From: Thozetella sp. PMI_491
Lineage: Eukaryota; Ascomycota; Sordariomycetes; Chaetosphaeriales; Chaetosphaeriaceae
Assembly: GCA_021432635.1 (NCBI GenBank)
Contig: MU270038.1
Coordinates: 806,001-870,000, forward strand
Reading direction: 5' to 3'
DNA: 64,000 bases
Position 1 is the stretch's first letter. Every line of letters starts with the position of its first letter. The position numbers were made by a program, and so were the translations under genes. The notes under the pieces are model-generated. The model worked only from the letters and a program-made list of their open reading frames with translations, did not search any database and was not told where the DNA came from. Below are positions 1-64,000 of this stretch, one piece after another.

Positions 1-690
1 AACGCAGCGAACAGCGCTGACTTGAAGCTGCGGGGATCGAGAGTTACATGTAGACGGCAAATCCTACACCGGCTTCCCCACCTCCGTTTCTTATTCTATG
101 CCACCCTTACTTAGTCTTAGTCATTCTGCATCGCTATCGAGCCGATCACTTGCAGATTCACAGAAGTATCGATACGGAATCGGCAGAACCAGTGCGGCAT
201 CGGAAGCAGCGGGAAAGGGGGCGACGCCATCGTTGTTGTCCAAGGATCGAATTGCAGCATGGTTCCAGCGGACTATATACACCTTCACTATAGCGGGTAT
301 GCATAGTGAACTCGCAACTGCCATGTTCTAGCAGTCTATTCCCGCGCGATGTTGTGCCAAGACTTGCGGCTCAGCAGAGGAGCTCAAAGTAAACAATGAA
401 GCTAGCTACCCCTAAAAGCTGGCCTTGGCGCCCGTCAGCATCCGCCTCACCAGTCGCTATGGCTACACGACATATACCCAAAGAATCGCCAGAATCACAG
501 TACCACGCGCGCACACAAGAGGCAGTGAGAAGTTATGCGTAGTGTAAATTGTATAATAGCTTGTACCAAGAACCGGAGACCTAGGCTACAACGAGAATGA
601 CATCGACTTGGTGACTCCCCATGATTAAACTGACTTATGTGTTAAACATTTTACTAAGCCAGGTCGCAGACTGGTTACAGAATAGTACAT
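1..690. other. Intergenic, no gene seen
   Basis: Open frames here are all under 80 codons, on both strands, with no recognisable protein motif or splice-supported extension. The right end is the 3' flank of the secreted-protein gene on the minus strand. Confidence 0.5.
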
Positions 691-1940
691 TTACGACAGG
701 CCAGGGAGAGTGACGGGCGAGGCGCCGTTGCTGCCGAGGCTCAGCGCGATGGCGGGGGCGAAGGCGGTAAGGGCGGACGTGTTGGTGTTCATGTTACCCA
801 GAGCGCCCACGATACCGGCGAGCAGAGGGCTGAGCTGGGTAGCGTTGACGACATTGGCGGGCATCGATCCCAGGGCTGTTGTTCAGTTAGCTGAGCCTGC
901 AACACGGATGCACAAGAGATTGGGAGGCATTTACAAATGGTAGCGCTGAACTTGCTCAGCACGTTGAGAACGGCCTGCAGCAGGTCGCTGATGAGCTGGA
1001 GCGAAGAGACGGCGTTTCCGAGGTTCAGGATGGTGGTCACAGGACCAGAGTTGCCGGTGCTAGGGACGCCACTGCCCGAGCCACCAATGCCAACATTGAC
1101 ATTCAAGCCGCCGGACGAGCCCATAAGATTCTGGAGGAGGGGCAGAAGGCTTTGGAGGTTGGTCGTAAGGCCGTTAAGCGTGTTGCCCAGGCTGTTAGTG
1201 ACGCCACCGAGACTGTTGCCGATATTGGGGAGGCCGCTCGTGAGGCTGCTAAGGCCGGGCAGGTTGAGCAAGTTGCTCAAGCCGGGCAGGTTGAGGCTGC
1301 CGGGCTTGCTCAGAAGGCTGCTCAGGGCCGGGGAGATGAGGTTGCCAATACCATCCAGCGGGTTGGTGACCCCGGTGCTGGGGGGAGGAACGCCGCTCAG
1401 GAGGCCGGGGATCGAGGCAGTCATCTGCGGGACCTGGGCCAGAGTGGTGTTGAGGGCCTGCAACTGCGCGACGATGCCGGGAATGGCCTGCAGGACCTGC
1501 AGCTGGCTGACCGGCGGGTGGCTGATGCTGTCAAGAAGCTGCACTAAAGAGAGGCAAAAAGAGTTTGCGATTAGAGGAACTGCCCAGATTCTAGGGATGT
1601 TTCCAGTTGCTGGATGTGCACATACCGGTCTTATCAGAGATGTCGCACACCTTCTTGACATAATTGCGGAAGTTATTGAACTTGTTGACAGCGTTGAGGC
1701 CGAGGAGGGCACCTATGGTAGGAAGGTTGAGGTCTTCCCCCTCCTTACCAGCCACGGCATCACTGGCGGCATCGGCGCGGATCTCGATCTCCTGGCCCTA
1801 AATACTGTTAGCCTAAGAGCTGAGGTGGTGCTGTCGCCAGTGGTATATAGGGAAAGGATACTTACGAGATGCGGAGCCGCGAGGGCTCCTCCGAGCATGC
1901 CGGAGGCGTGGATGATGGAAAGAGCAACGGCGGCCTTCAT
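691..1940 (-). CDS. Secreted Leu/Gly/Asn/Ser-rich repetitive protein, function unknown
   Basis: Four-exon model: complement(691..875, 935..1543, 1626..1797, 1866..1940), 346 aa. The introns are 59, 82 and 68 bp, all GT..AG, and the frames join exactly (phases 0, 1, 1). Residues 1-22 are a signal peptide (MKAAVALSIIHASGMLGGALAA). Residues 26-110 look like a globular helical stretch containing the cysteine of VKKVCDIS. From about residue 125 to 265 the chain is low complexity, made of short variants of LPGLSNLL, LTSGLPNIGNSL and NSLGNTLNGL, then a Gly/Ser-rich stretch. The C-terminus, LSLGSNGASPVTLPGLS, is hydrophobic and lacks a clear GPI signal. The N-terminal part vaguely recalls hydrophobic surface-binding proteins, but I cannot assign a family. 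A cell-wall or surface role is inference. The long open frame on the opposite strand (937-1971) is a by-product of codon bias. Confidence 0.75.
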
Positions 1941-3569
1941 TTTTGATTCTGGGAAGAGAGAGAAGGAGTGAATCTATCTTTCTCGGCTAGGGAAAGTCTA
2001 AGGCTGAAGGTCCAAGCTAATGATTGCTGCTCTAAGGCTGGTGAGGTTTCTCGGTTCTACGGACGCGAGGTCTCGCCTACTCTTATAGGGATAGGGACAT
2101 GATCCAAGCTCTCCCAAAGCTTCCCCGGCACAGGATACCCAAACAGCGCATCGCGAATCACGACACCTTGGTGCCCCCATGTGGTGACCTCGGCCTAACT
2201 TTCGGCGGCCGGAGATCGAGGGGGCACGGCGACGGGAATGGGGAGGTGGTTGACCAGCCAAGGAACTGACAAGCAACGAGCCCCTTTTTGGAGAGAGATA
2301 GCCACGGCAATGTTTACCGGCCCCAACCGCCCCGCTAACAAACACCAAATAGCAGGTCCCAAGGAAAACGGTTTGCAAACGCCCTGGCGCTAGAACCTGC
2401 GGGTGAGCTCAACGGCCTCGCTGTCTCAGATTCGCGAAACCGCGGAACGCTGGAAGAATGCGGTACAGAAGACACACTTGATCGACGGTTCCTGTGGAAT
2501 GGGCAATCGGCACCTATGAGACGACCGTTAAGGCATCGGCCCTTATCGTCCAACGGCGGGCCAGCTGGAACGAGACCCGGCTTCAACTGCCGCAATAAGC
2601 TGCCTGCAAAAAGGAGACGTCATTATCACGATACGCCACCATGAGACACTCTATTTGACGTCTGGACCTCTAAAGCCTCGGCGTCGAAGACCCTCGTGCT
2701 CCGCTGGAGAAGCAAGGAGTACGTAAGACGTCTACGAGCTTCAGGAGATGAGGGAACCACGGCCGTGCCCTGTCGTCCAATCCCTACACACATGGCAGCC
2801 CCCCGTATACCTGGTGTTATACCCACGAGACGTCGTCTGCATTCCGGCTGGCATCCCCCCAGCGTGACGCTTTCCAGGACATCCGCGATGTCCAGGCCCA
2901 GCCAGGTCCCGGGCCCCCGTGCCTCCTGTGCAGCATGGCGGCCTTGGCTGGGAAAGCGAGGGGCAGGCATATGCGCGACGTAACAGGGCAAAACCTGCCA
3001 CCGCGACTCGCCATTGGCTATGATAGGTGGGCAGGCTGCGCACATAACACTGAGAAACACGTGAAGGAATTCCAAGGGCTGGGAGCAAGGCCCTATTTGG
3101 GAGACATGAGCGGGTTGTCTGCTTGGATCGGCCGTGGGGTTGCTTATCCTGGGACCCCTTATCCTCGTGGCCTGCCTATACTGGGGGCCTTTTCTTCGTC
3201 GCCGATGACGTCGAATATGGTGATAAGGCCGTCTTATGTAACTATTACGGGCACTCTGCTCAATAGGGGCACTGCACGTCTTCATTAGAAGCGCGGGCGG
3301 AGAGAATGGCGGCCTCGAACCAGGGAGGCTCGGCGTAGAGATGCGATCGACGATCACACATGTAAGGAACCAAGACGGGGTAAGCCGGGAAGTATACACG
3401 GCCGGCAAGAGCTGCCCAGCCTGTGAGAGGAGGCTCGAAATATCGAACGGCAGGCCCGTGAGTCAACCGATGATAGCAAAAGCCTAACGATGTTTCTCCC
3501 TTGATACGTAAAGCCTATCACGGCCGTTTACGCACATTAGGCCTGCTTGGCGCCGCCGACAACCCGGGT
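1941..3569. other. Intergenic, no supported gene
   Basis: Overlapping frames occur on both strands, the longest being 260 codons on the minus strand at 2626-3408. Their predicted proteins are Arg/Pro/Ser-rich, have no motif I recognise, and overlap equally good frames on the other strand. I see no transposon or tRNA signature. An orphan gene is possible but unsupported. Confidence 0.4.
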
Positions 3570-4405
3570 TCAGGCGTCCTTACGTGCGAGCGCAATGCAA
3601 CTAAACCGGAGATCCTTTCCACCTGCATCCCTCTCTAGTCTGATGAGCCGCCTCAGCCCGAGATCCAGGGCCGCGGAGCTCAGGAGATCATCCTCGTCGC
3701 CTAGGAGGCCTCGATCCAGGGGCCCTCTCCTGGATCCCTCCAGCTCCCACAGATGGCCATCGTTGCCCCTGACGAAAGCCACAAAGTGCTGCCCCATCCT
3801 CGACCCCTCGTCGATAGTCTGTGGGCTTGAGTCACCCATACGTGCTACTGACTGGTGGGCATGCTCAAACCCTTCGCTGTCGTAGAGCATCTGGGCGCGC
3901 TCAGCCATCTTCAGTGGCAAAGCGGCGGTGCGAATCTCATCAAACAAGCTACCAGGGGTTATGAACCGGGCCGTAGGCCCATTTATAGCGCAGTGGAGCA
4001 GCCCGATGGAACCACAGGCGTGTCCGATGGTCTGCTTGAACCATATGACGGGCTCTTCTGGGCCAGCCCCGGGGTAGACGGCCGGCCTGTCGGCATCTTC
4101 GGCGCAACGGTCCCGGTCCCAAGCCGCGGTAAAGGGAATGATTACGAGTAGGGCGAGTACGGGGCGGGGAATGTGGGTGAGCAGCTCGGGCTCGTCTAGA
4201 GAATAGACGTCGTAAAAGGCGAGCTCGTCGGATAGGCCTAGCTTTGCTGCCAGTAGGTTCATGACTTCTGGGTTGTTTTCTGCCCCGTGTGAGTAATCAC
4301 TGCCGAACTATGCCACGCAGATCGAGGTAATGTCGGGACTCTCCACATACCCAGCACTTCAAAGTGCTTCTGGCCATCCCTCATCTCTGTGCGGCCGGGT
4401 TCCAT
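3570..4405 (-). CDS. Ubiquitin carboxyl-terminal hydrolase, UCH family (peptidase C12)
   Basis: Two exons: complement(3570..4279, 4351..4405), 254 aa, with a 71-bp intron that splits the Glu codon of FEVLENNPEV. This is a cysteine protease that removes small adducts from the ubiquitin C-terminus; the yeast relative is Yuh1 and the human one UCH-L3. The family blocks are clear: ENNPEVMNLLAAKLGL (19-34), EEPVIWFKQTIGHACGS (about 93-109), GQHFVAFVRG (about 181-190) and DLRFSCIALA near the end. Oxyanion Gln101, nucleophile Cys107 and general base His183 are present. The position of the usual catalytic Asp (ELDG in UCH-L3) reads ELEG, so Glu199 stands there. The length fits the single-domain UCH group, with no UCH37-type tail. 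The ATG at 4405 is the first in frame before the conserved block. Confidence 0.88.
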
Positions 4406-5768
4406 GATGCCTGGGTCCAAGTCCGAAACGTGATAGACTGTGGCGATAGTGAGGAGATAGTGATGGGAGGGTCCTGCATGCGGATTGTCGACGACGATGC
4501 GGCGTGTCAACAACAACGAGGTGGCCGGCCGGCCAAGAATCTTACTGTTTGGTCTAGAGAGTGTGGTCCCCGTGACTCCAAGAGAGCTAGCTTACACGGC
4601 GACCAAGTACCTATTCCTCGGGCTGTCGGATGCTTTTGATTGTTATTTTTATATTTTTTTTTACTGGAAAAGGTGGTTGATTTGGTTAGCTCCCTGGGTG
4701 CAACTTGCTCCTTCAGTCTAGAAAAGCGGCCATCCCTGCCTACCGTACCTCACCTTAGGCAGCTAGTCGCACACGTCAGTTAAGAGGCTCTCTGGTGCGG
4801 GGCAGGGCGTTTCGGCCTGCAGATGGATGGCTGCAACTAGGCATGTTTGCTTCCCGAATCTGCCTAGGGTCAGCGCCACAATAGGCGTCCTGCATAGTCG
4901 CGACCCACCGAACGATGCTCTATGCTCCAACGAGATCGACACAAGCTGCCCTTTAACGACAACTCCCAAACGGCCAAACTTTCACCGGATTGTCCATGTA
5001 GGCAATGGGAAAGATCTGTTTATCATGTACGGCTGTCCACGGTAGATAGAACAAGGATGTTTGCAAAACGCCTCGTTCTGTTTGCAAGATGAATCCCCCA
5101 TTCTGCTATATGAGTGATCTCTGGCCCGATATGGAGCGGTCATTCAAGCCTTTGGCTAGCCTTGCCTAAGAGGGGCGCGAGTAACTCAAAGAAGTGATTC
5201 TTTTTGAAAGCAAATACGGTGTGAGACTGCTGAGGGATTGTAAATTAAACATCTTTTTTGCTGTTGTCGCAGTGTCGCAGCTAGCTTCACTACCTAGACA
5301 TGCCGAGATATTGAGGAAGGCTTTGTCTGATGAGCCGAGCGCCATCGCTTCGCCCCGTGCTCGGCATTAAGCAACATTATAGGATAGATGTAGTGGACAT
5401 CGGTTTAACTTGCGAGTTTCTTTTTCCCTTTCCTTCTTTCTTTCCCCTCTCCCTCTCCCTTTGGGGCCCGTCTCTTGCCCATTTAACCCCCCGATCGCTG
5501 TCTTGCTACCTGTTGTCCCAGTCATTGATTCCGTCTGAAACCAAGACACTCGTATGCTCAGGGCCATCCCAATTGACTAATATATTCTCGACACTTTCCA
5601 CTATCACGAGGCCTCGTTGTCTGGGAAGGGGAGCGCTGCCTCGAGTCTGTTTGTTGACGAGGCTTGTCTCGTATTGTCGGCGAGACTGATTCTCAAATGA
5701 GGAAGCGTAAACTGAACCATGCTGCCGGATCGGGGGCTTGGTTGAGGAACAAGTGAGAGGATGGGATC

Positions 5769-5775
5769 TATATAA
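5769..5775 (+). promoter_or_regulatory. TATA-like box (TATATAA)
   Basis: TATATAA lies about 180 bp before the ATG at 5952, and a pyrimidine-rich leader follows. It fits a core promoter for the secreted-protein gene but is untested. Confidence 0.4.
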
Positions 5776-5854
5776 CCCTCAGTTCTCATCTCTCCAAATC
5801 TGTTTTTTTTTCTCGACATCCACAGAAACACTTCACCACAGCCACATTCCCATT

Positions 5855-5890
5855 CCCACTCCCACTCCCACTCCCACTCCCACTCCCACT
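5855..5890 (+). repeat. Hexanucleotide microsatellite (CCCACT)6
   Basis: There are six perfect tandem copies of CCCACT in the presumed 5' leader of the gene at 5952, about 60 bp before its start codon. Confidence 0.95.
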
Positions 5891-5951
5891 TCTACATACA
5901 ACTCGATTCCGACCGAATCTTCAATTCCTCGTAACCTTCATCACCTCCAAG

Positions 5952-6529
5952 ATGGCTCTCGATATCCTTGCTTTGATTCAGCTCTTGGTCGTCATTTGTG
6001 CTGCCGCTCCCGCTCCAGTCTGGGGGCCCGCGTCAGTCGCACCTGCTGGCCCCATTATCGTCCCGCAAGACAGCCTCGATAGTTATACGAACCAATATAC
6101 GACTACTCTCCGCTGCACCTACACCACTGAAACTGGCGTGGTGGGGGAAACCACAGTCGCTTCCGGGGTAAGTCACCAACCGTTGCTCTTCTCCGCTTAG
6201 ACACCGAGTCCTGACGTGCCCGCCAGGCTACTTGCAATTTTGTGGCTGTCGCGAATGTCGAGAGTATCAAATACGTGACCAGTGCTTCTTGCATATCCGA
6301 GGAAACTCATACCATCTCAGAGGAGCATGTCGCCAGCGTGGCTGAGACCCCTGTGGTGCCGGAGACCCAGGCGACGCCATCGACCTCTGTGGTGCCAGCG
6401 GCCCCGGCGGTGCCATCGACCCCTGTGGTGCCGGCGACCAATGGGAATGGTGGGGCCGCCGCCGCCGCTGCTGCTGCCGGAAACGATGGTGCCGCTGCCG
6501 CTGCCGCTGCCGCTGCCGCTACCCACTAA
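5952..6529 (+). CDS. Small secreted protein with Val/Pro/Thr and poly-Ala tail
   Basis: Two exons: 5952..6167 and 6227..6529, 172 aa; the 59-bp intron is in phase 0 between VASG and ATCNF. Residues 1-19 or so form a signal peptide (MALDILALIQLLVVICAAA). A short core (about 25-105) contains three cysteines in the contexts TLRCTYT, GATCNF and SASCIS. It is followed by imperfect repeats of the type VVPETQATPS / VVPAAPAVPS / VVPATN, then a Gly/Ala stretch with two alanine runs, ending in ATH. There is no GPI signal or known domain. The TATA-like box and the (CCCACT)6 leader upstream support expression. Function is unknown; a surface or extracellular role is inferred only from the signal peptide. 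Confidence 0.72.
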
Positions 6530-8548
6530 TAAGAACAACTCGCTCTGATGGTTCTACATCAAGCCTACTTCCCCTTTGTCTTTCGGTTCGGATCTAATTG
6601 GTTGACTGTTGAGTTTCTCGGGATACCACTCGACTGTCTGGTTTGCGGACAGGCAGCTTCGTTTGGCTTCAGCTTTGGGGGTACGGAAGGGTGGCAGTGG
6701 GAACTAATGGACGACTTTACTTTCCCGAGGTTTTTTTCTAGCAGAAATTCCTCCTCGAGGCTTTCTCCCTTTTTGGAATAATACATTAATTTTGGCTGCA
6801 CACCTATTGCTCGTCCTAGCGCCGCGTGAGCTTTTACTCTCCCATTTTATGAAGCTACCCAGGGGATAGAATGCACCATTAAAAATCTTGGTCTTCTAGC
6901 GATACTGACACTTGCGAGATCTCGCACCAGATCCTGAGCTACGGCGGCCCAGCCTGGGGGTTCGCTCTCGTTCGCACCCACCGGCTCTGCTGAGATATCC
7001 CGGGATTCTTCTTGAGCAAATTTTCCTCTCTGTCGAATGTTCCAACCTATTTTTAATCTATTCTCGGCTGTCCGTCCTCTTCGGTATTTACCTGTTCTGC
7101 CCTGAACAACTAGTCATCTCGGCCCGCTTCGCTTTTTGGGAACTCCAGAGATTGGCCCAAGCTCCCAACCTATAACGACTCCTACCTACCTATAACGACG
7201 CTTTCACTGGAAGAGCCTAACGCGACCCACCCCCGCAAAAAAGCCTGGACCCTTCCTTTCTAGGCCCCACAGGGAGGAAGCCGCCTGCCCACCCAAACCA
7301 ACGTCATATGCGTGAGATGACACCGTCATGACCGCCGTCGCCTTTCCCTCAAGGAGCCCATTGAGGCCAGATTTGTGGTACGAGTCGTCTCCCTCCAGCC
7401 TCTAGGCGCGCTCTAGATTGATTAGAATTCGATGCCCTTACGGGTCCATAGCACCGATTACCTTATACCTAGGTAGCCACTGTCGTACCGTAGCAAAGAG
7501 AAAGTCCGGTGCCTGCGACAGCTCTAGTTCCGCGCCTGCAGTTCGGGGCAGGAACAAGGACGAAATCAGTGGAAACGGAAATTGCGCCATTATCTCTCTA
7601 CACAGTGCTCCTTCACTGCGAACTGATTGAGAATAGGGCCTGGGCCATTGAGCAGAAAAGAGGGCAAGCATCTGTGTGAAGCCCCTCTAGCTCTTGCTCC
7701 GGCCGTCATCACCTCACCATTGGCGCTCCCTGCCTTGCCTGCCTAGCCACAAAGTATAAACCATAATCTAGCATACTAGCTGCACGCGGAACACCCCAGA
7801 TTCGCACCATCCACTTTATCTCCTCGCATCGACCGCCCTTAGCAGGACTCTCTCGATCGCCGCCTTCTGGTTGGCCGTGGTGATCCGCATCGCCCCATCC
7901 CGGTGACTTCACCTTTCGGGCGGGGTCAATCCCCTCACGAAACTACCGTGCGACTTGACAAAGGTCGCGTGTACATGAAGCCACCTTCTATGACCATCAG
8001 CACTGCGCTCGAGCCAACAGGTGTCCCCTAAGTATTAGCTACTCCGCCATGACATCAGGTCTCTTGCCTTTTCCCCAACTCGTAGAGGCTAGCAATCCAC
8101 CGCAGGCGTATCAGCGACCTCTCCTGCGGGTAGTCTCATGCAATGGCCATTTGATAGTATCGGAATTGCGTCTCTAATTGGTGAGATCACCAAGCCTGAT
8201 GAAAACTTACCCAATAGATTAAGGCAGCTCCGGGTCGAATGGAACTCGTTGCCGTCCTGAATAAGCAGTAGGCCAGTCTCCCATGCCCGGGCCCTGGCGC
8301 CTTCTACCTCGCTGCCAAAGGGCAAACAAAGCCCGGGCCCTGCTGATCTAGCAACTTACATATATATCGGTCGTTGACCCCGCTCCCACCTCATGCTCTC
8401 CATTGCCCCTTTCGCCTTCTCGATCTCTTTCCTCCCAGAAACATACTTGTCACGCATTCTGACCTACATCAAACAAACCCTCCTTCTCTCCAATCCCCAC
8501 ACCATAGTACTCACCAAGCCTCTACCCAACTTACCAGCATACCTCAAT
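6530..8548. other. Gene-poor 2-kb intergenic region
   Basis: Only short frames (under 90 codons) occur, and none is recognisable. The right end holds the promoter and leader of the small gene at 8549, including a TATATAT stretch near 8358-8366. I see no repeat family or RNA gene. Confidence 0.4.
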
Positions 8549-8856
8549 ATGGCCGACTCCGCTGCTGCGAATAACTCTTTCCGCTCCGAGCGGTCCAACT
8601 CGGCGTCCTCCGCTGGCTCTGCCCCATCTCCCAGAAGAGTGAGCGTTGCCTAATATTCATATTTGCCCGCTAGGCATCTGTTCTAATGCTGAATGTGTTC
8701 CAGGGATCTAGCGGTCTCTTCGAGAGCCTGCAGGCGCAGAAGCGCAACCCTGACCCTGCTCACATGGCCCGGCGACAGAGCCTTCACGACCAGCGGCCGG
8801 AGCCCGGCGTGTTTGGCAAGATGTGGAACAAGTATAGCATGCCCTCTCGTCCCTAA
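8549..8856 (+). CDS. Small conserved fungal protein, Ser-rich N-terminus
   Basis: Two exons: 8549..8638 and 8704..8856, 80 aa, with a 65-bp phase-0 intron after SPRR. The N-terminal 30 residues are Ser/Ala-rich. The second exon carries SGLFESLQAQKRN (33-45), ARRQSLHDQ (about 51-59) and PGVFGKMWNKY (about 63-73). This layout (GLF..LQ.QKRN...ARR.S...GF.G.MW) recurs in tiny fungal proteins often annotated as conidiation- or stress-related. That recollection is weak and no function is claimed. The reading frame is open upstream to 8393, but the ATG at 8549 gives the expected compact protein and directly follows a purine-poor leader. Confidence 0.62.
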
Positions 8857-9801
8857 CCTCTGAATCAAGACTAATCCAAGGCAACTACAGCTGGGTCCAC
8901 GGAACGACCAGCCAGAAATAAACGGGGCGGGGTTGGCAGCGAGAACCCATCGTGTTGTACGATAGACGTAGTATGTGCCGAAGTAGCAAAGCGGATCCCA
9001 GGAAGGGAAGGTCGTATTATCCAGGATGATATTATATATTCGCTCGATGTTCTCAAAAAAATTGCTTGAATATCCTTATGACGTCCTTGGTACTCGGAAC
9101 TCGAAGTTGTTCGTTCTCTCTTCCGCGAAGGAGGCGAGCTACGGGCTAATGATTATATATTTCCGAAAGCCATCGTGGAATCCGTGGGCTGGGAGGCTTC
9201 CATTTCTAGGCGTAGCTACTTCAGGGATGCTCCTGCAGCAAACCAAGAGTCTGTGATGTAACGATTAGTTCTGGCATAAACATCCTGGTGAAAGGTGACA
9301 AGACTGTGATGAAGCTTGCATGTATCGTAAGGACCGGGCAGGTATGCTGGGCTTCGGCGGGGTACGGCCGGAGTAGCCTATTGGGCGAGGTTACGGGAAT
9401 CGTACAAGATGGGTAGAATGGGTTACCGTGCAACAAATGCATGGAAGAGTGGCTTGTAGCAAGGCAAGGTCACGGGAATGCGGTAGAAACATCCGGATGG
9501 GCTCGGGTCCAAGTGGAGGGATGGAAAAAGAATGTGTGGTCATTACGAAAAGCCTTATGAGGTGAAGTCATGGCGGACCCTATGAACTGAAGACCGGGAG
9601 ATAAAGGAAGACCATTTCATCACCTGTGCTTTGCCATAGCACCCGTTCGCTGGAAAAGCAAGTTGCCGGAATAACTTTTTCCACCACGCATCTCCCGTAC
9701 GTCCCAAAAAATAAAAGCCCGAGATAAGCATGGCCGTAAAACTCCCTCCACACGGAGATGAAATGGTGGTATTGCTTGGGTGTTCATTAGGCTGCGGCAA
9801 A
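8857..9801. other. Intergenic, no gene seen
   Basis: This lies between two convergent 3' ends. It contains only short frames and AT-rich patches (for example about 9025-9065) that fit 3' UTR sequence. Confidence 0.45.
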
Positions 9802-11385
9802 CTAGATCCGGTGCTTCTCGCTCTCTGTTTCCAAGAATCATGATTAGCTGGACAGCCAGATAGGTGCGTTACGGTCGGGGGTGTTGAGGCTCACCAAGAC
9901 GCGAATAGAGCATATAGAGCGCCATACGGTTGCATTCCTCCGTTCCTGTGATCGTGACCAGCCGCTCGTTGCTATTGTCCTGTGGCTCGTTAATCTTAAT
10001 CACACTGCCGCTGACCTGTCGAATCTCGTTGATCTTGGCACCGCCCTTGCCAATGATGGCACCGACCATGTCGTTGGGGATGTAGATCTGCTGGGTCAGA
10101 GGAGCGCCCGGCATGGCAGGGCCGCCACCCTGGACAGGTTGGCCATGCTGGCCAACGTGAGGCTGCTGGGGGCCGCCGTGGGCCGCCGGATGTTGCTGCA
10201 TATGCGGAGCGGGACCATAACCGCCCGCCGACTGACCTCCGTAGTGCATGGGCATGGGCTGGTTCGGGTGCGGCTGGGCGGCCTGGCCATACGCCGGCTG
10301 GCCATAGGGACCGGGCGGGAAGTGGCGGGGGTTGGGACCGCGACCGAAATTGTTGTAGTTTTCACGGTTGCCGTAGTTGCCTCCTGCCGGCTGAGGAGCA
10401 TACGGTACAACCTGCATGCCACCGGGGACGGCACCGGCCGGTCCGCCGCTGCGGGTCGCATAGGCCGAGGCGGCAGGTCCACCGAAGCGCTCGTTCAGCT
10501 GCTCAAGCAGGGTGCTACCCACGTAATAAGTCGCGATATGAACGGCGTCCGCTACGCCCATAACAACCAGGGAGCGCTCGGTCGAGAGGGGAAGGCAGGA
10601 ATCCGAGGCGTTCAGCCGGGCTCCAGAGGCTTCCTGAATCTCCTTGATCCGGCTGCCTCCCTTGCCAATAATGGATCCGATGAGAATGTGGGGGATGAGC
10701 AGGCGAAGGGGGTACGTCTTGGAGTGCGCGTCAGACGTCTCGGAGAGAGGCTCATTGTTGAGTGTCCGAATGATCAAGCCGAATGCCTGTGCGCGTTAGC
10801 TTGATGAGCTACCGACTAAGGGTATGTGAGGTTTTCGTAACGACTTACCTTTGCGACGGCATCGACGATGCCACTGACGGTAAGGATGCGCTCCACAGCG
10901 CCCTTCTGGTAGTCGCTGACTGTACACTTCGCTCCCGACAGCTGGCGAATCTTAGATACGTTCTCGCCGCCCTTGCCAATTATGGTGGCAGCTTCGGGGC
11001 TGGAGATCACAGCTCGGATGTGAATCCAGGCGGTCTCGTCGTGGCTGTTCGCCGGGGGGCTCGATTGGGTGTTCACCACGTGGCCGCTCGCAGTGGCGGT
11101 AAGGGGTTTCGACTCAGAGGCATCGTGAGCCGAAGAGTCGGCTTGAGAATCCCTATCCGACTTCACTCCATTCGTCTTTGAGGTGCCATTCGACTCGGGC
11201 AGTGGAGGTAATGACGAGATGCCGGAGTCGCCGTTGCTCTCGGGGAGGATGTCTTTGACCTCATCGTCACCCTTGATCACCTTGTCGAGCGCAGGTCGCT
11301 TGGCTTCAGGCTGGTCATTGCGGGAGGGAGATGAAGCCTCCTCGAGGGGCCGCTTGGTCGAGGTTGGCTGAGGTGAGGCCGACAT
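9802..11385 (-). CDS. Triple KH-domain RNA-binding protein (PCBP/Rnc1/Pbp2-like)
   Basis: Three exons: complement(9802..9824, 9895..10786, 10849..11385), 483 aa. It is a poly(C)-binding-type RNA regulator; relatives (PCBP/hnRNP K, fission yeast Rnc1, yeast Pbp2) bind mRNAs to control stability and translation. Three KH domains are visible, each with its GXXG loop: about 117-190 (IIGKGGENVSKI), about 203-277 (IIGKGGSRIKEI, GKGG near 220) and about 408-478 (IIGKGGAKINEI). The first 110 residues are acidic and Ser-rich with KRP-type basic patches. A Gly/Pro/Gln/His-rich linker (about 280-405) separates KH2 and KH3. The last coding exon is only 23 bp and encodes the end ESEKHRI. Reading through the final GTGAGC donor would instead append GEPQHPRP, so the splice is preferred. 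Confidence 0.88.
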
Positions 11386-13478
11386 GGTGAGCTAGATATC
11401 AGGTTTTCACGCTCGGTTGGGGGGCAGGGAGGGATCGCGCAGTTGCCGTAAAATCTCTCTTAATTGAATTATCGTCTCTTATCTACACCTTGGGGGTTTT
11501 CGAAGGAAAACGGGCTGGTGTAGGTGCTTGGGTCGGGAAGATAGAGAGAGAGAGGAGCTGGGTCGGGATTCGCACTAGGAGGCCGAGGCAATGAGATGAT
11601 CTTGAGGACTAGCCGGGATGGCGGCTAGTGCTTCTGGAGGTTGGAGGAGAGCGTGGTGATGGTGGGAGGAGGCTCCAATCCTATTTGAGGCCCGCGGTGC
11701 GCCAGTGCAAAGGTTGAGGTGATGAGATCTGGCCCGACAAGCGCAAGGCTGTTGAGGCGGATGGTACTCGGGCAGTGGGCGAGGTAGAAGCCGGGCGGAG
11801 GTCAATGAATGGGAGAGAAGGAGTCAAAGATGAGGTAGGACTTGTGGCAATGGCAAGGTGAAAAGGCTGGTGACAGGGCGGACGGCGGTGAATGCAGAGC
11901 GTTGGATGGAGAAGCAATTCTCAAACCTTTACCCGTCAAACGACGACAAACAGGCGCTGCCGACTTTTTCTTTCCTTGCTGAAGCTCAGCTGCAGCTTTG
12001 CGATCAGCGAAAGCGAGACGGCGGCCCTTTGGTCGTGTGCCACGTCAAAAAGCTCTCCAAGCTGCGAGAGGAGAGAGAGAGGAGAGGGGAAGCTGCCTCT
12101 TTCACTCTGCTGCGCGGGAGGGAGGTTTGTGGGGACAAGGGACCAGGAGCTGGCCTCGGAAGGTGGGCGGGAGGGTGAGGATATTTCAAAGACGGCTGTC
12201 CTTGCCTATCGCGCGGGTGCAAGCTGAGACAGGCCTAGGGAAGGAACTGCCAGAGAGGGTAAATGCTGCGCTGCGGCGAAAATAAAAGAACAAGCGCGAT
12301 GGGTAAAACAAAAAGACAGTGGAGGGGAAAAGGTGGCCACAGAGCGCAGCGACAACCGACACTTCGCTATGGTCTCTACCGTGAGCCAAGGGGTTGATGG
12401 GGTTCGGATGAGTTGTCTCGGAGAGGTTTGGAAACTAGGAGGGAGGAAATGGCCGATGAAACCTGTGTGCGAGATCCACGGGCGGCTTGTAGCCTCGCCC
12501 CCCAGCGCCCTTCTGGTGCAACCCTCGCACAGTGAGTGACCACCCAAGCTCTAGCCGCCCCACTCCCCACTCTGACTGCTCTTCACAGGAGCCACATGGA
12601 AGGGAGGCCTTTTTAGCCTTAGCCTGCAATGCCCCATGCCACGGTATTTGCTGCTCCAATCGAAGCTTGTCCGGCCCAATTCCTGGAGCTCTCTCACATC
12701 CGGCGCGCGTGTCCAGGGCATCACATGCGGACGTATGGGTGAAGCTGCCCCCAGTCCCCTCCTCCGTCTCCCCCAGCCCCAGATCAGGTCCCCTCAAGGA
12801 TCTCTTCTTTGCCTTTCTCGACGCGCGCCCCGGTCTGCAAGAACTGCGGTGCCCCATTGACAAACAGCCTGCGCCGCTCTGGTCGCACAACCAAACGAAC
12901 GCTAGGTAGCACCGCGCAAAATTGGAGCAGCTTGCCATCAAATTTGGCAGGCACCACTCATTTGCCCCCGTCCACCCGTGCTCAAGGCCAGCGCCTGCAT
13001 GCCCCCGAGTGGAGGGAGGTAGTACTCCACGGACGCTGGTGGAGACGGATGAAACCGTCACGGGCCTTGCTCCATTGCTTCTTTCACCTACCAAGGCCTA
13101 CCTCGCTGCCAGTCCTCCGAGCCCACGGACGCTCTTCAATTTAAGCGGCTCGCGTCCGCGAAGATCTGCGTGTAGTCCGAGCTCGGGACCACTGACGATT
13201 TTTTGGGGCCAACGAGCGGCGTCGCTGCCTACCAACGCTCCCCTGAAGGCAAGGGTCACCTGGCTGTTGGTGGCTCCGCTGGCGAGCCGCGAGGCTGTCT
13301 CGCGCCCTGCATTCACCCGTGGAGCCCAAACAAGGCGCATAGAAGCTTTCACCACCCACGGTCGGCGGTACCACGTAGTACGCCCAAGACTACGAAGGTA
13401 CTGGACTGGACCTTCGCAGAGGCTCTAGACCGACCAATATTTGGAGAGGGGCGGCGTGGCATTCCTCTACCTGCCATC
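11386..13478. other. 2.1-kb GC-rich region between divergent promoters
   Basis: It lies between the KH gene (minus) and the CENP-K-like gene (plus), which are transcribed away from it. Many overlapping frames occur on both strands (up to 219 codons at 12435-13094, minus). They lack recognisable motifs and overlap each other, as expected of GC-rich non-coding DNA. A purine-rich GAGA tract sits near 12065-12095. Long 5' leaders and promoters are the simplest reading. Confidence 0.45.
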
Positions 13479-14482
13479 ATGGACGGAGATGCTCGCTATC
13501 CTCAGGATAGGTTCCACGCCGAAAACGTCGAGCAGACCGTGGCGGAGCTCGAAAGGGCTGTCCAGGACCATGAAGCCGCATTAAGTCAAGTATGTTTCGA
13601 AACAACCCACTCACCCTGATACCCTTTTCCGGCTGCTTGCTAACTTGGCCTGATGCGCAGCTGAGGGAGGGGATGGTGGTTCCCCAGTTTGCCGGCGGCG
13701 CGGCCGGCGCAAAGGCGTCCTTGGACGTCACGGCTCGGGCTTACGATGCCGTGGCCAAGTCGGAGCCATTCCTGCCATTCTCCAGGTCCGTACTGCCAGC
13801 GCTGCTGGCAATGCGGAAGACACATCGGACTATCCTCGAATCTAGGTCCTACCTGAAGGCACAGGGCGCGTCCCTGGAGAATGCGCGCAAGCGCCTTGAG
13901 ATCGAGCAAGCCAACCTGGCTGACCAGAAAGCCCTTCAGGCTGAACTGGAGAAGCGTGTCCAGTCGCTGCGTGATGCGCTCGAGTCAGGCGCCGTTTCAA
14001 CTCCAGACGAGGCTCTCCAGAGCCGAATCCAGGAGCTCAAGCAGCAGAATCTGGACTGCAAGCGGGACAGAAAGAAGCTCATGGTAGATTTAGGAAAATT
14101 CATACGCGAGCACCTGGGCAGACAGCTTGCCCTTGAGCAGTCTGGCGGCCCGGTAGTCGGCGACCTAATGGAACTGGACTCGGACGATCCTGACTCCAGC
14201 CGGAGGCAGCAGCCGAGGAAGAGGAAACGGCGAGGCCAGGGCCAGCGAGATCAGTCCGATAGCGAGGACGACGAAGACCAGGCATCGGCCATGGCGGAGG
14301 AGCTACAGGAACTGATTGAGAACCTGCTCACCGCGGCGGCAGAGCAGCCGCAGGCGTATGTGGCCATCAGAGAAGGCTCAGTGCCAGCGACCTTCCTGGT
14401 CAGGTCCAAGGTGGCACAATTTCACCCCCAAGACGCAGCGAGGCTCCGACTTATCGATTTCGGGAGAGACTTTGAGGATTGA
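13479..14482 (+). CDS. Kinetochore protein, CENP-K-like (coiled coil)
   Basis: Two exons: 13479..13589 and 13661..14482, 310 aa; a 71-bp phase-0 intron separates AALSQ from LREGM. The layout matches fungal CENP-K-type proteins of the inner kinetochore (CCAN). There is a short N-terminal helix (DRFHAENVEQTVAELERAV), then PFLPFSRSVLPALLAMRKTH (about 80-99), then a long coiled coil (about 100-205, rich in Q, E, K, L). A block GGPVVGDLMELD, a basic/acidic linker with KRKRRGQGQ, and a conserved end LVRSKVAQFHPQDAARLRLI follow. Relatives sit in the CENP-H/I/K group linking centromeric chromatin to microtubule-binding complexes. The assignment rests on recollection of family blocks. The start ATG agrees with typical MDG-type starts. 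Confidence 0.6.
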
Positions 14483-15457
14483 GGATTGACCGGCCGTGAA
14501 TACGAGCGTATGGGACGACGCGGCGTCAAGATGCAACAGTAGATCCTCCACACGGAGGGGCGGTGGATGGCAATCATACGCGCTCCCGTCGATCCCCCTC
14601 GTGTTCTGCTGGGATGGGTTGAACCATGGTGACAAATCCCTGTGCCTTCGAGAACTTTTCCACGAGGATTTTTTTCCTTCCATGGCGAATTGGTACCTCT
14701 TAGGCCTTGCAGGGAGCGGCAGGCGTCGGCAGGCATTAAAGGAATGCCAAGCCACTGAATCGCAGCCACGTCTCGAGTATTGCTCTGATCTGTTCACACT
14801 TGACTCCCCGGAGGGCCGCATTGTGAACTACTCGGTGCTTCATCATGAGCGTATGCAATGTGGCGTGTGTCCCATGCCATAGGTCTTTCATAAGATTATA
14901 CCTCCGCATCGGCTGTTTTTGAATGTGAACCCCAGATAGCATGTCGTTCCTCAAAGGGGGCAAGTGGGAATACGTCGGGGGCTCGCCTCGGCGCAAGGAC
15001 GCCGCCCAGCATTCCACGCCTCGCCCTTTCTCATGGTACAACGACGTCTCACAGCTTCAGACAGTCGTCGGGCCCAGAACCTCTTCGCCCTCCCAGCATA
15101 GCACCCGGGCGGTCTTGGTGTGCGGGCGAGGAACAAGCTCCCACGTTCCTGGGGAGCCTGGGAAGCTGCCCCGCTTCTTCTTTGAGTGAAGCTCCCAGTA
15201 TAACTAGTATACCTTACTACAGTACCTCAACTCTTCCCTCCTGCTACAACCGCAGCTGGGGTGTCTCCTTGTCTACCCCGAGCATGGGGACCACTTGAGC
15301 AAATACGGGATGGACGAGCAAACCAAAGGTGACTGTTTGCAGCGGTCATTATTCACGGCGGGCTCTGTGCTCATCATTGACCTACCGCCCCAGGGGAGCT
15401 CACACTGCCATGCCGCATCATTGGCTCCTGAGCGCTGCCCGGTCCCACAGCTACTCA
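14483..15457. other. Intergenic, no supported gene
   Basis: Several frames of 60-147 codons lie on both strands, none recognisable. The right part is the dUTPase promoter. Confidence 0.4.
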
Positions 15458-15474
15458 ACGCGTCTCCCACGCGT
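15458..15474 (+). promoter_or_regulatory. Two MCB boxes (ACGCGT) upstream of dUTPase
   Basis: Perfect ACGCGT hexamers sit at 15458-15463 and 15469-15474, 137-153 bp before the dUTPase ATG. In yeasts ACGCGT is the MluI cell-cycle box bound by MBF, which drives late-G1 expression of DNA-synthesis genes. Two copies 11 bp apart before such a gene suggest the same control here (inference). Confidence 0.55.
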
Positions 15475-15610
15475 CACCGCCCGCCCCTTAAAGCTGCCGG
15501 CCGGCGCTGGGCTCCGGCCACACCACAGCTCCACCCACGCTGCCCTCACACACCGCCAGCAACTTGCCGCCTTCCGCCCTCGACCCTCGCCCTGCTCCGC
15601 CTCGCGTGCC

Positions 15611-16256
15611 ATGACGACCGAGAACATCACCTCGCCCCCGACCTCGCCCCCCGCAAAGCGCGTCAAGACCACCGCCATGGCTTCTGCTGCCCCTGCTAAC
15701 GGCGCCGCCGCCGCGGTCACCAGCGTCGACCAGGCGCCGCCCCTCCTGATCAAGAAGCTATCGGACAAGGCGCGCCTGCCCACTCGCGGAAGCGCCTTCG
15801 CCGCCGGCTATGACATCTACGCCGCCCGAGACACGGTGATCCCCGCGCGGGGTAAGGCCCTCGTTGACACGGACATCAGCATGGCCGTTCCTGCTGGGAC
15901 CTGTACGTCGTTTTTGCAACGCCTCCCCCTCCCTTCTTACTCCTCTTTGGTACTCAATTGGCCGCCGGAGGGGCTAACCACGGTGCCGCAATGCAGATGG
16001 CCGCATTGCGCCCCGCTCTGGGCTTGCATCCAAGCACTTCATTGACACCGGTGCCGGTGTCATTGACGCCGACTACCGCGGTCAGGTGAAGGTGCTGCTG
16101 TTCAACCACAACGACGCCGACTTCGAGGTCAAGGAGGGCGATCGCATCGCCCAGCTTGTGCTGGAGCGCATCTACACCCCCGAGGTGCTCGAGGTCCAGG
16201 AGCTCGAGGAGAGCGTCCGTGGCGCGGGCGGCTTTGGCAGCACTGGGGCGAACTAA
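15611..16256 (+). CDS. DUT1: dUTP diphosphatase (dUTPase)
   Basis: Two exons: 15611..15902 and 15997..16256, 183 aa; a 94-bp intron splits the Tyr codon of [12 protein letters not shown]. It hydrolyses dUTP to dUMP and pyrophosphate, keeping uracil out of DNA and feeding dTMP synthesis. All five trimeric-dUTPase motifs are present: AGYDIYAA (65-72), PRSGLAS (103-109), GVIDADYRG (118-126), GDRIAQLVL (145-153) and the Gly-rich [10 protein letters not shown] (172-181). The first 40 residues are an Ala/Pro/Ser linker with PPAKRVKT, a plausible nuclear import signal. The frame is open upstream to 15329, with an ATG at 15410 that would add an Arg/Ser-rich, mitochondria-like leader. The downstream ATG is preferred because twin MCB boxes lie inside that extension. 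Confidence 0.95.
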
Positions 16257-16556
16257 AATAGTCGATACGAGTCTATGACGGAACGAAACTTGGGCCTAGG
16301 AAGGGGACCATATGCAATGGCGCAACCATGGCTTATACAGAAAAGTTAAACTGGGAAGGCGGAGAACCATACAAGGGTATCTGGGCTTTAGTCTCGATTG
16401 CAGCGTAGAGTCGCACGGCCACATTAGACGGTCGAGCTTAGGTTCGCGCGCCATGCACCTCGTGCTTGCAGTATAAATGCTACTCCTTTATGATGCGACC
16501 TACAGTACGCCAGACCCCAAGACAGCTCTATCGTGCCTCTAATGCCCGGATCCCGT

Positions 16557-17896
16557 CTACATCTTCTGTGCCCGGAACTCGACCTTCGGATGTCGCATGC
16601 TATCCAGGTGCCTCACCAGCTTCAGCTCGGCCGCCTTGCTTTGCAGCAGGTGCAGCTTCTTCTTGCCTTCTTCTTCCTCCAGCCCCGCAGCCATCTCTGC
16701 CTTCACCTTGGCGACCTCGGCGTTCATCGACTCGCACGTCTTGGCAAGCACTTCGTGCATGCTGGCCAGCACCTTCTCTGCCGCGCTCGCGAGCGGCAGG
16801 TCCAGTGCGTCCACGTCGTCATCGCTGACCCAGGAAGTAGCCTGCCGCAGCGCCTCGCCCGGAGCATTCCACACGGCCTCGCGCATGCGCACTACCATCA
16901 GAGCGGCGAACATATCCCCGGTCCCGCTGAAATAGGCATCAATGGCCGGAAAGACAATCTTGAAGAGACGGGCCTTGCGGTCCGAGGTCATGGTGGAGCC
17001 GATGACGCAGAGAGACGTGCTGGGGTGATCAGGGTGTGAGAGCGACACCGAGGTAAGAACGATATGGGGTATATTGTAGCGCTCGTGAAGGACTTGGATC
17101 GCGTGCGTCAGAGACGCCATGTCTTCGATCTTGACATCGGAAAGCAGTCTGTAGAGAAGAGAAGAAAGGATAGATTAGCAAATGTCTTCTTCTCTCTGCG
17201 GGCGCAGTCATGGGCACTGGCGTTTCCACGCACTCAGCCTCGAACTGGTTCGGTAGGATCAGGTCTGCATGTTCGACGAGCTTCTTGTAAGCCGGCACCA
17301 CATCTGGCGCGACGTAAAGCTTCCCATTGTCGCCCATCACGGGGTCGAGCACCCAGAAGAAGCTCCCTGGCTTAGCCTTGGCCTTCTCCTTGAGCTCCTC
17401 CGCTATGCGCCCCACGGCCTCCACGGCGGGTGCCCCTGGTATGTAGCCGGACAGCATCATGTCGAACTGATCGAGGTAAGACTGCTTTAGGCCCTGGTAG
17501 AGGTCTGTTATTTCTTCCGCAGAGACTCTCGTGCCCGTCCATTGCCTATAGCCCGTGTGGTTGCCTATGATAGGTCAGCAATGCGCGCCGCAGTGCGGTG
17601 GTAACCTGTAGACCTACTAAACTGCACCGTGTTGAGAGCCGCAACATCGCAGCCGAGCGACTGCATGCTAAAGACGGCAATCTTATTCCCAACATAGCTG
17701 CCTTGCAAGTCAGGGGGGCCAAGTGGCCACTGGCTGGCGATCAACACGGCTAGAGTACATGCACTTACCCAGAAACGACCTTTGGGCGTGACCCTGGTTA
17801 GCACCACAACAAAGCGACAACGGGGTTCCGGCAGCGCCTTACATGACTGGCGATCGCGAGGACGCGAGTTTCTGGGACTGGTGGTTCTGCTGCCAT
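16557..17896 (-). CDS. Pyridoxal kinase
   Basis: Five exons: complement(16557..17148, 17234..17564, 17618..17697, 17769..17779, 17843..17896), 355 aa. It phosphorylates pyridoxal, pyridoxine and pyridoxamine using ATP (vitamin B6 salvage; yeast Bud16 family). Exon 2 is only 11 bp (GTC GTT TCT GG). It is needed to rebuild the conserved N-terminus ASHVVSGYVGNKIAVFSMQ; skipping it, or using the AG at the end of the preceding ACCAG, breaks the frame. Other family blocks: WVLDPVMGDNGKLYV (about 115-129), ILPNQFEAELLS and FSGTGDMFAAL, whose Asp237 of GTGD is the catalytic base. A Glu/Lys-rich coiled-coil tail (about 285-330) precedes the conserved end LRHL..PKVEFRA. All joins agree in phase. Confidence 0.9.
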
Positions 17897-18673
17897 GGTA
17901 GGCGATCGGTGCGGCTCACTGCACGGCGCAAGGAAGGGACAAAGCCGGCAACAGCCTAGTCACCGCCCGGGACTTGTATCTCGAGGCAAGGAGGATCTAC
18001 AAGAGGATCGGATCGACGGGGTACGAAAGGGCGCGTTAGATGGGCGGGCGGTCGTGGGAAAAGTTTTTGCTTCGGCCTGGTCTAAGCACCAGTCTGCAGA
18101 GGCTACCGGCCCGGGACGGAGCAATCTCTCAAATATGCCGCGTGCTCACGGCCGCTGCAGATCGACTCACAGGTGCAGGAGGAACTAAGCCGGGCCGTGA
18201 CCAAACGAAATCTTGCCCTGCGACATCGCCGAGTCCCGTCCCTCCCTATCGGCGGCCCGCCTGGGATTGCCCCGCCATCGCGCTGCGTCACCCGGTCTGG
18301 CTGAGGCTGCACGAGGGTAGAACCCCGCACTAAGCCAAAAGCAGAGTTTCGCGTTTGGCGGGCCACACTGGCCGGGCGAGAGAGGGAAGGAAAAAGAAGT
18401 CACGGGTGCCACGGCTGCGAAGCCGGGCGTTAAGAGCTTGGAAAGGAAACCAAAAAGGAGGACCGGAGAAGGGGCGGTGGCTAAATGTAGATAGCAAAGC
18501 TAAGGACTTCATTACCATGAGCGTGCCTGCATCAGCAAATAGTGCTGTCCGTCGTCTAAAAAACGGCCGACCATGTCTCGTTAAGTATCCATTACCACAT
18601 GAGCCCTCCTATCCCTCTATCCGGTGAGGTACCAAGCCAAGAGCAATCAACACGCTACGCTAAGGTTTTTCCT
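17897..18673. other. Intergenic, no gene seen
   Basis: It holds the pyridoxal kinase promoter side and the PCNA 3' flank. No recognisable frame or repeat is present. Confidence 0.45.
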
Positions 18674-19673
18674 CTACTCGTCGTCACCGATCTAGAGCGC
18701 ACATGTTAGCAGTGGAGGGGGGCAAGGGCGGGCGGGATCTGGCGCGGGACACGTACCTTTGGTGCGAGATAGAACCGCAAGTGGCTGTTGCCCGTGAGAT
18801 TAAACTCAACGAGGAGAGGGACCTCGTTAGACAGGCAGATCTTGACCTTGGGGGACAGCGACGCGGCCTTGCAGAAGTTGACCAGGTACTTGAGCGAGAA
18901 GGTGAGGGAGACAGGCTCGCTCAGCTCAATCTCGACGCTCTGATCCGGCTTCTCCACGTTGCTGTGCTGGCGCAGGGTGACGGAACCGTTGCCGATGTCG
19001 CCCTGGGACGCGAACTTGATGCCGTCCTTGTTCGCATCGATGGTGACTGCACAACCTAGCATTAGCCAAACCTGCGTTCCCCAAGGTGCTTTCTGGGGGG
19101 AGGTATTGGGAACTGCGTTTCGACTGTAGACGTACCAGACTCGGACATGGCCATGAGGTCGGTGCAGATACGGCGGAATTCGCTCGAGGGCATGTCAATG
19201 GTGGCGGCGTACTCCGTCTCCGGGATGCCCAGGTGCTCCTGGTCGATGTCCATGAGCTTGAGGTCATACTCGGAAATACGGTCGTTCTCGGAGCTCTCGA
19301 AGACGAGGTTCAGGCTGTCGGGTGCATCCTCGGCCTTGAGGGTCAGGATGTCCTCGTTCTGGGCGGCCCGCAGCACCTTGGTGAGCGAGGTCAGGTTGAC
19401 GCCGAGCGCGATGTTGCGGTCGCATCGGAAGGGCGAGAAGCCCTCAGCCTTGAGCGACATGGACACCAGGGCTACGTGGCTGTTGTCCATAGCCTGGAGG
19501 GCGATGCCGCTGTCATTGCAGTCGAAGTTGCAGTCCTGGACGAGGTCCTTGATGGCATCGACAACCTGGGCGCGGGCGCTGGTTAGTTTGCTTCTGGCGG
19601 GGGTTTCTCATAATCTTCACGCCGTACTCACCTTCTTCAGGATGCTAGCCTGTTCCAATCGTGCCTCAAGCAT
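18674..19673 (-). CDS. POL30: Proliferating cell nuclear antigen (PCNA, sliding clamp)
   Basis: Four exons: complement(18674..18691, 18757..19046, 19136..19565, 19632..19673), 259 aa, the normal PCNA length. The homotrimeric ring tethers DNA polymerases delta and epsilon and recruits repair and ligation factors. The sequence is typical throughout: [21 protein letters not shown] start, [39 protein letters not shown], then [17 protein letters not shown] and the end LAPKIGDDE. The Lys of FRCDRN-type yeast sequence (Lys164 region) is conserved as CDRN without Lys. The last exon holds only six codons (IGDDE and stop). Introns are 65-89 bp and frames agree at every junction. Upstream ACGCG cores suggest S-phase control. 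Confidence 0.97.
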
Positions 19674-20787
19674 GGCTGCGGGCTGGTCAGTTCAAGGTCT
19701 CAAATTTCACCAGAGAGCCCGCTGCGTTGGATGGCGGGGTAGCTGCACAGCCGAGAGTGCGCGCGCTCGGCGAAGAAGACCTACTGAAGAATTGGGATGG
19801 AAAATAGGAGAGTATTGAGTTTCTGGCGATGATCTGGCTAATCTGAGGCGCAGAAGGGCTGAGGTCTGGGAAAGATTGGAAGTTTGGTAGTCGCGATTAT
19901 GGTTGTGTGGTGGGTTGGACAATGTGCGTTGAGGTAGGCTGCGACGCGCTCCCAGCCCAGGGCGACGCGAATATGAACCACGCGACTAAATTGATCCGTG
20001 CACAGACCGCCGTGTGCCAGGGGTTCCTGCTTTTTCAGCTTATGAAGGTCCAGTGCTGTGTATCCGTAGGCACCAGCTGGACCCACTCGCTTTTCCGTGC
20101 TCTGAGCCTGTTTTTGTGTATGCTGTCGCCCCTGTCCCAGCAATCACATGCACGCCAAGCTCGCATAACTACTCGTGTCTTCTTCAGCTACGAGTTACGA
20201 GCTGAGTTTCCACACAAGAGATCTGTCTATTGGCCACCGCAGCTCTAGATGTTGAAGCATTTGCCTGTTTAGGTAGGTACCTTAGCCTACCTTAACTAGG
20301 TGCATACCTATGTAGAACTCATATCGGTTTGATATTCCCTCAGCTTCTGTTTGCCCTCCCCACCTCCCGTGACTATATCTCGGGGCCTTGCTCTGCTATG
20401 CCTCGTTTTTGCAATGGGATGTATTGTCGTCCTATGAGGAGGGACTGGAGACCCTCGACCTCTATTCTGTGGCGGGCACTGATGATTACAAATGTTCATA
20501 CATTATATCATGCTTGCTTCCGCCATTCAACTTGTCAACGGACCCAACAACTACCACCGCTCGAGCAGACAACGCCGTGCTCCGGGATCAGCCTTGCTCC
20601 CTAAGGAGCAGGAGTCCACTTCTATATATATGCTTCATTAATGTAGATTAAAGAAAAAACGCCTGTAGCAGTGCAAGCCTTATGATGCGGCTCTCTCAGG
20701 GACGCCGGTCGCCTTCCCAAACCCGTGGGCATGAACCATAGTGAAAAATTAAGGAACCATGTAGCCGTATAGTCGTTATCAACGTCA
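19674..20787. other. Intergenic: PCNA promoter and 3' flank of the vezatin-like gene
   Basis: No gene seen. The PCNA-proximal part holds clustered ACGCG motifs. The distal part (20230-20350) has a run of TAGGTAGGTACCTTAG-like AT-rich words common in fungal intergenic DNA. Confidence 0.45.
19944..19984 (-). promoter_or_regulatory. Cluster of ACGCG cores upstream of PCNA
   Basis: ACGCG occurs at 19944-19948, 19965-19969 and 19980-19984, about 270-310 bp before the PCNA ATG. These are MCB cores but not full ACGCGT palindromes. Their density before an S-phase gene is suggestive only. Confidence 0.35.
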
Positions 20788-22922
20788 TCATATCGAAATT
20801 CGTCCCGCGGTCGGGGTGGATGGGTTTCGCAGGTCTCGGGGAATGGGCTTCGGTCGGAGGTTGATGACCATCTCGAGCTCGCGCAGGAGGCCCTTGTTGG
20901 CCTCGACCCTTTCCCTGTTTGCCTCCCTATTCTCTCGATCCTGCTTCATCTTGGCGAGGCGTTCCTCTCGAGTCAGAAGGCTCCGGGGCCGCGCAGGTAG
21001 GGCCACTGCCTCAAACACCTCGGCTTCGTCCGAATCAGCCCTGGGGCTTCCGAAACTCGAGGATGGCGGCGACTCTCCAGTCAGAGCCTTGAAGGCCTCA
21101 GCGGCGCCTCCTTCTTCCACGGTCGTGAGGCCGCTTAGCGAGATCGTGGGCGAGAGGATGCTGCTGATGGACGACAGCCTCTTCTCGTTCCTATCGATGC
21201 CTGACGCCAGGGCAGCTCTGCCTTCCTCCCAGGCCTGTTGAAGGAGCTTGAGGTCCTGTCCGATAGATTCGTATTGAGCCATCAGATTGGGCCCGAGCTC
21301 CGACACGTCTTCGGCCTCGTTCAACGACCTATCGGACTCCTCCCGCAGAAGGGTGATCTTGGCCTGGAGTCCACGAATGCCGGTCGACAGCGAGTTCAGC
21401 TTTCGGAGCTGGGATCGCCATCTCTCCCGTCCCGGCGACAGAGGCTGCTTGGGCGTGGCAGCGGTGGGGAACATGTCCTCTTCACCGAGGATGGCGCGCA
21501 GCCTTTCGTAGCTAGTCTTCGTCACCTCGTTCAGCATCCGTAGGCCTTCCACCGCAGTTGACCACCTCTCCAAATCCTTGTGGTCGCCGCTGGCTTCGAG
21601 AGCAAGTAGAGCGCAAAGAAACATCTTGCGGATAGTGTGAAAACGCGAGGCGGCAATCTTCAACGCGCGGAGGGACTCAGCATCCTCAAAATTGCTCTCC
21701 GAGAAACCCTGCAGAGCATCGGAAATATCGAAGTCGCTGATATCGTAAATATCATAGTACTTCTCCAGGTCCAGCTGCTCCGAGTATCCCTTGACAATGG
21801 ACACAACGTGGCTGTATTTCTGGATGACCTCGACGAACCGGGACTTCAGAGCCTTCCTCAGTCGCCCACAACGACGCGTCTGGCTCCTGTCCTCCAGGCG
21901 CGAAATCGGGGGCAGCGGTGCGCTGCTAAGCTGGTTGTTAGCAACAGCTCGCCAATGAACCATCAGACTCGGGACGAACTGTTCACTTACATTCGGTAGC
22001 CGCGCGAGACTAGCTCCACTTCTTGAATCAGGGCTATCGCGGCGCTAGAAGCACTGTCCATGTCCTGGGTCCGGGACACAAACGTGGTGACCTCAGCCAG
22101 GGCTTGCTCCCGCAGGTAGCGCAGCCATTGTTGTCGGATGTACGCGTGGCCCACGAGGGCGGCAACAGCAGTAAAGACCACTGTGAACAAAACACGTTTC
22201 TTTGTAAGGTGTGCATAGCCCCCAGAATATACCCAGTTGATTATCCACGCGACCGTGATAGCGGCCACTGCGGAGGCTACCAAGCCCGAGCTTGTCGGGA
22301 TGCCCCCGTTGCCGGCCGGTGCGTCGGCGGCTTCGACGCGATCGTGTGGGTGTTGCGGGCCGAGAATGGAGTGGCCGCTCAGTAGCTGGGAGGCAACGAT
22401 AGTGTAGCGAAACTGCTCCAGGAATTTGGCGTTATCGGCGCGGTCTATTCTCGTTACGACAGCTTTCTGCGGCGGGCGAGCAAAGTGCATAGTCAGCAAG
22501 AGCGTCTAGCCAGGGAGGAGGACAGAGTAGCCGATGCCTTACCGAGTAGGATCTAAGGTGCCTCGCCCCGGGTATGTCGAGCCGGAGCGGGTGAGGCGTC
22601 TTCCCGCGGAAGCGCTTCTTCACCGTCGGGCGGCCTACCGGGGCGAACTGTGGACTGGACGGAGCAGACTCGTCGGCGGGAGCGTCAGGGTCGCTGCGGG
22701 ACTCGAGGCTTGCGGGCTCGGCCCAAGTCGCGTACTGGTCTTCGCCCTCATCTGTAGGGGACGGCGGAGTTAGAGAGAGCTGGACCGGACTGGGCATGTT
22801 TTCTCGAGTCGCCTCTGGCCGCGAACGGTCTGGCTCGCTAGACTGGGGAAGAGCGCGGGCAGGGGCGACGAACCCTTGAGATAGTCGGCGAGAGGACTCC
22901 GGTCGAAGATGACAGTCTCCAT
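20788..22922 (-). CDS. Vezatin/Inp2-like membrane protein (myosin-binding, peroxisome type)
   Basis: Four exons: complement(20788..21925, 21991..22466, 22543..22751, 22874..22922), 623 aa. The first exon encodes METVIFDRSPLADYLK, a start typical of fungal vezatin-like proteins. Intron 1 (122 bp) uses a weak GTTCGT donor but a strong CTAAC..CTACAG 3' end. Two hydrophobic segments (about 147-167 and 178-195) form a membrane hairpin. The region after it (about 240-440) is helical, with FDISDALQGFSES, LKIAASRFHTIRKMFLCALLALE and coiled-coil stretches. The tail has LTREERLAKMKQDRENREANR. The vezatin family includes yeast Inp2, which links peroxisomes to myosin V for inheritance; a role in organelle motility is inferred from that family. 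Confidence 0.72.
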
Positions 22923-23874
22923 CAAAGAAATTGCGCAGTGTCACGGCGGTGGCACTTCCAACCCATCGGCAGTTTGCTGGCCACCGGGGACAGGGAGAGA
23001 TATCTGTAGGAGCCAGGCGCAGAGGGCTGGTGCGAACGGAGCGAGACCGCTCGGTCTTGAGTTTGGCCAGAGAAGTGAAACCTGGAGAAAAGTGCTGCCG
23101 CCTGTGTGGTACCGTGCGTATCTGGCGAGGGGGAGAAGGTTGCGAGGGTCACGAGCCTCGGCGAGTTGAGGATCGAGATATGTGGTGGGGGGCAACGATT
23201 TGTCTCAATGACGCGGCACGTTACCGTGGGCGAATAGAGTCTTGGGGCAGGTGATTCACGGGGCGGGAGCGGGAGAGTTGCCTCAGAGAACTCGGGGAAG
23301 AAGATGCAGCCGCCTCGGGACGGAGGCTCGGGGTGAAAGGTGGCCTAGCCGGCCTAAAAAAAGAAAGATTATTACGCTCCCTTGGAAATAGCAAATGTTA
23401 CTTCTTCAACAATCGGCCCAGGAGGCTAGGTGTCATTACTCATCAGGTAAACAGCACGGAGGACCCTGTGGCCCGGGGGAAGGAAACGAACATGGGGTTT
23501 GTGAACGGGCTTCGGGGTACACCACAGTCGCGTGTGTGGAGTTCTCTAGACCCTTGCGGTGGGCGCTGCAATTTTAACCTAGCGAACGTCATTTAGGAAT
23601 TTCCATGCCCCAAACGGCCGAGGGGCAGGGGGTTCCATCCTGGCGCCCCAGTGGCCAATCACGATGTGCGGCTTGCTCCAGGATGGACCGGCCGCACGCT
23701 GACACCACAGCAGCTCGGCTAGCTTGTGACTGCTGGCAAGTTTCGCTAATCGTAGCTTCCTAACCAACGACCGACCTCCGCCGTCAACACCACATCGTCC
23801 GCCGACGAAACCGCCGCCGCCCCGCCCATCACCAGCCAACCTCGCCGCCTGGCCTTCGCGCCGACTAAGTCAAG
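22923..23874. other. Bidirectional promoter region (vezatin-like / EMC6)
   Basis: The flanking genes diverge from this stretch. Only short overlapping frames are present and no other gene is seen. Confidence 0.5.
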
Positions 23875-24344
23875 ATGCCGACCGAGAAGGAATTCCAGAT
23901 CGCGCCGATCGTGCAGGAGTCGGTGATGCACAACTCTAAGGTCCGTCTCGTCGGCTCTGCCTAGCTCACTCCATGCGGCCGAACGCTCGCAATCCTCCCC
24001 TCCACCCGCTGTTCCCCCCCGTAGCAACTAATTAACCAATACCCCCTTCCCAGGCCCTCTACAACCTTCAGTCCGTGACTGCTTCTCTCTTCGGCGTCAG
24101 CGCGGGCATCCTAGGCCTCGAGTCATACAATGGCTTCCTGTTCTATGTCGTCTTCACCATGCTTACCTCCGTCCTCTTCTACGCTCTCCACGTCGCACCG
24201 ACATCGATAGCCTCCGGAAAGGGAGCACTAGACACGAGCCGGTATTTCAGGGGGCCGTACGAGCTCTGGACGGGTGGTCTCTTCAATGGGCTGGCTGGTT
24301 TCATCCTAACCTGGACATTATTCTACGGCCTCGTGCGAGCCTGA
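23875..24344 (+). CDS. EMC6: ER membrane protein complex subunit 6 (EMC6)
   Basis: Two exons: 23875..23940 and 24054..24344, 118 aa; intron of 113 bp in phase 0 after VMHNSK, with a GTCCGT donor. The EMC inserts and stabilises multi-pass and tail-anchored proteins in the ER membrane. Conserved blocks are APIVQESVMHNSKALYNLQ (the soluble N-terminal part), TASLFGVSAGILGLESYNG, then membrane segments FLFYVVFTMLTSVLFYALH and LFNGLAGFILTWTLFYGLV. The loop GPYELWTGGL before the last membrane helix is the family signature. Length matches the usual 100-120 residues. Confidence 0.92.
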
Positions 24345-24641
24345 TGAGACCGAGAGCTGTGTTATCCAGTGCATCCGCTATCCTACATGGCGTCATGGCG
24401 TTCAAGGAGCAATGAATCGGGAGAGGGAGCGGGCTGTAGGGATTTGAATATGCATCCAGGAATCTGCACATACAAGGCGGGAGGCATGCGTGCCGTGATG
24501 CCAAAAATAAAGATATCATTGCTGACTATCATATGCTGCTCATCTCGTAATGCGAAACTCAACTAGTGCTGCTATAATGGAAAGGAAAAACTATTTCGCT
24601 GAAAAAGAAAAGTATGGGAAAGATGCAGATGCACGCTCAAC

Positions 24642-27275
24642 TCAGTCCACGATCTCTACGACTCTGCCAACAAAGCCTTCTAAACCCGATTTGTCCTTGC
24701 TTCCTCCCTCTAGAATTAGAATCTGCGACCCAAGCTCGATCCACTCCCGGGTTGTTAAAAGCTCTAACTGTACCTCGACTCCGCACGGCATCTCAAGACC
24801 CGGGGGCGCATCTTCCTCGTCAATCTGCTCGTTGAGATTGAACACGTCCACAATGTCCTCGGTAGCTGTCCCACTCCCACTGTCGCCCTCTGCTGTCATC
24901 TTGGCACGGGAAACATGCAGTACTCGAGCAGCAGCACGGACGCTTGCCACGTAGATATTAACCAGACTTCCGATGACGACTGAGCCAGCATCTGGGTGCT
25001 CGAACGTGGCAGTCAACCCACTCGCGGCTTGCAGCGAGAGACCCGTGTCCAGCATGTGCTGACTAGGCATTGCCAAAACCATGCCTTTGCGTATTCTCGG
25101 CATGGCCGGAGCCGCAGCCTCGAAGACACTATCCGTTTCGTTTTGCTTTGGGAGCTCAAAAACCACGCCAATGGAACCTACCTGGCCAGCCTTCAGGGTC
25201 TGGACCGGGAGCCTCAGGTTTCGAATGCTGACAATGCGAACAGTGTGCCACTCACCCTTAATAGCGGAGGCCGATATCGCGTTTTTAATGGCGATACGAG
25301 TGAGCTCTGCCGAGGAAGGGTGGGAGATGGACAGGCCGGACCCAGGCGACGGACGGTCCTCGGGGGTACCGCGTGCTTCGTCGTCCTCCGGTGGGAAGGG
25401 CCCGATCAGCACCCTGTCACCCACCGATAGGTCTCCGAAGCGCAGATATCCCGCTACGACAGTCCCTAAGTCAGTTTCTTGATCTGCATTGGTAGTCGCT
25501 AACGAGTACGAGGCAGCAAGACTGAATTTGTCCTCGATATGGAACAAACAAGCTGGCTGTTCAGGGTTCAGGGCGGCTCCGATAAGGTCATGAGAGGTTG
25601 GTTCGGGGGGCAATGGGAGTTGCTGCAGCAGCGCATGCAAGAGCCCAATACCGTCTCCCTTGACTGCGCTTGTCAGCACGATGGGAACCACCGAGTTCAA
25701 ACCCCCAGAACTCTCGACGTCGGCCAACGCCGATTTAACCGCATTATCGTCCGTAGTCGTGACTCCCCCGCAGCCTGGCGTCCCGTTTTGAGCCGGGCGG
25801 AGTATCTTGGGCAAACGACGTGTTTTCTTGATAGCCGTAAGAACTTTCCCGAGGATTCGTTGCAAGCTAGCCCGGCTGGCAAGATCCAGTTTGGTGATGA
25901 CAATGGCTAAGGGACTGTCCAGATGCAGGCACAAGTCCAGATGCGCACCGGCCAGATCCACACCCGCTCCGGCAGCACCTAGGATGTCCGCGGCGGAAGC
26001 CGTGGTTCCGACCCCTTGAGCCGACTCGGAGTCATCGGCGGCGAGACAGAGCAGCGTCCAGTGCGGCGCCCATCCGACGATTCCACGGAGGATCGTGCGG
26101 CGGTACCGCGGGTGCCCGGCTGAATCGACTAGGTAGACAAGCCGACCATCCTTAGTATAGTCGTGGATGTCAAGCCAAGACTCAATTCCATCGTGAGCAT
26201 AGTTCAGGATGTGCCCATCGTTGTAACCGATGAGTTCTTGCGCAACAGACGAAGTGACCCCAGACACCAGTTCATGGCGATGTTTGAGCAAGTTCAGACG
26301 ACTTTTCCCATGGCCGTTGTCGAGGGTCCCGGTCGACAGGGTCCCTAGCATTGTCGACTTCCCGGATGTTGTCGGACCCGTCAGGGTGATGCGCAATTGG
26401 TCCGACGTCAAGGGGCCGAGCTTGGGGTCCGGGAGGGCCCGTGTGGCATCTGCGGGCCGTGGTGATGCACGAGATCCCGGCCCCCAAGACTCCTGCGTTG
26501 CATCCCTCGTCAGGTCCGGGGTGACCAGAGCTTCAGCTACCCAGAGCTTCCCCTGCTGGGGCTCCCCGGCGGCTTGCTCGTCGGCACCGATCCATTCGCA
26601 TTCCCCCACGATGACCGTGCGAAGCACTTCCACGATGCAGCCCAGGCTGGCGGCCATGACCCGGAGGGTGGCGAGACTTTCGTCCATCTCGTCCTGGGTC
26701 AGGCCAACGAGGGTGCCGTCGTCGGCGACGCCGATCTCATACAAGGCTCCACGCGACGCCTCCAGCCCGGGAAGCAGCTTGCTAACGCGGAGCTGTCCAC
26801 CGAGAGCGGCGCCGACATCGGGAAGCTGCGGGATGACCAGGTCGAGAGTAGCAGACCCTGCGTGGTATGGGCAAGACTGCTGGAGCCTCCATAGGAGCTG
26901 CGTGGTGAGATGGGTCAGTCGGTCTTGCCGGGTCTGGTCCAGTGGAGTTGTAGACGGCATTGGCCGCGCCGGTTTGTCCGGCGAAGGCGACGGGCGGGAC
27001 TGAACCGAGCCTGAGACATGCTGAGCTGTGCTCATGTATTCGAACTTGCGCCTCGGGCGCAGGAGCAGGTGCAACTTGTACTCTGTCGGCCCATCTTGTG
27101 GCTCTGCCTCAAGCTTGGTCACGCCATAGTCGGACAGAGATCCAGGCTGGCCATCGTAGGAAGCGCCTAGTTTGGAAGGTCGCTCGATGGTAGGTATCCT
27201 GCCTGGGTCGGCCGGCCGAAGCCATGGAGAAGCTACACGCCGAGGCGGATCGGCGTCGAAGGTGAAGACCGACAT
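24642..27275 (-). CDS. GTPBP1/GTPBP2-like translational GTPase
   Basis: A single exon of 877 aa. GTP-binding protein 1-like factors are EF-Tu/eRF3-class GTPases linked in animals to ribosome rescue and mRNA surveillance. The G motifs are clear: G1 GPTTSGKST (300-308), G3 DSAGHPRYRRT (384-394, with the usual DTAGH Thr replaced by Ser), G4 TKLD (461-464). The family-specific N-terminal block (about 110-260) has YEIGVADDGTLVGLTQDEMDES-type sequence shared with GTPBP1. Beta-barrel domains II and III follow (about 600-877), with GYLRFGDLSVGDRVLIGP and RKGMVLAMP. Disordered inserts lie near 85-115 and 255-290. It shares its convergent 3' flank with EMC6. ATG choice: first in frame, with a good N-terminal block after it. 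Confidence 0.87.
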   Translation of the reverse strand: MSVFTFDADPPRRVASPWLRPADPGRIPTIERPSKLGASYDGQPGSLSDYGVTKLEAEPQDGPTEYKLHLLLRPRRKFEYMSTAQHVSGSVQSRPSPSPDKPARPMPSTTPLDQTRQDRLTHLTTQLLWRLQQSCPYHAGSATLDLVIPQLPDVGAALGGQLRVSKLLPGLEASRGALYEIGVADDGTLVGLTQDEMDESLATLRVMAASLGCIVEVLRTVIVGECEWIGADEQAAGEPQQGKLWVAEALVTPDLTRDATQESWGPGSRASPRPADATRALPDPKLGPLTSDQLRITLTGPTTSGKSTMLGTLSTGTLDNGHGKSRLNLLKHRHELVSGVTSSVAQELIGYNDGHILNYAHDGIESWLDIHDYTKDGRLVYLVDSAGHPRYRRTILRGIVGWAPHWTLLCLAADDSESAQGVGTTASAADILGAAGAGVDLAGAHLDLCLHLDSPLAIVITKLDLASRASLQRILGKVLTAIKKTRRLPKILRPAQNGTPGCGGVTTTDDNAVKSALADVESSGGLNSVVPIVLTSAVKGDGIGLLHALLQQLPLPPEPTSHDLIGAALNPEQPACLFHIEDKFSLAASYSLATTNADQETDLGTVVAGYLRFGDLSVGDRVLIGPFPPEDDEARGTPEDRPSPGSGLSISHPSSAELTRIAIKNAISASAIKGEWHTVRIVSIRNLRLPVQTLKAGQVGSIGVVFELPKQNETDSVFEAAAPAMPRIRKGMVLAMPSQHMLDTGLSLQAASGLTATFEHPDAGSVVIGSLVNIYVASVRAAARVLHVSRAKMTAEGDSGSGTATEDIVDVFNLNEQIDEEDAPPGLEMPCGVEVQLELLTTREWIELGSQILILEGGSKDKSGLEGFVGRVVEIVD

Positions 27276-27946
27276 GCCGATAGTGCGGCCGGTGGGCGGG
27301 TAGAAGAACGGCCCTGGGAAGCCGATATATCAAGTTAACAGCGTGTTTTAATCCGATTTAATATATGTATTGGACGACATATGAACAGTGCATGAGAGGT
27401 GTTGTGCCGGTGTATTCGTGTGATCATCTTGTTCCAAAGGGCCAAGGTTGCAGGTTATTGGAGGGGCGAGGATTTGGATCGCACTTGTAGAGTGCTGCTA
27501 TGAGGCTCTCAACAACTGGGGATCAGTTGGACGAAGTCATGGTGACTCGTAGAGTCCAGGTCGCAGGCTGTATGTAGGAAACAGTGCGAGCATGCAGGCG
27601 GAAAGTCGAGCAAAGCCAGCAAAGGTGCAACGGACAAAGAGTCACAACGATGCAGCCAATACCGGGGGCGTGGTCGGAACTGGACCGTGGATTGACCAAC
27701 TGCTAGGGCCGTCGAGTGAGATACCAAGGTACATTGTGAGCCCGCAAATTTAGCTCTGCCTTTCAGGTTCTTCTCTATTGCCCGTTCTCGCCGCCAGCTT
27801 CGATCCTCACTTTGTCTATCACAGCTGTCGCAATGCAGGCATTGAACGAAGTTAGGATAAATACTCGCAACTGTCATTGAACTACCCTGCCTGCCTTTGA
27901 CTCCTTCTTAGGATATCACGGTTGGCCGGGCTCGGTATCGTTCACC
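27276..27946. other. Upstream region of the GTPBP1-like gene
   Basis: No supported gene; it holds short frames only, on both strands. Confidence 0.4.
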
Positions 27947-28141
27947 ATGGCCGAACCACCAGAAGGTAAGCACTGCCAGGCGCCATCGCGGGAAAGTGCG
28001 CGTCAGCTGACCGAGCAAGTAGATAATGCCTCCTCCCAAACTCAACAAGGAAGGGATGCTAAGGCTACAAGAAAGAAAGCGTGGTGGCAGAAATGGAACC
28101 GCAGGCGGCCGGAGTGCTTACGCCTGTCATGGAAGCTCAAG
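27947..28141 (+). CDS. Candidate short spliced gene or leader exon pair upstream of SEC9
   Basis: Two exon-like blocks, 27947..27965 and 28023..28141, flank a textbook 57-bp intron: donor GTAAGC, branch CTGAC and acceptor AAGTAG. The ATG has a strong CACCATGG context. Spliced product: MAEPPEDNASSQTQQGRDA then a basic Trp-rich stretch ending LSWKLK at another good donor (GTGAGA at 28142). The next exon is not identified, so the model is partial. It may be a short protein gene or a spliced 5' leader of SEC9 (ATG 606 bp further on). The intron is also in frame when retained. Confidence 0.3.
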
Positions 28142-28746
28142 GTGAGAAGCCTAGATCTCACACACCCATGCATGGCGCCTGCCCCTCCACGCCAGGACCC
28201 CTCCTTCCGCCTTCGTTTCCCCCGCCGAGTGGATCGAGACAGGGCCGGGTTCAGCTGGCGCTGGTGGGCCAGCGCCACTCCAGCGCCCGCGCCGCCCGCA
28301 ACGGGAACCACGAGAGCGAAACATATTGCTTGGCGCTCTCGTAGACACTGGGGCTGAGCATCTGGACGCAGGCAGCCCAAGGAGGCGACAAAGCTGGCAG
28401 GATGGACAAGTGTCGTCGCCCAATGAGCCCAATGCTCGTAGTGCGCTGTGCCTGCCCCAGGTGCACCCATGGGCCTGGACGGTGCCCCCTGAGGGGAGAG
28501 TTTGGCCAAACAGCCGAGCGTTCGCCTTCATAAGCCCGGTCCGCATCCGCCATAAGGGTCCCGCCTTTCTCCAAACACACCCAAAACAGAGGAGGGTCCA
28601 TTCTGCCTCCCGTCTTGCCACTAAAGCAGGCCACACCTCCTTTCAGAACTGGCCTTCGACCCCCCTCTCCTTCTCTTCTCTCTCTTCCCAAGCGGCTCCT
28701 GTCGTTCGAATTGTCTAGTTCCTGTTACTGATCCCCAGTCGCTACA
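28142..28746. other. Region between the candidate leader exons and SEC9
   Basis: No recognisable coding sequence. The last about 130 bp are pyrimidine-rich, as expected for the SEC9 leader. Confidence 0.4.
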
Positions 28747-30145
28747 ATGAAGAAGTTTGGCTTCGGAAAGAAGAAGGATGAGGAGTCTCAGGGCAACCCC
28801 TACGCCCAGCAGCCCGCCGGCAATCCCTATGCTCAACAACCTGCCGACGACCCCTATGCCAATGCGCCGCCACGCGTGAGCCCTTACCAGCAAGCACGAA
28901 GCAACTTGCCCAGCGGTCCTCGCCCTGGCGGCCTCCCTGGCGGGCCTCGCGCTGGTGCCGGATATAACACGCCCCCGCCGCCATATGCAAGCAGCGGACC
29001 CCGACCAGACGGTGGCTATGCAAACGAGAAGGTTGGGGCGACCGGTGGCTATGGAGGCAACCGGTATGACAACAACGCAGCCTTCAATGCGAACCAGCGA
29101 ACAACTGCCCCGTCTCGCCAAGGCGGATACGGTGGGATGGGCGACACGGAGACCCAGCGAGACGATCTCTTCAGCGGTGCCCAGAGTCGCTATCAGCAAC
29201 AGCAGCAACAACCATCAAAGTTTGGCGGCGACGATCGATATGGATCTTCTGGCACATCTGCTACCGCTGGTGGAGACTATGGTGGCTACGGCGAGCAGCG
29301 CGAGCTGACCGAGGAAGAAAGAGAGGAGCAGGAGGTGGACGATGTCAAGAACCAGATCCGACAGACCAAGCAAGAATCGCTTGCTTCCACCCAGCGGTCC
29401 CTCGCTATGGCGGAGCAGACTGAATCAGTGGCTACTGGCATCTTGGCGAGGCTGGGTGCTCAAGGCGAGCGCCTTCACAACACCGAGAAGAACCTGGACA
29501 TCGCGTATGTTGACCCTCCTCCCTCTCCATCTGCGCAGCGCGAAGTGTGTAGTTTCGGGAAGTCACTTCTGCTGACACAATGGGGTGCAGTGCCACTCAT
29601 AACCGCATAGCAGAGGAAAGGGCGAAGGAGCTCAAGACCCTGAATCGTAGCATGTTTGCTGTCCATGTCAGCAACCCCTTCACCAAGAAAACTCGAGCCG
29701 CCGAGCGTGAGGGACAGATTCTAGCCCAGCATCAAGCTGATCGGGAGACCCGCGAAGCAACAAGGCGAGATGCCTACAAGTCGCAACAGAGAATGGAAGA
29801 AACCTTCAAGAACCTCCACGTTTCTCAGGGCGGAGGGTTAGGACGTGCTAGCGCTGCGGAGCGGTCGAAATACCAATTCGAGGAGGATGACAGCGCCGAT
29901 GAACATATCGATGAGAACCTTGAGAAAATCTCGCAGAAGGTTGGCATCTTGAAGCGGGCCGGCGTTGCCATCGGAGAAGAAGTGGACAGGCAGAATGTCC
30001 TCATCGACAGAATCGACCATAAGGTCAGCATACCTTTCGCCCCCTTGACCTTTTACGCGCTAACCACTAGCCAACGTAGACCGCCAAAAACATTGACCAC
30101 GTCCAATCGAACACTAGTTATTTGGGCAATAACTTCAGGGGTTAG
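28747..30145 (+). CDS. sec9: Plasma-membrane t-SNARE SEC9 (SNAP-25 family)
   Basis: Three exons: 28747..29504, 29591..30023 and 30080..30145, 418 aa. SEC9 supplies the Qb and Qc SNARE helices that pair with Sso-type syntaxins and Snc-type synaptobrevin for exocytic fusion. It is essential in fungi. The N-terminal 190 residues are Gly/Pro/Tyr/Gln-rich and disordered, with NPYAQQP repeats and a YQQQQQQP run. The Qb SNARE motif spans about 198-253 (zero-layer Gln in RLGAQGERLH) and continues past the first splice as ATHNRIAEERAKEL. The Qc motif spans about 355-412 (zero-layer Gln in EEVDRQNVLIDRID). No transmembrane helix or palmitoylation Cys cluster is present, as usual for fungal Sec9. The last exon, 66 bp, ends NTSYLGNNFRG. 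A plp-1-type NLR gene lies 3.9 kb downstream (see findings). Confidence 0.93.
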
Positions 30146-30761
30146 AGGGAGAGGTGGACATGGATGTTCATACGAGGTCTCTTCGCATCCTAAGAGAGGG
30201 GGTAGTGCGTTGTCTTCTATCCTGTTTCTTTGGAATAGTCTAGTTACTGGTCAACGTAGTCCTGTAATAAGCTTGGGTCATGCTCCCTGAACCTCACCTC
30301 CATCGACTTCGATATCTATGTAAATCCATGCATATAGACACCTCCAGCGGGGCACTTTGGATTGGAACCAGCTTCGGTTTATACGATGAATATCAGTGCT
30401 AAGACAGTGCGAATGCGAGGGCCTTGTAAGGCTGCAAGAATAAGACTTGGTGTGATAGTACAGTACTTCGGCCTAGCAAGGCAGTTGAATAACGATTTCC
30501 AATACAAGAGCAGCTTAAATATTTCAGCCTACATACACTTATTAGTCTATAAACTTCTTAGGCCAGCGATGAGTGCTCCTGCCTATCTCAGGTATTTACC
30601 CCCTGACCATTAGGGGGTGGGAAATACCCATAAACTGCTGATACACCACTACTTGCCCCACCCTATGATAGGCTTCCTCATCCACAATTTTTTTTTCCCC
30701 AACCACACGTAGTTATCAAGTCTCACAACTCAACACCACGCCACCCTGGCAGTCTTCCGAG
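30146..30761. other. AT-rich intergenic stretch between SEC9 and the helicase gene
   Basis: No gene is seen. AT-rich sequence fits SEC9 3' UTR and the helicase promoter; a TTTTTTTTCCCC pyrimidine tract lies near 30690. Confidence 0.5.
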
Positions 30762-33029
30762 ATGCCGAGAAAAAATAAAGACGGCGAGAACCATGATATT
30801 CTCAAGATCGGAAATAAATCAATATCCCTCGAGGGCTACTTGACTAAAAAACCACCTGTGAGCCAACCGGCCACAGGCACTACCTCCCTCCAAGAGCCAA
30901 CTGTCGAAAAGCTACCAGAACCAGTGCAAGGCCGGTACTCAAAACGTCGTAAAATCTCGCAACACACCGCGGTTGGTGACTCCCAATATTTCAAGACCCG
31001 CCAAGCTCTCCCGCTATGGAAGCACCAGGAGGGTATCCGCCGCGTTATGGCGGAGCACGATGTGCTGGTGCTGGTCGGAGAAACTGGCTCAGGAAAGAGC
31101 ACCCAAGTCCCGCAGTTCTTGTTCGAGGAGGACTGGTGTCAAAGGAAGAAAGTCAAGGTCAAAAGAGGGGAAATTGTGGAAGACGTCGCTGTCGGAGGAA
31201 TCATCGCCATCACACAGCCTCGACGAGTAGCAGCGACAACCTTGGCACATCGAGTTTCTCGAGAAGCAGGGACGCCGCTAAGTGGACAGAAAGGAGATAT
31301 CGCCAACAAGGGACTTGTGGGGTACTCCGTCCGCTTCGATCACAACGTTCCGAAGGGGACCCGGATCAAGTTCCTAACAGAAGGAATGCTTCTACAGGAG
31401 CTTATACGAGACCCTCATCTTCGGCAGTACAGCGCCATCATCGTTGATGAGATTCATGAGAGGAGCGTGGATGTCGACTTGCTCTCGGGCTTCTTAAAGC
31501 AGATTATCTTAGGAGACAAGGCGGGACGTGGAGGCTTACCTCTGAAGGTCGTCGTCATGAGCGCTACCGCTAACGTCGAGGGGATACGAAACTTCTTCTC
31601 AGACTCAGGATCAAGTGAGCGGCTGCAAGCTGAGTTCCTCCTAATCGAGGGACGGCAGTTTCCCGTGGAGGTTATCCACACCCCAAAGCCCGTGGCCGAC
31701 ATTCAAGAAGCACTTCTTCAGAGATTGCTCGAGATCCACAAACAAGAGCCGCTGCCAGGTGACATCCTGGCGTTCCTTACCGGCCAAGAAGAGATCGAGG
31801 CTATGCAGAAAATTCTTGAAGAAGAAGCTAAAAAGCTGCCCTCGGGTGTGCCCAAGCTGAAAGTCTTCCCTCTCTTCGGCCAGCTCTCGATCGAAGCTCA
31901 GCACCAAGCCTTCCAGCCTATCAAAGGGGGCATGGCACGGAAAATAGTCCTTGCCACGAATATTGCCGAGACGTCCGTCACGGTTCCAGGTGTGAGATAT
32001 GTGGTAGACTGCGGGAAGGCAAAGGTCAAGCAGTTCCGTACGCGACTCGGAATGGAATCGCTGCTAGCAAAGCCGATTTCGAAATCCTCGGCAATCCAAA
32101 GGACTGGCCGAGCCGGACGTGAAGGCCCTGGCAAATGCTACCGACTATATCCGGAGGAGACTTTCGAGTCCCTCGAAAAGACTGATCTCCCCGAGATTCT
32201 CCGCACCGACGTCTTGGGCGCCATCCTCACAATGAAAGCCAGGGGTATTGAAGATGTCCTTTCGTTCCCACTCATGGACACCCCAGATCTTGAGTCTATC
32301 GAGAAAGCACTTGTCCACCTACACCTTCTTGGCGCCTTGGGCGACGATGGCTCGATCACCGCGATGGGTCGTAAAATGGTACTCTTCCCCGTCACTGCGC
32401 CATTTGCAAAAGTTCTCCTCGTCGCTGCGGCGCCAGAGAATGACTGCCTGCTCGAGGTCATCGATATCGTCTCTTGCATCACTTCGGGTGAGGATATCTT
32501 CCTCCATCTACATTCGGAAGAGGTCAAAGAGGAGGTTGAAGAGCTGCGGAAAGAACTTTCCAGGAGAGAAGGCGACCTCCTCACCTACCTTACCACCATA
32601 CAACGCTATGCGTCGGAGAACACAGACCGCATTGAGTGGTGCAAGACGAGGAGGGTTAATGTGAGGAACCTGCGGCAGGCGATGAACATTCGGAAGCAGC
32701 TGCGTGGCCTCTGTCTCAAGGAAGGAATGCTAGAAGAGGCACCCCCATCAGATCCGCAGCCTTTTGAGCCCGTAGCCCCAGAGAAAGCCGAGACCATCTT
32801 GAAGTGTTTCCTCCAAGGCTTTGCGCTCAAGACGGCAGTTTTGGCACCGGACAGTAGCTACGTCACCACTTACGGCAAACATGTCGTTGCTATTCATCCA
32901 TCCAGCGTGCTGCACGGGCAGAAGAAGGAAGCTATCATGTTCCTAGAACACGTCTTCACCCAAAAGAACTATGCGAAAAAGGTGAGTGTTATCCAGGCGC
33001 AATGGGTAGCGGAGGCACTAGGCGCGTGA
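30762..33029 (+). CDS. DEAH-box RNA helicase, Dhr2/DHX33-like
   Basis: A single exon of 755 aa, close to yeast Dhr2 (735 aa), a nucleolar helicase acting on pre-18S rRNA. Motifs in order: I GETGSGKST (106-114), Ia TQPRRVAA (150-157), II DEIH (228-231), III SAT (266-268), TGQEEIEAM, V TNIAETSVTVPG, VI QRTGRAGREG. After these come the HA2/ratchet region (LLGALGDDGSITAMGRKM) and the OB-fold tail (YGKHVVAIHPSSVLHG). The N-terminal extension is short and basic (KRRKIS, 61-66), as in the Dhr2 group, rather than the long extensions of Prp2/16/22. Splicing helicases are the main alternative, but the N-terminus and the end (KKVSVIQAQWVAEALGA) favour Dhr2. A GTGAGT within the final codons is read as coding. 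Confidence 0.85.
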   Translation: MPRKNKDGENHDILKIGNKSISLEGYLTKKPPVSQPATGTTSLQEPTVEKLPEPVQGRYSKRRKISQHTAVGDSQYFKTRQALPLWKHQEGIRRVMAEHDVLVLVGETGSGKSTQVPQFLFEEDWCQRKKVKVKRGEIVEDVAVGGIIAITQPRRVAATTLAHRVSREAGTPLSGQKGDIANKGLVGYSVRFDHNVPKGTRIKFLTEGMLLQELIRDPHLRQYSAIIVDEIHERSVDVDLLSGFLKQIILGDKAGRGGLPLKVVVMSATANVEGIRNFFSDSGSSERLQAEFLLIEGRQFPVEVIHTPKPVADIQEALLQRLLEIHKQEPLPGDILAFLTGQEEIEAMQKILEEEAKKLPSGVPKLKVFPLFGQLSIEAQHQAFQPIKGGMARKIVLATNIAETSVTVPGVRYVVDCGKAKVKQFRTRLGMESLLAKPISKSSAIQRTGRAGREGPGKCYRLYPEETFESLEKTDLPEILRTDVLGAILTMKARGIEDVLSFPLMDTPDLESIEKALVHLHLLGALGDDGSITAMGRKMVLFPVTAPFAKVLLVAAAPENDCLLEVIDIVSCITSGEDIFLHLHSEEVKEEVEELRKELSRREGDLLTYLTTIQRYASENTDRIEWCKTRRVNVRNLRQAMNIRKQLRGLCLKEGMLEEAPPSDPQPFEPVAPEKAETILKCFLQGFALKTAVLAPDSSYVTTYGKHVVAIHPSSVLHGQKKEAIMFLEHVFTQKNYAKKVSVIQAQWVAEALGA

Positions 33030-33139
33030 GCCTAGAAAGAGCTTCAAGGGCTTAGGCATATTATTGGTAGAATAGTGGCAGCAATGGTATACATAGGTTC
33101 TACAGTATGTACAATTCTGGTGACCTTAGACGAACGACT

Positions 33140-33632
33140 TCACTGGTCCTGGCCTTCTTGTTCTCTGCCTTGAATGGTCTTCATGAGCTCATACAGTTGT
33201 CCAAATTGCTCGTCTTTCTCGATGTCAGTAACTGCTTTCGAGCGCGTTGATTCGCTTACATGACTTACCGCTCATCTTTTCTATCTTTCCCGGATCCAGC
33301 TTCTCGCCGACCCATGAGTCTCCTTCAATCTTCTGGGCATAGAGCTGCCATTCGGTTAAGAATCCGATCTACGTAAGAGTAAGCGTCGAGGTCCCCTGAG
33401 GCATCGACAGGGAAGGGCTCACGAGATGGACCGGGTTGTCCACAGTTCGGTGCGCCCGGAACTCAGCTTTAATGTATTCATCTCCCAAGAGACGCATCTC
33501 TCTTGGGAGATGCTTGCGGTGCGCCCTCAGGAGTCTTCTGTAAAGTGGTATAGGAGGGAGAATCGCCAGGGGAGCTGCTGAAAGGCCCTTTGACGGCACT
33601 GCCGACGCGAGGCGCCTGATTGTGACCCTCAT
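33140..33632 (-). CDS. ACN9: Succinate dehydrogenase assembly factor 3 (SDHAF3/ACN9), mitochondrial LYR protein
   Basis: Three exons: complement(33140..33213, 33269..33368, 33423..33632), 127 aa. It is a mitochondrial matrix chaperone that protects the SDH iron-sulfur subunit during complex II assembly. The N-terminal 25 residues (MRVTIRRLASAVPSKG...) form a mitochondrial presequence. Next come the LYR-type block PPIPLYRRLLRAHRKHLP (31-48), DEYIKAEFRAHRTVDNPVHL and, across the first splice, IGFLTEWQLYAQKIEGD. The tail is FGQLYELMKTIQGRE. Introns are 54 and 55 bp and phases agree. The ATG at 33632 is preferred over the in-frame one at 33713 because it gives the basic presequence directly. The client subunit SDH2 is encoded at 48647-49624 in this window. 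Confidence 0.9.
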
Positions 33633-34051
33633 CTCCCTGTCACGTAATAGAGCTGTGCTGAGACCAGAGTGATAGATCCGTATTTGTCCGTGAGAGTGCA
33701 CCTCGGCATACACAGATTTTGGCGTTGATTGTACGGAAAAGTAACCTGCTAACTAAGACTTTTCTACGGGCGGAAAGTACTGGTGCTTACAGTGTTGATA
33801 TATAAGCGCACTGTTTAATTCACACTGTACTGAGAGGCTCTATCTTTTACAAAATCTACATAACTACCTTCCTTGCCTTGTCAAACTTATGGGCGCCTCT
33901 CGGGCTTTCGTTTCCGCATCAAACCCGGTTAAATTTACGTGATTTAATGGATTCGATAGTGGCATGGAGCAGATATTTTGCTAGAAGCTTAAATTTCAAC
34001 ACACTTGTTAAAATAGGACCTTTCGGGGGTGTCTCAATGCGCCTCCGGTTG
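33633..34051. other. AT-rich spacer between SDHAF3 promoter and the NLR 3' end
   Basis: No gene seen. It is noticeably more AT-rich than flanking DNA. A TGATATATAAG word near 33797-33807 could, read on the minus strand (CTTATATATCA), be a TATA box about 165 bp before the SDHAF3 ATG. Confidence 0.4.
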
Positions 34052-37000
34052 CTAAAGCACTAATAAACGCCTAACGTATTCTATGTTTTCGAGACTGGTC
34101 AGGTCCGGGGTTTGCCGGCTTCTGTGGAGCCTCATAATATCAACTGTGACATCGAGATCTTCTCCGAATATGTTGTAGTGGTCTCGTGCCTGCTTAGTCA
34201 ACGGGTGTTCGACTCCGTAGACATACTTTGATCGCCGCCACACTCTCCACATGGCATTGTGAGCTGTCTTCATATCTCCCTGTAGGTGGAGAAGTATAGA
34301 AAGAGTCGTTAAGTTGTTGATAGTGATTGGGTGATATGCGCCCCTCGATAATTTGCATTGACCATACACTGCGTCGGCCATTACGACCAATTCATCGAAC
34401 ACCTCTTGGGGGGCGTGCGCTTCGGAGAAGTATATCGCTGCGTCAGACAGGAAGCTTTCCAGTGCATCCATCGTGAGCGGGTGGTCAAGCCCATATATCC
34501 TTCTCCGGATCTGCGTAGCATCCCAAAACATCAAGGTTGACTCCAGCCGTCTTCTACCGACGAGACCGAGTTTGGTGGCTACTGATAGCATCGCTACCAC
34601 TGTCCGAGAAGAATCTTGTCCTAGGGTCGCCTTGCACACATCCAACCAATGAATTTCCGCGCGCAGAACCCTATCGGCCGCCTCGTGGTCGTCAGGCGAT
34701 TGACTCCAGTGCATTTCCGCAATGATCGCTTCATCCTCAGCTGCCGTCCATGGGTCTTTAGCGCCATTGTTCCGTTCCGCTTCTTGAACCGCCTGCAGGC
34801 ACTGTAGAGCTTCCTGGCGGCACTCGTGTAGCATATAATGGTTTGCCAGCTCTCGTCTTGCCATGATCGTGCGGGCGTGCTGGGGTCCCGGTCCGGGTTC
34901 CTTCTCGCTTCTTTCGAGCAATTCCAGGCGAAGAGCCAAAGAACCCCAGATATTGCCTCGGTCGTTCTCAAGCCCCGGCATCAAGTCGAGGACGTCAAGT
35001 GTTTCCGGAGCATGGGTTCCAAAGGCTCTCTGTTTACCCCGGAGAGCCTGCGACAATTCCTCCTCGAATTTAATGAACATTCGATGTTCCCGGTATACCA
35101 TCCCATATCTAAAATGGTATTCACTCTCAATAGTATCATTATTCCAGGGCAATGCGCGTCGTATGAGATCCGCATCAGGCAAAGGCGAGCCACCATCTCG
35201 CTCACCAAAGTACTCGACAGCTTGAGGGATGGCCTTCAAATCTTTCGTTCTTGGTTGGCTGGAAATGCAGTGGTCAAAGGCCCGTTCGGGGAGACGTTCG
35301 AGCGGCATTAATCCCGTGCATACATCGAGATGCGCGAGGATCGCCCGTCGGTGTATAACATCCTCGCCTCTGTCTCCGCGTTGGATCGATTCGAACAGCA
35401 GTGCCCTAGCCGAGAGAGCTTGCCGCACCCTGATAGCTGGGTCCATCCGATCCCTAGCCCAGGAATGGGTCAGAATGTGGATGGACCAAACGTCCCGGGC
35501 TGTCTCTTTCACAAGGGACATCTTTTGGAGAAGGTTGAACCCCAACATAACAGGGTTCGGGTCCCAGTTGCCACCGTTGTCAGTCTGAATGAGAGCAGCG
35601 GGCGAGTCCTTGCTGCTCGCCAGGGGAAACCAAGGACCATGCTTTCCCTCAAAACGATCTGCCGCAGCACGACGGAATATGTCCTTGGTAAGGCCCTCGT
35701 TGTGGAAGAAGCATATGATGTCAAGAAGCTGAAGAGCACTGCGTGCCTCGAGCGCTTGGCTAGATGCCCGGGATCTCTTCGACAACTCGATCAACTTCTT
35801 ATAGGAGAGATCAAAGGTGGCGTAGACAGGTAGGTCTTCCTGTGAACTCCCTTTCATCAACGGGAGACTAAGCATCGCCTTCCGCTGTGCACGGAAAATG
35901 CCCAAGTAGCGTCCGATGTGAATACCTGATTTTCGAATATATCCTCCGGCTTGATCAATTGCCAGCGGGAGATGCCCAAGCTCACGGACGATTTCCTTGG
36001 CCGTCTTTCGATGTTCATTGTATTCGTCGTCTTCGTCCGCCGTCCTCAGAAGCAGGGTAGCAGCGTCCTCCTCCTCCATTTCGGCCACGCATGTGCGGCA
36101 ATTGGCCGGCAAGTTGCTGATTGAAATCTCTCTGCTAGTGAAGAGGTAGCTACCCCTATCCACTTTGGGTAAACTGCTCCAGGAATTCTCCTTGCTCCAG
36201 TTGTCGACGACTAGCAGCCACTCCTCCGTCGAGTTGTCGAACCACCTGAGGACATCTTGCATGCTGGCCGACCTCGAGTCTCCGGAGGGGAGGACGGAGT
36301 GAGCAATAGCGATATAGCTTTCTTGAAAAGTTACTCGATTCGTTGCATCGACCCAGAAGGCGTATTTGAACCTAATAGCAGTTAGGAACCGGATGTGAAC
36401 ATGAAGCAGCCGACATGCCTGTCTCGATACATCTGCACGAATTTCCGCGCAATTTGACTTTTCCCAGAGCCACCCATGCCGTAGAGGAGATATTGCCGAC
36501 GCACGATCTCATCGACCTGAGGGTCCCGAGAGACGAAATGTGCCGCGAGGGAGTCGAGGATTTTCTCGCGGCCGGTGAAGAAGGGTGTTGGGATTACCAC
36601 GAGATTCGCGCTCCCATCCGCTGTGAGAATCTGATCCTTGTCGAGGAAACCTGTTCTGCATCAGTATCGTCGCCGCTGCATACTTCAAAATGACAGGAAC
36701 AACTCACAGACGTGGCCAACAGTCAGTCCTGGTCCCATCCTATGGCCGGCCAATATCTCAGCTACGGTCTTTATATCCTCCCTGATGGTCGACTGTGCCA
36801 GGTACTCCCGCGTTCTAGACTTGAGCTCATCGATCTTCCCATAGCTCGCGAGGCTAATATCGTTTGCACCGCCCTCCACGTTGAAGCGGAACATAGTGTC
36901 CTCGAAGAGCCGCAGCCTCTCTTTCACCTCGTAGCCGTCCTTCTCTGTGTCAACAGCAAGCTCCTTGAGGACTTTAATGACCCTGACTCCCCATCGTACT

Positions 37001-37925
37001 GTTCCAATGATGCCCGAAGGCGGAGCCAGATCATTGGGAAGCGACCTAGTCCCGGTTCCCAGACTCAGTATGCAACCCAATCTGCGGTCCTTCCCGAAGA
37101 TCTCCGCTGCTTCGCTCAACAGCTCGTTGAGGGGATTGTTGCACCCAAGAGCAGCATCTACGAAACTCTCGGTCTTACCATTGCTGGTTATCTCCATAGC
37201 ATCGAAGTAAAAGGGCGCTGCACTTGTCGCGCGTGCTGCCTCCCAGACCCTGCAGTCCTAGATTCCAACGTTAGAGAAGGATGTAACCGCTAAGCTGGTT
37301 GCTTACCTCTCCCCAGTTGTCCCCTGACACTGCGTAAGAGCGGAATCGCCGGTAAACACCATTTGTGGCGTTTGTTGGTCTGGCACAGACGAACATGCGC
37401 CCTCGCTCTGGATCATCCGGTGCAAGCATCAAGTCTCCCATTCCTCTGCCTTGGACCAGATCCTGAACGGCTCTCTTGAGGATATGCGATTTGAACATGG
37501 CCCCTCTTCTCACAAGTGCTCTCTTTGACTTATTCCGGACCGAGAATATTTTTTCCGCAAAGCTGTCGTAGGCTGCTAGAGCCTCTGTGGTGCTCATCTG
37601 GAGACGACCCAGCATGATAGCGATGAGACTAGGTAGTTGTAAGTCTTAGAAGGTGTTAGATGTTCCATAAGCTCTTGGAATATTCTTACCCGCCAGTACT
37701 TGTGCCAGCGATGAGGTCGAAGAACTCGCATGGCTTTGGCAGCTCTTCAAGATTATCGAGCTCTTGGACCTTGCGCATTATTTTGTCAAGAATTACAAGC
37801 TCTGATACCCCCCTAACTCCACCGCCATCTGCCAGTCACGCTGTGTTAGCCCAGGTCAGTGTTGGAGGGGATGGAGGGCTGGCTGTACCCAGGGCCAGCA
37901 GGTTCACCGGCCGGTCAGTCGACAT
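34052..37925 (-). CDS. plp-1: Fungal NLR: patatin-like phospholipase / NB-ARC / TPR (PLP-1 type)
   Basis: Six exons: complement(34052..36371, 36431..36650, 36708..37257, 37307..37628, 37690..37828, 37889..37925), 1195 aa, all junctions in phase. Residues 1-345: patatin-like phospholipase, with oxyanion-hole motif DGGGVRG (13-19), nucleophile elbow GTSTGG (Ser56) and catalytic Asp200 in DAALG, so the dyad is intact. Residues about 370-640: NB-ARC switch, with P-loop GMGGSGKS (407-414), kinase-2 EEWLLVVDNW (Asp479), RNBS-B-like GSYLFTSREI and GLPL-type LGHLPLAID (554-562). Residues about 830-1160: degenerate tetratricopeptide repeats, for example HPITINNLTTLSILLHLQGD and YGVEHPLTKQA. In Neurospora and Podospora, PLP-1 of this architecture guards SEC-9; NBD and patatin activity are needed for cell death and the TPRs carry specificity. 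SEC9 is nearby. The first exon (37 bp) encodes MSTDRPVNLLAL. Confidence 0.92.
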
Positions 37926-38835
37926 GTCCGCTAGCCTGTGGCATTAGGCCTTTTGTCAAATATCTAGATAAACAATATGGGGAATCCAACAGGCAAAGCA
38001 ACACTGAACAAGTTCGCGAGAAAAGAAGCCCTCTGCATGCACTGAGGCGTAGCAGGATCGGCGCCCTCTTCAAGGCTGATTGTCGAAATCACCTCTGCCA
38101 TAGTACCGCGCCTCGTACGCCACACAGATATGCATGTTGGTCGCAAGAACGAGGCAAGATGCTACAGTACAGTGCAACAGGGGTGCTTCTTGGCCTCCAC
38201 AGCCCACCGCCCACCCTCCAATACAACCGAGCGAATAAGCGCCTAGCAACCAACAGCATCCGAGACGTACTCTGTCGCCCAGTCATTCCCCCTTCGCCCC
38301 ATTGCCTATTGTTCATTTGTGCTTGTGACTTGCACGAGCCCCTATTTTTTCCAGAGTAACCGGATACCTGCGACAGCTGTACTGCATAGGTTCCCGCGGC
38401 TAGTAAAAGGTCTGCAGAAGGAGTAGCGAGGGCTGACTTAGCCTCGCTGTGAAATTCTAGCCAGAGCGGACAAATCTATAACAATACCTCGGCCTCGCCC
38501 CCCAGTTTCAGGACCGCTATGTTCTAGTGGCATCTCTATTGAGTCAAAGATAAACTGTGTGCGCAAAGGGGAGGCATAAAGGAAGGAAGGCAAGGCTACC
38601 CAAGGCATGATCATATGGTAGGTTATATTGCGAATCACAAAGACGGTATTTTAAGCTTAAGCTAGTCGATTTGTGGAGTATGCCATATGATTAAAGTATC
38701 AGCAGCGACCGTAGCGGTTGAGCGCCTCGTTGTGGCCCTATCATGTACACTTCCGCCGCGGCCGGCCAAATGCCACGAGCGAGATACTACCTGCCGCAAT
38801 GCATGCTATCTAAATACCCAATACCCACCCTCCTC
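37926..38835. other. Intergenic: NLR promoter and 3' flank of the monooxygenase gene
   Basis: No supported gene. Short frames only, including 60 codons on the minus strand at 37964-38146 lying within the NLR leader. AT-rich toward 38560-38700. Confidence 0.45.
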
Positions 38836-40764
38836 CTACTGAAACGCTGCCGCTGAAGGGTCATCCAGGTACCACGTCGAATCGCTCTTAGGACCGAGCT
38901 CCTTAGTCGAGAATCCGTTGCCGAGATACGCGAACCGGTTCTGCCGCGCGTTGTCGAACACGTACTCAAAGTCTTCGCCGCGGAATCGCTCTAGCATATG
39001 GAAGAAATGGACACGGCTTCCCGGGTGAAGCGCCGTCACAGGGCCGTCTGCTTTGCCACCCTTGAACCAGGAGCGGCACGAGCCAGACCAGGCTGCCCGC
39101 GGCATGAAGGCAGTGATGTGCTCGAAGAAGTCATCGACCGCCCCCTGGGAAGGTGCAAGCGCCTTGATGTCCTCTGTCTGGCACTTCTTGATTACACCCG
39201 TGATGTACTTGGCGACATGCTCTGTGATGGTGAAGACACTTCCATGTCCGATGGGCGCGTTGGGTCCGAGGAAGACTAGCGACAGACGGTTAGCTGGCCC
39301 TCTGGCCGACAAAAAAGGTGGCGACGGGAGACGCACCGAAATAATTAGGGAGCCCCGCCACGGCGCAGGACAAGTACGCCTTGGGCAGTTCCTCTTTCCA
39401 GATATCTTGGAGATTCCCGTTCCGGCCGACAATTGGAAATCGGGGCCGGAAAGAAGTCTCAAAGCCTGTGGCGCAGACAACGGCATCGACCTTAAGGACC
39501 TCTCCAGATTCAAGCTCGACGCTGTCGGCATTTAACTGCTTGATTGTCGTTGGGAAGACTTCCACGTTGGGCTGTGTCAGGGCGGCAAGGTATTGATGGC
39601 CTGGCGTCATCCTGCGGCAGCCCAAGGGATAGTCGGGTATCAAAGCCTTGCAAAGTTTCTCGTCTCCTCTAAGCACTGCGGTCATGTACTCGGCGACTTT
39701 GGCTCGAGCGAATGCTTGCATCGGGCCGTCTTTAATGAGCTACCGCATTCTGTCAGGTTTCGCCCCAATAAGAGTAAGAGATGCTGTGCTGCTTACAATC
39801 GGGAGGACATTGTTGATTTCCTTCTCGATCCCCTTGACGAAGTAGCGATAGAATTCGGGATCTGACTCGAACTTCTCGATCGTGGCTTGGGAGAAATCCT
39901 CCTTCGCGTTCAGCTCTATTTTGCTCAGGACCTCGCCTGCCTGCCCCAGGGCCTGCCAAGACTGTATCCGAGGGGGGATCACCCAAGTAGGTGTCCGGAC
40001 GGGATGGTAGATCTTCTTTGCAGTTCGCTGGAGCTCGGGGAGCACCTGGACACCGCTTGAGCCGTTGCCAATCACAAGGATCGTCTTGCCCGAGGCGTCG
40101 AAGTCTGCCGGCCAGTTGGCCGTGTGTATCAACTCGCCGCCGAAGGATTCGAGGCCAGGCAGGTCCGGCCATTTCCAGTTGCTGTGGGGGATAGTCAGCT
40201 CGGCAGCGCTTCAAAGCCCAGCCTTGTTCGCACTCACTTCAAAATGCCGCTCCCGTTCAGGAGGAAGTGGGCATAGTCTGCAAAAGGCTCCCCGGCTTCG
40301 TTCTCGACCGTCAAGTCCCAGACCCCCTTCTCCTCGTTCCAGACCGCAGCCGTGACCTTGTGGGAGGTCTTCACTGAGTCTCTCATGCCTTCGTCGTCAC
40401 AAAGCTGGCGTAGGTAGTCTTCAATTTCGGGGGCAGGCGCGAAGAAGTTGCTCCAGTCTTTTTTGGGCCGCCAGGAAAACTGATAGTTGTGGCTTGGGAC
40501 ATCACACCGGCACCCTGGGTACCGGTTCTCAAACCAAGTGCCGCCGACGTCGGAATTCTTCTCGTAGATGACCAGCTCGTAGTCGGTCAAGTTGAGCCGG
40601 AGGGTGCGGACAAGGTTCAAGCCGCTGGCTCCGGCTCCGATCCCAACAATACGGAGGTGCTTCTTGGCGCCGAGAGGCTGCTCTCGCACCTGGTAAGAGG
40701 CCGAAGCCTCCTCCGAGCCGTTGGCCTGGACTGGCTTTGTTTCCAAGGCGTGGTTGGCCGTCAT
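38836..40764 (-). CDS. Baeyer-Villiger-type FAD/NADPH monooxygenase
   Basis: Four exons: complement(38836..39275, 39337..39739, 39797..40181, 40238..40764), 584 aa. These flavoproteins insert oxygen next to a ketone to give esters or lactones, often in secondary or steroid metabolism. The FAD Rossmann motif is GIGAGASG (41-48). The type-I BVMO fingerprint FxGxxxHxxxWP is exact: FGGELIHTANWP (189-200). A second Rossmann motif, VIGNGSSGVQ, binds NADPH. DVGGTWFENRYPGCRCDVPSH (split here: DVGGTWFENRYPG then CRCDVPSH) and ATGFETSFRPRFP are also family blocks. Intron 3 rejoins GLPNYF to VFLGPNAPIGHGS. No polyketide or peptide synthase lies in the window, so the substrate is unknown. The frame is open upstream to 40926, but the ATG at 40764 is preferred. 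Confidence 0.9.
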
Positions 40765-42409
40765 CGTGATGCACGCAGACGAGAGACGGAGGGGAGATGG
40801 GATAGTAAGTTGGAAGGGCGAGTTTGGTGGGAAGGGGACTCTTTCCTTTAAGACGGGATCTGAGGTGGGATGTTTAGTATTTATTTTTCGCAACCCCCTA
40901 CCAACAGGGAGGAGGCGAGGTAGCACTCCTAAAGCCGTTTGCTGCTAGACCGGACGGTAGCTAGGTAGGCCTCGGTGTCAAGATCCCACCGGAAGGAACG
41001 ATCGTGGGTCTCGGGACAAGGGTAATTAGATCTACGCCTACTTGGGTGAACAAGTACAGCCAAGGTGGACGTGAAGGCCTGTATGGCTTTCGAGACCAGC
41101 CAACCGAGGCTCTGTGACGGGCTTGTGCAATTAATTGTAAACAAAAGAGGCGTTCGAGAAGGTAGAGAGGTCTTAGAGGTCTTGGGACACAGCTAGTGGG
41201 GAGTCGGTCCGGCTTGTGTCGCCTGCGGAGCCCAGGTGTATGTAGCACTTGGATGGAAAGGCCCGGGAAGGGAAAGGGGGGTGTGAGAGAGTGGGTTCTC
41301 TCGGCGGTCTAACGGGGTCATTGTTGGCCAGTTTACGGGCGGCCGAGGACGGACGCTACCTGCGATATCCCGGCAGAGCTGGTCCACGCGAGCTCAGACA
41401 TGGGCCCGGGAGGGGTGAGGACCAGCGCTGAGCCGTTGGGACGGGCCATGCTGCGTGGGCAAGCGGGCAAAACGAACATGCGAGGTCCCTCATCGGATGC
41501 TGGGAAGCGGGCACGGAGCAAACAAAACCGGCCACGCCCAATGAGCATCGCACCATGGAAGGCGGCAATCCGCCCGCCCGCCGAGCATGGGGGGTGGAGG
41601 AGGAGCTAGTAGCCTGCCCAAGGTAGTCTTGCCTGCTATCTCGAGGCGCGCCGAAGGAGCGGGCAAGGTCGCAAGGACAGGCAGGCAGCTGGCCGAGCTG
41701 GGGGTAGGAGGGGGATAGGAGAGGGCGGATGATAGAAAGAATCGTAAGTCGTCCAACCAGAGCCGCCCGAGGCGTTTTACACTGCCGAGAATAGTCTGCG
41801 GTGAGTGGCAAACCAGAGGCCAGGGTCTGCCACCGAGCCGAGCCATGGGCCAGTAGAGTGCCCGCAGCCGTCCTGCCTGCAGGGCCTGCAGGGCGGCCTT
41901 CTTTTACATAGACAAGGCCGGCGGTCTCTTGTCTCTTGTCTCCCCCCCCCCCACCAATGCCACCATGCCTTGGTGCGCAATTCGGACCTGTCTGGTCTGG
42001 TACGGAGGTAAGTGCAGGCCCAGCCCGGCCCAGGCCCCGCACCGATGTTCCAGAGGCTAGGAGTTACCACGTATCTGTACTCAAAAAAAAGTCCCAGAAG
42101 GATTTACGCATCCAGTCTAGTGGGCAAATAACCATACTGGGTAAAGAGCGACCGGATAGGACACCCCACGGAAGCCTCCCCGCTTTTCCAACCTAGCAGT
42201 CGGTAGCCCTTCAAGCCCTTCCATGTAGCCCAAACCGGTCTTGCATCGAGCCACAGCCAAGGCCACACCGTCCTACCTAGACAGGAAAAAATTGTCCTAC
42301 GGATGTCCCCATAACGACGATCGTACGCTCGTCCGCATATTAACTGCCATCCACCAACCGCATCCGCCGCCGAGAGAGCCGCGCCACCGCGCCTCCAAAG
42401 GCAAAAAAC
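40765..42409. other. 1.6-kb intergenic region between divergent genes
   Basis: Long GC-rich frames occur on the minus strand (41356-42042, 228 codons) but overlap frames on the other strand and read like translated non-coding sequence. An 11-C run lies at 41942-41952. No recognised feature otherwise. Confidence 0.4.
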
Positions 42410-43618
42410 ATGACGACTCCCTTCTCCTTCTCCTTCTCAGGCGAGGACATAGAGGACGACCAGGCGGCGGCGGCCACCCCGGCCTCACCGACACCCAACC
42501 TGGCCTCGACCGCGGCAGCGTCGTCTGCGTCGGCTAGCGCCTTCCCTGTGCAGGGGAAGCCACTGCTGCCGCCGGTGCGCCACGAACTGGACCACATGCT
42601 GGCGCGCTTGCCCTCCAAGATCGCTTATAGCCTCCTGGCTGTAGATCTAAACGGTGGCACCGGCGGCGTCATTCAGCTCCCGCGGCGGGAGCTGTGGGAC
42701 GTCCGCGTCCAGCTGATGGCCGAGGATGAGGCTGCCCATGGTGACGACGACGCCGAGCTCGACCCCGGCCTCGGCAAGCATGACGTCAAGACGGGCATCT
42801 ACGAAGGCGGGTTCAAGAGCTGGGAGAGCAGCGTTGATCTCGTCAAGGTCCTGGCGGCGGAGCACGTGCCCCAGATGCTGACCCAGCACGCATATCGCTG
42901 GATCGAGGTATGGACACGACCACCAAGGAAGCTCTAGCTGCTTTGGGCGAGAGAGCATAGACTGACAGGCCTGCAGCTGGGATGTGGCACGGCGCTGCCT
43001 TCTCTCGCCATCTTCCAGTGGGCCGCTGCTGCAGGCGCAGTGGGTAGGAGTTTGCCCCTTACGCTAACGATGGCCGACTACAACCCGTCTGTTCTATATC
43101 TTGTGACTCTACCCAACTTCGTCCTCGCCTGGGCCCTCCAGCAGCGCGAAGGCAGCGTCCTTCTCGAGGAAGCCCTGTCCTCCACCGAGGGGGAGCTGGA
43201 GCTCGGCGAGGCCGTCGTAGCGGCCTTCAAGGAGTTTCTCATCTCTAACCATATCACCCTGTCCTTTCTGTCTGGCGCCTGGTCCACGGAGTTTGTCGAT
43301 CTACTGTATCCTTCGGAACCCTCCCCGGCATCGTCAGAGCTCACCCGAGCCCTCGTCGCTGGGGCCGAGACGATATACTCTCCTTTTGCTCTCAGCAGCT
43401 TCACCGAGACGCTGCTCTCGATCCTGCAGCGTGAGCACGGTGAGCGGCCAGGCGGCCAGGCTGTTGCCATCATCGCTGCGAAGCGCCTCTACTTTGGCGT
43501 TGGCGGGTCGCTTGACGACTTTGTGGCGAAGATTCAGGGGCTCGGCGCGCATGTTGACACGCTTCGTGAGGAAACAGAGGGGGTTCGACGCGGCGTTGTG
43601 AGATGCTTCCTCCCTTGA
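42410..43618 (+). CDS. HPM1: Protein-histidine N-methyltransferase (HPM1/METTL18-like)
   Basis: Two exons: 42410..42907 and 42977..43618, 379 aa; the 69-bp intron is in phase 0 after RWIE. The family methylates a histidine of ribosomal protein uL3 using S-adenosylmethionine. Visible blocks: MTTPFSFSFSGEDIED, a very typical HPM1 start; YEGGFKSWESSVDLVKVL (about 130-147), the GLKVWECS-type motif; the SAM motif LGCGTALPSLAIF (167-179); and MADYNPSVLYLVTLPNFVL (about 199-217), matching the QDYN..VL..VT.PN block. C-terminal sequence includes SETIYSP-like VAGAETIYSPFALSSF and AAKRLYFGVGGS. The length is near the yeast protein (377 aa). Confidence 0.92.
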
Positions 43619-46387
43619 GTGACCCGTGCCGCCAGCACAGTCCCGGGGTGGTGATTCTCTGTTTCGCCTTGACGCGCGAGGCGCATCTCTCGCCGTCCGC
43701 TCACAGGACTCTCTAGATGATGTCATCTGCTGAGGCACGAGCGTGAAGCTATGCTTAAGGGCATGGGGAGATGCTCCGAGCCGGCTGTTGTCCCGCCGCA
43801 TCGTCCTAGTTTGTGCCGGCCCGGCACTCTCCCCGTGCTGGAAATGGAGAAGCAAGGCCAACCGCGTTTCACGAGCATTCGATGCATAGAAGACGTCACC
43901 TGTACCGTGTAGGAGGTTGGGGCCGTCGGCCCTGATCTGGGACGCTGCCGGGATTTTACCCGCCACCCAACCATGTCGTCTTGCTGTGCCGGGGAGTTGA
44001 AACGTCGCGATGCCTCAGAGCCTGCTCTACCTGGAACGGCAGCCTTGGCCGAGCCGCTCACATCTCTAGCCGTGGATCCGCCATAGGGCAGGCGACCTTG
44101 GTGCCGCAAGAGGCCCCAAAGCATGTCTAGCCAGCCACCTTAGGACGAAGGTGCTGGAGCGAGGCGTTCAATTGGCCCTCTCAGTCAGCCCTTGGCAATG
44201 CGTACGTACAGTCGGGGCCGGTAGTGGTGCGCTGATGAGAATTGACTTATCCAAGCGACAGGGCGGATGACCACCTGCAAATGTAACACAGTGCAGCCTT
44301 GCTGGACGTCAGAAAAGGGAAGAAGGCCAAGAAAAGTACAATGACACAAATGCCTGGGCCAGTTAAGTTGAAGGACGGTTTAGTCGGCCCTGGGGTTATC
44401 CGGGGGTCAGGCTGCATTCCTCACTCTCGCGCTGTCTAGTAGTGTCAATTAACGGACGCAACGGTGATCTGGGGTGTACTGGGAGTGGCGTCGATTGGGC
44501 GAGACCGCGCCGGGTAGCGTCGTTTACGCAAGCACCCAGGCGCAGTATCGATGGATACGAGAATTTTTGCAGCTCTTGAGCTTGGAAGCTTTCCGTCTCA
44601 GCACGTTTGTCTCAAGACTCGCCACACGCCAGACTTAGTCCAGCTGAAAACATCGTCATGGCTAGGCCGCCGATGGCTGAACCAGACGCTAGACTGCTGG
44701 CGACAATGCACGCTGGGAAGTGGTGCGCCACTCAGCGGACCCCCGGCTTTCGCGCGCATAGCTCACCTCGTCCGGAGCGTCCAAGGGGCCGGGAGCTCTT
44801 TCGGGAAATGGAAGCATGGCAGGATCTACATTGCCCACCTGTGCAGTAAATAGAAATAAACAAAAAATAAACGACGCCTTTTGCAAGTCGCGAGCTGAGA
44901 ATGCAGCTGACGAGGTGTGTGAACTTGCCACTTATGACTTGTCGCGTCATCATGTCGGCATCTTAGCACTGTGCTGTATAGGGCTGTCCCTTCGGCTCTT
45001 TCGACCGTTCAACGATCTGGAGACGGTTTGGCTCCCCGATCCGGGCTAACCCAAGCTCAGGGACCATGGCCGAGGGATCCATCGACGAGGATGGTCCCAG
45101 AAGCTGGGGAGACTGGGCGTCCGGTGACACCATGTCTTTGCCCAGGGTTCTGAGTCAAACAATCGGAGGATCGGGCGCGAGAGCTATGTATGGTAGTCTA
45201 GAAGTCGGCACCTACTAGCATGTCTTCAATGGGGAGGAGCTTCTATGGAAGCAGCGCGGCTCCGCAGTTGTGCCTTTCTCCGCCTGCAAATGAGCCCGCG
45301 GGGGGCTGCCATTCAAAGGACTATTTACGGTGGAGAGTGCGCTACCCAGTCGCTCGAGCCGCGCAAGCCTTCGAAGTGCAACGCCGATGCTTGCGCTGGG
45401 TTCAGGGTGGAGCCGCCCTAAGATTACTTGGCATCCCAAGCGCTCACGCGGCGAATGCGACTACAAAATTTATCGGCGGGGAGACCGAGGAGACCAACAA
45501 GCGGGAGGAGGAGGGCGGCGGCGAATCGCTTTGGAGAGAGGCATTGACGATGCGCCACGGCAGCAGCTCCTCGCAAAAGATGTCAGGCACAAGGGGTCAA
45601 CGATGGACAACGGCGTCATTCCTTTTCCCGGGGATTCGAGATCGCCGGCATCACGATTCAAGGCATCACCCCTGAAGCGAAAGAAAAATTGGTGTTAGTT
45701 GATGCTGTGACATAATTCTTGGCGGCGCAGCTTCCCAATGGCCCAAAGATGGAAAAGCTTGGCGCGCTGGGCCTTGGATTGGCCCCGGCCCTGCATTGGC
45801 CCAAGCGTCCACAATTTGGCAGCACGTGCTCCCATTGGCTAAGAAGGGGGCAGGCTGCCAGGCACAGTGCAGGCACGGTCTCCGAGGGAGGGTAGTCGTC
45901 ACTCTCATGCTTTTGGGCCCCCCCCCGGACCCTGGGAGCTTTAATATTTTGCCGTAGCCTCCGTGGCCCTCCCGCCCTCTCCTTCTTCTACCCAAGCCAG
46001 TCGTCGCCCCTACCTCCCGGACGGAAACCTCTCGTTTCATTTTCCATCCGCCAACAGTCTGTCGTTTCCATCCTTTCTCGCCTTCTTTCGCGAACCCAAA
46101 TCTATTCCCATCTTGTAATACTCGTTGTAATCGTCGACTAGACTCCGAAACAAACAAATCCTCTTGTAAGTTCCTTCCCACTCGCTACGCGTCGTCGCAC
46201 CTCGCGCCACAGCAATCTCTTTACCCTCCTTGTAACCCCTCCCGCGATGACCAGGCGCGGTGTTTTCTGTCTACCCCATAAAAACACTGCCTCCGCTGCC
46301 TCCACTGCCAGCTTCGGATCAGCGCTGACTAGAGCACCTAGACTTCAACTCTCTCGCCCCCGCGACCATCACTTAATCACCATCACC
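43619..46387. other. 2.8-kb gene-poor region
   Basis: Many frames of 60-210 codons lie on both strands and none is recognisable. The last 450 bp are the pyrimidine-rich leader of the GPI-protein gene. I looked for spliced small secreted proteins here and found none convincing. Confidence 0.4.
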
Positions 46388-47105
46388 ATGAAGTTCTCCG
46401 TTGCTGCTATCGTCGGTGTCTTGGCCACCATCGTTAACGCCAAGGCCGTCATCACCAACAGCGCCTTCGATGTAGTGGCCGGCAAGCCTTTCACCCTGAC
46501 TTGGGTGAATGCTACCGGTGCCGTTACCATCCAGCTTGTCCAGGGAGACCCCAACAACCTCAAGCCCGTTGGATCTCCTCTGGCTAGTATGCCACCCCAA
46601 CCATCCCATTCTTGTTGAGTTTTCTGACCACCGTATAGCTGGCGCCACCGGCGGCACCGCGAGCGTTACCGTCCCTTCCAGCACTCCCTCGGGCGAGTAT
46701 GCCTTCGAGGTGATCGACGAGACCAAGGACCCCAACTACAGCGTCAAGTTTGAGTTCCAGGGCTCCGCCAGCGCTGTCTCCTCCACCACTAGCGCCTCGA
46801 GCACCACTTCTTCTGCCAGCAGCACCAGCTCCGCCGCCAGCAGCACCGTTACGTCCGCGGTTAGCTCGTCCGCCTCGAGCAACAGCACCACCAGCACCAC
46901 CAGCTCCAAGGGTATGTTTCTTCTCGACCGTCAGACCTAGCTTGCAACAAGATCCATATAGAGACTGACAATATCTTTAGCCTCGAGCACCTCCGCCAAG
47001 GCTTCGACCACAACCAGCCCCACCAACACCAACAATGGACAGCGCTTCGCCTCTCCTTTGGCCCTCGTCCTCGTCACGGTCGCGGCTCTCGTCTGCTTTA
47101 ACTAA
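46388..47105 (+). CDS. GPI-anchored Ser/Thr-rich cell-wall protein (Kre9/Knh1-like domain)
   Basis: Three exons: 46388..46586, 46639..46911 and 46981..47105, 198 aa; introns 52 and 69 bp, phases agree. Residues 1-19 are a signal peptide (MKFSVAAIVGVLATIVNAK). Residues about 20-110 form a beta-rich domain, with FDVVAGKPFTLTWVNATGAVTI-type sequence (split: FDVVAGKPFTLTWVNA, TGAVTIQLVQGD) and PSGEYAFEVID, matching the Kre9/Knh1 family of fungal surface proteins. Then comes a Ser/Thr-rich stalk (about 115-170), surely O-glycosylated, and a GPI signal: NNGQRF followed by the hydrophobic tail ASPLALVLVTVAALVCFN. Its role is probably in the cell wall or matrix; the exact function is unknown. Confidence 0.88.
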
Positions 47106-48646
47106 GCATCTGTCTCGCGGATCTCGCGAGTTGGCAGCTTGGTTGGACACGACGGGCACGCGGATTCGGGCGCCTGGCTGGAGTGGATCGGATGTTAGAC
47201 CTGCATATCTCGGTTTGGTGCTCATGGTACATACGACGTCTTTGTTTGGTAATTCGGTAGGGGCGGGTCGGACAGGGCCGACAAGGCACCTGGGCTGACG
47301 CCCCCAATTCCGCACGCTGGATTTTCTTTTCTTGCAAAATTGCTCGAGCATGGAAGGCACCCGTCACAAACCCCCACAAAATAAGGAGGAAGCATTAGCC
47401 CTCTGAGGAGAAGGGACAGCTATTAGTTCTCATTTGCCTGGTTCGTCTCAAGGTCGCTTGGCGCAATACTGGCCTCGCGCACGTGCGATGTGTACATAAT
47501 ACCAAATTAATCACGGTTTGCGAAATTTGTGCTGATATGCCCGTAAACGATGTTGTCCCTTGCGTTGCACGTCGAACTTCAACGGCCAGATGTCTAGCGA
47601 GCCCTGCTCATGTGAAGTGCCTGAAGCAACTTTCCGGCTAGATGCATGCCGAGGTCCAGATCTGTGTGATCCGGGGTTCATGCAAGGCGGGTGGATGCGT
47701 ATCGAGTAAGGTCCAGCAGGATTGGGGAGCTCCCTACTACCAATTGGCTTTTTTGTCCGCTAACATTGTGAGTTCGCGGGATCCATACCCATCGTGCCGA
47801 ACAAGACCTAGGCACACACGGGGTTTGTTCAACCTCTGGATCTCTCCGATTAGGCAACTCGGATCGAGTGGAAGCTCGATGCTGCAGGACCGCATATGCA
47901 ATTGTGGCCCCAATAATTGCCCATCTTATACAGCGTTGAGCTCTCACGAGTGGGTGGGTAACTTCCAACCTGTGGGTAACTTCCGACCTGTGGGTAACTT
48001 CCAGCCTGTGGGTAACTTCCAGCCTGTGGGTAACTTCCAACCTGTGGGTAACTTCCAACCTGCAGAAGACACCGCATGCGTCTGCGAGAAGTCAAACCTC
48101 GTTGGCTCCAAGGCGTCCGCCTAGCCCAGAGCAAGGCTGCCTCCAATGTAGCTGGGATTTAGAAGGCGATCAACGTCAGCTGGAAAGATTGCCACAACTA
48201 CCACACATTATATAGAAGGTGTTATGGGTTAGATTGGAACAACGGTCACATGGAGAGACACGAAAAGAGAAAAGAGACAGAGACAGAGAGAGTCTAGAGT
48301 TAGGCATGTATAAAATAGCTTAGCTTTCATAACTATCTAGCAACCTCTTGTCTTCAGTGAACCAATAAGGCAGGTGGAGTTGGGTGGCAGGCGAAGCAAG
48401 ACACATATCTCGCAGCTTATGAGGTATATACTCTTATCGTAGGTCATGGAACGCGAACTTGGCGTGGTTTGGTGGTTTAAAAGCCCCTTTTATTTTTTGC
48501 AGCTGTGATCGAGTAAACTCCAACCATGCAAAAACACCCGAATACAGTATACAAAGCGGCGTCCATTCTGGAGCTTCGTCCACCACTTCTCATCCACACT
48601 TTATACCGCGTTCTTTACTCCTCGTACATCACCAGTCCGCTCCCGT
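47106..48646. other. Intergenic region with a minisatellite
   Basis: Convergent 3' ends of the GPI gene and SDH2. It contains the 18-bp tandem repeat listed separately and a GAGA-rich patch near 48255-48295. A 160-codon frame through the repeat is not considered a gene. Confidence 0.45.
47954..48061 (+). repeat. Minisatellite, six 18-bp units
   Basis: Six head-to-tail copies of GTGGGTAACTTCCAACCT, with single-base variants at the third-last AAC/GAC/AGC position. The unit is a multiple of three and would translate as VGNFQP, but no convincing gene spans it. Confidence 0.95.
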
Positions 48647-49624
48647 CTAAAAGGACATCTCCTTCTTAATCTCTGCAATCGCCAGACCGGGGTTCAAGCC
48701 CTTGGGGCAAGTCCGAGAGCAGTTGAGAATGGTGTGGCACCGGTAAATGCTCATGGAGTTGTTCAGGGCGTCCTTGCGCTCGTGCGTCTTCTCGTCGCGG
48801 GAGTCAGCGAGCCACCGGTATGACTGCAGCAGAATGGCGGGGCCGAGGTATTCTTCCGAGTTCCACCAGTACGAGGGGCACGAGGTCGAGCAGCAGGCGC
48901 AGAGGATGCACTCGTAGAGACCATCGAGCTTCTTCCGGTCGGCCTTGCTCTGGCGGTACTCCCTTCCCTACGGCGGTTGTCAGCATCGGTGGTGAGCTAC
49001 TTGGATCAAGTAAAACTTACGTCGGGGGCAGGAGTATCCCTCTGCAGGTAGGGCTTGATCGACTTGTATTGCTTGTAGAACAGGGTCAAGTCGGGCACTA
49101 GGTCCTTGACCACGAAGGTGTGGGGGAGAGGATATATCTTGGTGTCATTGCTGCTCTCGGTGGGAATGCGGCCTAATCGCGCGTGTGTTAGCAAGACGTT
49201 CGAGCCCTTATCGTGGTGGTAGAAGGGGGAAAGGGGGGGGGGGGGGGAGGCACTTACAGAGACAGGCCAGGGTGTTGGTTCCGTTAATGTTCATGGCACA
49301 GCTGCCGCAGATACCTTCTCTGCAGCTGCGGCGGAAGGTGAGGGTCGGGTCGAGCTCGTTCTTGATGCGGATCAGCGCGTCGAGGACCATGGGGCCGGTC
49401 TTGTTGAGGTCGAGGGTGTAGCTCTGCATGCGCGGTTTCTCAGTTGGCTCGTCGGGGTTCCACCGGTAAATCTGGAAGGTCTTGAGCTTGGCCGGCGGCT
49501 CAGCGGCAGCATCGGCGACCTGGGCGAAGCCGCGCACAGGGGCGGCGGCGGCGAAGCGAAAGGCGGCTGCTGGCCTCGCAGCAGAGCCGAGAATTCGAGC
49601 CGAGGTTGAGCGGAGAGCTGCCAT
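48647..49624 (-). CDS. SDH2: Succinate dehydrogenase iron-sulfur subunit (complex II)
   Basis: Three exons: complement(48647..48967, 49021..49172, 49258..49624), 279 aa. It carries electrons from the SDH1 flavin to ubiquinone in the inner mitochondrial membrane. Residues 1-33 are a presequence ([18 protein letters not shown]...). The [2Fe-2S] cluster ligands lie in [15 protein letters not shown] and NTLACLC. The [4Fe-4S]/[3Fe-4S] ligands lie in [15 protein letters not shown] and [14 protein letters not shown]. The ubiquinone-proximal [14 protein letters not shown] is intact. Intron 1 (85 bp) contains a 15-G run (49233-49247). The frame is open for 11 codons upstream of the chosen ATG. Confidence 0.97.
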
Positions 49625-50716
49625 TGTCGCGACAGAAGGGGCCGGGTGAGAGACCAAAGCAGGTGAGGTGCCTGGAATTGAGGCTCTGGTATTGCCAAGG
49701 CCAGGTGCTCGACGATTCGGGGGCAGAGGAGGGTCGTCGCGCAGTGCAGCTGGTGGGATGGAGAGGAATTGGAGTCGATGATGAGAAGACGGCGACCTTT
49801 CTCGGCACAGTGTCGGCTATCTCCCGTATTCTCCCTTCATCCAATGAGAAGTGCGGCGATTACTTTTGTGGCTCGGAACAAGCAGGCCGGATCACATGAC
49901 TTTAGCTTGCCTGGAGTGTGGGGGCTGCAGAGAGCTTCAGAGAATGACTAAGCCACTAGTGTGGATCGATTGGCGAGCCGTGTTAGGTTCGATCGATCCT
50001 CTTTGCCACCACCAGCGATCAGGGGACGCTCTCTACAGTACATGTCGATGTAGATATGTCCATGCCTACCTTAGTAACCTGGGGTAGATCAACTTCTAGA
50101 TCCGTAGCCCATTGCGCCGACAAGGGCCTAAGCACCCACGGTACCACAGCATGGCTCTGTTGAGTTCGACATTAGATCCCTCCTCAAGCGGGGCGGGACG
50201 GACAGCTTCGCCGAGCAACCAGGCAATAGGTATCGCAGCAGTGGCGGCTCGGCGCTGTAGGCCAATCTGCACATGCCCGCAGCCTTATCCACTGTACTAC
50301 ACAGTATTTTCCTGCTGTATTAATTCCCGCTGACGCGTGCTGAGCCATGTGGCCGCACGAATGACATAACTTTCGACCCTACCTACAGAGGATGCAAAGG
50401 CAGCCTTTCTGCTCCTCACGATGCCGGCCTGTCCGGATGCCCCGCGAGCAATTGCTATCTCCAAAACCTTCGCTCCGTGCTTCTTCTTGAGATAAGACCG
50501 CACCCAGTCTGCGGGCGCCACTGAGTCTGATTTCCCCTTAGCTCAGATCGCTCGCATTTCAGCGGCTTAACCACCAAATTGCGGGCCCATGCGCCAGGGG
50601 GGCCGCCTGGCTTGTGGTTCTTTAACATCCCTTACGAGGCGAAAAATAAAATAAAATAAAAATTTAATAAAAATAGTTGCCACGACTATCACACGGCAAC
50701 CACGGTTCTGGAGCTG
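49625..50716. other. Bidirectional region between SDH2 and PTC7
   Basis: No recognisable gene. It ends with an AT-rich patch (50640-50672, AAATAAAATAAA type) just before the PTC7 leader. Confidence 0.45.
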
Positions 50717-52000
50717 ATGATGGCTACCACGATCCCGACCACAGCGGCGCGGACACTCCTGACTCCCTGCCTGCCACAAGCACGCCCTCTTGGTGCGGCC
50801 TTGAGCCTCGCCGCACCCCGGAGCCGTCCGACCGGGCCGACCAGATCCCCCCGACTCGCCCGCGGCCCTACGCGGTTCCTCCACGAGACGCGCCGGCTCT
50901 CGTCGACGACGAACGCGATGCCGAAATTCACCTACAACGTCGCGGCCTCCTACATTGCCAAGGGCCGGCCCTTCGATCCGACCACACACGTGTTCCACTT
51001 CAACCCCTACAACCGCGTGCAACCGCCCAAGCGCAACACCAAGCACAGCCGGCCCGAGTCGGGCCAGGATGCCTTCTTCGTCACCCGGCTCGGCGACAGC
51101 CCCAATGCGGTGGCCTTGGGCGTAGCCGACGGAGTGGGCGGCTGGATGGAGAGCGGCGTCGACCCCGCTGACTTCTCGCATGCCCTGTGCGACTACATGG
51201 CCAGCGCGGCCTACGAGCACCGCGCGGCCGAGGCAGCGAAGAAGGCGCTCACAGCGCGCCAGGTCATCCAGAAGGGCTATGAGGCGGTCTGCTACGATGG
51301 AAGTATCGCTGCGGGCGGGAGCACGGCTGTCGTAGGCCTGTTCACCGACGATGGGATGATGGAGGTAGCGAACCTCGGAGACAGCGGCTACATCCACCTC
51401 CGGCTGAACGCGGTGCATGCCTGCAGCGAGCCGCAGACGCACGCCTTTAATACACCATACCAGCTCAGCGTTGTGCCGCCGAGCATGCTGCTGCGAGCGG
51501 CGGCCTTCGGCGGAGCCCAACTAATGGACCAGCCGCGCGACGCCGAGGTCACGCGGCATCCTGTCCGCCACGGCGATGTGCTCGTCTTCGCCAGTGACGG
51601 GTTGTGGGACAACCTCTTCAACCAGGACATCCTACGCATCGTCAGTGGGACCATGACCAAGTCTGGCGCCTGGGCCAAGTCGGACGCCGGCATCACTGTT
51701 GCGCCGGATCTCGCGCCTTACACCCAGATCGACGCGACCACGGCGGCCGAGGCTGAGCAGCAGGCCAAGTCGGTGGGCCAGCGTCCGTTCCTGGTGACGC
51801 TGCAGAGCGTGCTGGCGGCCGAGATTGTAGGCACCGCCAAGGTGGCCAGCGTGGATGCGAAGCGCGACGGCCCGTTCGCGAAGGAAGTGCGGAAGTATTA
51901 CCCGACGGACCGCTGGCAGGGCGGCAAGGAAGATGACATCTGTGTCGTCGTCGTGGTTGTCTCTGAGGAGCCGGTGGCCCCAGTGAAGGCCCGTCTATAG
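50717..52000 (+). CDS. PTC7: Mitochondrial PP2C-type phosphatase (PTC7/PPTC7)
   Basis: A single exon of 427 aa. It is a Mn/Mg-dependent Ser/Thr phosphatase; yeast Ptc7 activates Coq7 in coenzyme Q synthesis and acts in mitochondria. The N-terminal about 65 residues are an Arg/Ser/Pro-rich presequence. PP2C metal-binding motifs follow: SGQDAFF (about 114-120), GVADGVGGW (about 135-143), GGSTAVVGL, VANLGDSGYI, FASDGLWDN (about 291-299) and KEDDICVVVVVV near the end, with the metal Asp in EDDI. Two ATGs stand side by side at 50717 and 50720. It diverges from SDH2, another nuclear gene for a mitochondrial protein. Confidence 0.93.
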   Translation: MMATTIPTTAARTLLTPCLPQARPLGAALSLAAPRSRPTGPTRSPRLARGPTRFLHETRRLSSTTNAMPKFTYNVAASYIAKGRPFDPTTHVFHFNPYNRVQPPKRNTKHSRPESGQDAFFVTRLGDSPNAVALGVADGVGGWMESGVDPADFSHALCDYMASAAYEHRAAEAAKKALTARQVIQKGYEAVCYDGSIAAGGSTAVVGLFTDDGMMEVANLGDSGYIHLRLNAVHACSEPQTHAFNTPYQLSVVPPSMLLRAAAFGGAQLMDQPRDAEVTRHPVRHGDVLVFASDGLWDNLFNQDILRIVSGTMTKSGAWAKSDAGITVAPDLAPYTQIDATTAAEAEQQAKSVGQRPFLVTLQSVLAAEIVGTAKVASVDAKRDGPFAKEVRKYYPTDRWQGGKEDDICVVVVVVSEEPVAPVKARL

Positions 52001-52598
52001 AGGCTCGGTGTTGCGAAGTTTATCATGCGAGGGCAAGGGGCGAGGGACATCGCATATGGACTGGCTATTTTTCCTCATCGGTTGCATTGCCTGGCGTTCA
52101 CGGAAGGGGGCTAAACATCAGAGTACTCGCTGTACAAATAGGGCCATGATCGCAAGATCGGGGTAGAAGGATAGGGCTTTGCGGGTTGGCCGATTCGCAT
52201 TAGATTCCTCGAGCTCTAAGCCGAGTAGTACGCAGCCTGGGATAGTTGGCCACCCACCCACGCGCTTGCGAGTTCTCTGTTACAGCTATGTATAAGACTG
52301 TTGTTGATTAGAGCTCACCAAGTGCCCATGTGCTAGCATACCAGCAACTGAGTCTAGCTCAAGTGCTATACCAGTGTCGTGACCCCGGCGAGACAAGACA
52401 CAATTTACAGTCGGCCTATCTCCATCCCATCCAAGCTGCCTAATGAGAATGAGCCAGAGTTTGGCCGAACCCATCGTACCCGTGACCTTTTGGCACGAGA
52501 CCTATAAACCCAGTTCCGCATGCCACTTCCGCAACCTCATGCTTATGGCGACTCCCTAGTACTCTCATCATCGCCACATTCCGTTTACTACCTGGCAC
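52001..52598. other. Intergenic, no gene seen
   Basis: This is the 3' flank of two convergent genes. Only short frames occur. Confidence 0.5.
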
Positions 52599-53410
52599 TC
52601 ATGCCGCGCTCAAGGGCACATAGTTGATATTAACTAGCACGTAGTCCTGTGTTGTTATAGCACTCGCTATGCCTCTTTGTCAGCACCATTACTGCTTCAT
52701 GACAAAACTTATCGACAGGAGACACTCACGATTCTTCCAGACGATATTCCATCCGCCTAGCTTGGGAAACGCCGCCCAGCGACCGTCCTTGGCGCCTCCG
52801 GCCCATGTGAAAGCATTGACGGGACTGTCAGCCGTCGTGGTGTTGGTAGGTAGGTTGAAAGAGGTCCAGTCAAAGGTCGTGCCCGCGGTGACCTCTGTGG
52901 CCGCCGGCATCGTTACGTCCCTGATGCCAAACACCCCCTCGCTCTGGGACCCCAACATGGCGAGCACGTGGTCTATGATGCCGATTGGGTATGTATGCAG
53001 CTCTACTAGCGAGCTGTTCTTGTTGTCTATCTTGGACGGGTAGACCTGAAGCTGGGCAGAACTCTCGTTGTACACGCCAACTGTGTTATTATACAGCTGG
53101 AGATATTGGCCATTCAAACTCGTATCGTAGCTATTGGCCGGGCTGTTAGCAACAGTACGCCGATCCAACTATAGTAGCTGTCCCACCCTCGTTGGGGGGT
53201 GTAAGGCCAACCAGACCTCGCCACGAAGTTCGGGAAAGAAAGAGAAGTGCTGGTGTTGCGGCCGACTTACGTGGAGAGGCGAAGTGCATAAACTGTGAGC
53301 CCGGTCGAAGGAGGCTTCGGAGGAGCGCACAGAACCGGGATGGTCGTCGGCACTGATGCTGCTGTGGCCGTCGCGGCCAGCAGACTGAGAGAAAGGGCCT
53401 GCCACTTCAT
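52599..53410 (-). CDS. Secreted protein of unknown function
   Basis: Three exons: complement(52599..52672, 52730..53130, 53271..53410), 204 aa; introns 57 and 140 bp, phases agree. Residues 1-18 are a signal peptide (MKWQALSLSLLAATATAA). The mature chain has a beta-rich look: LTVYALRLSTYDTSLNGQYL, LYNNTVGVYNESS, VELHTYPIGIIDHVLAMLG, FDWTSFNLPTNTTT, WAAFPKLGGWNIVWKN and the end QDYVLVNINYVPLSAA. Several Asn-X-Ser/Thr sites suggest N-glycosylation. I recall similar secreted fungal proteins but no named domain. The last exon was chosen because it alone restores a long frame ending in the VxINYVPL-type strand; a different AG gives immediate stops. Confidence 0.72.
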
Positions 53411-54926
53411 GTTGATGGCAGCTTTGCCCGTGAGTCGAGTGTGTAAGTCCAGCGGGAGTGCTCCAGTGGTTTGGGTCTCAGGTTAGGGTATTAGGGCGCG
53501 CCAATGTCTTGCCGTCTCCGCACCCATCTCAAGGTTGACGCTTTATATGTTTTCCCAAAAAGAAGACTGGCGCTCCAAGGGTGTTTTATTGCGGTCCTGC
53601 CCGAGACGGCGGAGAAAGACGATCGATCGTTCCTGCTGAACTCTAACGGCCTTGAAGCATCGCCCACCACGTCACATGTGCGACCCCAAAGCTGCCATGA
53701 CTCCAGTTCTGGTGGTCGGCGCGTGTCTTGGCAACTTTAACAGCAATTAAAGCAATTACACGAGAATTGACGACAGATTCTTCCGAACTCAGAGCTGGTC
53801 CATTTTGCCCGCGGGCGAGCCGACCGGCGATCGACCGCAAGCGGCAGGTCGATCGTGCGCGGTGGAGGCCACAGCAAAGAAATATCTTCCAGCCAGCCTA
53901 CTAGGGCTCGCGGGAGTTATCCATACATTTAGCCATCTGAAAAGAGGCCCTTGGACCAGGTTGATGTCATTGAGGCGCCAGAAATTACCCGCCCGCCGAC
54001 CAGCCCCCTTTATTGCGTACCGACCTTGACTTAAGGTTTCACTGGCGGGAGGGGAGCTTGGGCTTGTACTTTGGCCATTGTCCAACCGTTCATGTTGCAT
54101 GCATCTGCACTGCCATGACTTGTGCTGATTTTCGCACCCGGGATTATGAACTTGTGCCCTGCAGATCGGAGCCTCATGGCAGTCCAGAGAACCAGAGGCA
54201 TTTCTACAACCAGGCAAGATCACGGCGCTAAGCAGCCGCCTTGAGCTAGCCGTAGCAAACCTAGATAAGAAGGTTCGGCCATGAGCATGTACCAAACCTG
54301 CGGCTGCGGGATCCGAAGACTTTCGTTATCTCGGAGGCCGCAAGCCATCTTGCACTAAAGCACGGCGAAGATCTTAAAGGCGGCCACATGGGCGCATCTC
54401 TAGTCCAACTTGTCGTGAGAACGATCACTAGTCCAGGACATACTCGCGCCATACAGTGTTACGATGTAGCTAATGGTTTAGCTTGAGTGCCATCAAGTTT
54501 AAGGGAGCTGAAAATAGCACACCAAGACCATATAGTTCCTAAATATGGAAGGGAGGTAATGGCCCACTACCAACTATCACCGCTGACAAGACCGTAATAG
54601 ATAATAGAGCCATGGCTCGCCTGCGTCGGCATTAGGTAGGGTTTACTATACTTTGGCCTTCTGCTTAAGGTGCCAAGAGCCCGGACAATAACCTTGTTGT
54701 CAACTTCTGGGAACCCCGGAGCCCCCTCCGCTTCGAAGCTACCCTCCACCTGTCAAACCGTCCCCTATTGTCGATCGTTGCAACCACGTCCAGCCATGAA
54801 GGTCAGCTATAAAAGAGAGCTGGGCCACATCAACGACCACGATGGCAGGAGGTTTGGTAGGCCAAGGTGGCATCTTCTTGAGAAGCTCGGTGGGCCCAAG
54901 AACCGGAGAATTTACCCGCCCATACA
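53411..54926. other. Gene-poor region upstream of a cysteine-rich gene
   Basis: Only short frames on both strands, none recognisable. The right end carries the promoter of the gene at 54927. Confidence 0.4.
54808..54815 (+). promoter_or_regulatory. TATA box (TATAAAAG)
   Basis: A canonical TATAAAAG lies 112-119 bp upstream of the ATG of the small cysteine-rich gene, the expected core-promoter distance. Confidence 0.5.
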
Positions 54927-55269
54927 ATGTTTGCCTCATTCTCCCTCCTTCCATGGACCGTTATCCTAGGGCTGGTCGGAGCCTCCACTATACCTGCATA
55001 TGAGGAACCGTGTGCTCCTCGCACTCTTTGCATCGATGGGCTGAACAAGTGCGGCGTTCGCTGGGGCGGGTAAGCATCCCGGATTCCTGGATCTCGCACT
55101 TCCCGCTACCCAGTCTGGATGCTAATCTCCTATATTTAGATGTTATGACATTTGCAACAAGACGGCTAAGCCAACCTCACCGTATTGCAGTATCACCACC
55201 ACAACTACCTCGACTTCTCCTCCCATTCCAACTACGGCACGCCCAGTGGCGCTGACGGCCTGGCAGTAG
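54927..55269 (+). CDS. Small secreted six-cysteine protein, effector-like
   Basis: Two exons: 54927..55069 and 55140..55269, 90 aa; 70-bp intron with GTAAGC donor, GCTAAT branch and TTTAG acceptor, splitting the second Gly of WGGC. Residues 1-20 are a signal peptide (MFASFSLLPWTVILGLVGAS). The mature part starts TIPAYEEP and holds six cysteines spaced C-x5-C-x6-C-x6-C-x3-C-x10-C (contexts EPCAP, LCID, KCGV, GCYD, DICN, YCSI). A Thr/Ser/Pro tail of about 25 residues follows. No continuous frame spans it, so ORF-based calling misses it. A perfect TATAAAAG sits 112 bp upstream. Small size, signal peptide and dense cysteines resemble fungal secreted effector or antimicrobial-type proteins; the role itself is unknown. 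Confidence 0.65.
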
Positions 55270-55818
55270 GATCGCCAGCTTGGTGGTAGTCGAGAACAGC
55301 CGGAGGTAGAGTTGATCCTGCTGGCCAGAGACTGTGTGAAGATAAAGGACTACCTTAAGAATTGCCATACTTGAGGCCCTTTCGCGCTGTCAATTTACTG
55401 TAGCGAGGTTGATCGGCATACTCTTCATATCGCGAAAATCGAGCAACAACATTATACAATGTCGAGAGTGCTCCCAAACCCTTACATCAAAGTGACTAGA
55501 CACGTATTTTGTATGTATAGACAGAGACGACCTTAGTTGCCCGTTGGCACCAAAGCTGCTACTGGCGACAGGCACTGGACTAGCTTTCTCTCCAGCTTGG
55601 GGTTCAAAAGGGGTTAAAAACACACAAACTATCTCTATGTACTTGACTCGACCCCTAACCCTGGCGCGACGGGATCCAAACGGTTCTTTGTTCGCAAACT
55701 AGCCGCCACTCTCCCGAGGAACGTGTTTGGGTTAACACTTTCTCTCAAAGGGCAAATACGGCGAGAACCGCGGTGAGCTCGTAGAAACAAGGTCTTTGGG
55801 CCACCAATATGAAGGAAA
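55270..55818. other. Intergenic, no gene seen
   Basis: This is the 3' flank of the cysteine-rich gene and the promoter of Dus4. Only short frames. Confidence 0.45.
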
Positions 55819-57272
55819 ATGGAGATAGATACGCCACAGTACGTTCTCCCGGCCTGCTTCAACGGCGACAACGTAGCGAGCATGAGTCAACCGTCTTGGG
55901 CTGCTACCAGGCTGCTCATACGACCTTCTTCGAGCTATCAACTAATAATGATCACCTTATAGCCCGTTAAAGATATTTGACCTGGCCAAGGCGCATGGGC
56001 GTCTAGTTTATACCTCCGCCCCTATGGTCAGGTACAGCAAGGTCTGGCCCCCCCCCCCCCCCCCCCCCCCCCCCTTTTCCTTTCTACCAAAGGTACAGAT
56101 ATTGACGGGAAGGCAGCTCGCGTTCCGTCAGACTGCGTACGCGTATGGAACCGACATTTGCTGGACGCCCATGATCTTGGCTAAGGAGTTTAACAGGAAC
56201 AGCTTCGCCCGAGACAGCGGTCAGCCCTGCCCCCCCTTCCTATCTCTCCTCAACTGGTGCTGGTGGCTGACAGTGTCCAGACCTGACGCTCTCGACCCAG
56301 GGCCCACAACCCCCGACCATCGTTCAGTTCGGGGCAAATTCGCCGACAGAGCTGGCGAGGGCATCGGCCCTCGTGGCCCCCTACGTCAGCGGCGTCGACC
56401 TGAACTGCGGATGTCCGCAGTCTTGGGCATGTGCCGAGACCCTCGGTGCGGCTCTGATGGAGAAGCGCGAGCTAGTGCGGGACCTGGTGGTCGAGACGCG
56501 CAAGAAGCTCGAGGAGGACGGCTGGGACGTCGGCAAGGAGAAGGCCATGGACAGCCCCAGCGGCAGGAGCGTGAGCGTCAAGATCCGGATCCACAAGGAC
56601 CTTCGCAAGACGATGGACTGGATCACCACGGTGCTAGGCCCGGAACAGGACCGCAACATCGACTTCCTCACAATCCACCCCCGGCTGAGGAGCACCCCGT
56701 CTACCACCCCCATCAACGTTGAGGCTCTGGAGCTGCTGACGTCCACGTTTGGGGACAAGTTACCCATCCTTGTGTCGGGCGATGTCTTTGCGCTCAGCTA
56801 CCTGCCTTTTACCTCGCCTCTACATCCTACCGCCGCCACTATCTCCGCTTCTACCCTCCCGCGAGGGGTAAATGGGGAAGCAACCCGGGACAACTCAGCC
56901 GACAAATCCTCCCCGACTCCCGCAATCCACATCCCGAAGCTGTCGGGGCTCATGTCCGCCCGCGCCATCTTGGCGAATCCCGGCCTATTCTCCGGCCTAG
57001 ACGTCTGCACCTGGGATGTGGTCGAGACTTTCATGAACAATGTTGCTCGCGCCCCCATCCCGTACAGGCTGACTCTGCACCACCTTAGCGAGATGTGCGC
57101 GCCGGGCATGGGTTCAGACAAACGCGCGTTGCTCAACAAACAGGAGCGGAAGGAGATGCAGGCGTGCGAGAACTGGGTTGAGCTGGTCGACTTCTTGGAC
57201 GAGAAGATTGCTCAACACACGCAAGCCGACGGGCTGAGAAGGAATAATACACCAAATACGCAGCGACGATAG
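55819..57272 (+). CDS. DUS4: tRNA-dihydrouridine synthase, Dus4-type (U20a/U20b)
   Basis: Four exons: 55819..55838, 55963..56041, 56117..56219 and 56281..57272, 397 aa. This FMN enzyme reduces uridine to dihydrouridine in the tRNA D-loop using NADPH. The tiny first exon encodes MEIDTP plus part of a His codon. It then joins PLKIFDLAKAHGRLVYTSAP and MVRYSKLAFRQTAYAYGTD, the family FMN-barrel start. Further blocks: CWTPMILAKEFNRNSFARDS, QPPTIVQFGANSP, GVDLNCGCPQSWACAETLGA (catalytic Cys in GCPQ), VKIRIHKDL, ILVSGDVFAL and LSGLMSARAILANPGLFSG. Intron 2 holds a run of 27 C. An insertion of about 45 residues (about 245-290) precedes the last block. The frame agrees at every junction. Confidence 0.9.
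56048..56074 (+). repeat. Homopolymer C27 in Dus4 intron 2
   Basis: There are 27 consecutive C starting six bases after the donor GT of Dus4 intron 2 (56042-56116). Confidence 0.9.
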
Positions 57273-57820
57273 TCTCCCTAACTAGACCCCCGCTAGCTGA
57301 CTCTCGTAGAAAGATATGGAGACAGGTGAGACGGTATCACAATCACTGACCTCTTCCGGGCGAGTTTATGGATTCTTTATGATAAAGCATCCTGGGATAT
57401 CATGGTCTACCTGCTCGCTTTGTATGGTCCAAATAGCAACCGCTGCGCGATCGCACCAGAGCCCGCCACGGCAACCTCGGCTGGTGTAGACCACTAGCGA
57501 GGGATGTGCTCAGCCGGCTCTCTCAAAGGTGCTGGTACGCTTCCGCCTACAACGTCCGAGGTGGAAAAAGGCCGACAAGCAAGAACCTCTGCCCTATTGT
57601 ACACTCCTCCGGGCTTGGCTCGAACGGGCCGATACGCCCGGAGAATAATTAAAAAAAAAGAGAAATTCAGTGTCCAGACAGTATCGTTCATGCCATGCCT
57701 GCCTCCCTCGGGTGAACGCCAAAAAGCCATCCCCAAGACACTTAGATGGAAGCGAAGTGAAAATAAACAATGCAGTGAAAAGATTCGAAGATGGGGTATT
57801 CCCCGCTCGTGCGAGGTCCG
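57273..57820. other. Intergenic, convergent 3' ends
   Basis: No gene seen between Dus4 and the cyclin gene, which converge here. Short frames only. Confidence 0.5.
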
Positions 57821-59267
57821 CTATGGCTCAATGACCTCGCCTTCGTCCTCGTCGGCCGTCCGCGCTCGCTTAGCCCGTCGCTCTCCGTCCGAGTCCAAGT
57901 CTAGGTCGGGGGTCTTCCTCTTCACGGGAATATCTTTCCCGTTGGGCCTGCCTTCATGAAGGCTCAAATCGTTTGCGACCGCCTTGAGGACTGCATCGGA
58001 ATCGCCCCGGCCTATGTCGAACTGGCTTTCCCTCTTAATGTCGGCATCATCTTCGTCGCGGTCGCCCCGGTCACGGTCGATGCCGCGGGCCCGCGGACTC
58101 TGCGTACCACGGTCCGTGCCAATCGGGGTGCCGTTGCTCGAGCCGGCCTCCGTCTGGCTGTGAATCGTCTCACCCCGGCGGCGAGTGCTCTCCAGGTTGA
58201 ACACGGGCGACTGCGGGTACTTGGAGTCCTGCTTGCGGAGCGGGTTCTCTTTGTAGAACTCGGCCATCATCTCCACCGCCTTCACGATGTGGGCCTCGTT
58301 GGCCCGCAGGAATTTCCACCAAGGACCCCCGCTCAGGTCGTCAATCTTCTCGTGCGTTACCGAGGTGGCGAAGAAGATGGCGGCGATGGCAAGGTCGCGC
58401 GCGCCGAGCATTAGCGGCAGGATGGTCAGACATGAGTCGTTGCAGAAGGCCCAGGCCGAGTCTCGCAGCTTGCGGTTGTGCAGGAGATCGAGCGTCCCGA
58501 GGTGCTCGTACAGCTGCTGATAGGGATTTTCGATGACCAAGTCGAAGGTCAGCATCTCGAGCATCAATTCCTCGTAGGCCAGGATGCTGTCGCGCCACCT
58601 CCAGTATTCCTTGCTCTGCTCGTCGATGACGAGCTTCGCGTTCTTCTGCGCAACGCGGGCGACCGCGATAATCAGATCCTTGGTCTTTCGGCAGTTCTCC
58701 TCGGTCTTGTTGGCGAGGAAGAGGGCGGTCGCCGCGATGTTCTAGGGGTATAACGAGGTAAGCATTGGCGCTTCGCCTAAGGCCACTTTCAGGAGTGACG
58801 GTGCCACTTACATAGTGATGTATTCCGCCCTTCTCCTCCACCATGCTAAGCCGCATGTAGAGACGATGGAAGAAGACGCCAGCAACCCACAACGTAATCA
58901 TGGGGAGGTCCAGCAGGATGCCGGCCTGGTAGATGAAGTTTACGCCCTTGGCTCGCCGCAATCTCTCCTCCTGTAGCGACAGGCCCTCTATTATGCTCGG
59001 AGTGCTGGCTACCTCGTCGGCGGTGAAGAACCATTGGTTGGGTCGCTCGACCGAGGGACGCGGGGGGGTCGACTGCGCTGGGGACGGCGCGCTCCTGCGC
59101 GATTGCGGGCGCGGAGGCGAGTTCCTCGAGCTGTAGGAGGGAGGCGATGGGACGGCGGGCGGGACATCGCGTCTCCGGACGGGCGACTTGGAGGGCCGGT
59201 CCAGGTGCGATGGCTTGGGCGGCAAGGAAGGCGGCACGTAGCCTTCTCGAACGCCTCCGTATGACAT
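57821..59267 (-). CDS. Transcriptional cyclin, K/T (Pch1/Bur2) type
   Basis: Two exons: complement(57821..58741, 58812..59267), 458 aa; a 70-bp phase-0 intron separates GIHHY from NIAAT inside the cyclin box. Such cyclins partner Cdk9/Bur1 or CTDK kinases that phosphorylate the RNA polymerase II tail. The N-terminal about 95 residues are Pro/Ser-rich. The cyclin core starts NQWFFTADEVASTPSIIEGL (about 96-115), then FIYQAGILLDLPMITLWVAG, FHRLYMRLSM and IAATALFLANKTEENCRK, and the second fold with LMLEMLTFDLVIENPYQQLY and LGARDLAIAAIFFATS. The tail is disordered and charged (ESTRRRGETIHSQ, DRDRGDRDEDDADIK) with a nuclear-signal-like RRAKRAR. Cyclin L is a less likely alternative. Confidence 0.83.
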
Positions 59268-59947
59268 GGTCGCCGGTGCGCTGCCCTGGCGATGGTGCAA
59301 TTTGATGGGCTGCTTGGCTTCTGACGTTTCCTCCCCTGCTCGCCCGTCAGAATATGATCGATGCTGTGCTGCGCATGAGCGGTTGCGCCGAGACGTGAGG
59401 CCGGGGTTGTGGGCGTGCTTGGTGAGTCGTTCGCGGGGCGCAAAACCTGTTGGCAGAAAGATGGTGGTGGCAGTGACGACGGTCTCCAATTTGTTGCAGG
59501 GACAACGAGCTTGCAACTTTATCGCAGATAACCGGCGGGCCAGCCATGGCAAATGGGTGTCTTGCCCCCCCAACTGGCCCGTGCACGCTCCTTTCACCTC
59601 CTCTCGCTGCCGTTCTCGCCTCGCCTCCCCCGGGATTGGAGACTAGACTATTTAGGTTATCCCTTTTTCTGATAGAGGGGTAACATATTGCACGGAGTAT
59701 GCAGGGAAGCCCGAGATGCAGCGCTCAGGAGCTACGGATTGACAAGATGCTCACCGATTGGTTGCCCTAGGCGAGGCAAGCTTGCCGCCCGAGCCGACCG
59801 TTTGCTGGCCGACTTCCAGCCGGATTCACCTTGATGGAATCCTGAGAGTTAGAGATGGGACGGAAGGGAGCGGGCCCGAGCATCGCTTGCTATTTCCTTT
59901 CTATGGGGGTATCATGTCAATCGATTTTATCTTTTCCGCCTCTGCCC
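59268..59947. other. Intergenic: cyclin promoter and PRP4 3' flank
   Basis: No gene seen. Frames extending upstream from the cyclin ATG are treated as leader sequence. Confidence 0.5.
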
Positions 59948-61615
59948 TCAGTAGTCGTACATGCTCTCCAGGTCGTTCCGGCCCCAGAGCTTGACAGTCC
60001 GGTCGTTTCCGCCACTCACAATCCACTTTCCGTCTCGGCTCACATCGCAGCTGGCGACCGGCCCCGTGTGCGCGCTCAGGGTTTGGATTGGTGCCCAGTC
60101 GCCCGCGGAGAAGAGGTTGACCTTGTTGTCAAACCCGGCCGAGACCACGAACGAACTGGTCTTGAGCGGAAGCTGCCCGCCATTCTCATCCACGCCCGGC
60201 GGTACCGTGCCGTCGATCGGGTCGTCAAGCCCCTTGAACCATCGTACATCTGCGACCGCGCTGGTGTGGGCTCCGATCCCGCCGACTACCTGCACCTTCC
60301 TGACATCCCAAATCTTGATCCATCCGTCGGCCGAAGCGCTGACGACGCGGTGACCATCCGAGCTCCAGTCGAGGCCATAGATGGGCTTAATGTGGCCGTC
60401 CATGATCATGACGGTCCGGCCCGTTCGGAGGTCCCATATCCTGCCGACGCTGTCCTGCCCTGCGCTCGCTAACAGCGACCCATCGGTATTGAAGCTTACG
60501 GCGTACACTCCACTGGAGTGGCCCTCTTGCAAGAGGAGTTCCGTCCTGGACTCGACATCCCAGAGTCTCCAGCTCGTATCATCGGACGCCGAGGCAAGAT
60601 ACTTTCCGGAGGGATGGAAGTCAACGCGACAGACGCGGTGCGTGTGGCCTGCGAGGGTGGCCACTGGTGTGGACTGGGTCAGGGACCAAAGATGAATCTG
60701 CCCTTCGGCACCGCCAGACGCCAGGTTGACCGTGTCAGGTGAGACGTTGTGTTCTGTGAGGGTCGAGCCTGGCATCCACGCGACACCGCTGATTTTGTTG
60801 GTATGTCCTCTGAAGATCTGTTTCTGCTCCAGATTCGGCACGTCGAAGAGCTTTAGCGACCCTCCCCAGTTGCCGACTGCTACGAGCTGGCCACTGGGCG
60901 AAAATCTTGTGATGCTGACATTCCGGTCGCCCGCAGCCTGACTGCCCTGTAGCTCGAAAGCCTGCAGCCTCTCCTTGACCTGCTTCTGGAACTTCGCTCT
61001 CGTCTTGTTCTGGATCTTCGCGTCCTGCCTCTGGAACTGAATCCTCTTCTTGGTCCGCGGAAGGGAGAAGAGGGCGATTGCTCGGCGTGCCTCGAGTAGC
61101 TCCTTGCTACCTCTCGAGTAAAACTCTTCCTCCTGCTCCTCGTCCTCGTCTTCGTCCTCGTCAATGTCTGCCATCTCTACGTCCGCAGTCTCGCCAGCGC
61201 CATGCTGCGCTATGTTGGTGAGTAGCTCTCGTAATCTGTCACGCCTGTCGCCTGGGCCCTCGCCAAACAGCGTGACGGGTTCGCCGAGCTCTCGCAGCTT
61301 CGTGCGCACGTGGCCATCGTTTGTAGGAACAGCTATGGAGGCGGCAAGTCTCTTCCGGTCGAACTGGGCGTTAAGGGCAGATGCCTTTTCAGGCGCAATC
61401 CCACCCGCGCCGGCACCTGGGATATCGTAGTCAGTGTCGATGGGGATAGAATCTAGGTCAATCCCCCCGCGCTCCTGTGGGCGTCGTGGCTGGTCAGTAT
61501 TTGGTCGCGCTGAAAGGTTGAGCCAGCTGCTATAGCCACCGGGGAGGGGGCAAGAGGGAGAACAAACCTCCGCTTCCATGTCCTCCACATATGCTTGGCG
61601 CGATGGGTGCATCAT
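59948..61615 (-). CDS. PRP4: U4/U6 snRNP splicing factor PRP4 (WD40)
   Basis: The frame is continuous over 555 codons, but a likely 78-bp in-frame intron (61490..61567, donor GTTTGT, acceptor ACCAG) gives complement(59948..61489, 61568..61615), 529 aa. PRP4 scaffolds the U4/U6.U5 tri-snRNP together with PRP3. The N-terminal region has [16 protein letters not shown], the SFM/PRP4-like block [25 protein letters not shown] (split: [33 protein letters not shown]) and an acidic run ([13 protein letters not shown]). Seven WD repeats follow, clear ones including [71 protein letters not shown] and [20 protein letters not shown], ending [12 protein letters not shown]. Two ATGs are adjacent at 61615 and 61612. 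Confidence 0.92.
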
Positions 61616-61990
61616 CGTTGCGACTTTTTGAGGTGCCTGGTTCCAGGTGTGCGGACGAGAAACAGGCGGCTACGATAAAAACTGCAAGGCTCGATAAAGC
61701 TCCATTGCCCGTCGCGACTTTAAAATTCAACCGCTACGCACCCTAACCCTTGGAACCGCGTCCCGCATCTACACCCGCCAAGACCAGCGCTATAACCGTA
61801 GTATAACATACTTCCCGCAAATTGTCGTTACTCAACTCCATGTTTTGTCCTGAATTTACGGATACATAAATGTACAGTGCAGCGTAGAGCCTCGTCTTCT
61901 ACCTTAGCCTACAGGGAAACTCCTGCTATATATCCACCAAATCAAAGGAGCAGCATTACCGCTGACACCGCGCGCACCCTTGGCAGCCTT
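61616..61990. other. Intergenic: PRP4 promoter and ADE2 3' flank
   Basis: No gene seen. An AT-rich patch near 61790-61880 fits 3' UTR sequence. Confidence 0.5.
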
Positions 61991-64000
61991 CTACTTTTTA
62001 AGCTTCTTCAGATACTCTCCATAGCCAATCTTAACGAGCTGGTCGTCCTTCTCGTGAACGCCGTGCTCCATCTCCTTCTGATACTGAACCATTTTATCCT
62101 GGAGTTCAGGCATGAAGGAGCCAAGGACGCGAATGGCGCCCAACGCAGCGTTCGTCGAGTTGTTGATGCCAACTGTCAGGGTCGGGACACCCCTCTGCGA
62201 TGGTGTTAGTCTACGGTTCGGAAAAGAAGACATAACGGTTGGTACTCACAGGCATCTGTACGATTGAGAGCAACGAGTCTTGCCCGTCGAGATGTGTCGC
62301 TGCAATGGGCACGCCGATGACGGGCAGCGGGGTCTCCGACGAAATCATGCCCGGCAGGTGCGCTGCTCCGCCCGCTGCGGCAATGATAACCTTGATCCCA
62401 TTGGCGGCAGCCTCTTCGGCAACCTTCATCATGAGCTTCGGCGTCCGGTGAGCGGACGTGATGCGGACCGTGTAGGGCACCTGGAACTGATCAAGGATCT
62501 TCAAGCCAGCCTCCAGCTTGGGTAGGTCTGAATCCGACCCCATGGTGACTAGCACCAGAGGAGCTGCGCCGGACACATGGTTCTGGATGGCTGGTTTCTT
62601 GGACTCGGCCTTGGCGCTGTCTTGGGGACGAAGCTGCTCGGTTGCCGCAGCGAGACGCTCTGCCCTGATCTCGTCCACGAGCTGGATGAACTGCGTGGCC
62701 CGCTTCTCGAGAAGCTCCACTGACGATGAGCCTGTCAATGTGATGTGACCAATCTTACGACCTGGTTTTGGTTCCTTGCCGTAAAGGTGGAGGTACACAT
62801 CCATGTCGCCGTGGAAAGTACTCCTGGCCAGTCGTGCGAGTCGGTGGTGGGAGTTTGCTGTCGCACCTCCCAGGATGTTGAGCATGATGGCAGACTCAAC
62901 GCGGGGCGTCAGCTTCTCGGGAACCGGCAGGTCGAGGACGGCGTGCAACTGCGCCTTGAACTGGGACATGTAAGGCACGGCCTCGATGGTAAGGTGGCCC
63001 GAGTTGTGCGGGCGAGGCGCAACTTCATTGACCATCAAAGATCCTTTAGACTCCATTAGCCTCTCGCTCCACGTAGACGTGCCATAAGTTTCAACATTGC
63101 TTGCTTACCGTCCTCGAGCAGGAACATCTCCACCGCAAAGACACCTCTGCCCCACAGCGTGCCGATGACGTCGCAGGCTAGCTTCCTCGCCTTCTCGCTG
63201 ACCTCTTCCGGGACATTCCTGGGGGGCATGAAGACCTTGGTGCAGATGCTGTCCTCGTGCACCGTCTCGACAGCGGGATAGGCGACGGTACCCTTGAGGT
63301 TGCCCTCGTTGTCTTCAGTCCGCACCACCATGACCGCCAGTTCCTTGACGAACGGCGCCCACTTCTCGGCGTACAGCGGTAGCTTCCCCAGAGCCTTGGA
63401 TGCGGCGTCAAGGTCCTTGTCACTGCCGACTTTGAAGTTACCCCGGCCGTCATAGCTTCCCTTCCGCGCCTTGAGCATAAAGGGGAAGCCGAACTTCTTG
63501 GCGGCCTCCTTGAGGGATGCTTGAGTATCGTCCCCTGAGGCAATAGAGATCTGCTCCGCGATCGGTATCTTGACCTTGAGCTTGGCCTCGCATTCCCGGA
63601 AGTGCTCCTTCTGCAGGTACTTGTCCTGAATGAGACGGAGAGTGCGCCATGAGGGGTGGATGGGCGGCCGGTGGACCTGGAAAGTGCCGTCTGCGCACGT
63701 CACCTGGACGCCGGTCTTCTCAATATCCTCGAGCACCTCAGTGTCGACGTGCTCGATCTCGACTGTCAGGAAGTCGGAGCGCGACGCCAGCTCGCGGATC
63801 TTGGCGGGGTCCTTGAACGAGCCGGTGACATGATGGCTGCTGCAGTTGATCTGCTTGGCCGAAGAGTTCTCTTCATCCAGGACCGCCACGTCGATGCCCA
63901 GGGGGCCGGCGGCCTGGCATAGCATGCGACCAAGCTGGCCGCCGCCCAAGAGACCAATGATGGTGCTGCCGCCCATTGTAGCGTCCGGAGAGGGGCTCAT
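61991..64000 (-). CDS. ADE2: Phosphoribosylaminoimidazole carboxylase (ADE2), at window edge
   Basis: Three exons: complement(61991..62194, 62250..63043, 63109..64000), 629 aa if the ATG formed by the last three bases of the window is the start; an internal ATG at 63976 ([19 protein letters not shown]) is equally plausible. Upstream sequence is not visible, so the 5' end is provisional. It converts AIR to CAIR in purine synthesis. The N-terminal half is a PurK-type ATP-grasp domain: [51 protein letters not shown] (across intron 1) and [14 protein letters not shown]. The C-terminal half is Pur[42 protein letters not shown], then [18 protein letters not shown] after intron 2. The fused PurK-PurE order is the fungal form. 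Confidence 0.95.

Follow-up and report, generated by a model that had tools for sequence, protein, structure and literature searches.

Genes of the block

A block of ~9.2 kb (positions 28747 to 37925) in the genome of Thozetella sp. PMI_491, a member of the Chaetosphaeriales (Sordariomycetes), carried four genes in the order SEC9, DHR2, SDHAF3, and a patatin/NB-ARC NLR. SEC9 and DHR2 lie on the plus strand and SDHAF3 and the NLR on the minus strand, so that the outer pair is convergent (Table 1). The window denotes the whole stretch of 64,000 nucleotides that was analysed. The first-pass annotation had placed SEC9 and the NLR convergently within 9.2 kb of each other, with a DHR2-like helicase and SDHAF3 between them; its coordinates proved exact, and both intervening genes were recovered with their Pfam domains.

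Table 1 Genes and protein regions of the SEC9-NLR block, in window positions
Feature	Position	Exons	Strand	Remarks
SEC9, SNAP-25-type t-SNARE	28747-30145	28747-29504, 29591-30023, 30080-30145	+	418 aa, without internal stop
Qb SNARE region of SEC9	29317-29648		+	residues 191-272, crosses intron 1
Qc SNARE region of SEC9	29889-30142		+	residues 353-418, crosses intron 2; most diverged part; zero-layer Gln387 retained
DHR2-like DEAH helicase, conserved SEC9 neighbour	30762-33029		+	helicase domains (Pfam)
SDHAF3, LYR family assembly factor	33140-33632	33632-33423, 33368-33269, 33213-33140	-	Complex1_LYR_2, E = 2.2e-21
Patatin/NB-ARC NLR, PLP-type clade	34052-37925	37925-37889, 37828-37690, 37628-37307, 37257-36708, 36650-36419, 36371-34052	-	1199 aa, six exons, weak TPR matches
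Patatin effector part of NLR	36708-37925	exons 1-4	-	DGGGVRG, GTSTG, catalytic Asp (DAA) intact
C-terminal sensor region of NLR	34052-35221		-	residues about 811-1199; weak TPR matches; hypervariable between species

The phmmer search of SEC9 against the PDB gave yeast Sec9 as the top match (E = 2.6e-31, residues 203-410), and a single SEC9 locus was found in the genome with two queries, the gene's own sequence and SEC9 of Mollisia. The C-terminus of the protein rests on the short third exon that was chosen. A profile built from 50 canonical SEC9 C-termini gave the peptide of this exon a score of 14.68, and a score at least this high was reached by 10 of the 37,799 plus-strand 18-mers of the window. 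A public protein of Thozetella sp. PMI_491, P0241 (1166 aa), is identical to SEC9 over its first 397 residues, which end with exon 2; it then omits the third exon and continues into DHR2, leaving 740 DHR2 residues unchanged. Since half of the Qc helix is lost from this model and the third-exon peptide attains the score above, we judge the public model to be wrong and to fuse two genes, SEC9 and DHR2. Annotation-based surveys would overlook a SEC9 that is hidden in this way within a helicase model.

The NLR reading frame was open and contained one GC-AG intron. The first-pass annotation had described the protein as a patatin/NB-ARC/TPR NLR; the patatin (E = 1.3e-22) and NB-ARC (E = 2.7e-12) domains both exceeded the Pfam cut-offs, and the TPR matches fell slightly short of theirs (TPR_12, 29.2 bits against 30.1; TPR_10, 25.1 bits against 27.5). 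TPR families were carried by relatives of the NLR among the matches listed. In the alignment, the lipase motifs DGGGVRG, GTSTG, and DAA and the P-loop GMGGSGKS were intact; we take them to be the oxyanion loop, the nucleophile motif, the catalytic Asp, and the P-loop, respectively. A PDB search with NLR residues 428-1199 gave no match at E = 0.001.

The top match of DHR2 was a public Thozetella sp. PMI_491 protein (99% identical). SEC9 sequence stood ahead of the helicase in five public DHR2 models, those of Thozetella, Achaetomium macrosporum, Cladorrhinum samala, Corynascus novoguineensis, and Thermothielavioides terrestris, the last containing the C-terminal part of SEC9 only; outside Thozetella, this assignment comes from our own alignment, Pfam showing helicase only in the models that were scanned. 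The fused models in five species indicate that DHR2, at least, has long stood beside SEC9 and is not a gene that splits the pair. In addition, P0337 (Daldinia vernicosa) and P0355 (Durotheca rogersii), from species that we take to be Xylariales, had an SDHAF3-like N-terminus joined to DHR2, which may make SDHAF3 a neighbour of long standing too. In these fused models SDHAF3 is on the same strand as DHR2, whereas in Thozetella it is on the opposite strand. The block had been described earlier as a module split by two housekeeping genes. Two genes do lie between the partners; however, the SEC9-DHR2 fused models argue against the sense of intrusion, and the module does not appear to have been simply split by newcomers.

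With a genome size of 72.3 Mb and a distance of 10 kb, one given gene would lie within 10 kb of SEC9 by chance with p ~0.0003, and any of ten patatin loci with p ~0.003, the 25 patatin pieces found with Pfam suggesting more than ten loci. Third-position GC was 0.594-0.625 in the four block genes versus 0.652-0.814 in eleven gene segments from elsewhere in the window, the segments being stop-to-stop frames rather than checked gene models and two of the eleven coming from one gene. The low third-position GC, which was noticed post hoc after the GC profile had been viewed, could reflect low recombination across the whole block. RIP was rejected as the cause of the low GC, as two indices calculated in 4-kb bins over the block fell inside the span seen in the remaining bins.

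Phylogeny of the NLR and linkage in other species

The genome search with the NLR returned 44 matching pieces, five of which were the NLR gene itself, and 39 of 83 candidates were scored. The Pfam genome search returned the 25 patatin pieces mentioned above, several of these genes lying outside the nine patatin loci that we compared. Among those nine loci, no paralogue was nearer to the NLR than the relatives in other Sordariomycetes, and none was a closer PLP-1 homologue of the kind that the first-pass annotation had named as evidence against its reading. The top-scoring paralogue, C47, was 35% identical over 508 residues (276 bits), versus 45% over 811 residues (621 bits) for the NLR of Pleurostoma richardsiae. 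Other paralogues were 37% (C18, 330 residues), 38% (C88, 316 residues), and 39% (C15, 312 residues) identical, and C6 reached 45% over a short stretch of 80 residues.

The NLR tree contained 67 sequences and 611 columns. The sequences were selected from the best NLR matches, which biases the sample to NLR relatives, and seven of the nine Thozetella paralogues were included as a check. The NLR fell within a Sordariomycete clade of 24 leaves (FastTree 0.998; IQ-TREE SH-aLRT 99.9 / UFBoot 98), and the seven paralogues fell outside it in both trees. The clade comprises three Neurospora crassa patatin-NLRs, Podospora pseudoanserina, and Apiosordaria, together with members from Pleurostoma, Thyridium, Rhypophila, Cercophora, Cephalotrichum, and Colletotrichum. 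Closer relations were weakly supported, with a 16-leaf node at 0.934 in FastTree and 40.6/71 in IQ-TREE. Paralogue C64, a long and partial branch, was apart from a 30-leaf Sordariomycete group in FastTree and beside that group in IQ-TREE (31 leaves, 97.3/99). The earlier placement of the NLR in the PLP-1 clade held in this form: tree position supports a PLP-type assignment at the level of the clade, rather than an identification of single leaves as PLP-1, PLP-2, HET-Z, or vic2.

The first-pass annotation had regarded the linkage itself, and not only the presence of both genes, as the signal. We found that the linkage recurs in other species, as judged by shared contigs, which were deduced from equal base counts of the contigs given for each protein among the best 120 matches per search. 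All six clade species with at least two of SEC9, DHR2, and NLR among the matches listed had them on the same contig. Pleurostoma richardsiae, the best match for both SEC9 and the NLR among the matches listed, had all three (contig of 2,408,833 bases). DHR2 and the NLR were together in Rhypophila sp. PSN 637 (169,957 bases), Apiosordaria (1,645,115 bases), and Cercophora scortea (9,498,754 bases), and SEC9 and the NLR in Colletotrichum tofieldiae (182,849 bases) and Colletotrichum falcatum (334,702 bases). A shared contig is less evidence than adjacency, being strong for a short contig and weak for the 9.5 Mb of Cercophora scortea. The six species represent the Calosphaeriales, Sordariales, and Glomerellales (C. 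tofieldiae being placed by its genus) and, with Thozetella, make up four orders and two subclasses. SEC9 and DHR2 also shared a contig in all three named species with both among the matches listed (Pleurostoma; C. zoysiae, 277,477 bases; C. eremochloae, 1,469,283 bases). The second NLR of C. tofieldiae (P0151) was on another contig. Lasiosphaeria ovina P0157, an NLR that shares a contig of 9,163,860 bases with DHR2, was not counted because it is the counterpart of the Thozetella paralogue C88 (65% identity) and lies outside the clade.

Divergence of SEC9 and the NLR between species

Among 12 species that we take to be Leotiomycetes, the mean identity of SEC9 was 89% in Qb, 77% in the linker, and 80% in Qc. 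Thozetella SEC9 was 63%, 56%, and 32% identical to these 12 proteins in the same regions. SEC9 regions of four Sordariales were 15-32% identical to one another, versus 81-85% for their DHR2 cores; these SEC9 pieces were taken from fused models with possible exon errors, two lacking the Qc end and one lacking Qb. The rate contrast between SEC9 and DHR2 covers the Sordariales, the Leotiomycetes set consisting of SEC9 only. No named Sordariales SEC9 was present among the best 120 of 1113 SEC9 matches. DHR2 was 73.8% identical between Pleurostoma and Thozetella.

The zero-layer Gln was retained in 9 of 9 Sordariomycete SEC9 sequences examined. In what we assume to be the SNARE layer register, strict hydrophobics occupied 10 of 15 layer positions in Thozetella, 12 of 15 in Achaetomium, and 13 of 15 in Thermothielavioides, and 8 of 40, 6 of 39, and 9 of 39 surface positions, respectively. 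The retained Gln and the hydrophobics at most layer positions and few surface positions indicate a SNARE helix whose core pattern is preserved and whose surface is altered.

A comparable focus was found in the NLR, which was 37-53% identical to 17 relatives in the patatin domain, 29-43% in the NB-ARC domain, and 13-18% in the C-terminal third. Between Colletotrichum simmondsii and C. abscissum, the NLR fell from 95% identity in the patatin domain to 47% at the C-terminus; between C. falcatum and C. tofieldiae, there was no C-terminal drop (80% in patatin, 87% at the C-terminus). The SEC-9 SNARE domain reportedly confers specificity, a result said to come from Heller et al. in 2018, and the first-pass annotation had named this domain and the TPR region as the specificity-giving parts. 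In our alignments, the parts thought to carry specificity, SEC9 Qc and the NLR C-terminus, are indeed the most diverged between species.

As a weak side observation, summed SEC9 differences in Colletotrichum were 19.8 times as high in Qc as in Qb, versus 1.36 times in 15 Leotiomycetes; the Colletotrichum Qc stretch takes in acidic residues that precede the SNARE helix, and a single outlier species weighs heavily.

A probable recognition pair and the age of its linkage

Pairs of SEC9 and an NLR are known from other moulds, in which fused cells die if their versions do not match. Both plp-1 (NCU09244) and plp-2 are present in Neurospora crassa, as against one such NLR near SEC9 in Thozetella. 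The N. crassa plp-1/sec-9 system, with its patatin-NB-ARC-TPR NLR, resembles the Thozetella block in having a patatin-NB-ARC NLR with a nearby SEC9, and its patatin-NLRs fall in the same clade. The N. crassa NLRs were 39-40% identical to the Thozetella NLR over 64-66% of the query, and DHR2 and SDHAF3 stand between the partners in Thozetella. With regard to het-Z of Podospora anserina, the tree has a Podospora leaf (P0134), which was not matched to Pa_1_11380. The vic2 locus of Cryphonectria parasitica has the same types of partner, a patatin-like protein and sec9, and one clade member from C. tofieldiae is annotated as 'vegetative incompatibility protein 2'. Bcvic1/Bcvic2 of Botrytis cinerea is likewise a pair of NLR and SNARE; however, according to PMC11138114 the first of the two is of the NACHT-ankyrin type, and the second is termed a SNARE syntaxin.

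The locus itself shows homology, linkage, focused divergence, and active-site motifs that are intact, and we consider that the block is probably a recognition pair of the PLP-1/SEC-9 type. SEC9 would serve as the essential plasma-membrane t-SNARE, whose SNARE surface the NLR probably senses through its putative C-terminal repeats. After cell fusion, the SEC9 of another haplotype would be met and the NLR would assemble through its NB-ARC domain, and the assembled NLR would activate the patatin lipase and kill the fused cell. For Thozetella, the binding and assembly, the death of fused cells, and the polymorphism of alleles are predicted here by analogy with Neurospora, Podospora, and Cryphonectria. 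According to the literature, PLP-1 and SEC-9 physically interact and death needs both the ATP-binding motif and an active patatin (PMC12881547), recognition is mediated by C-terminal sensor domains (PMC10197012), and four sec-9/plp-1 haplogroups occur in N. crassa (PMC7159315). The first-pass interpretation as a whole was partly supported.

If the NLR guarded SEC9 against interference, for instance from a pathogen or virus, and allelic variation were slight or absent, the pair would be an instrument of immunity rather than of allorecognition in Thozetella. We regard this as unlikely, although a guard model has been proposed for such pairs in PMC10197012 and PMC12881547 and our data, being between species only, fit it as well. 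Divergence focused on Qc and the sensor is the expectation of allelic arms races and speaks against plain guarding, as does the steep C-terminal fall between the C. simmondsii and C. abscissum NLRs, though the C. falcatum and C. tofieldiae pair shows none. Much less credible is a passive conservation of gene order in which the function of the NLR is unrelated to SEC9. Conserved gene order by itself is no proof of function, and the unrelated DHR2 also stays beside SEC9; however, reviews describe experiments that tie such NLRs to SEC9 in Neurospora and Podospora, and the extreme divergence of SEC9 in the four Sordariales stands against the conservation of DHR2. It is still more improbable, to the point of being nearly negligible, that SEC9 of the window is a decoy or a copy in decay, its Qc being odd for that reason. 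The low Qc identity to Leotiomycetes and the omission of the last exon from the public gene model would fit such a copy, but neither of the two queries found another SEC9-like gene, and the zero-layer Gln and the distribution of hydrophobics over layer and surface positions are retained.

A further alternative addresses how the linkage came about and can hold alongside the recognition-pair mechanism. The linkage may have arisen separately in each lineage and been kept by selection against self-incompatible progeny, Thozetella being one more case. PMC10890737 argues for this origin and calls the NLR-sec9 linkage convergent, reviews describe an independent emergence of NLR/SEC-9 incompatibility in several fungi (PMC10197012, PMC12881547), and the Botrytis NLR is of a different type (PMC11138114). 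In PMC3689799, the NLRs of Podospora, Neurospora, and Cryphonectria are regarded as one and the same gene. No Cryphonectria protein was named among the best 120 NLR matches. In Daldinia eschscholtzii, the NLR (2,959,287 bases) and DHR2 (805,130 bases) were listed on different contigs, perhaps of different assemblies, and the NLR lies outside the 24-leaf clade, so that this species lends no support to linkage in the Xylariales. On the other side, the linked NLRs of four orders belong to a single clade and DHR2 is found repeatedly as a neighbour, and we consider separate origins improbable.

Gene order and tree position point to an early Sordariomycete ancestor as the most likely source of the sec9-dhr2 arrangement with its nearby NLR, common ancestry within the Sordariomycetes being likelier than the published 'convergent' or 'independent' origin. 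The data favour common ancestry, with Cryphonectria and Botrytis lying outside the scope of this Sordariomycete inference. A fuller scenario, to which we would give about even chances, holds that the sec9-NLR linkage has a single origin, in the common ancestor of the Sordariales, Chaetosphaeriales, Calosphaeriales, and Glomerellales or earlier, that DHR2 was kept along with it, and that enduring recognition pressure drove SEC9, an essential exocytic SNARE, down to roughly a quarter identity between species of one order, with little beyond the buried core pattern of the SNARE helix preserved and the adjacent gene still above 80%, the block perhaps being a low-recombination haplotype that trapped two housekeeping passengers. 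A limited collection of literature on sec-9/plp-1 linkage, haplotypes, synteny, and Dhr2 contained, in its available parts, no gene-order comparison.

The block is probably a further member of the known PLP-1/SEC-9 system and also provides evidence on its age. A single origin of the linkage, if true, would replace the account of convergent linkage, and the choice between one inherited linkage and the published independent emergence is directly checkable in public genomes. SEC9 is an essential gene that appears to diverge very fast in guard-carrying lineages, so that a handful of residues may serve for the study of both SNARE function and immune surveillance.

Base composition of the four-gene block

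The four genes of the block (SEC9, the DHR2 helicase, SDHAF3 and the patatin/NB-ARC NLR) all had GC3 values of 0.594 to 0.625, the lowest among the 15 window gene segments tested. No RIP signal was found in this low-GC3 block. Elsewhere in the window, an 18-base unit was repeated in six copies with 95% matching.

Features discussed and their coordinates
Feature	Contig	Position	Strand
Four-gene block	window	28747-37925	
SEC9 and DHR2 joined in P0241	window	28747-33029	+
Patatin/NB-ARC NLR	window	34052-37925	-
NLR intron 5 (47 bases)	window	36372-36418	-
18-base repeat	window	47954-48062	
Patatin gene piece (L048, L051)	C15	823326-824367	
Patatin-NLR paralogue (L035)	C88	41093-43119	

The NLR and its paralogues

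Intron 5 of the NLR has GC-AG borders. In a comparison that covered two relatives of the NLR (P0121 and P0145), their patatin domains matched the NCBIfam CBASS phospholipase model, which represents bacterial antiviral defence, with scores below the cut-off.

The paralogue on C88, another contig of this genome, shared 65% identity over 291 residues with the patatin-NLR P0157 of Lasiosphaeria ovina; the two belong to an NLR line distinct from the SEC9-linked NLR. The patatin piece on contig C15 of this Sordariomycete clustered with proteins of Capronia and Fonsecaea (62-66% identity) and of Zopfia, Aspergillus and Penicillium (60-63% identity), for which horizontal transfer, or else loss of the family elsewhere, is a possible explanation. 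Two TAA codons within its matching stretch, as read in six frames, perhaps reflect introns.

Fused SEC9-DHR2 gene models

SEC9 and the DHR2 helicase are joined in P0241, a public protein of Thozetella sp. PMI_491 from which the last exon of SEC9 is absent. Comparable fused models were found in four further species (Achaetomium macrosporum, Cladorrhinum samala, Corynascus novoguineensis, and Thermothielavioides terrestris). SEC9 genes inside such models would escape annotation-based surveys.
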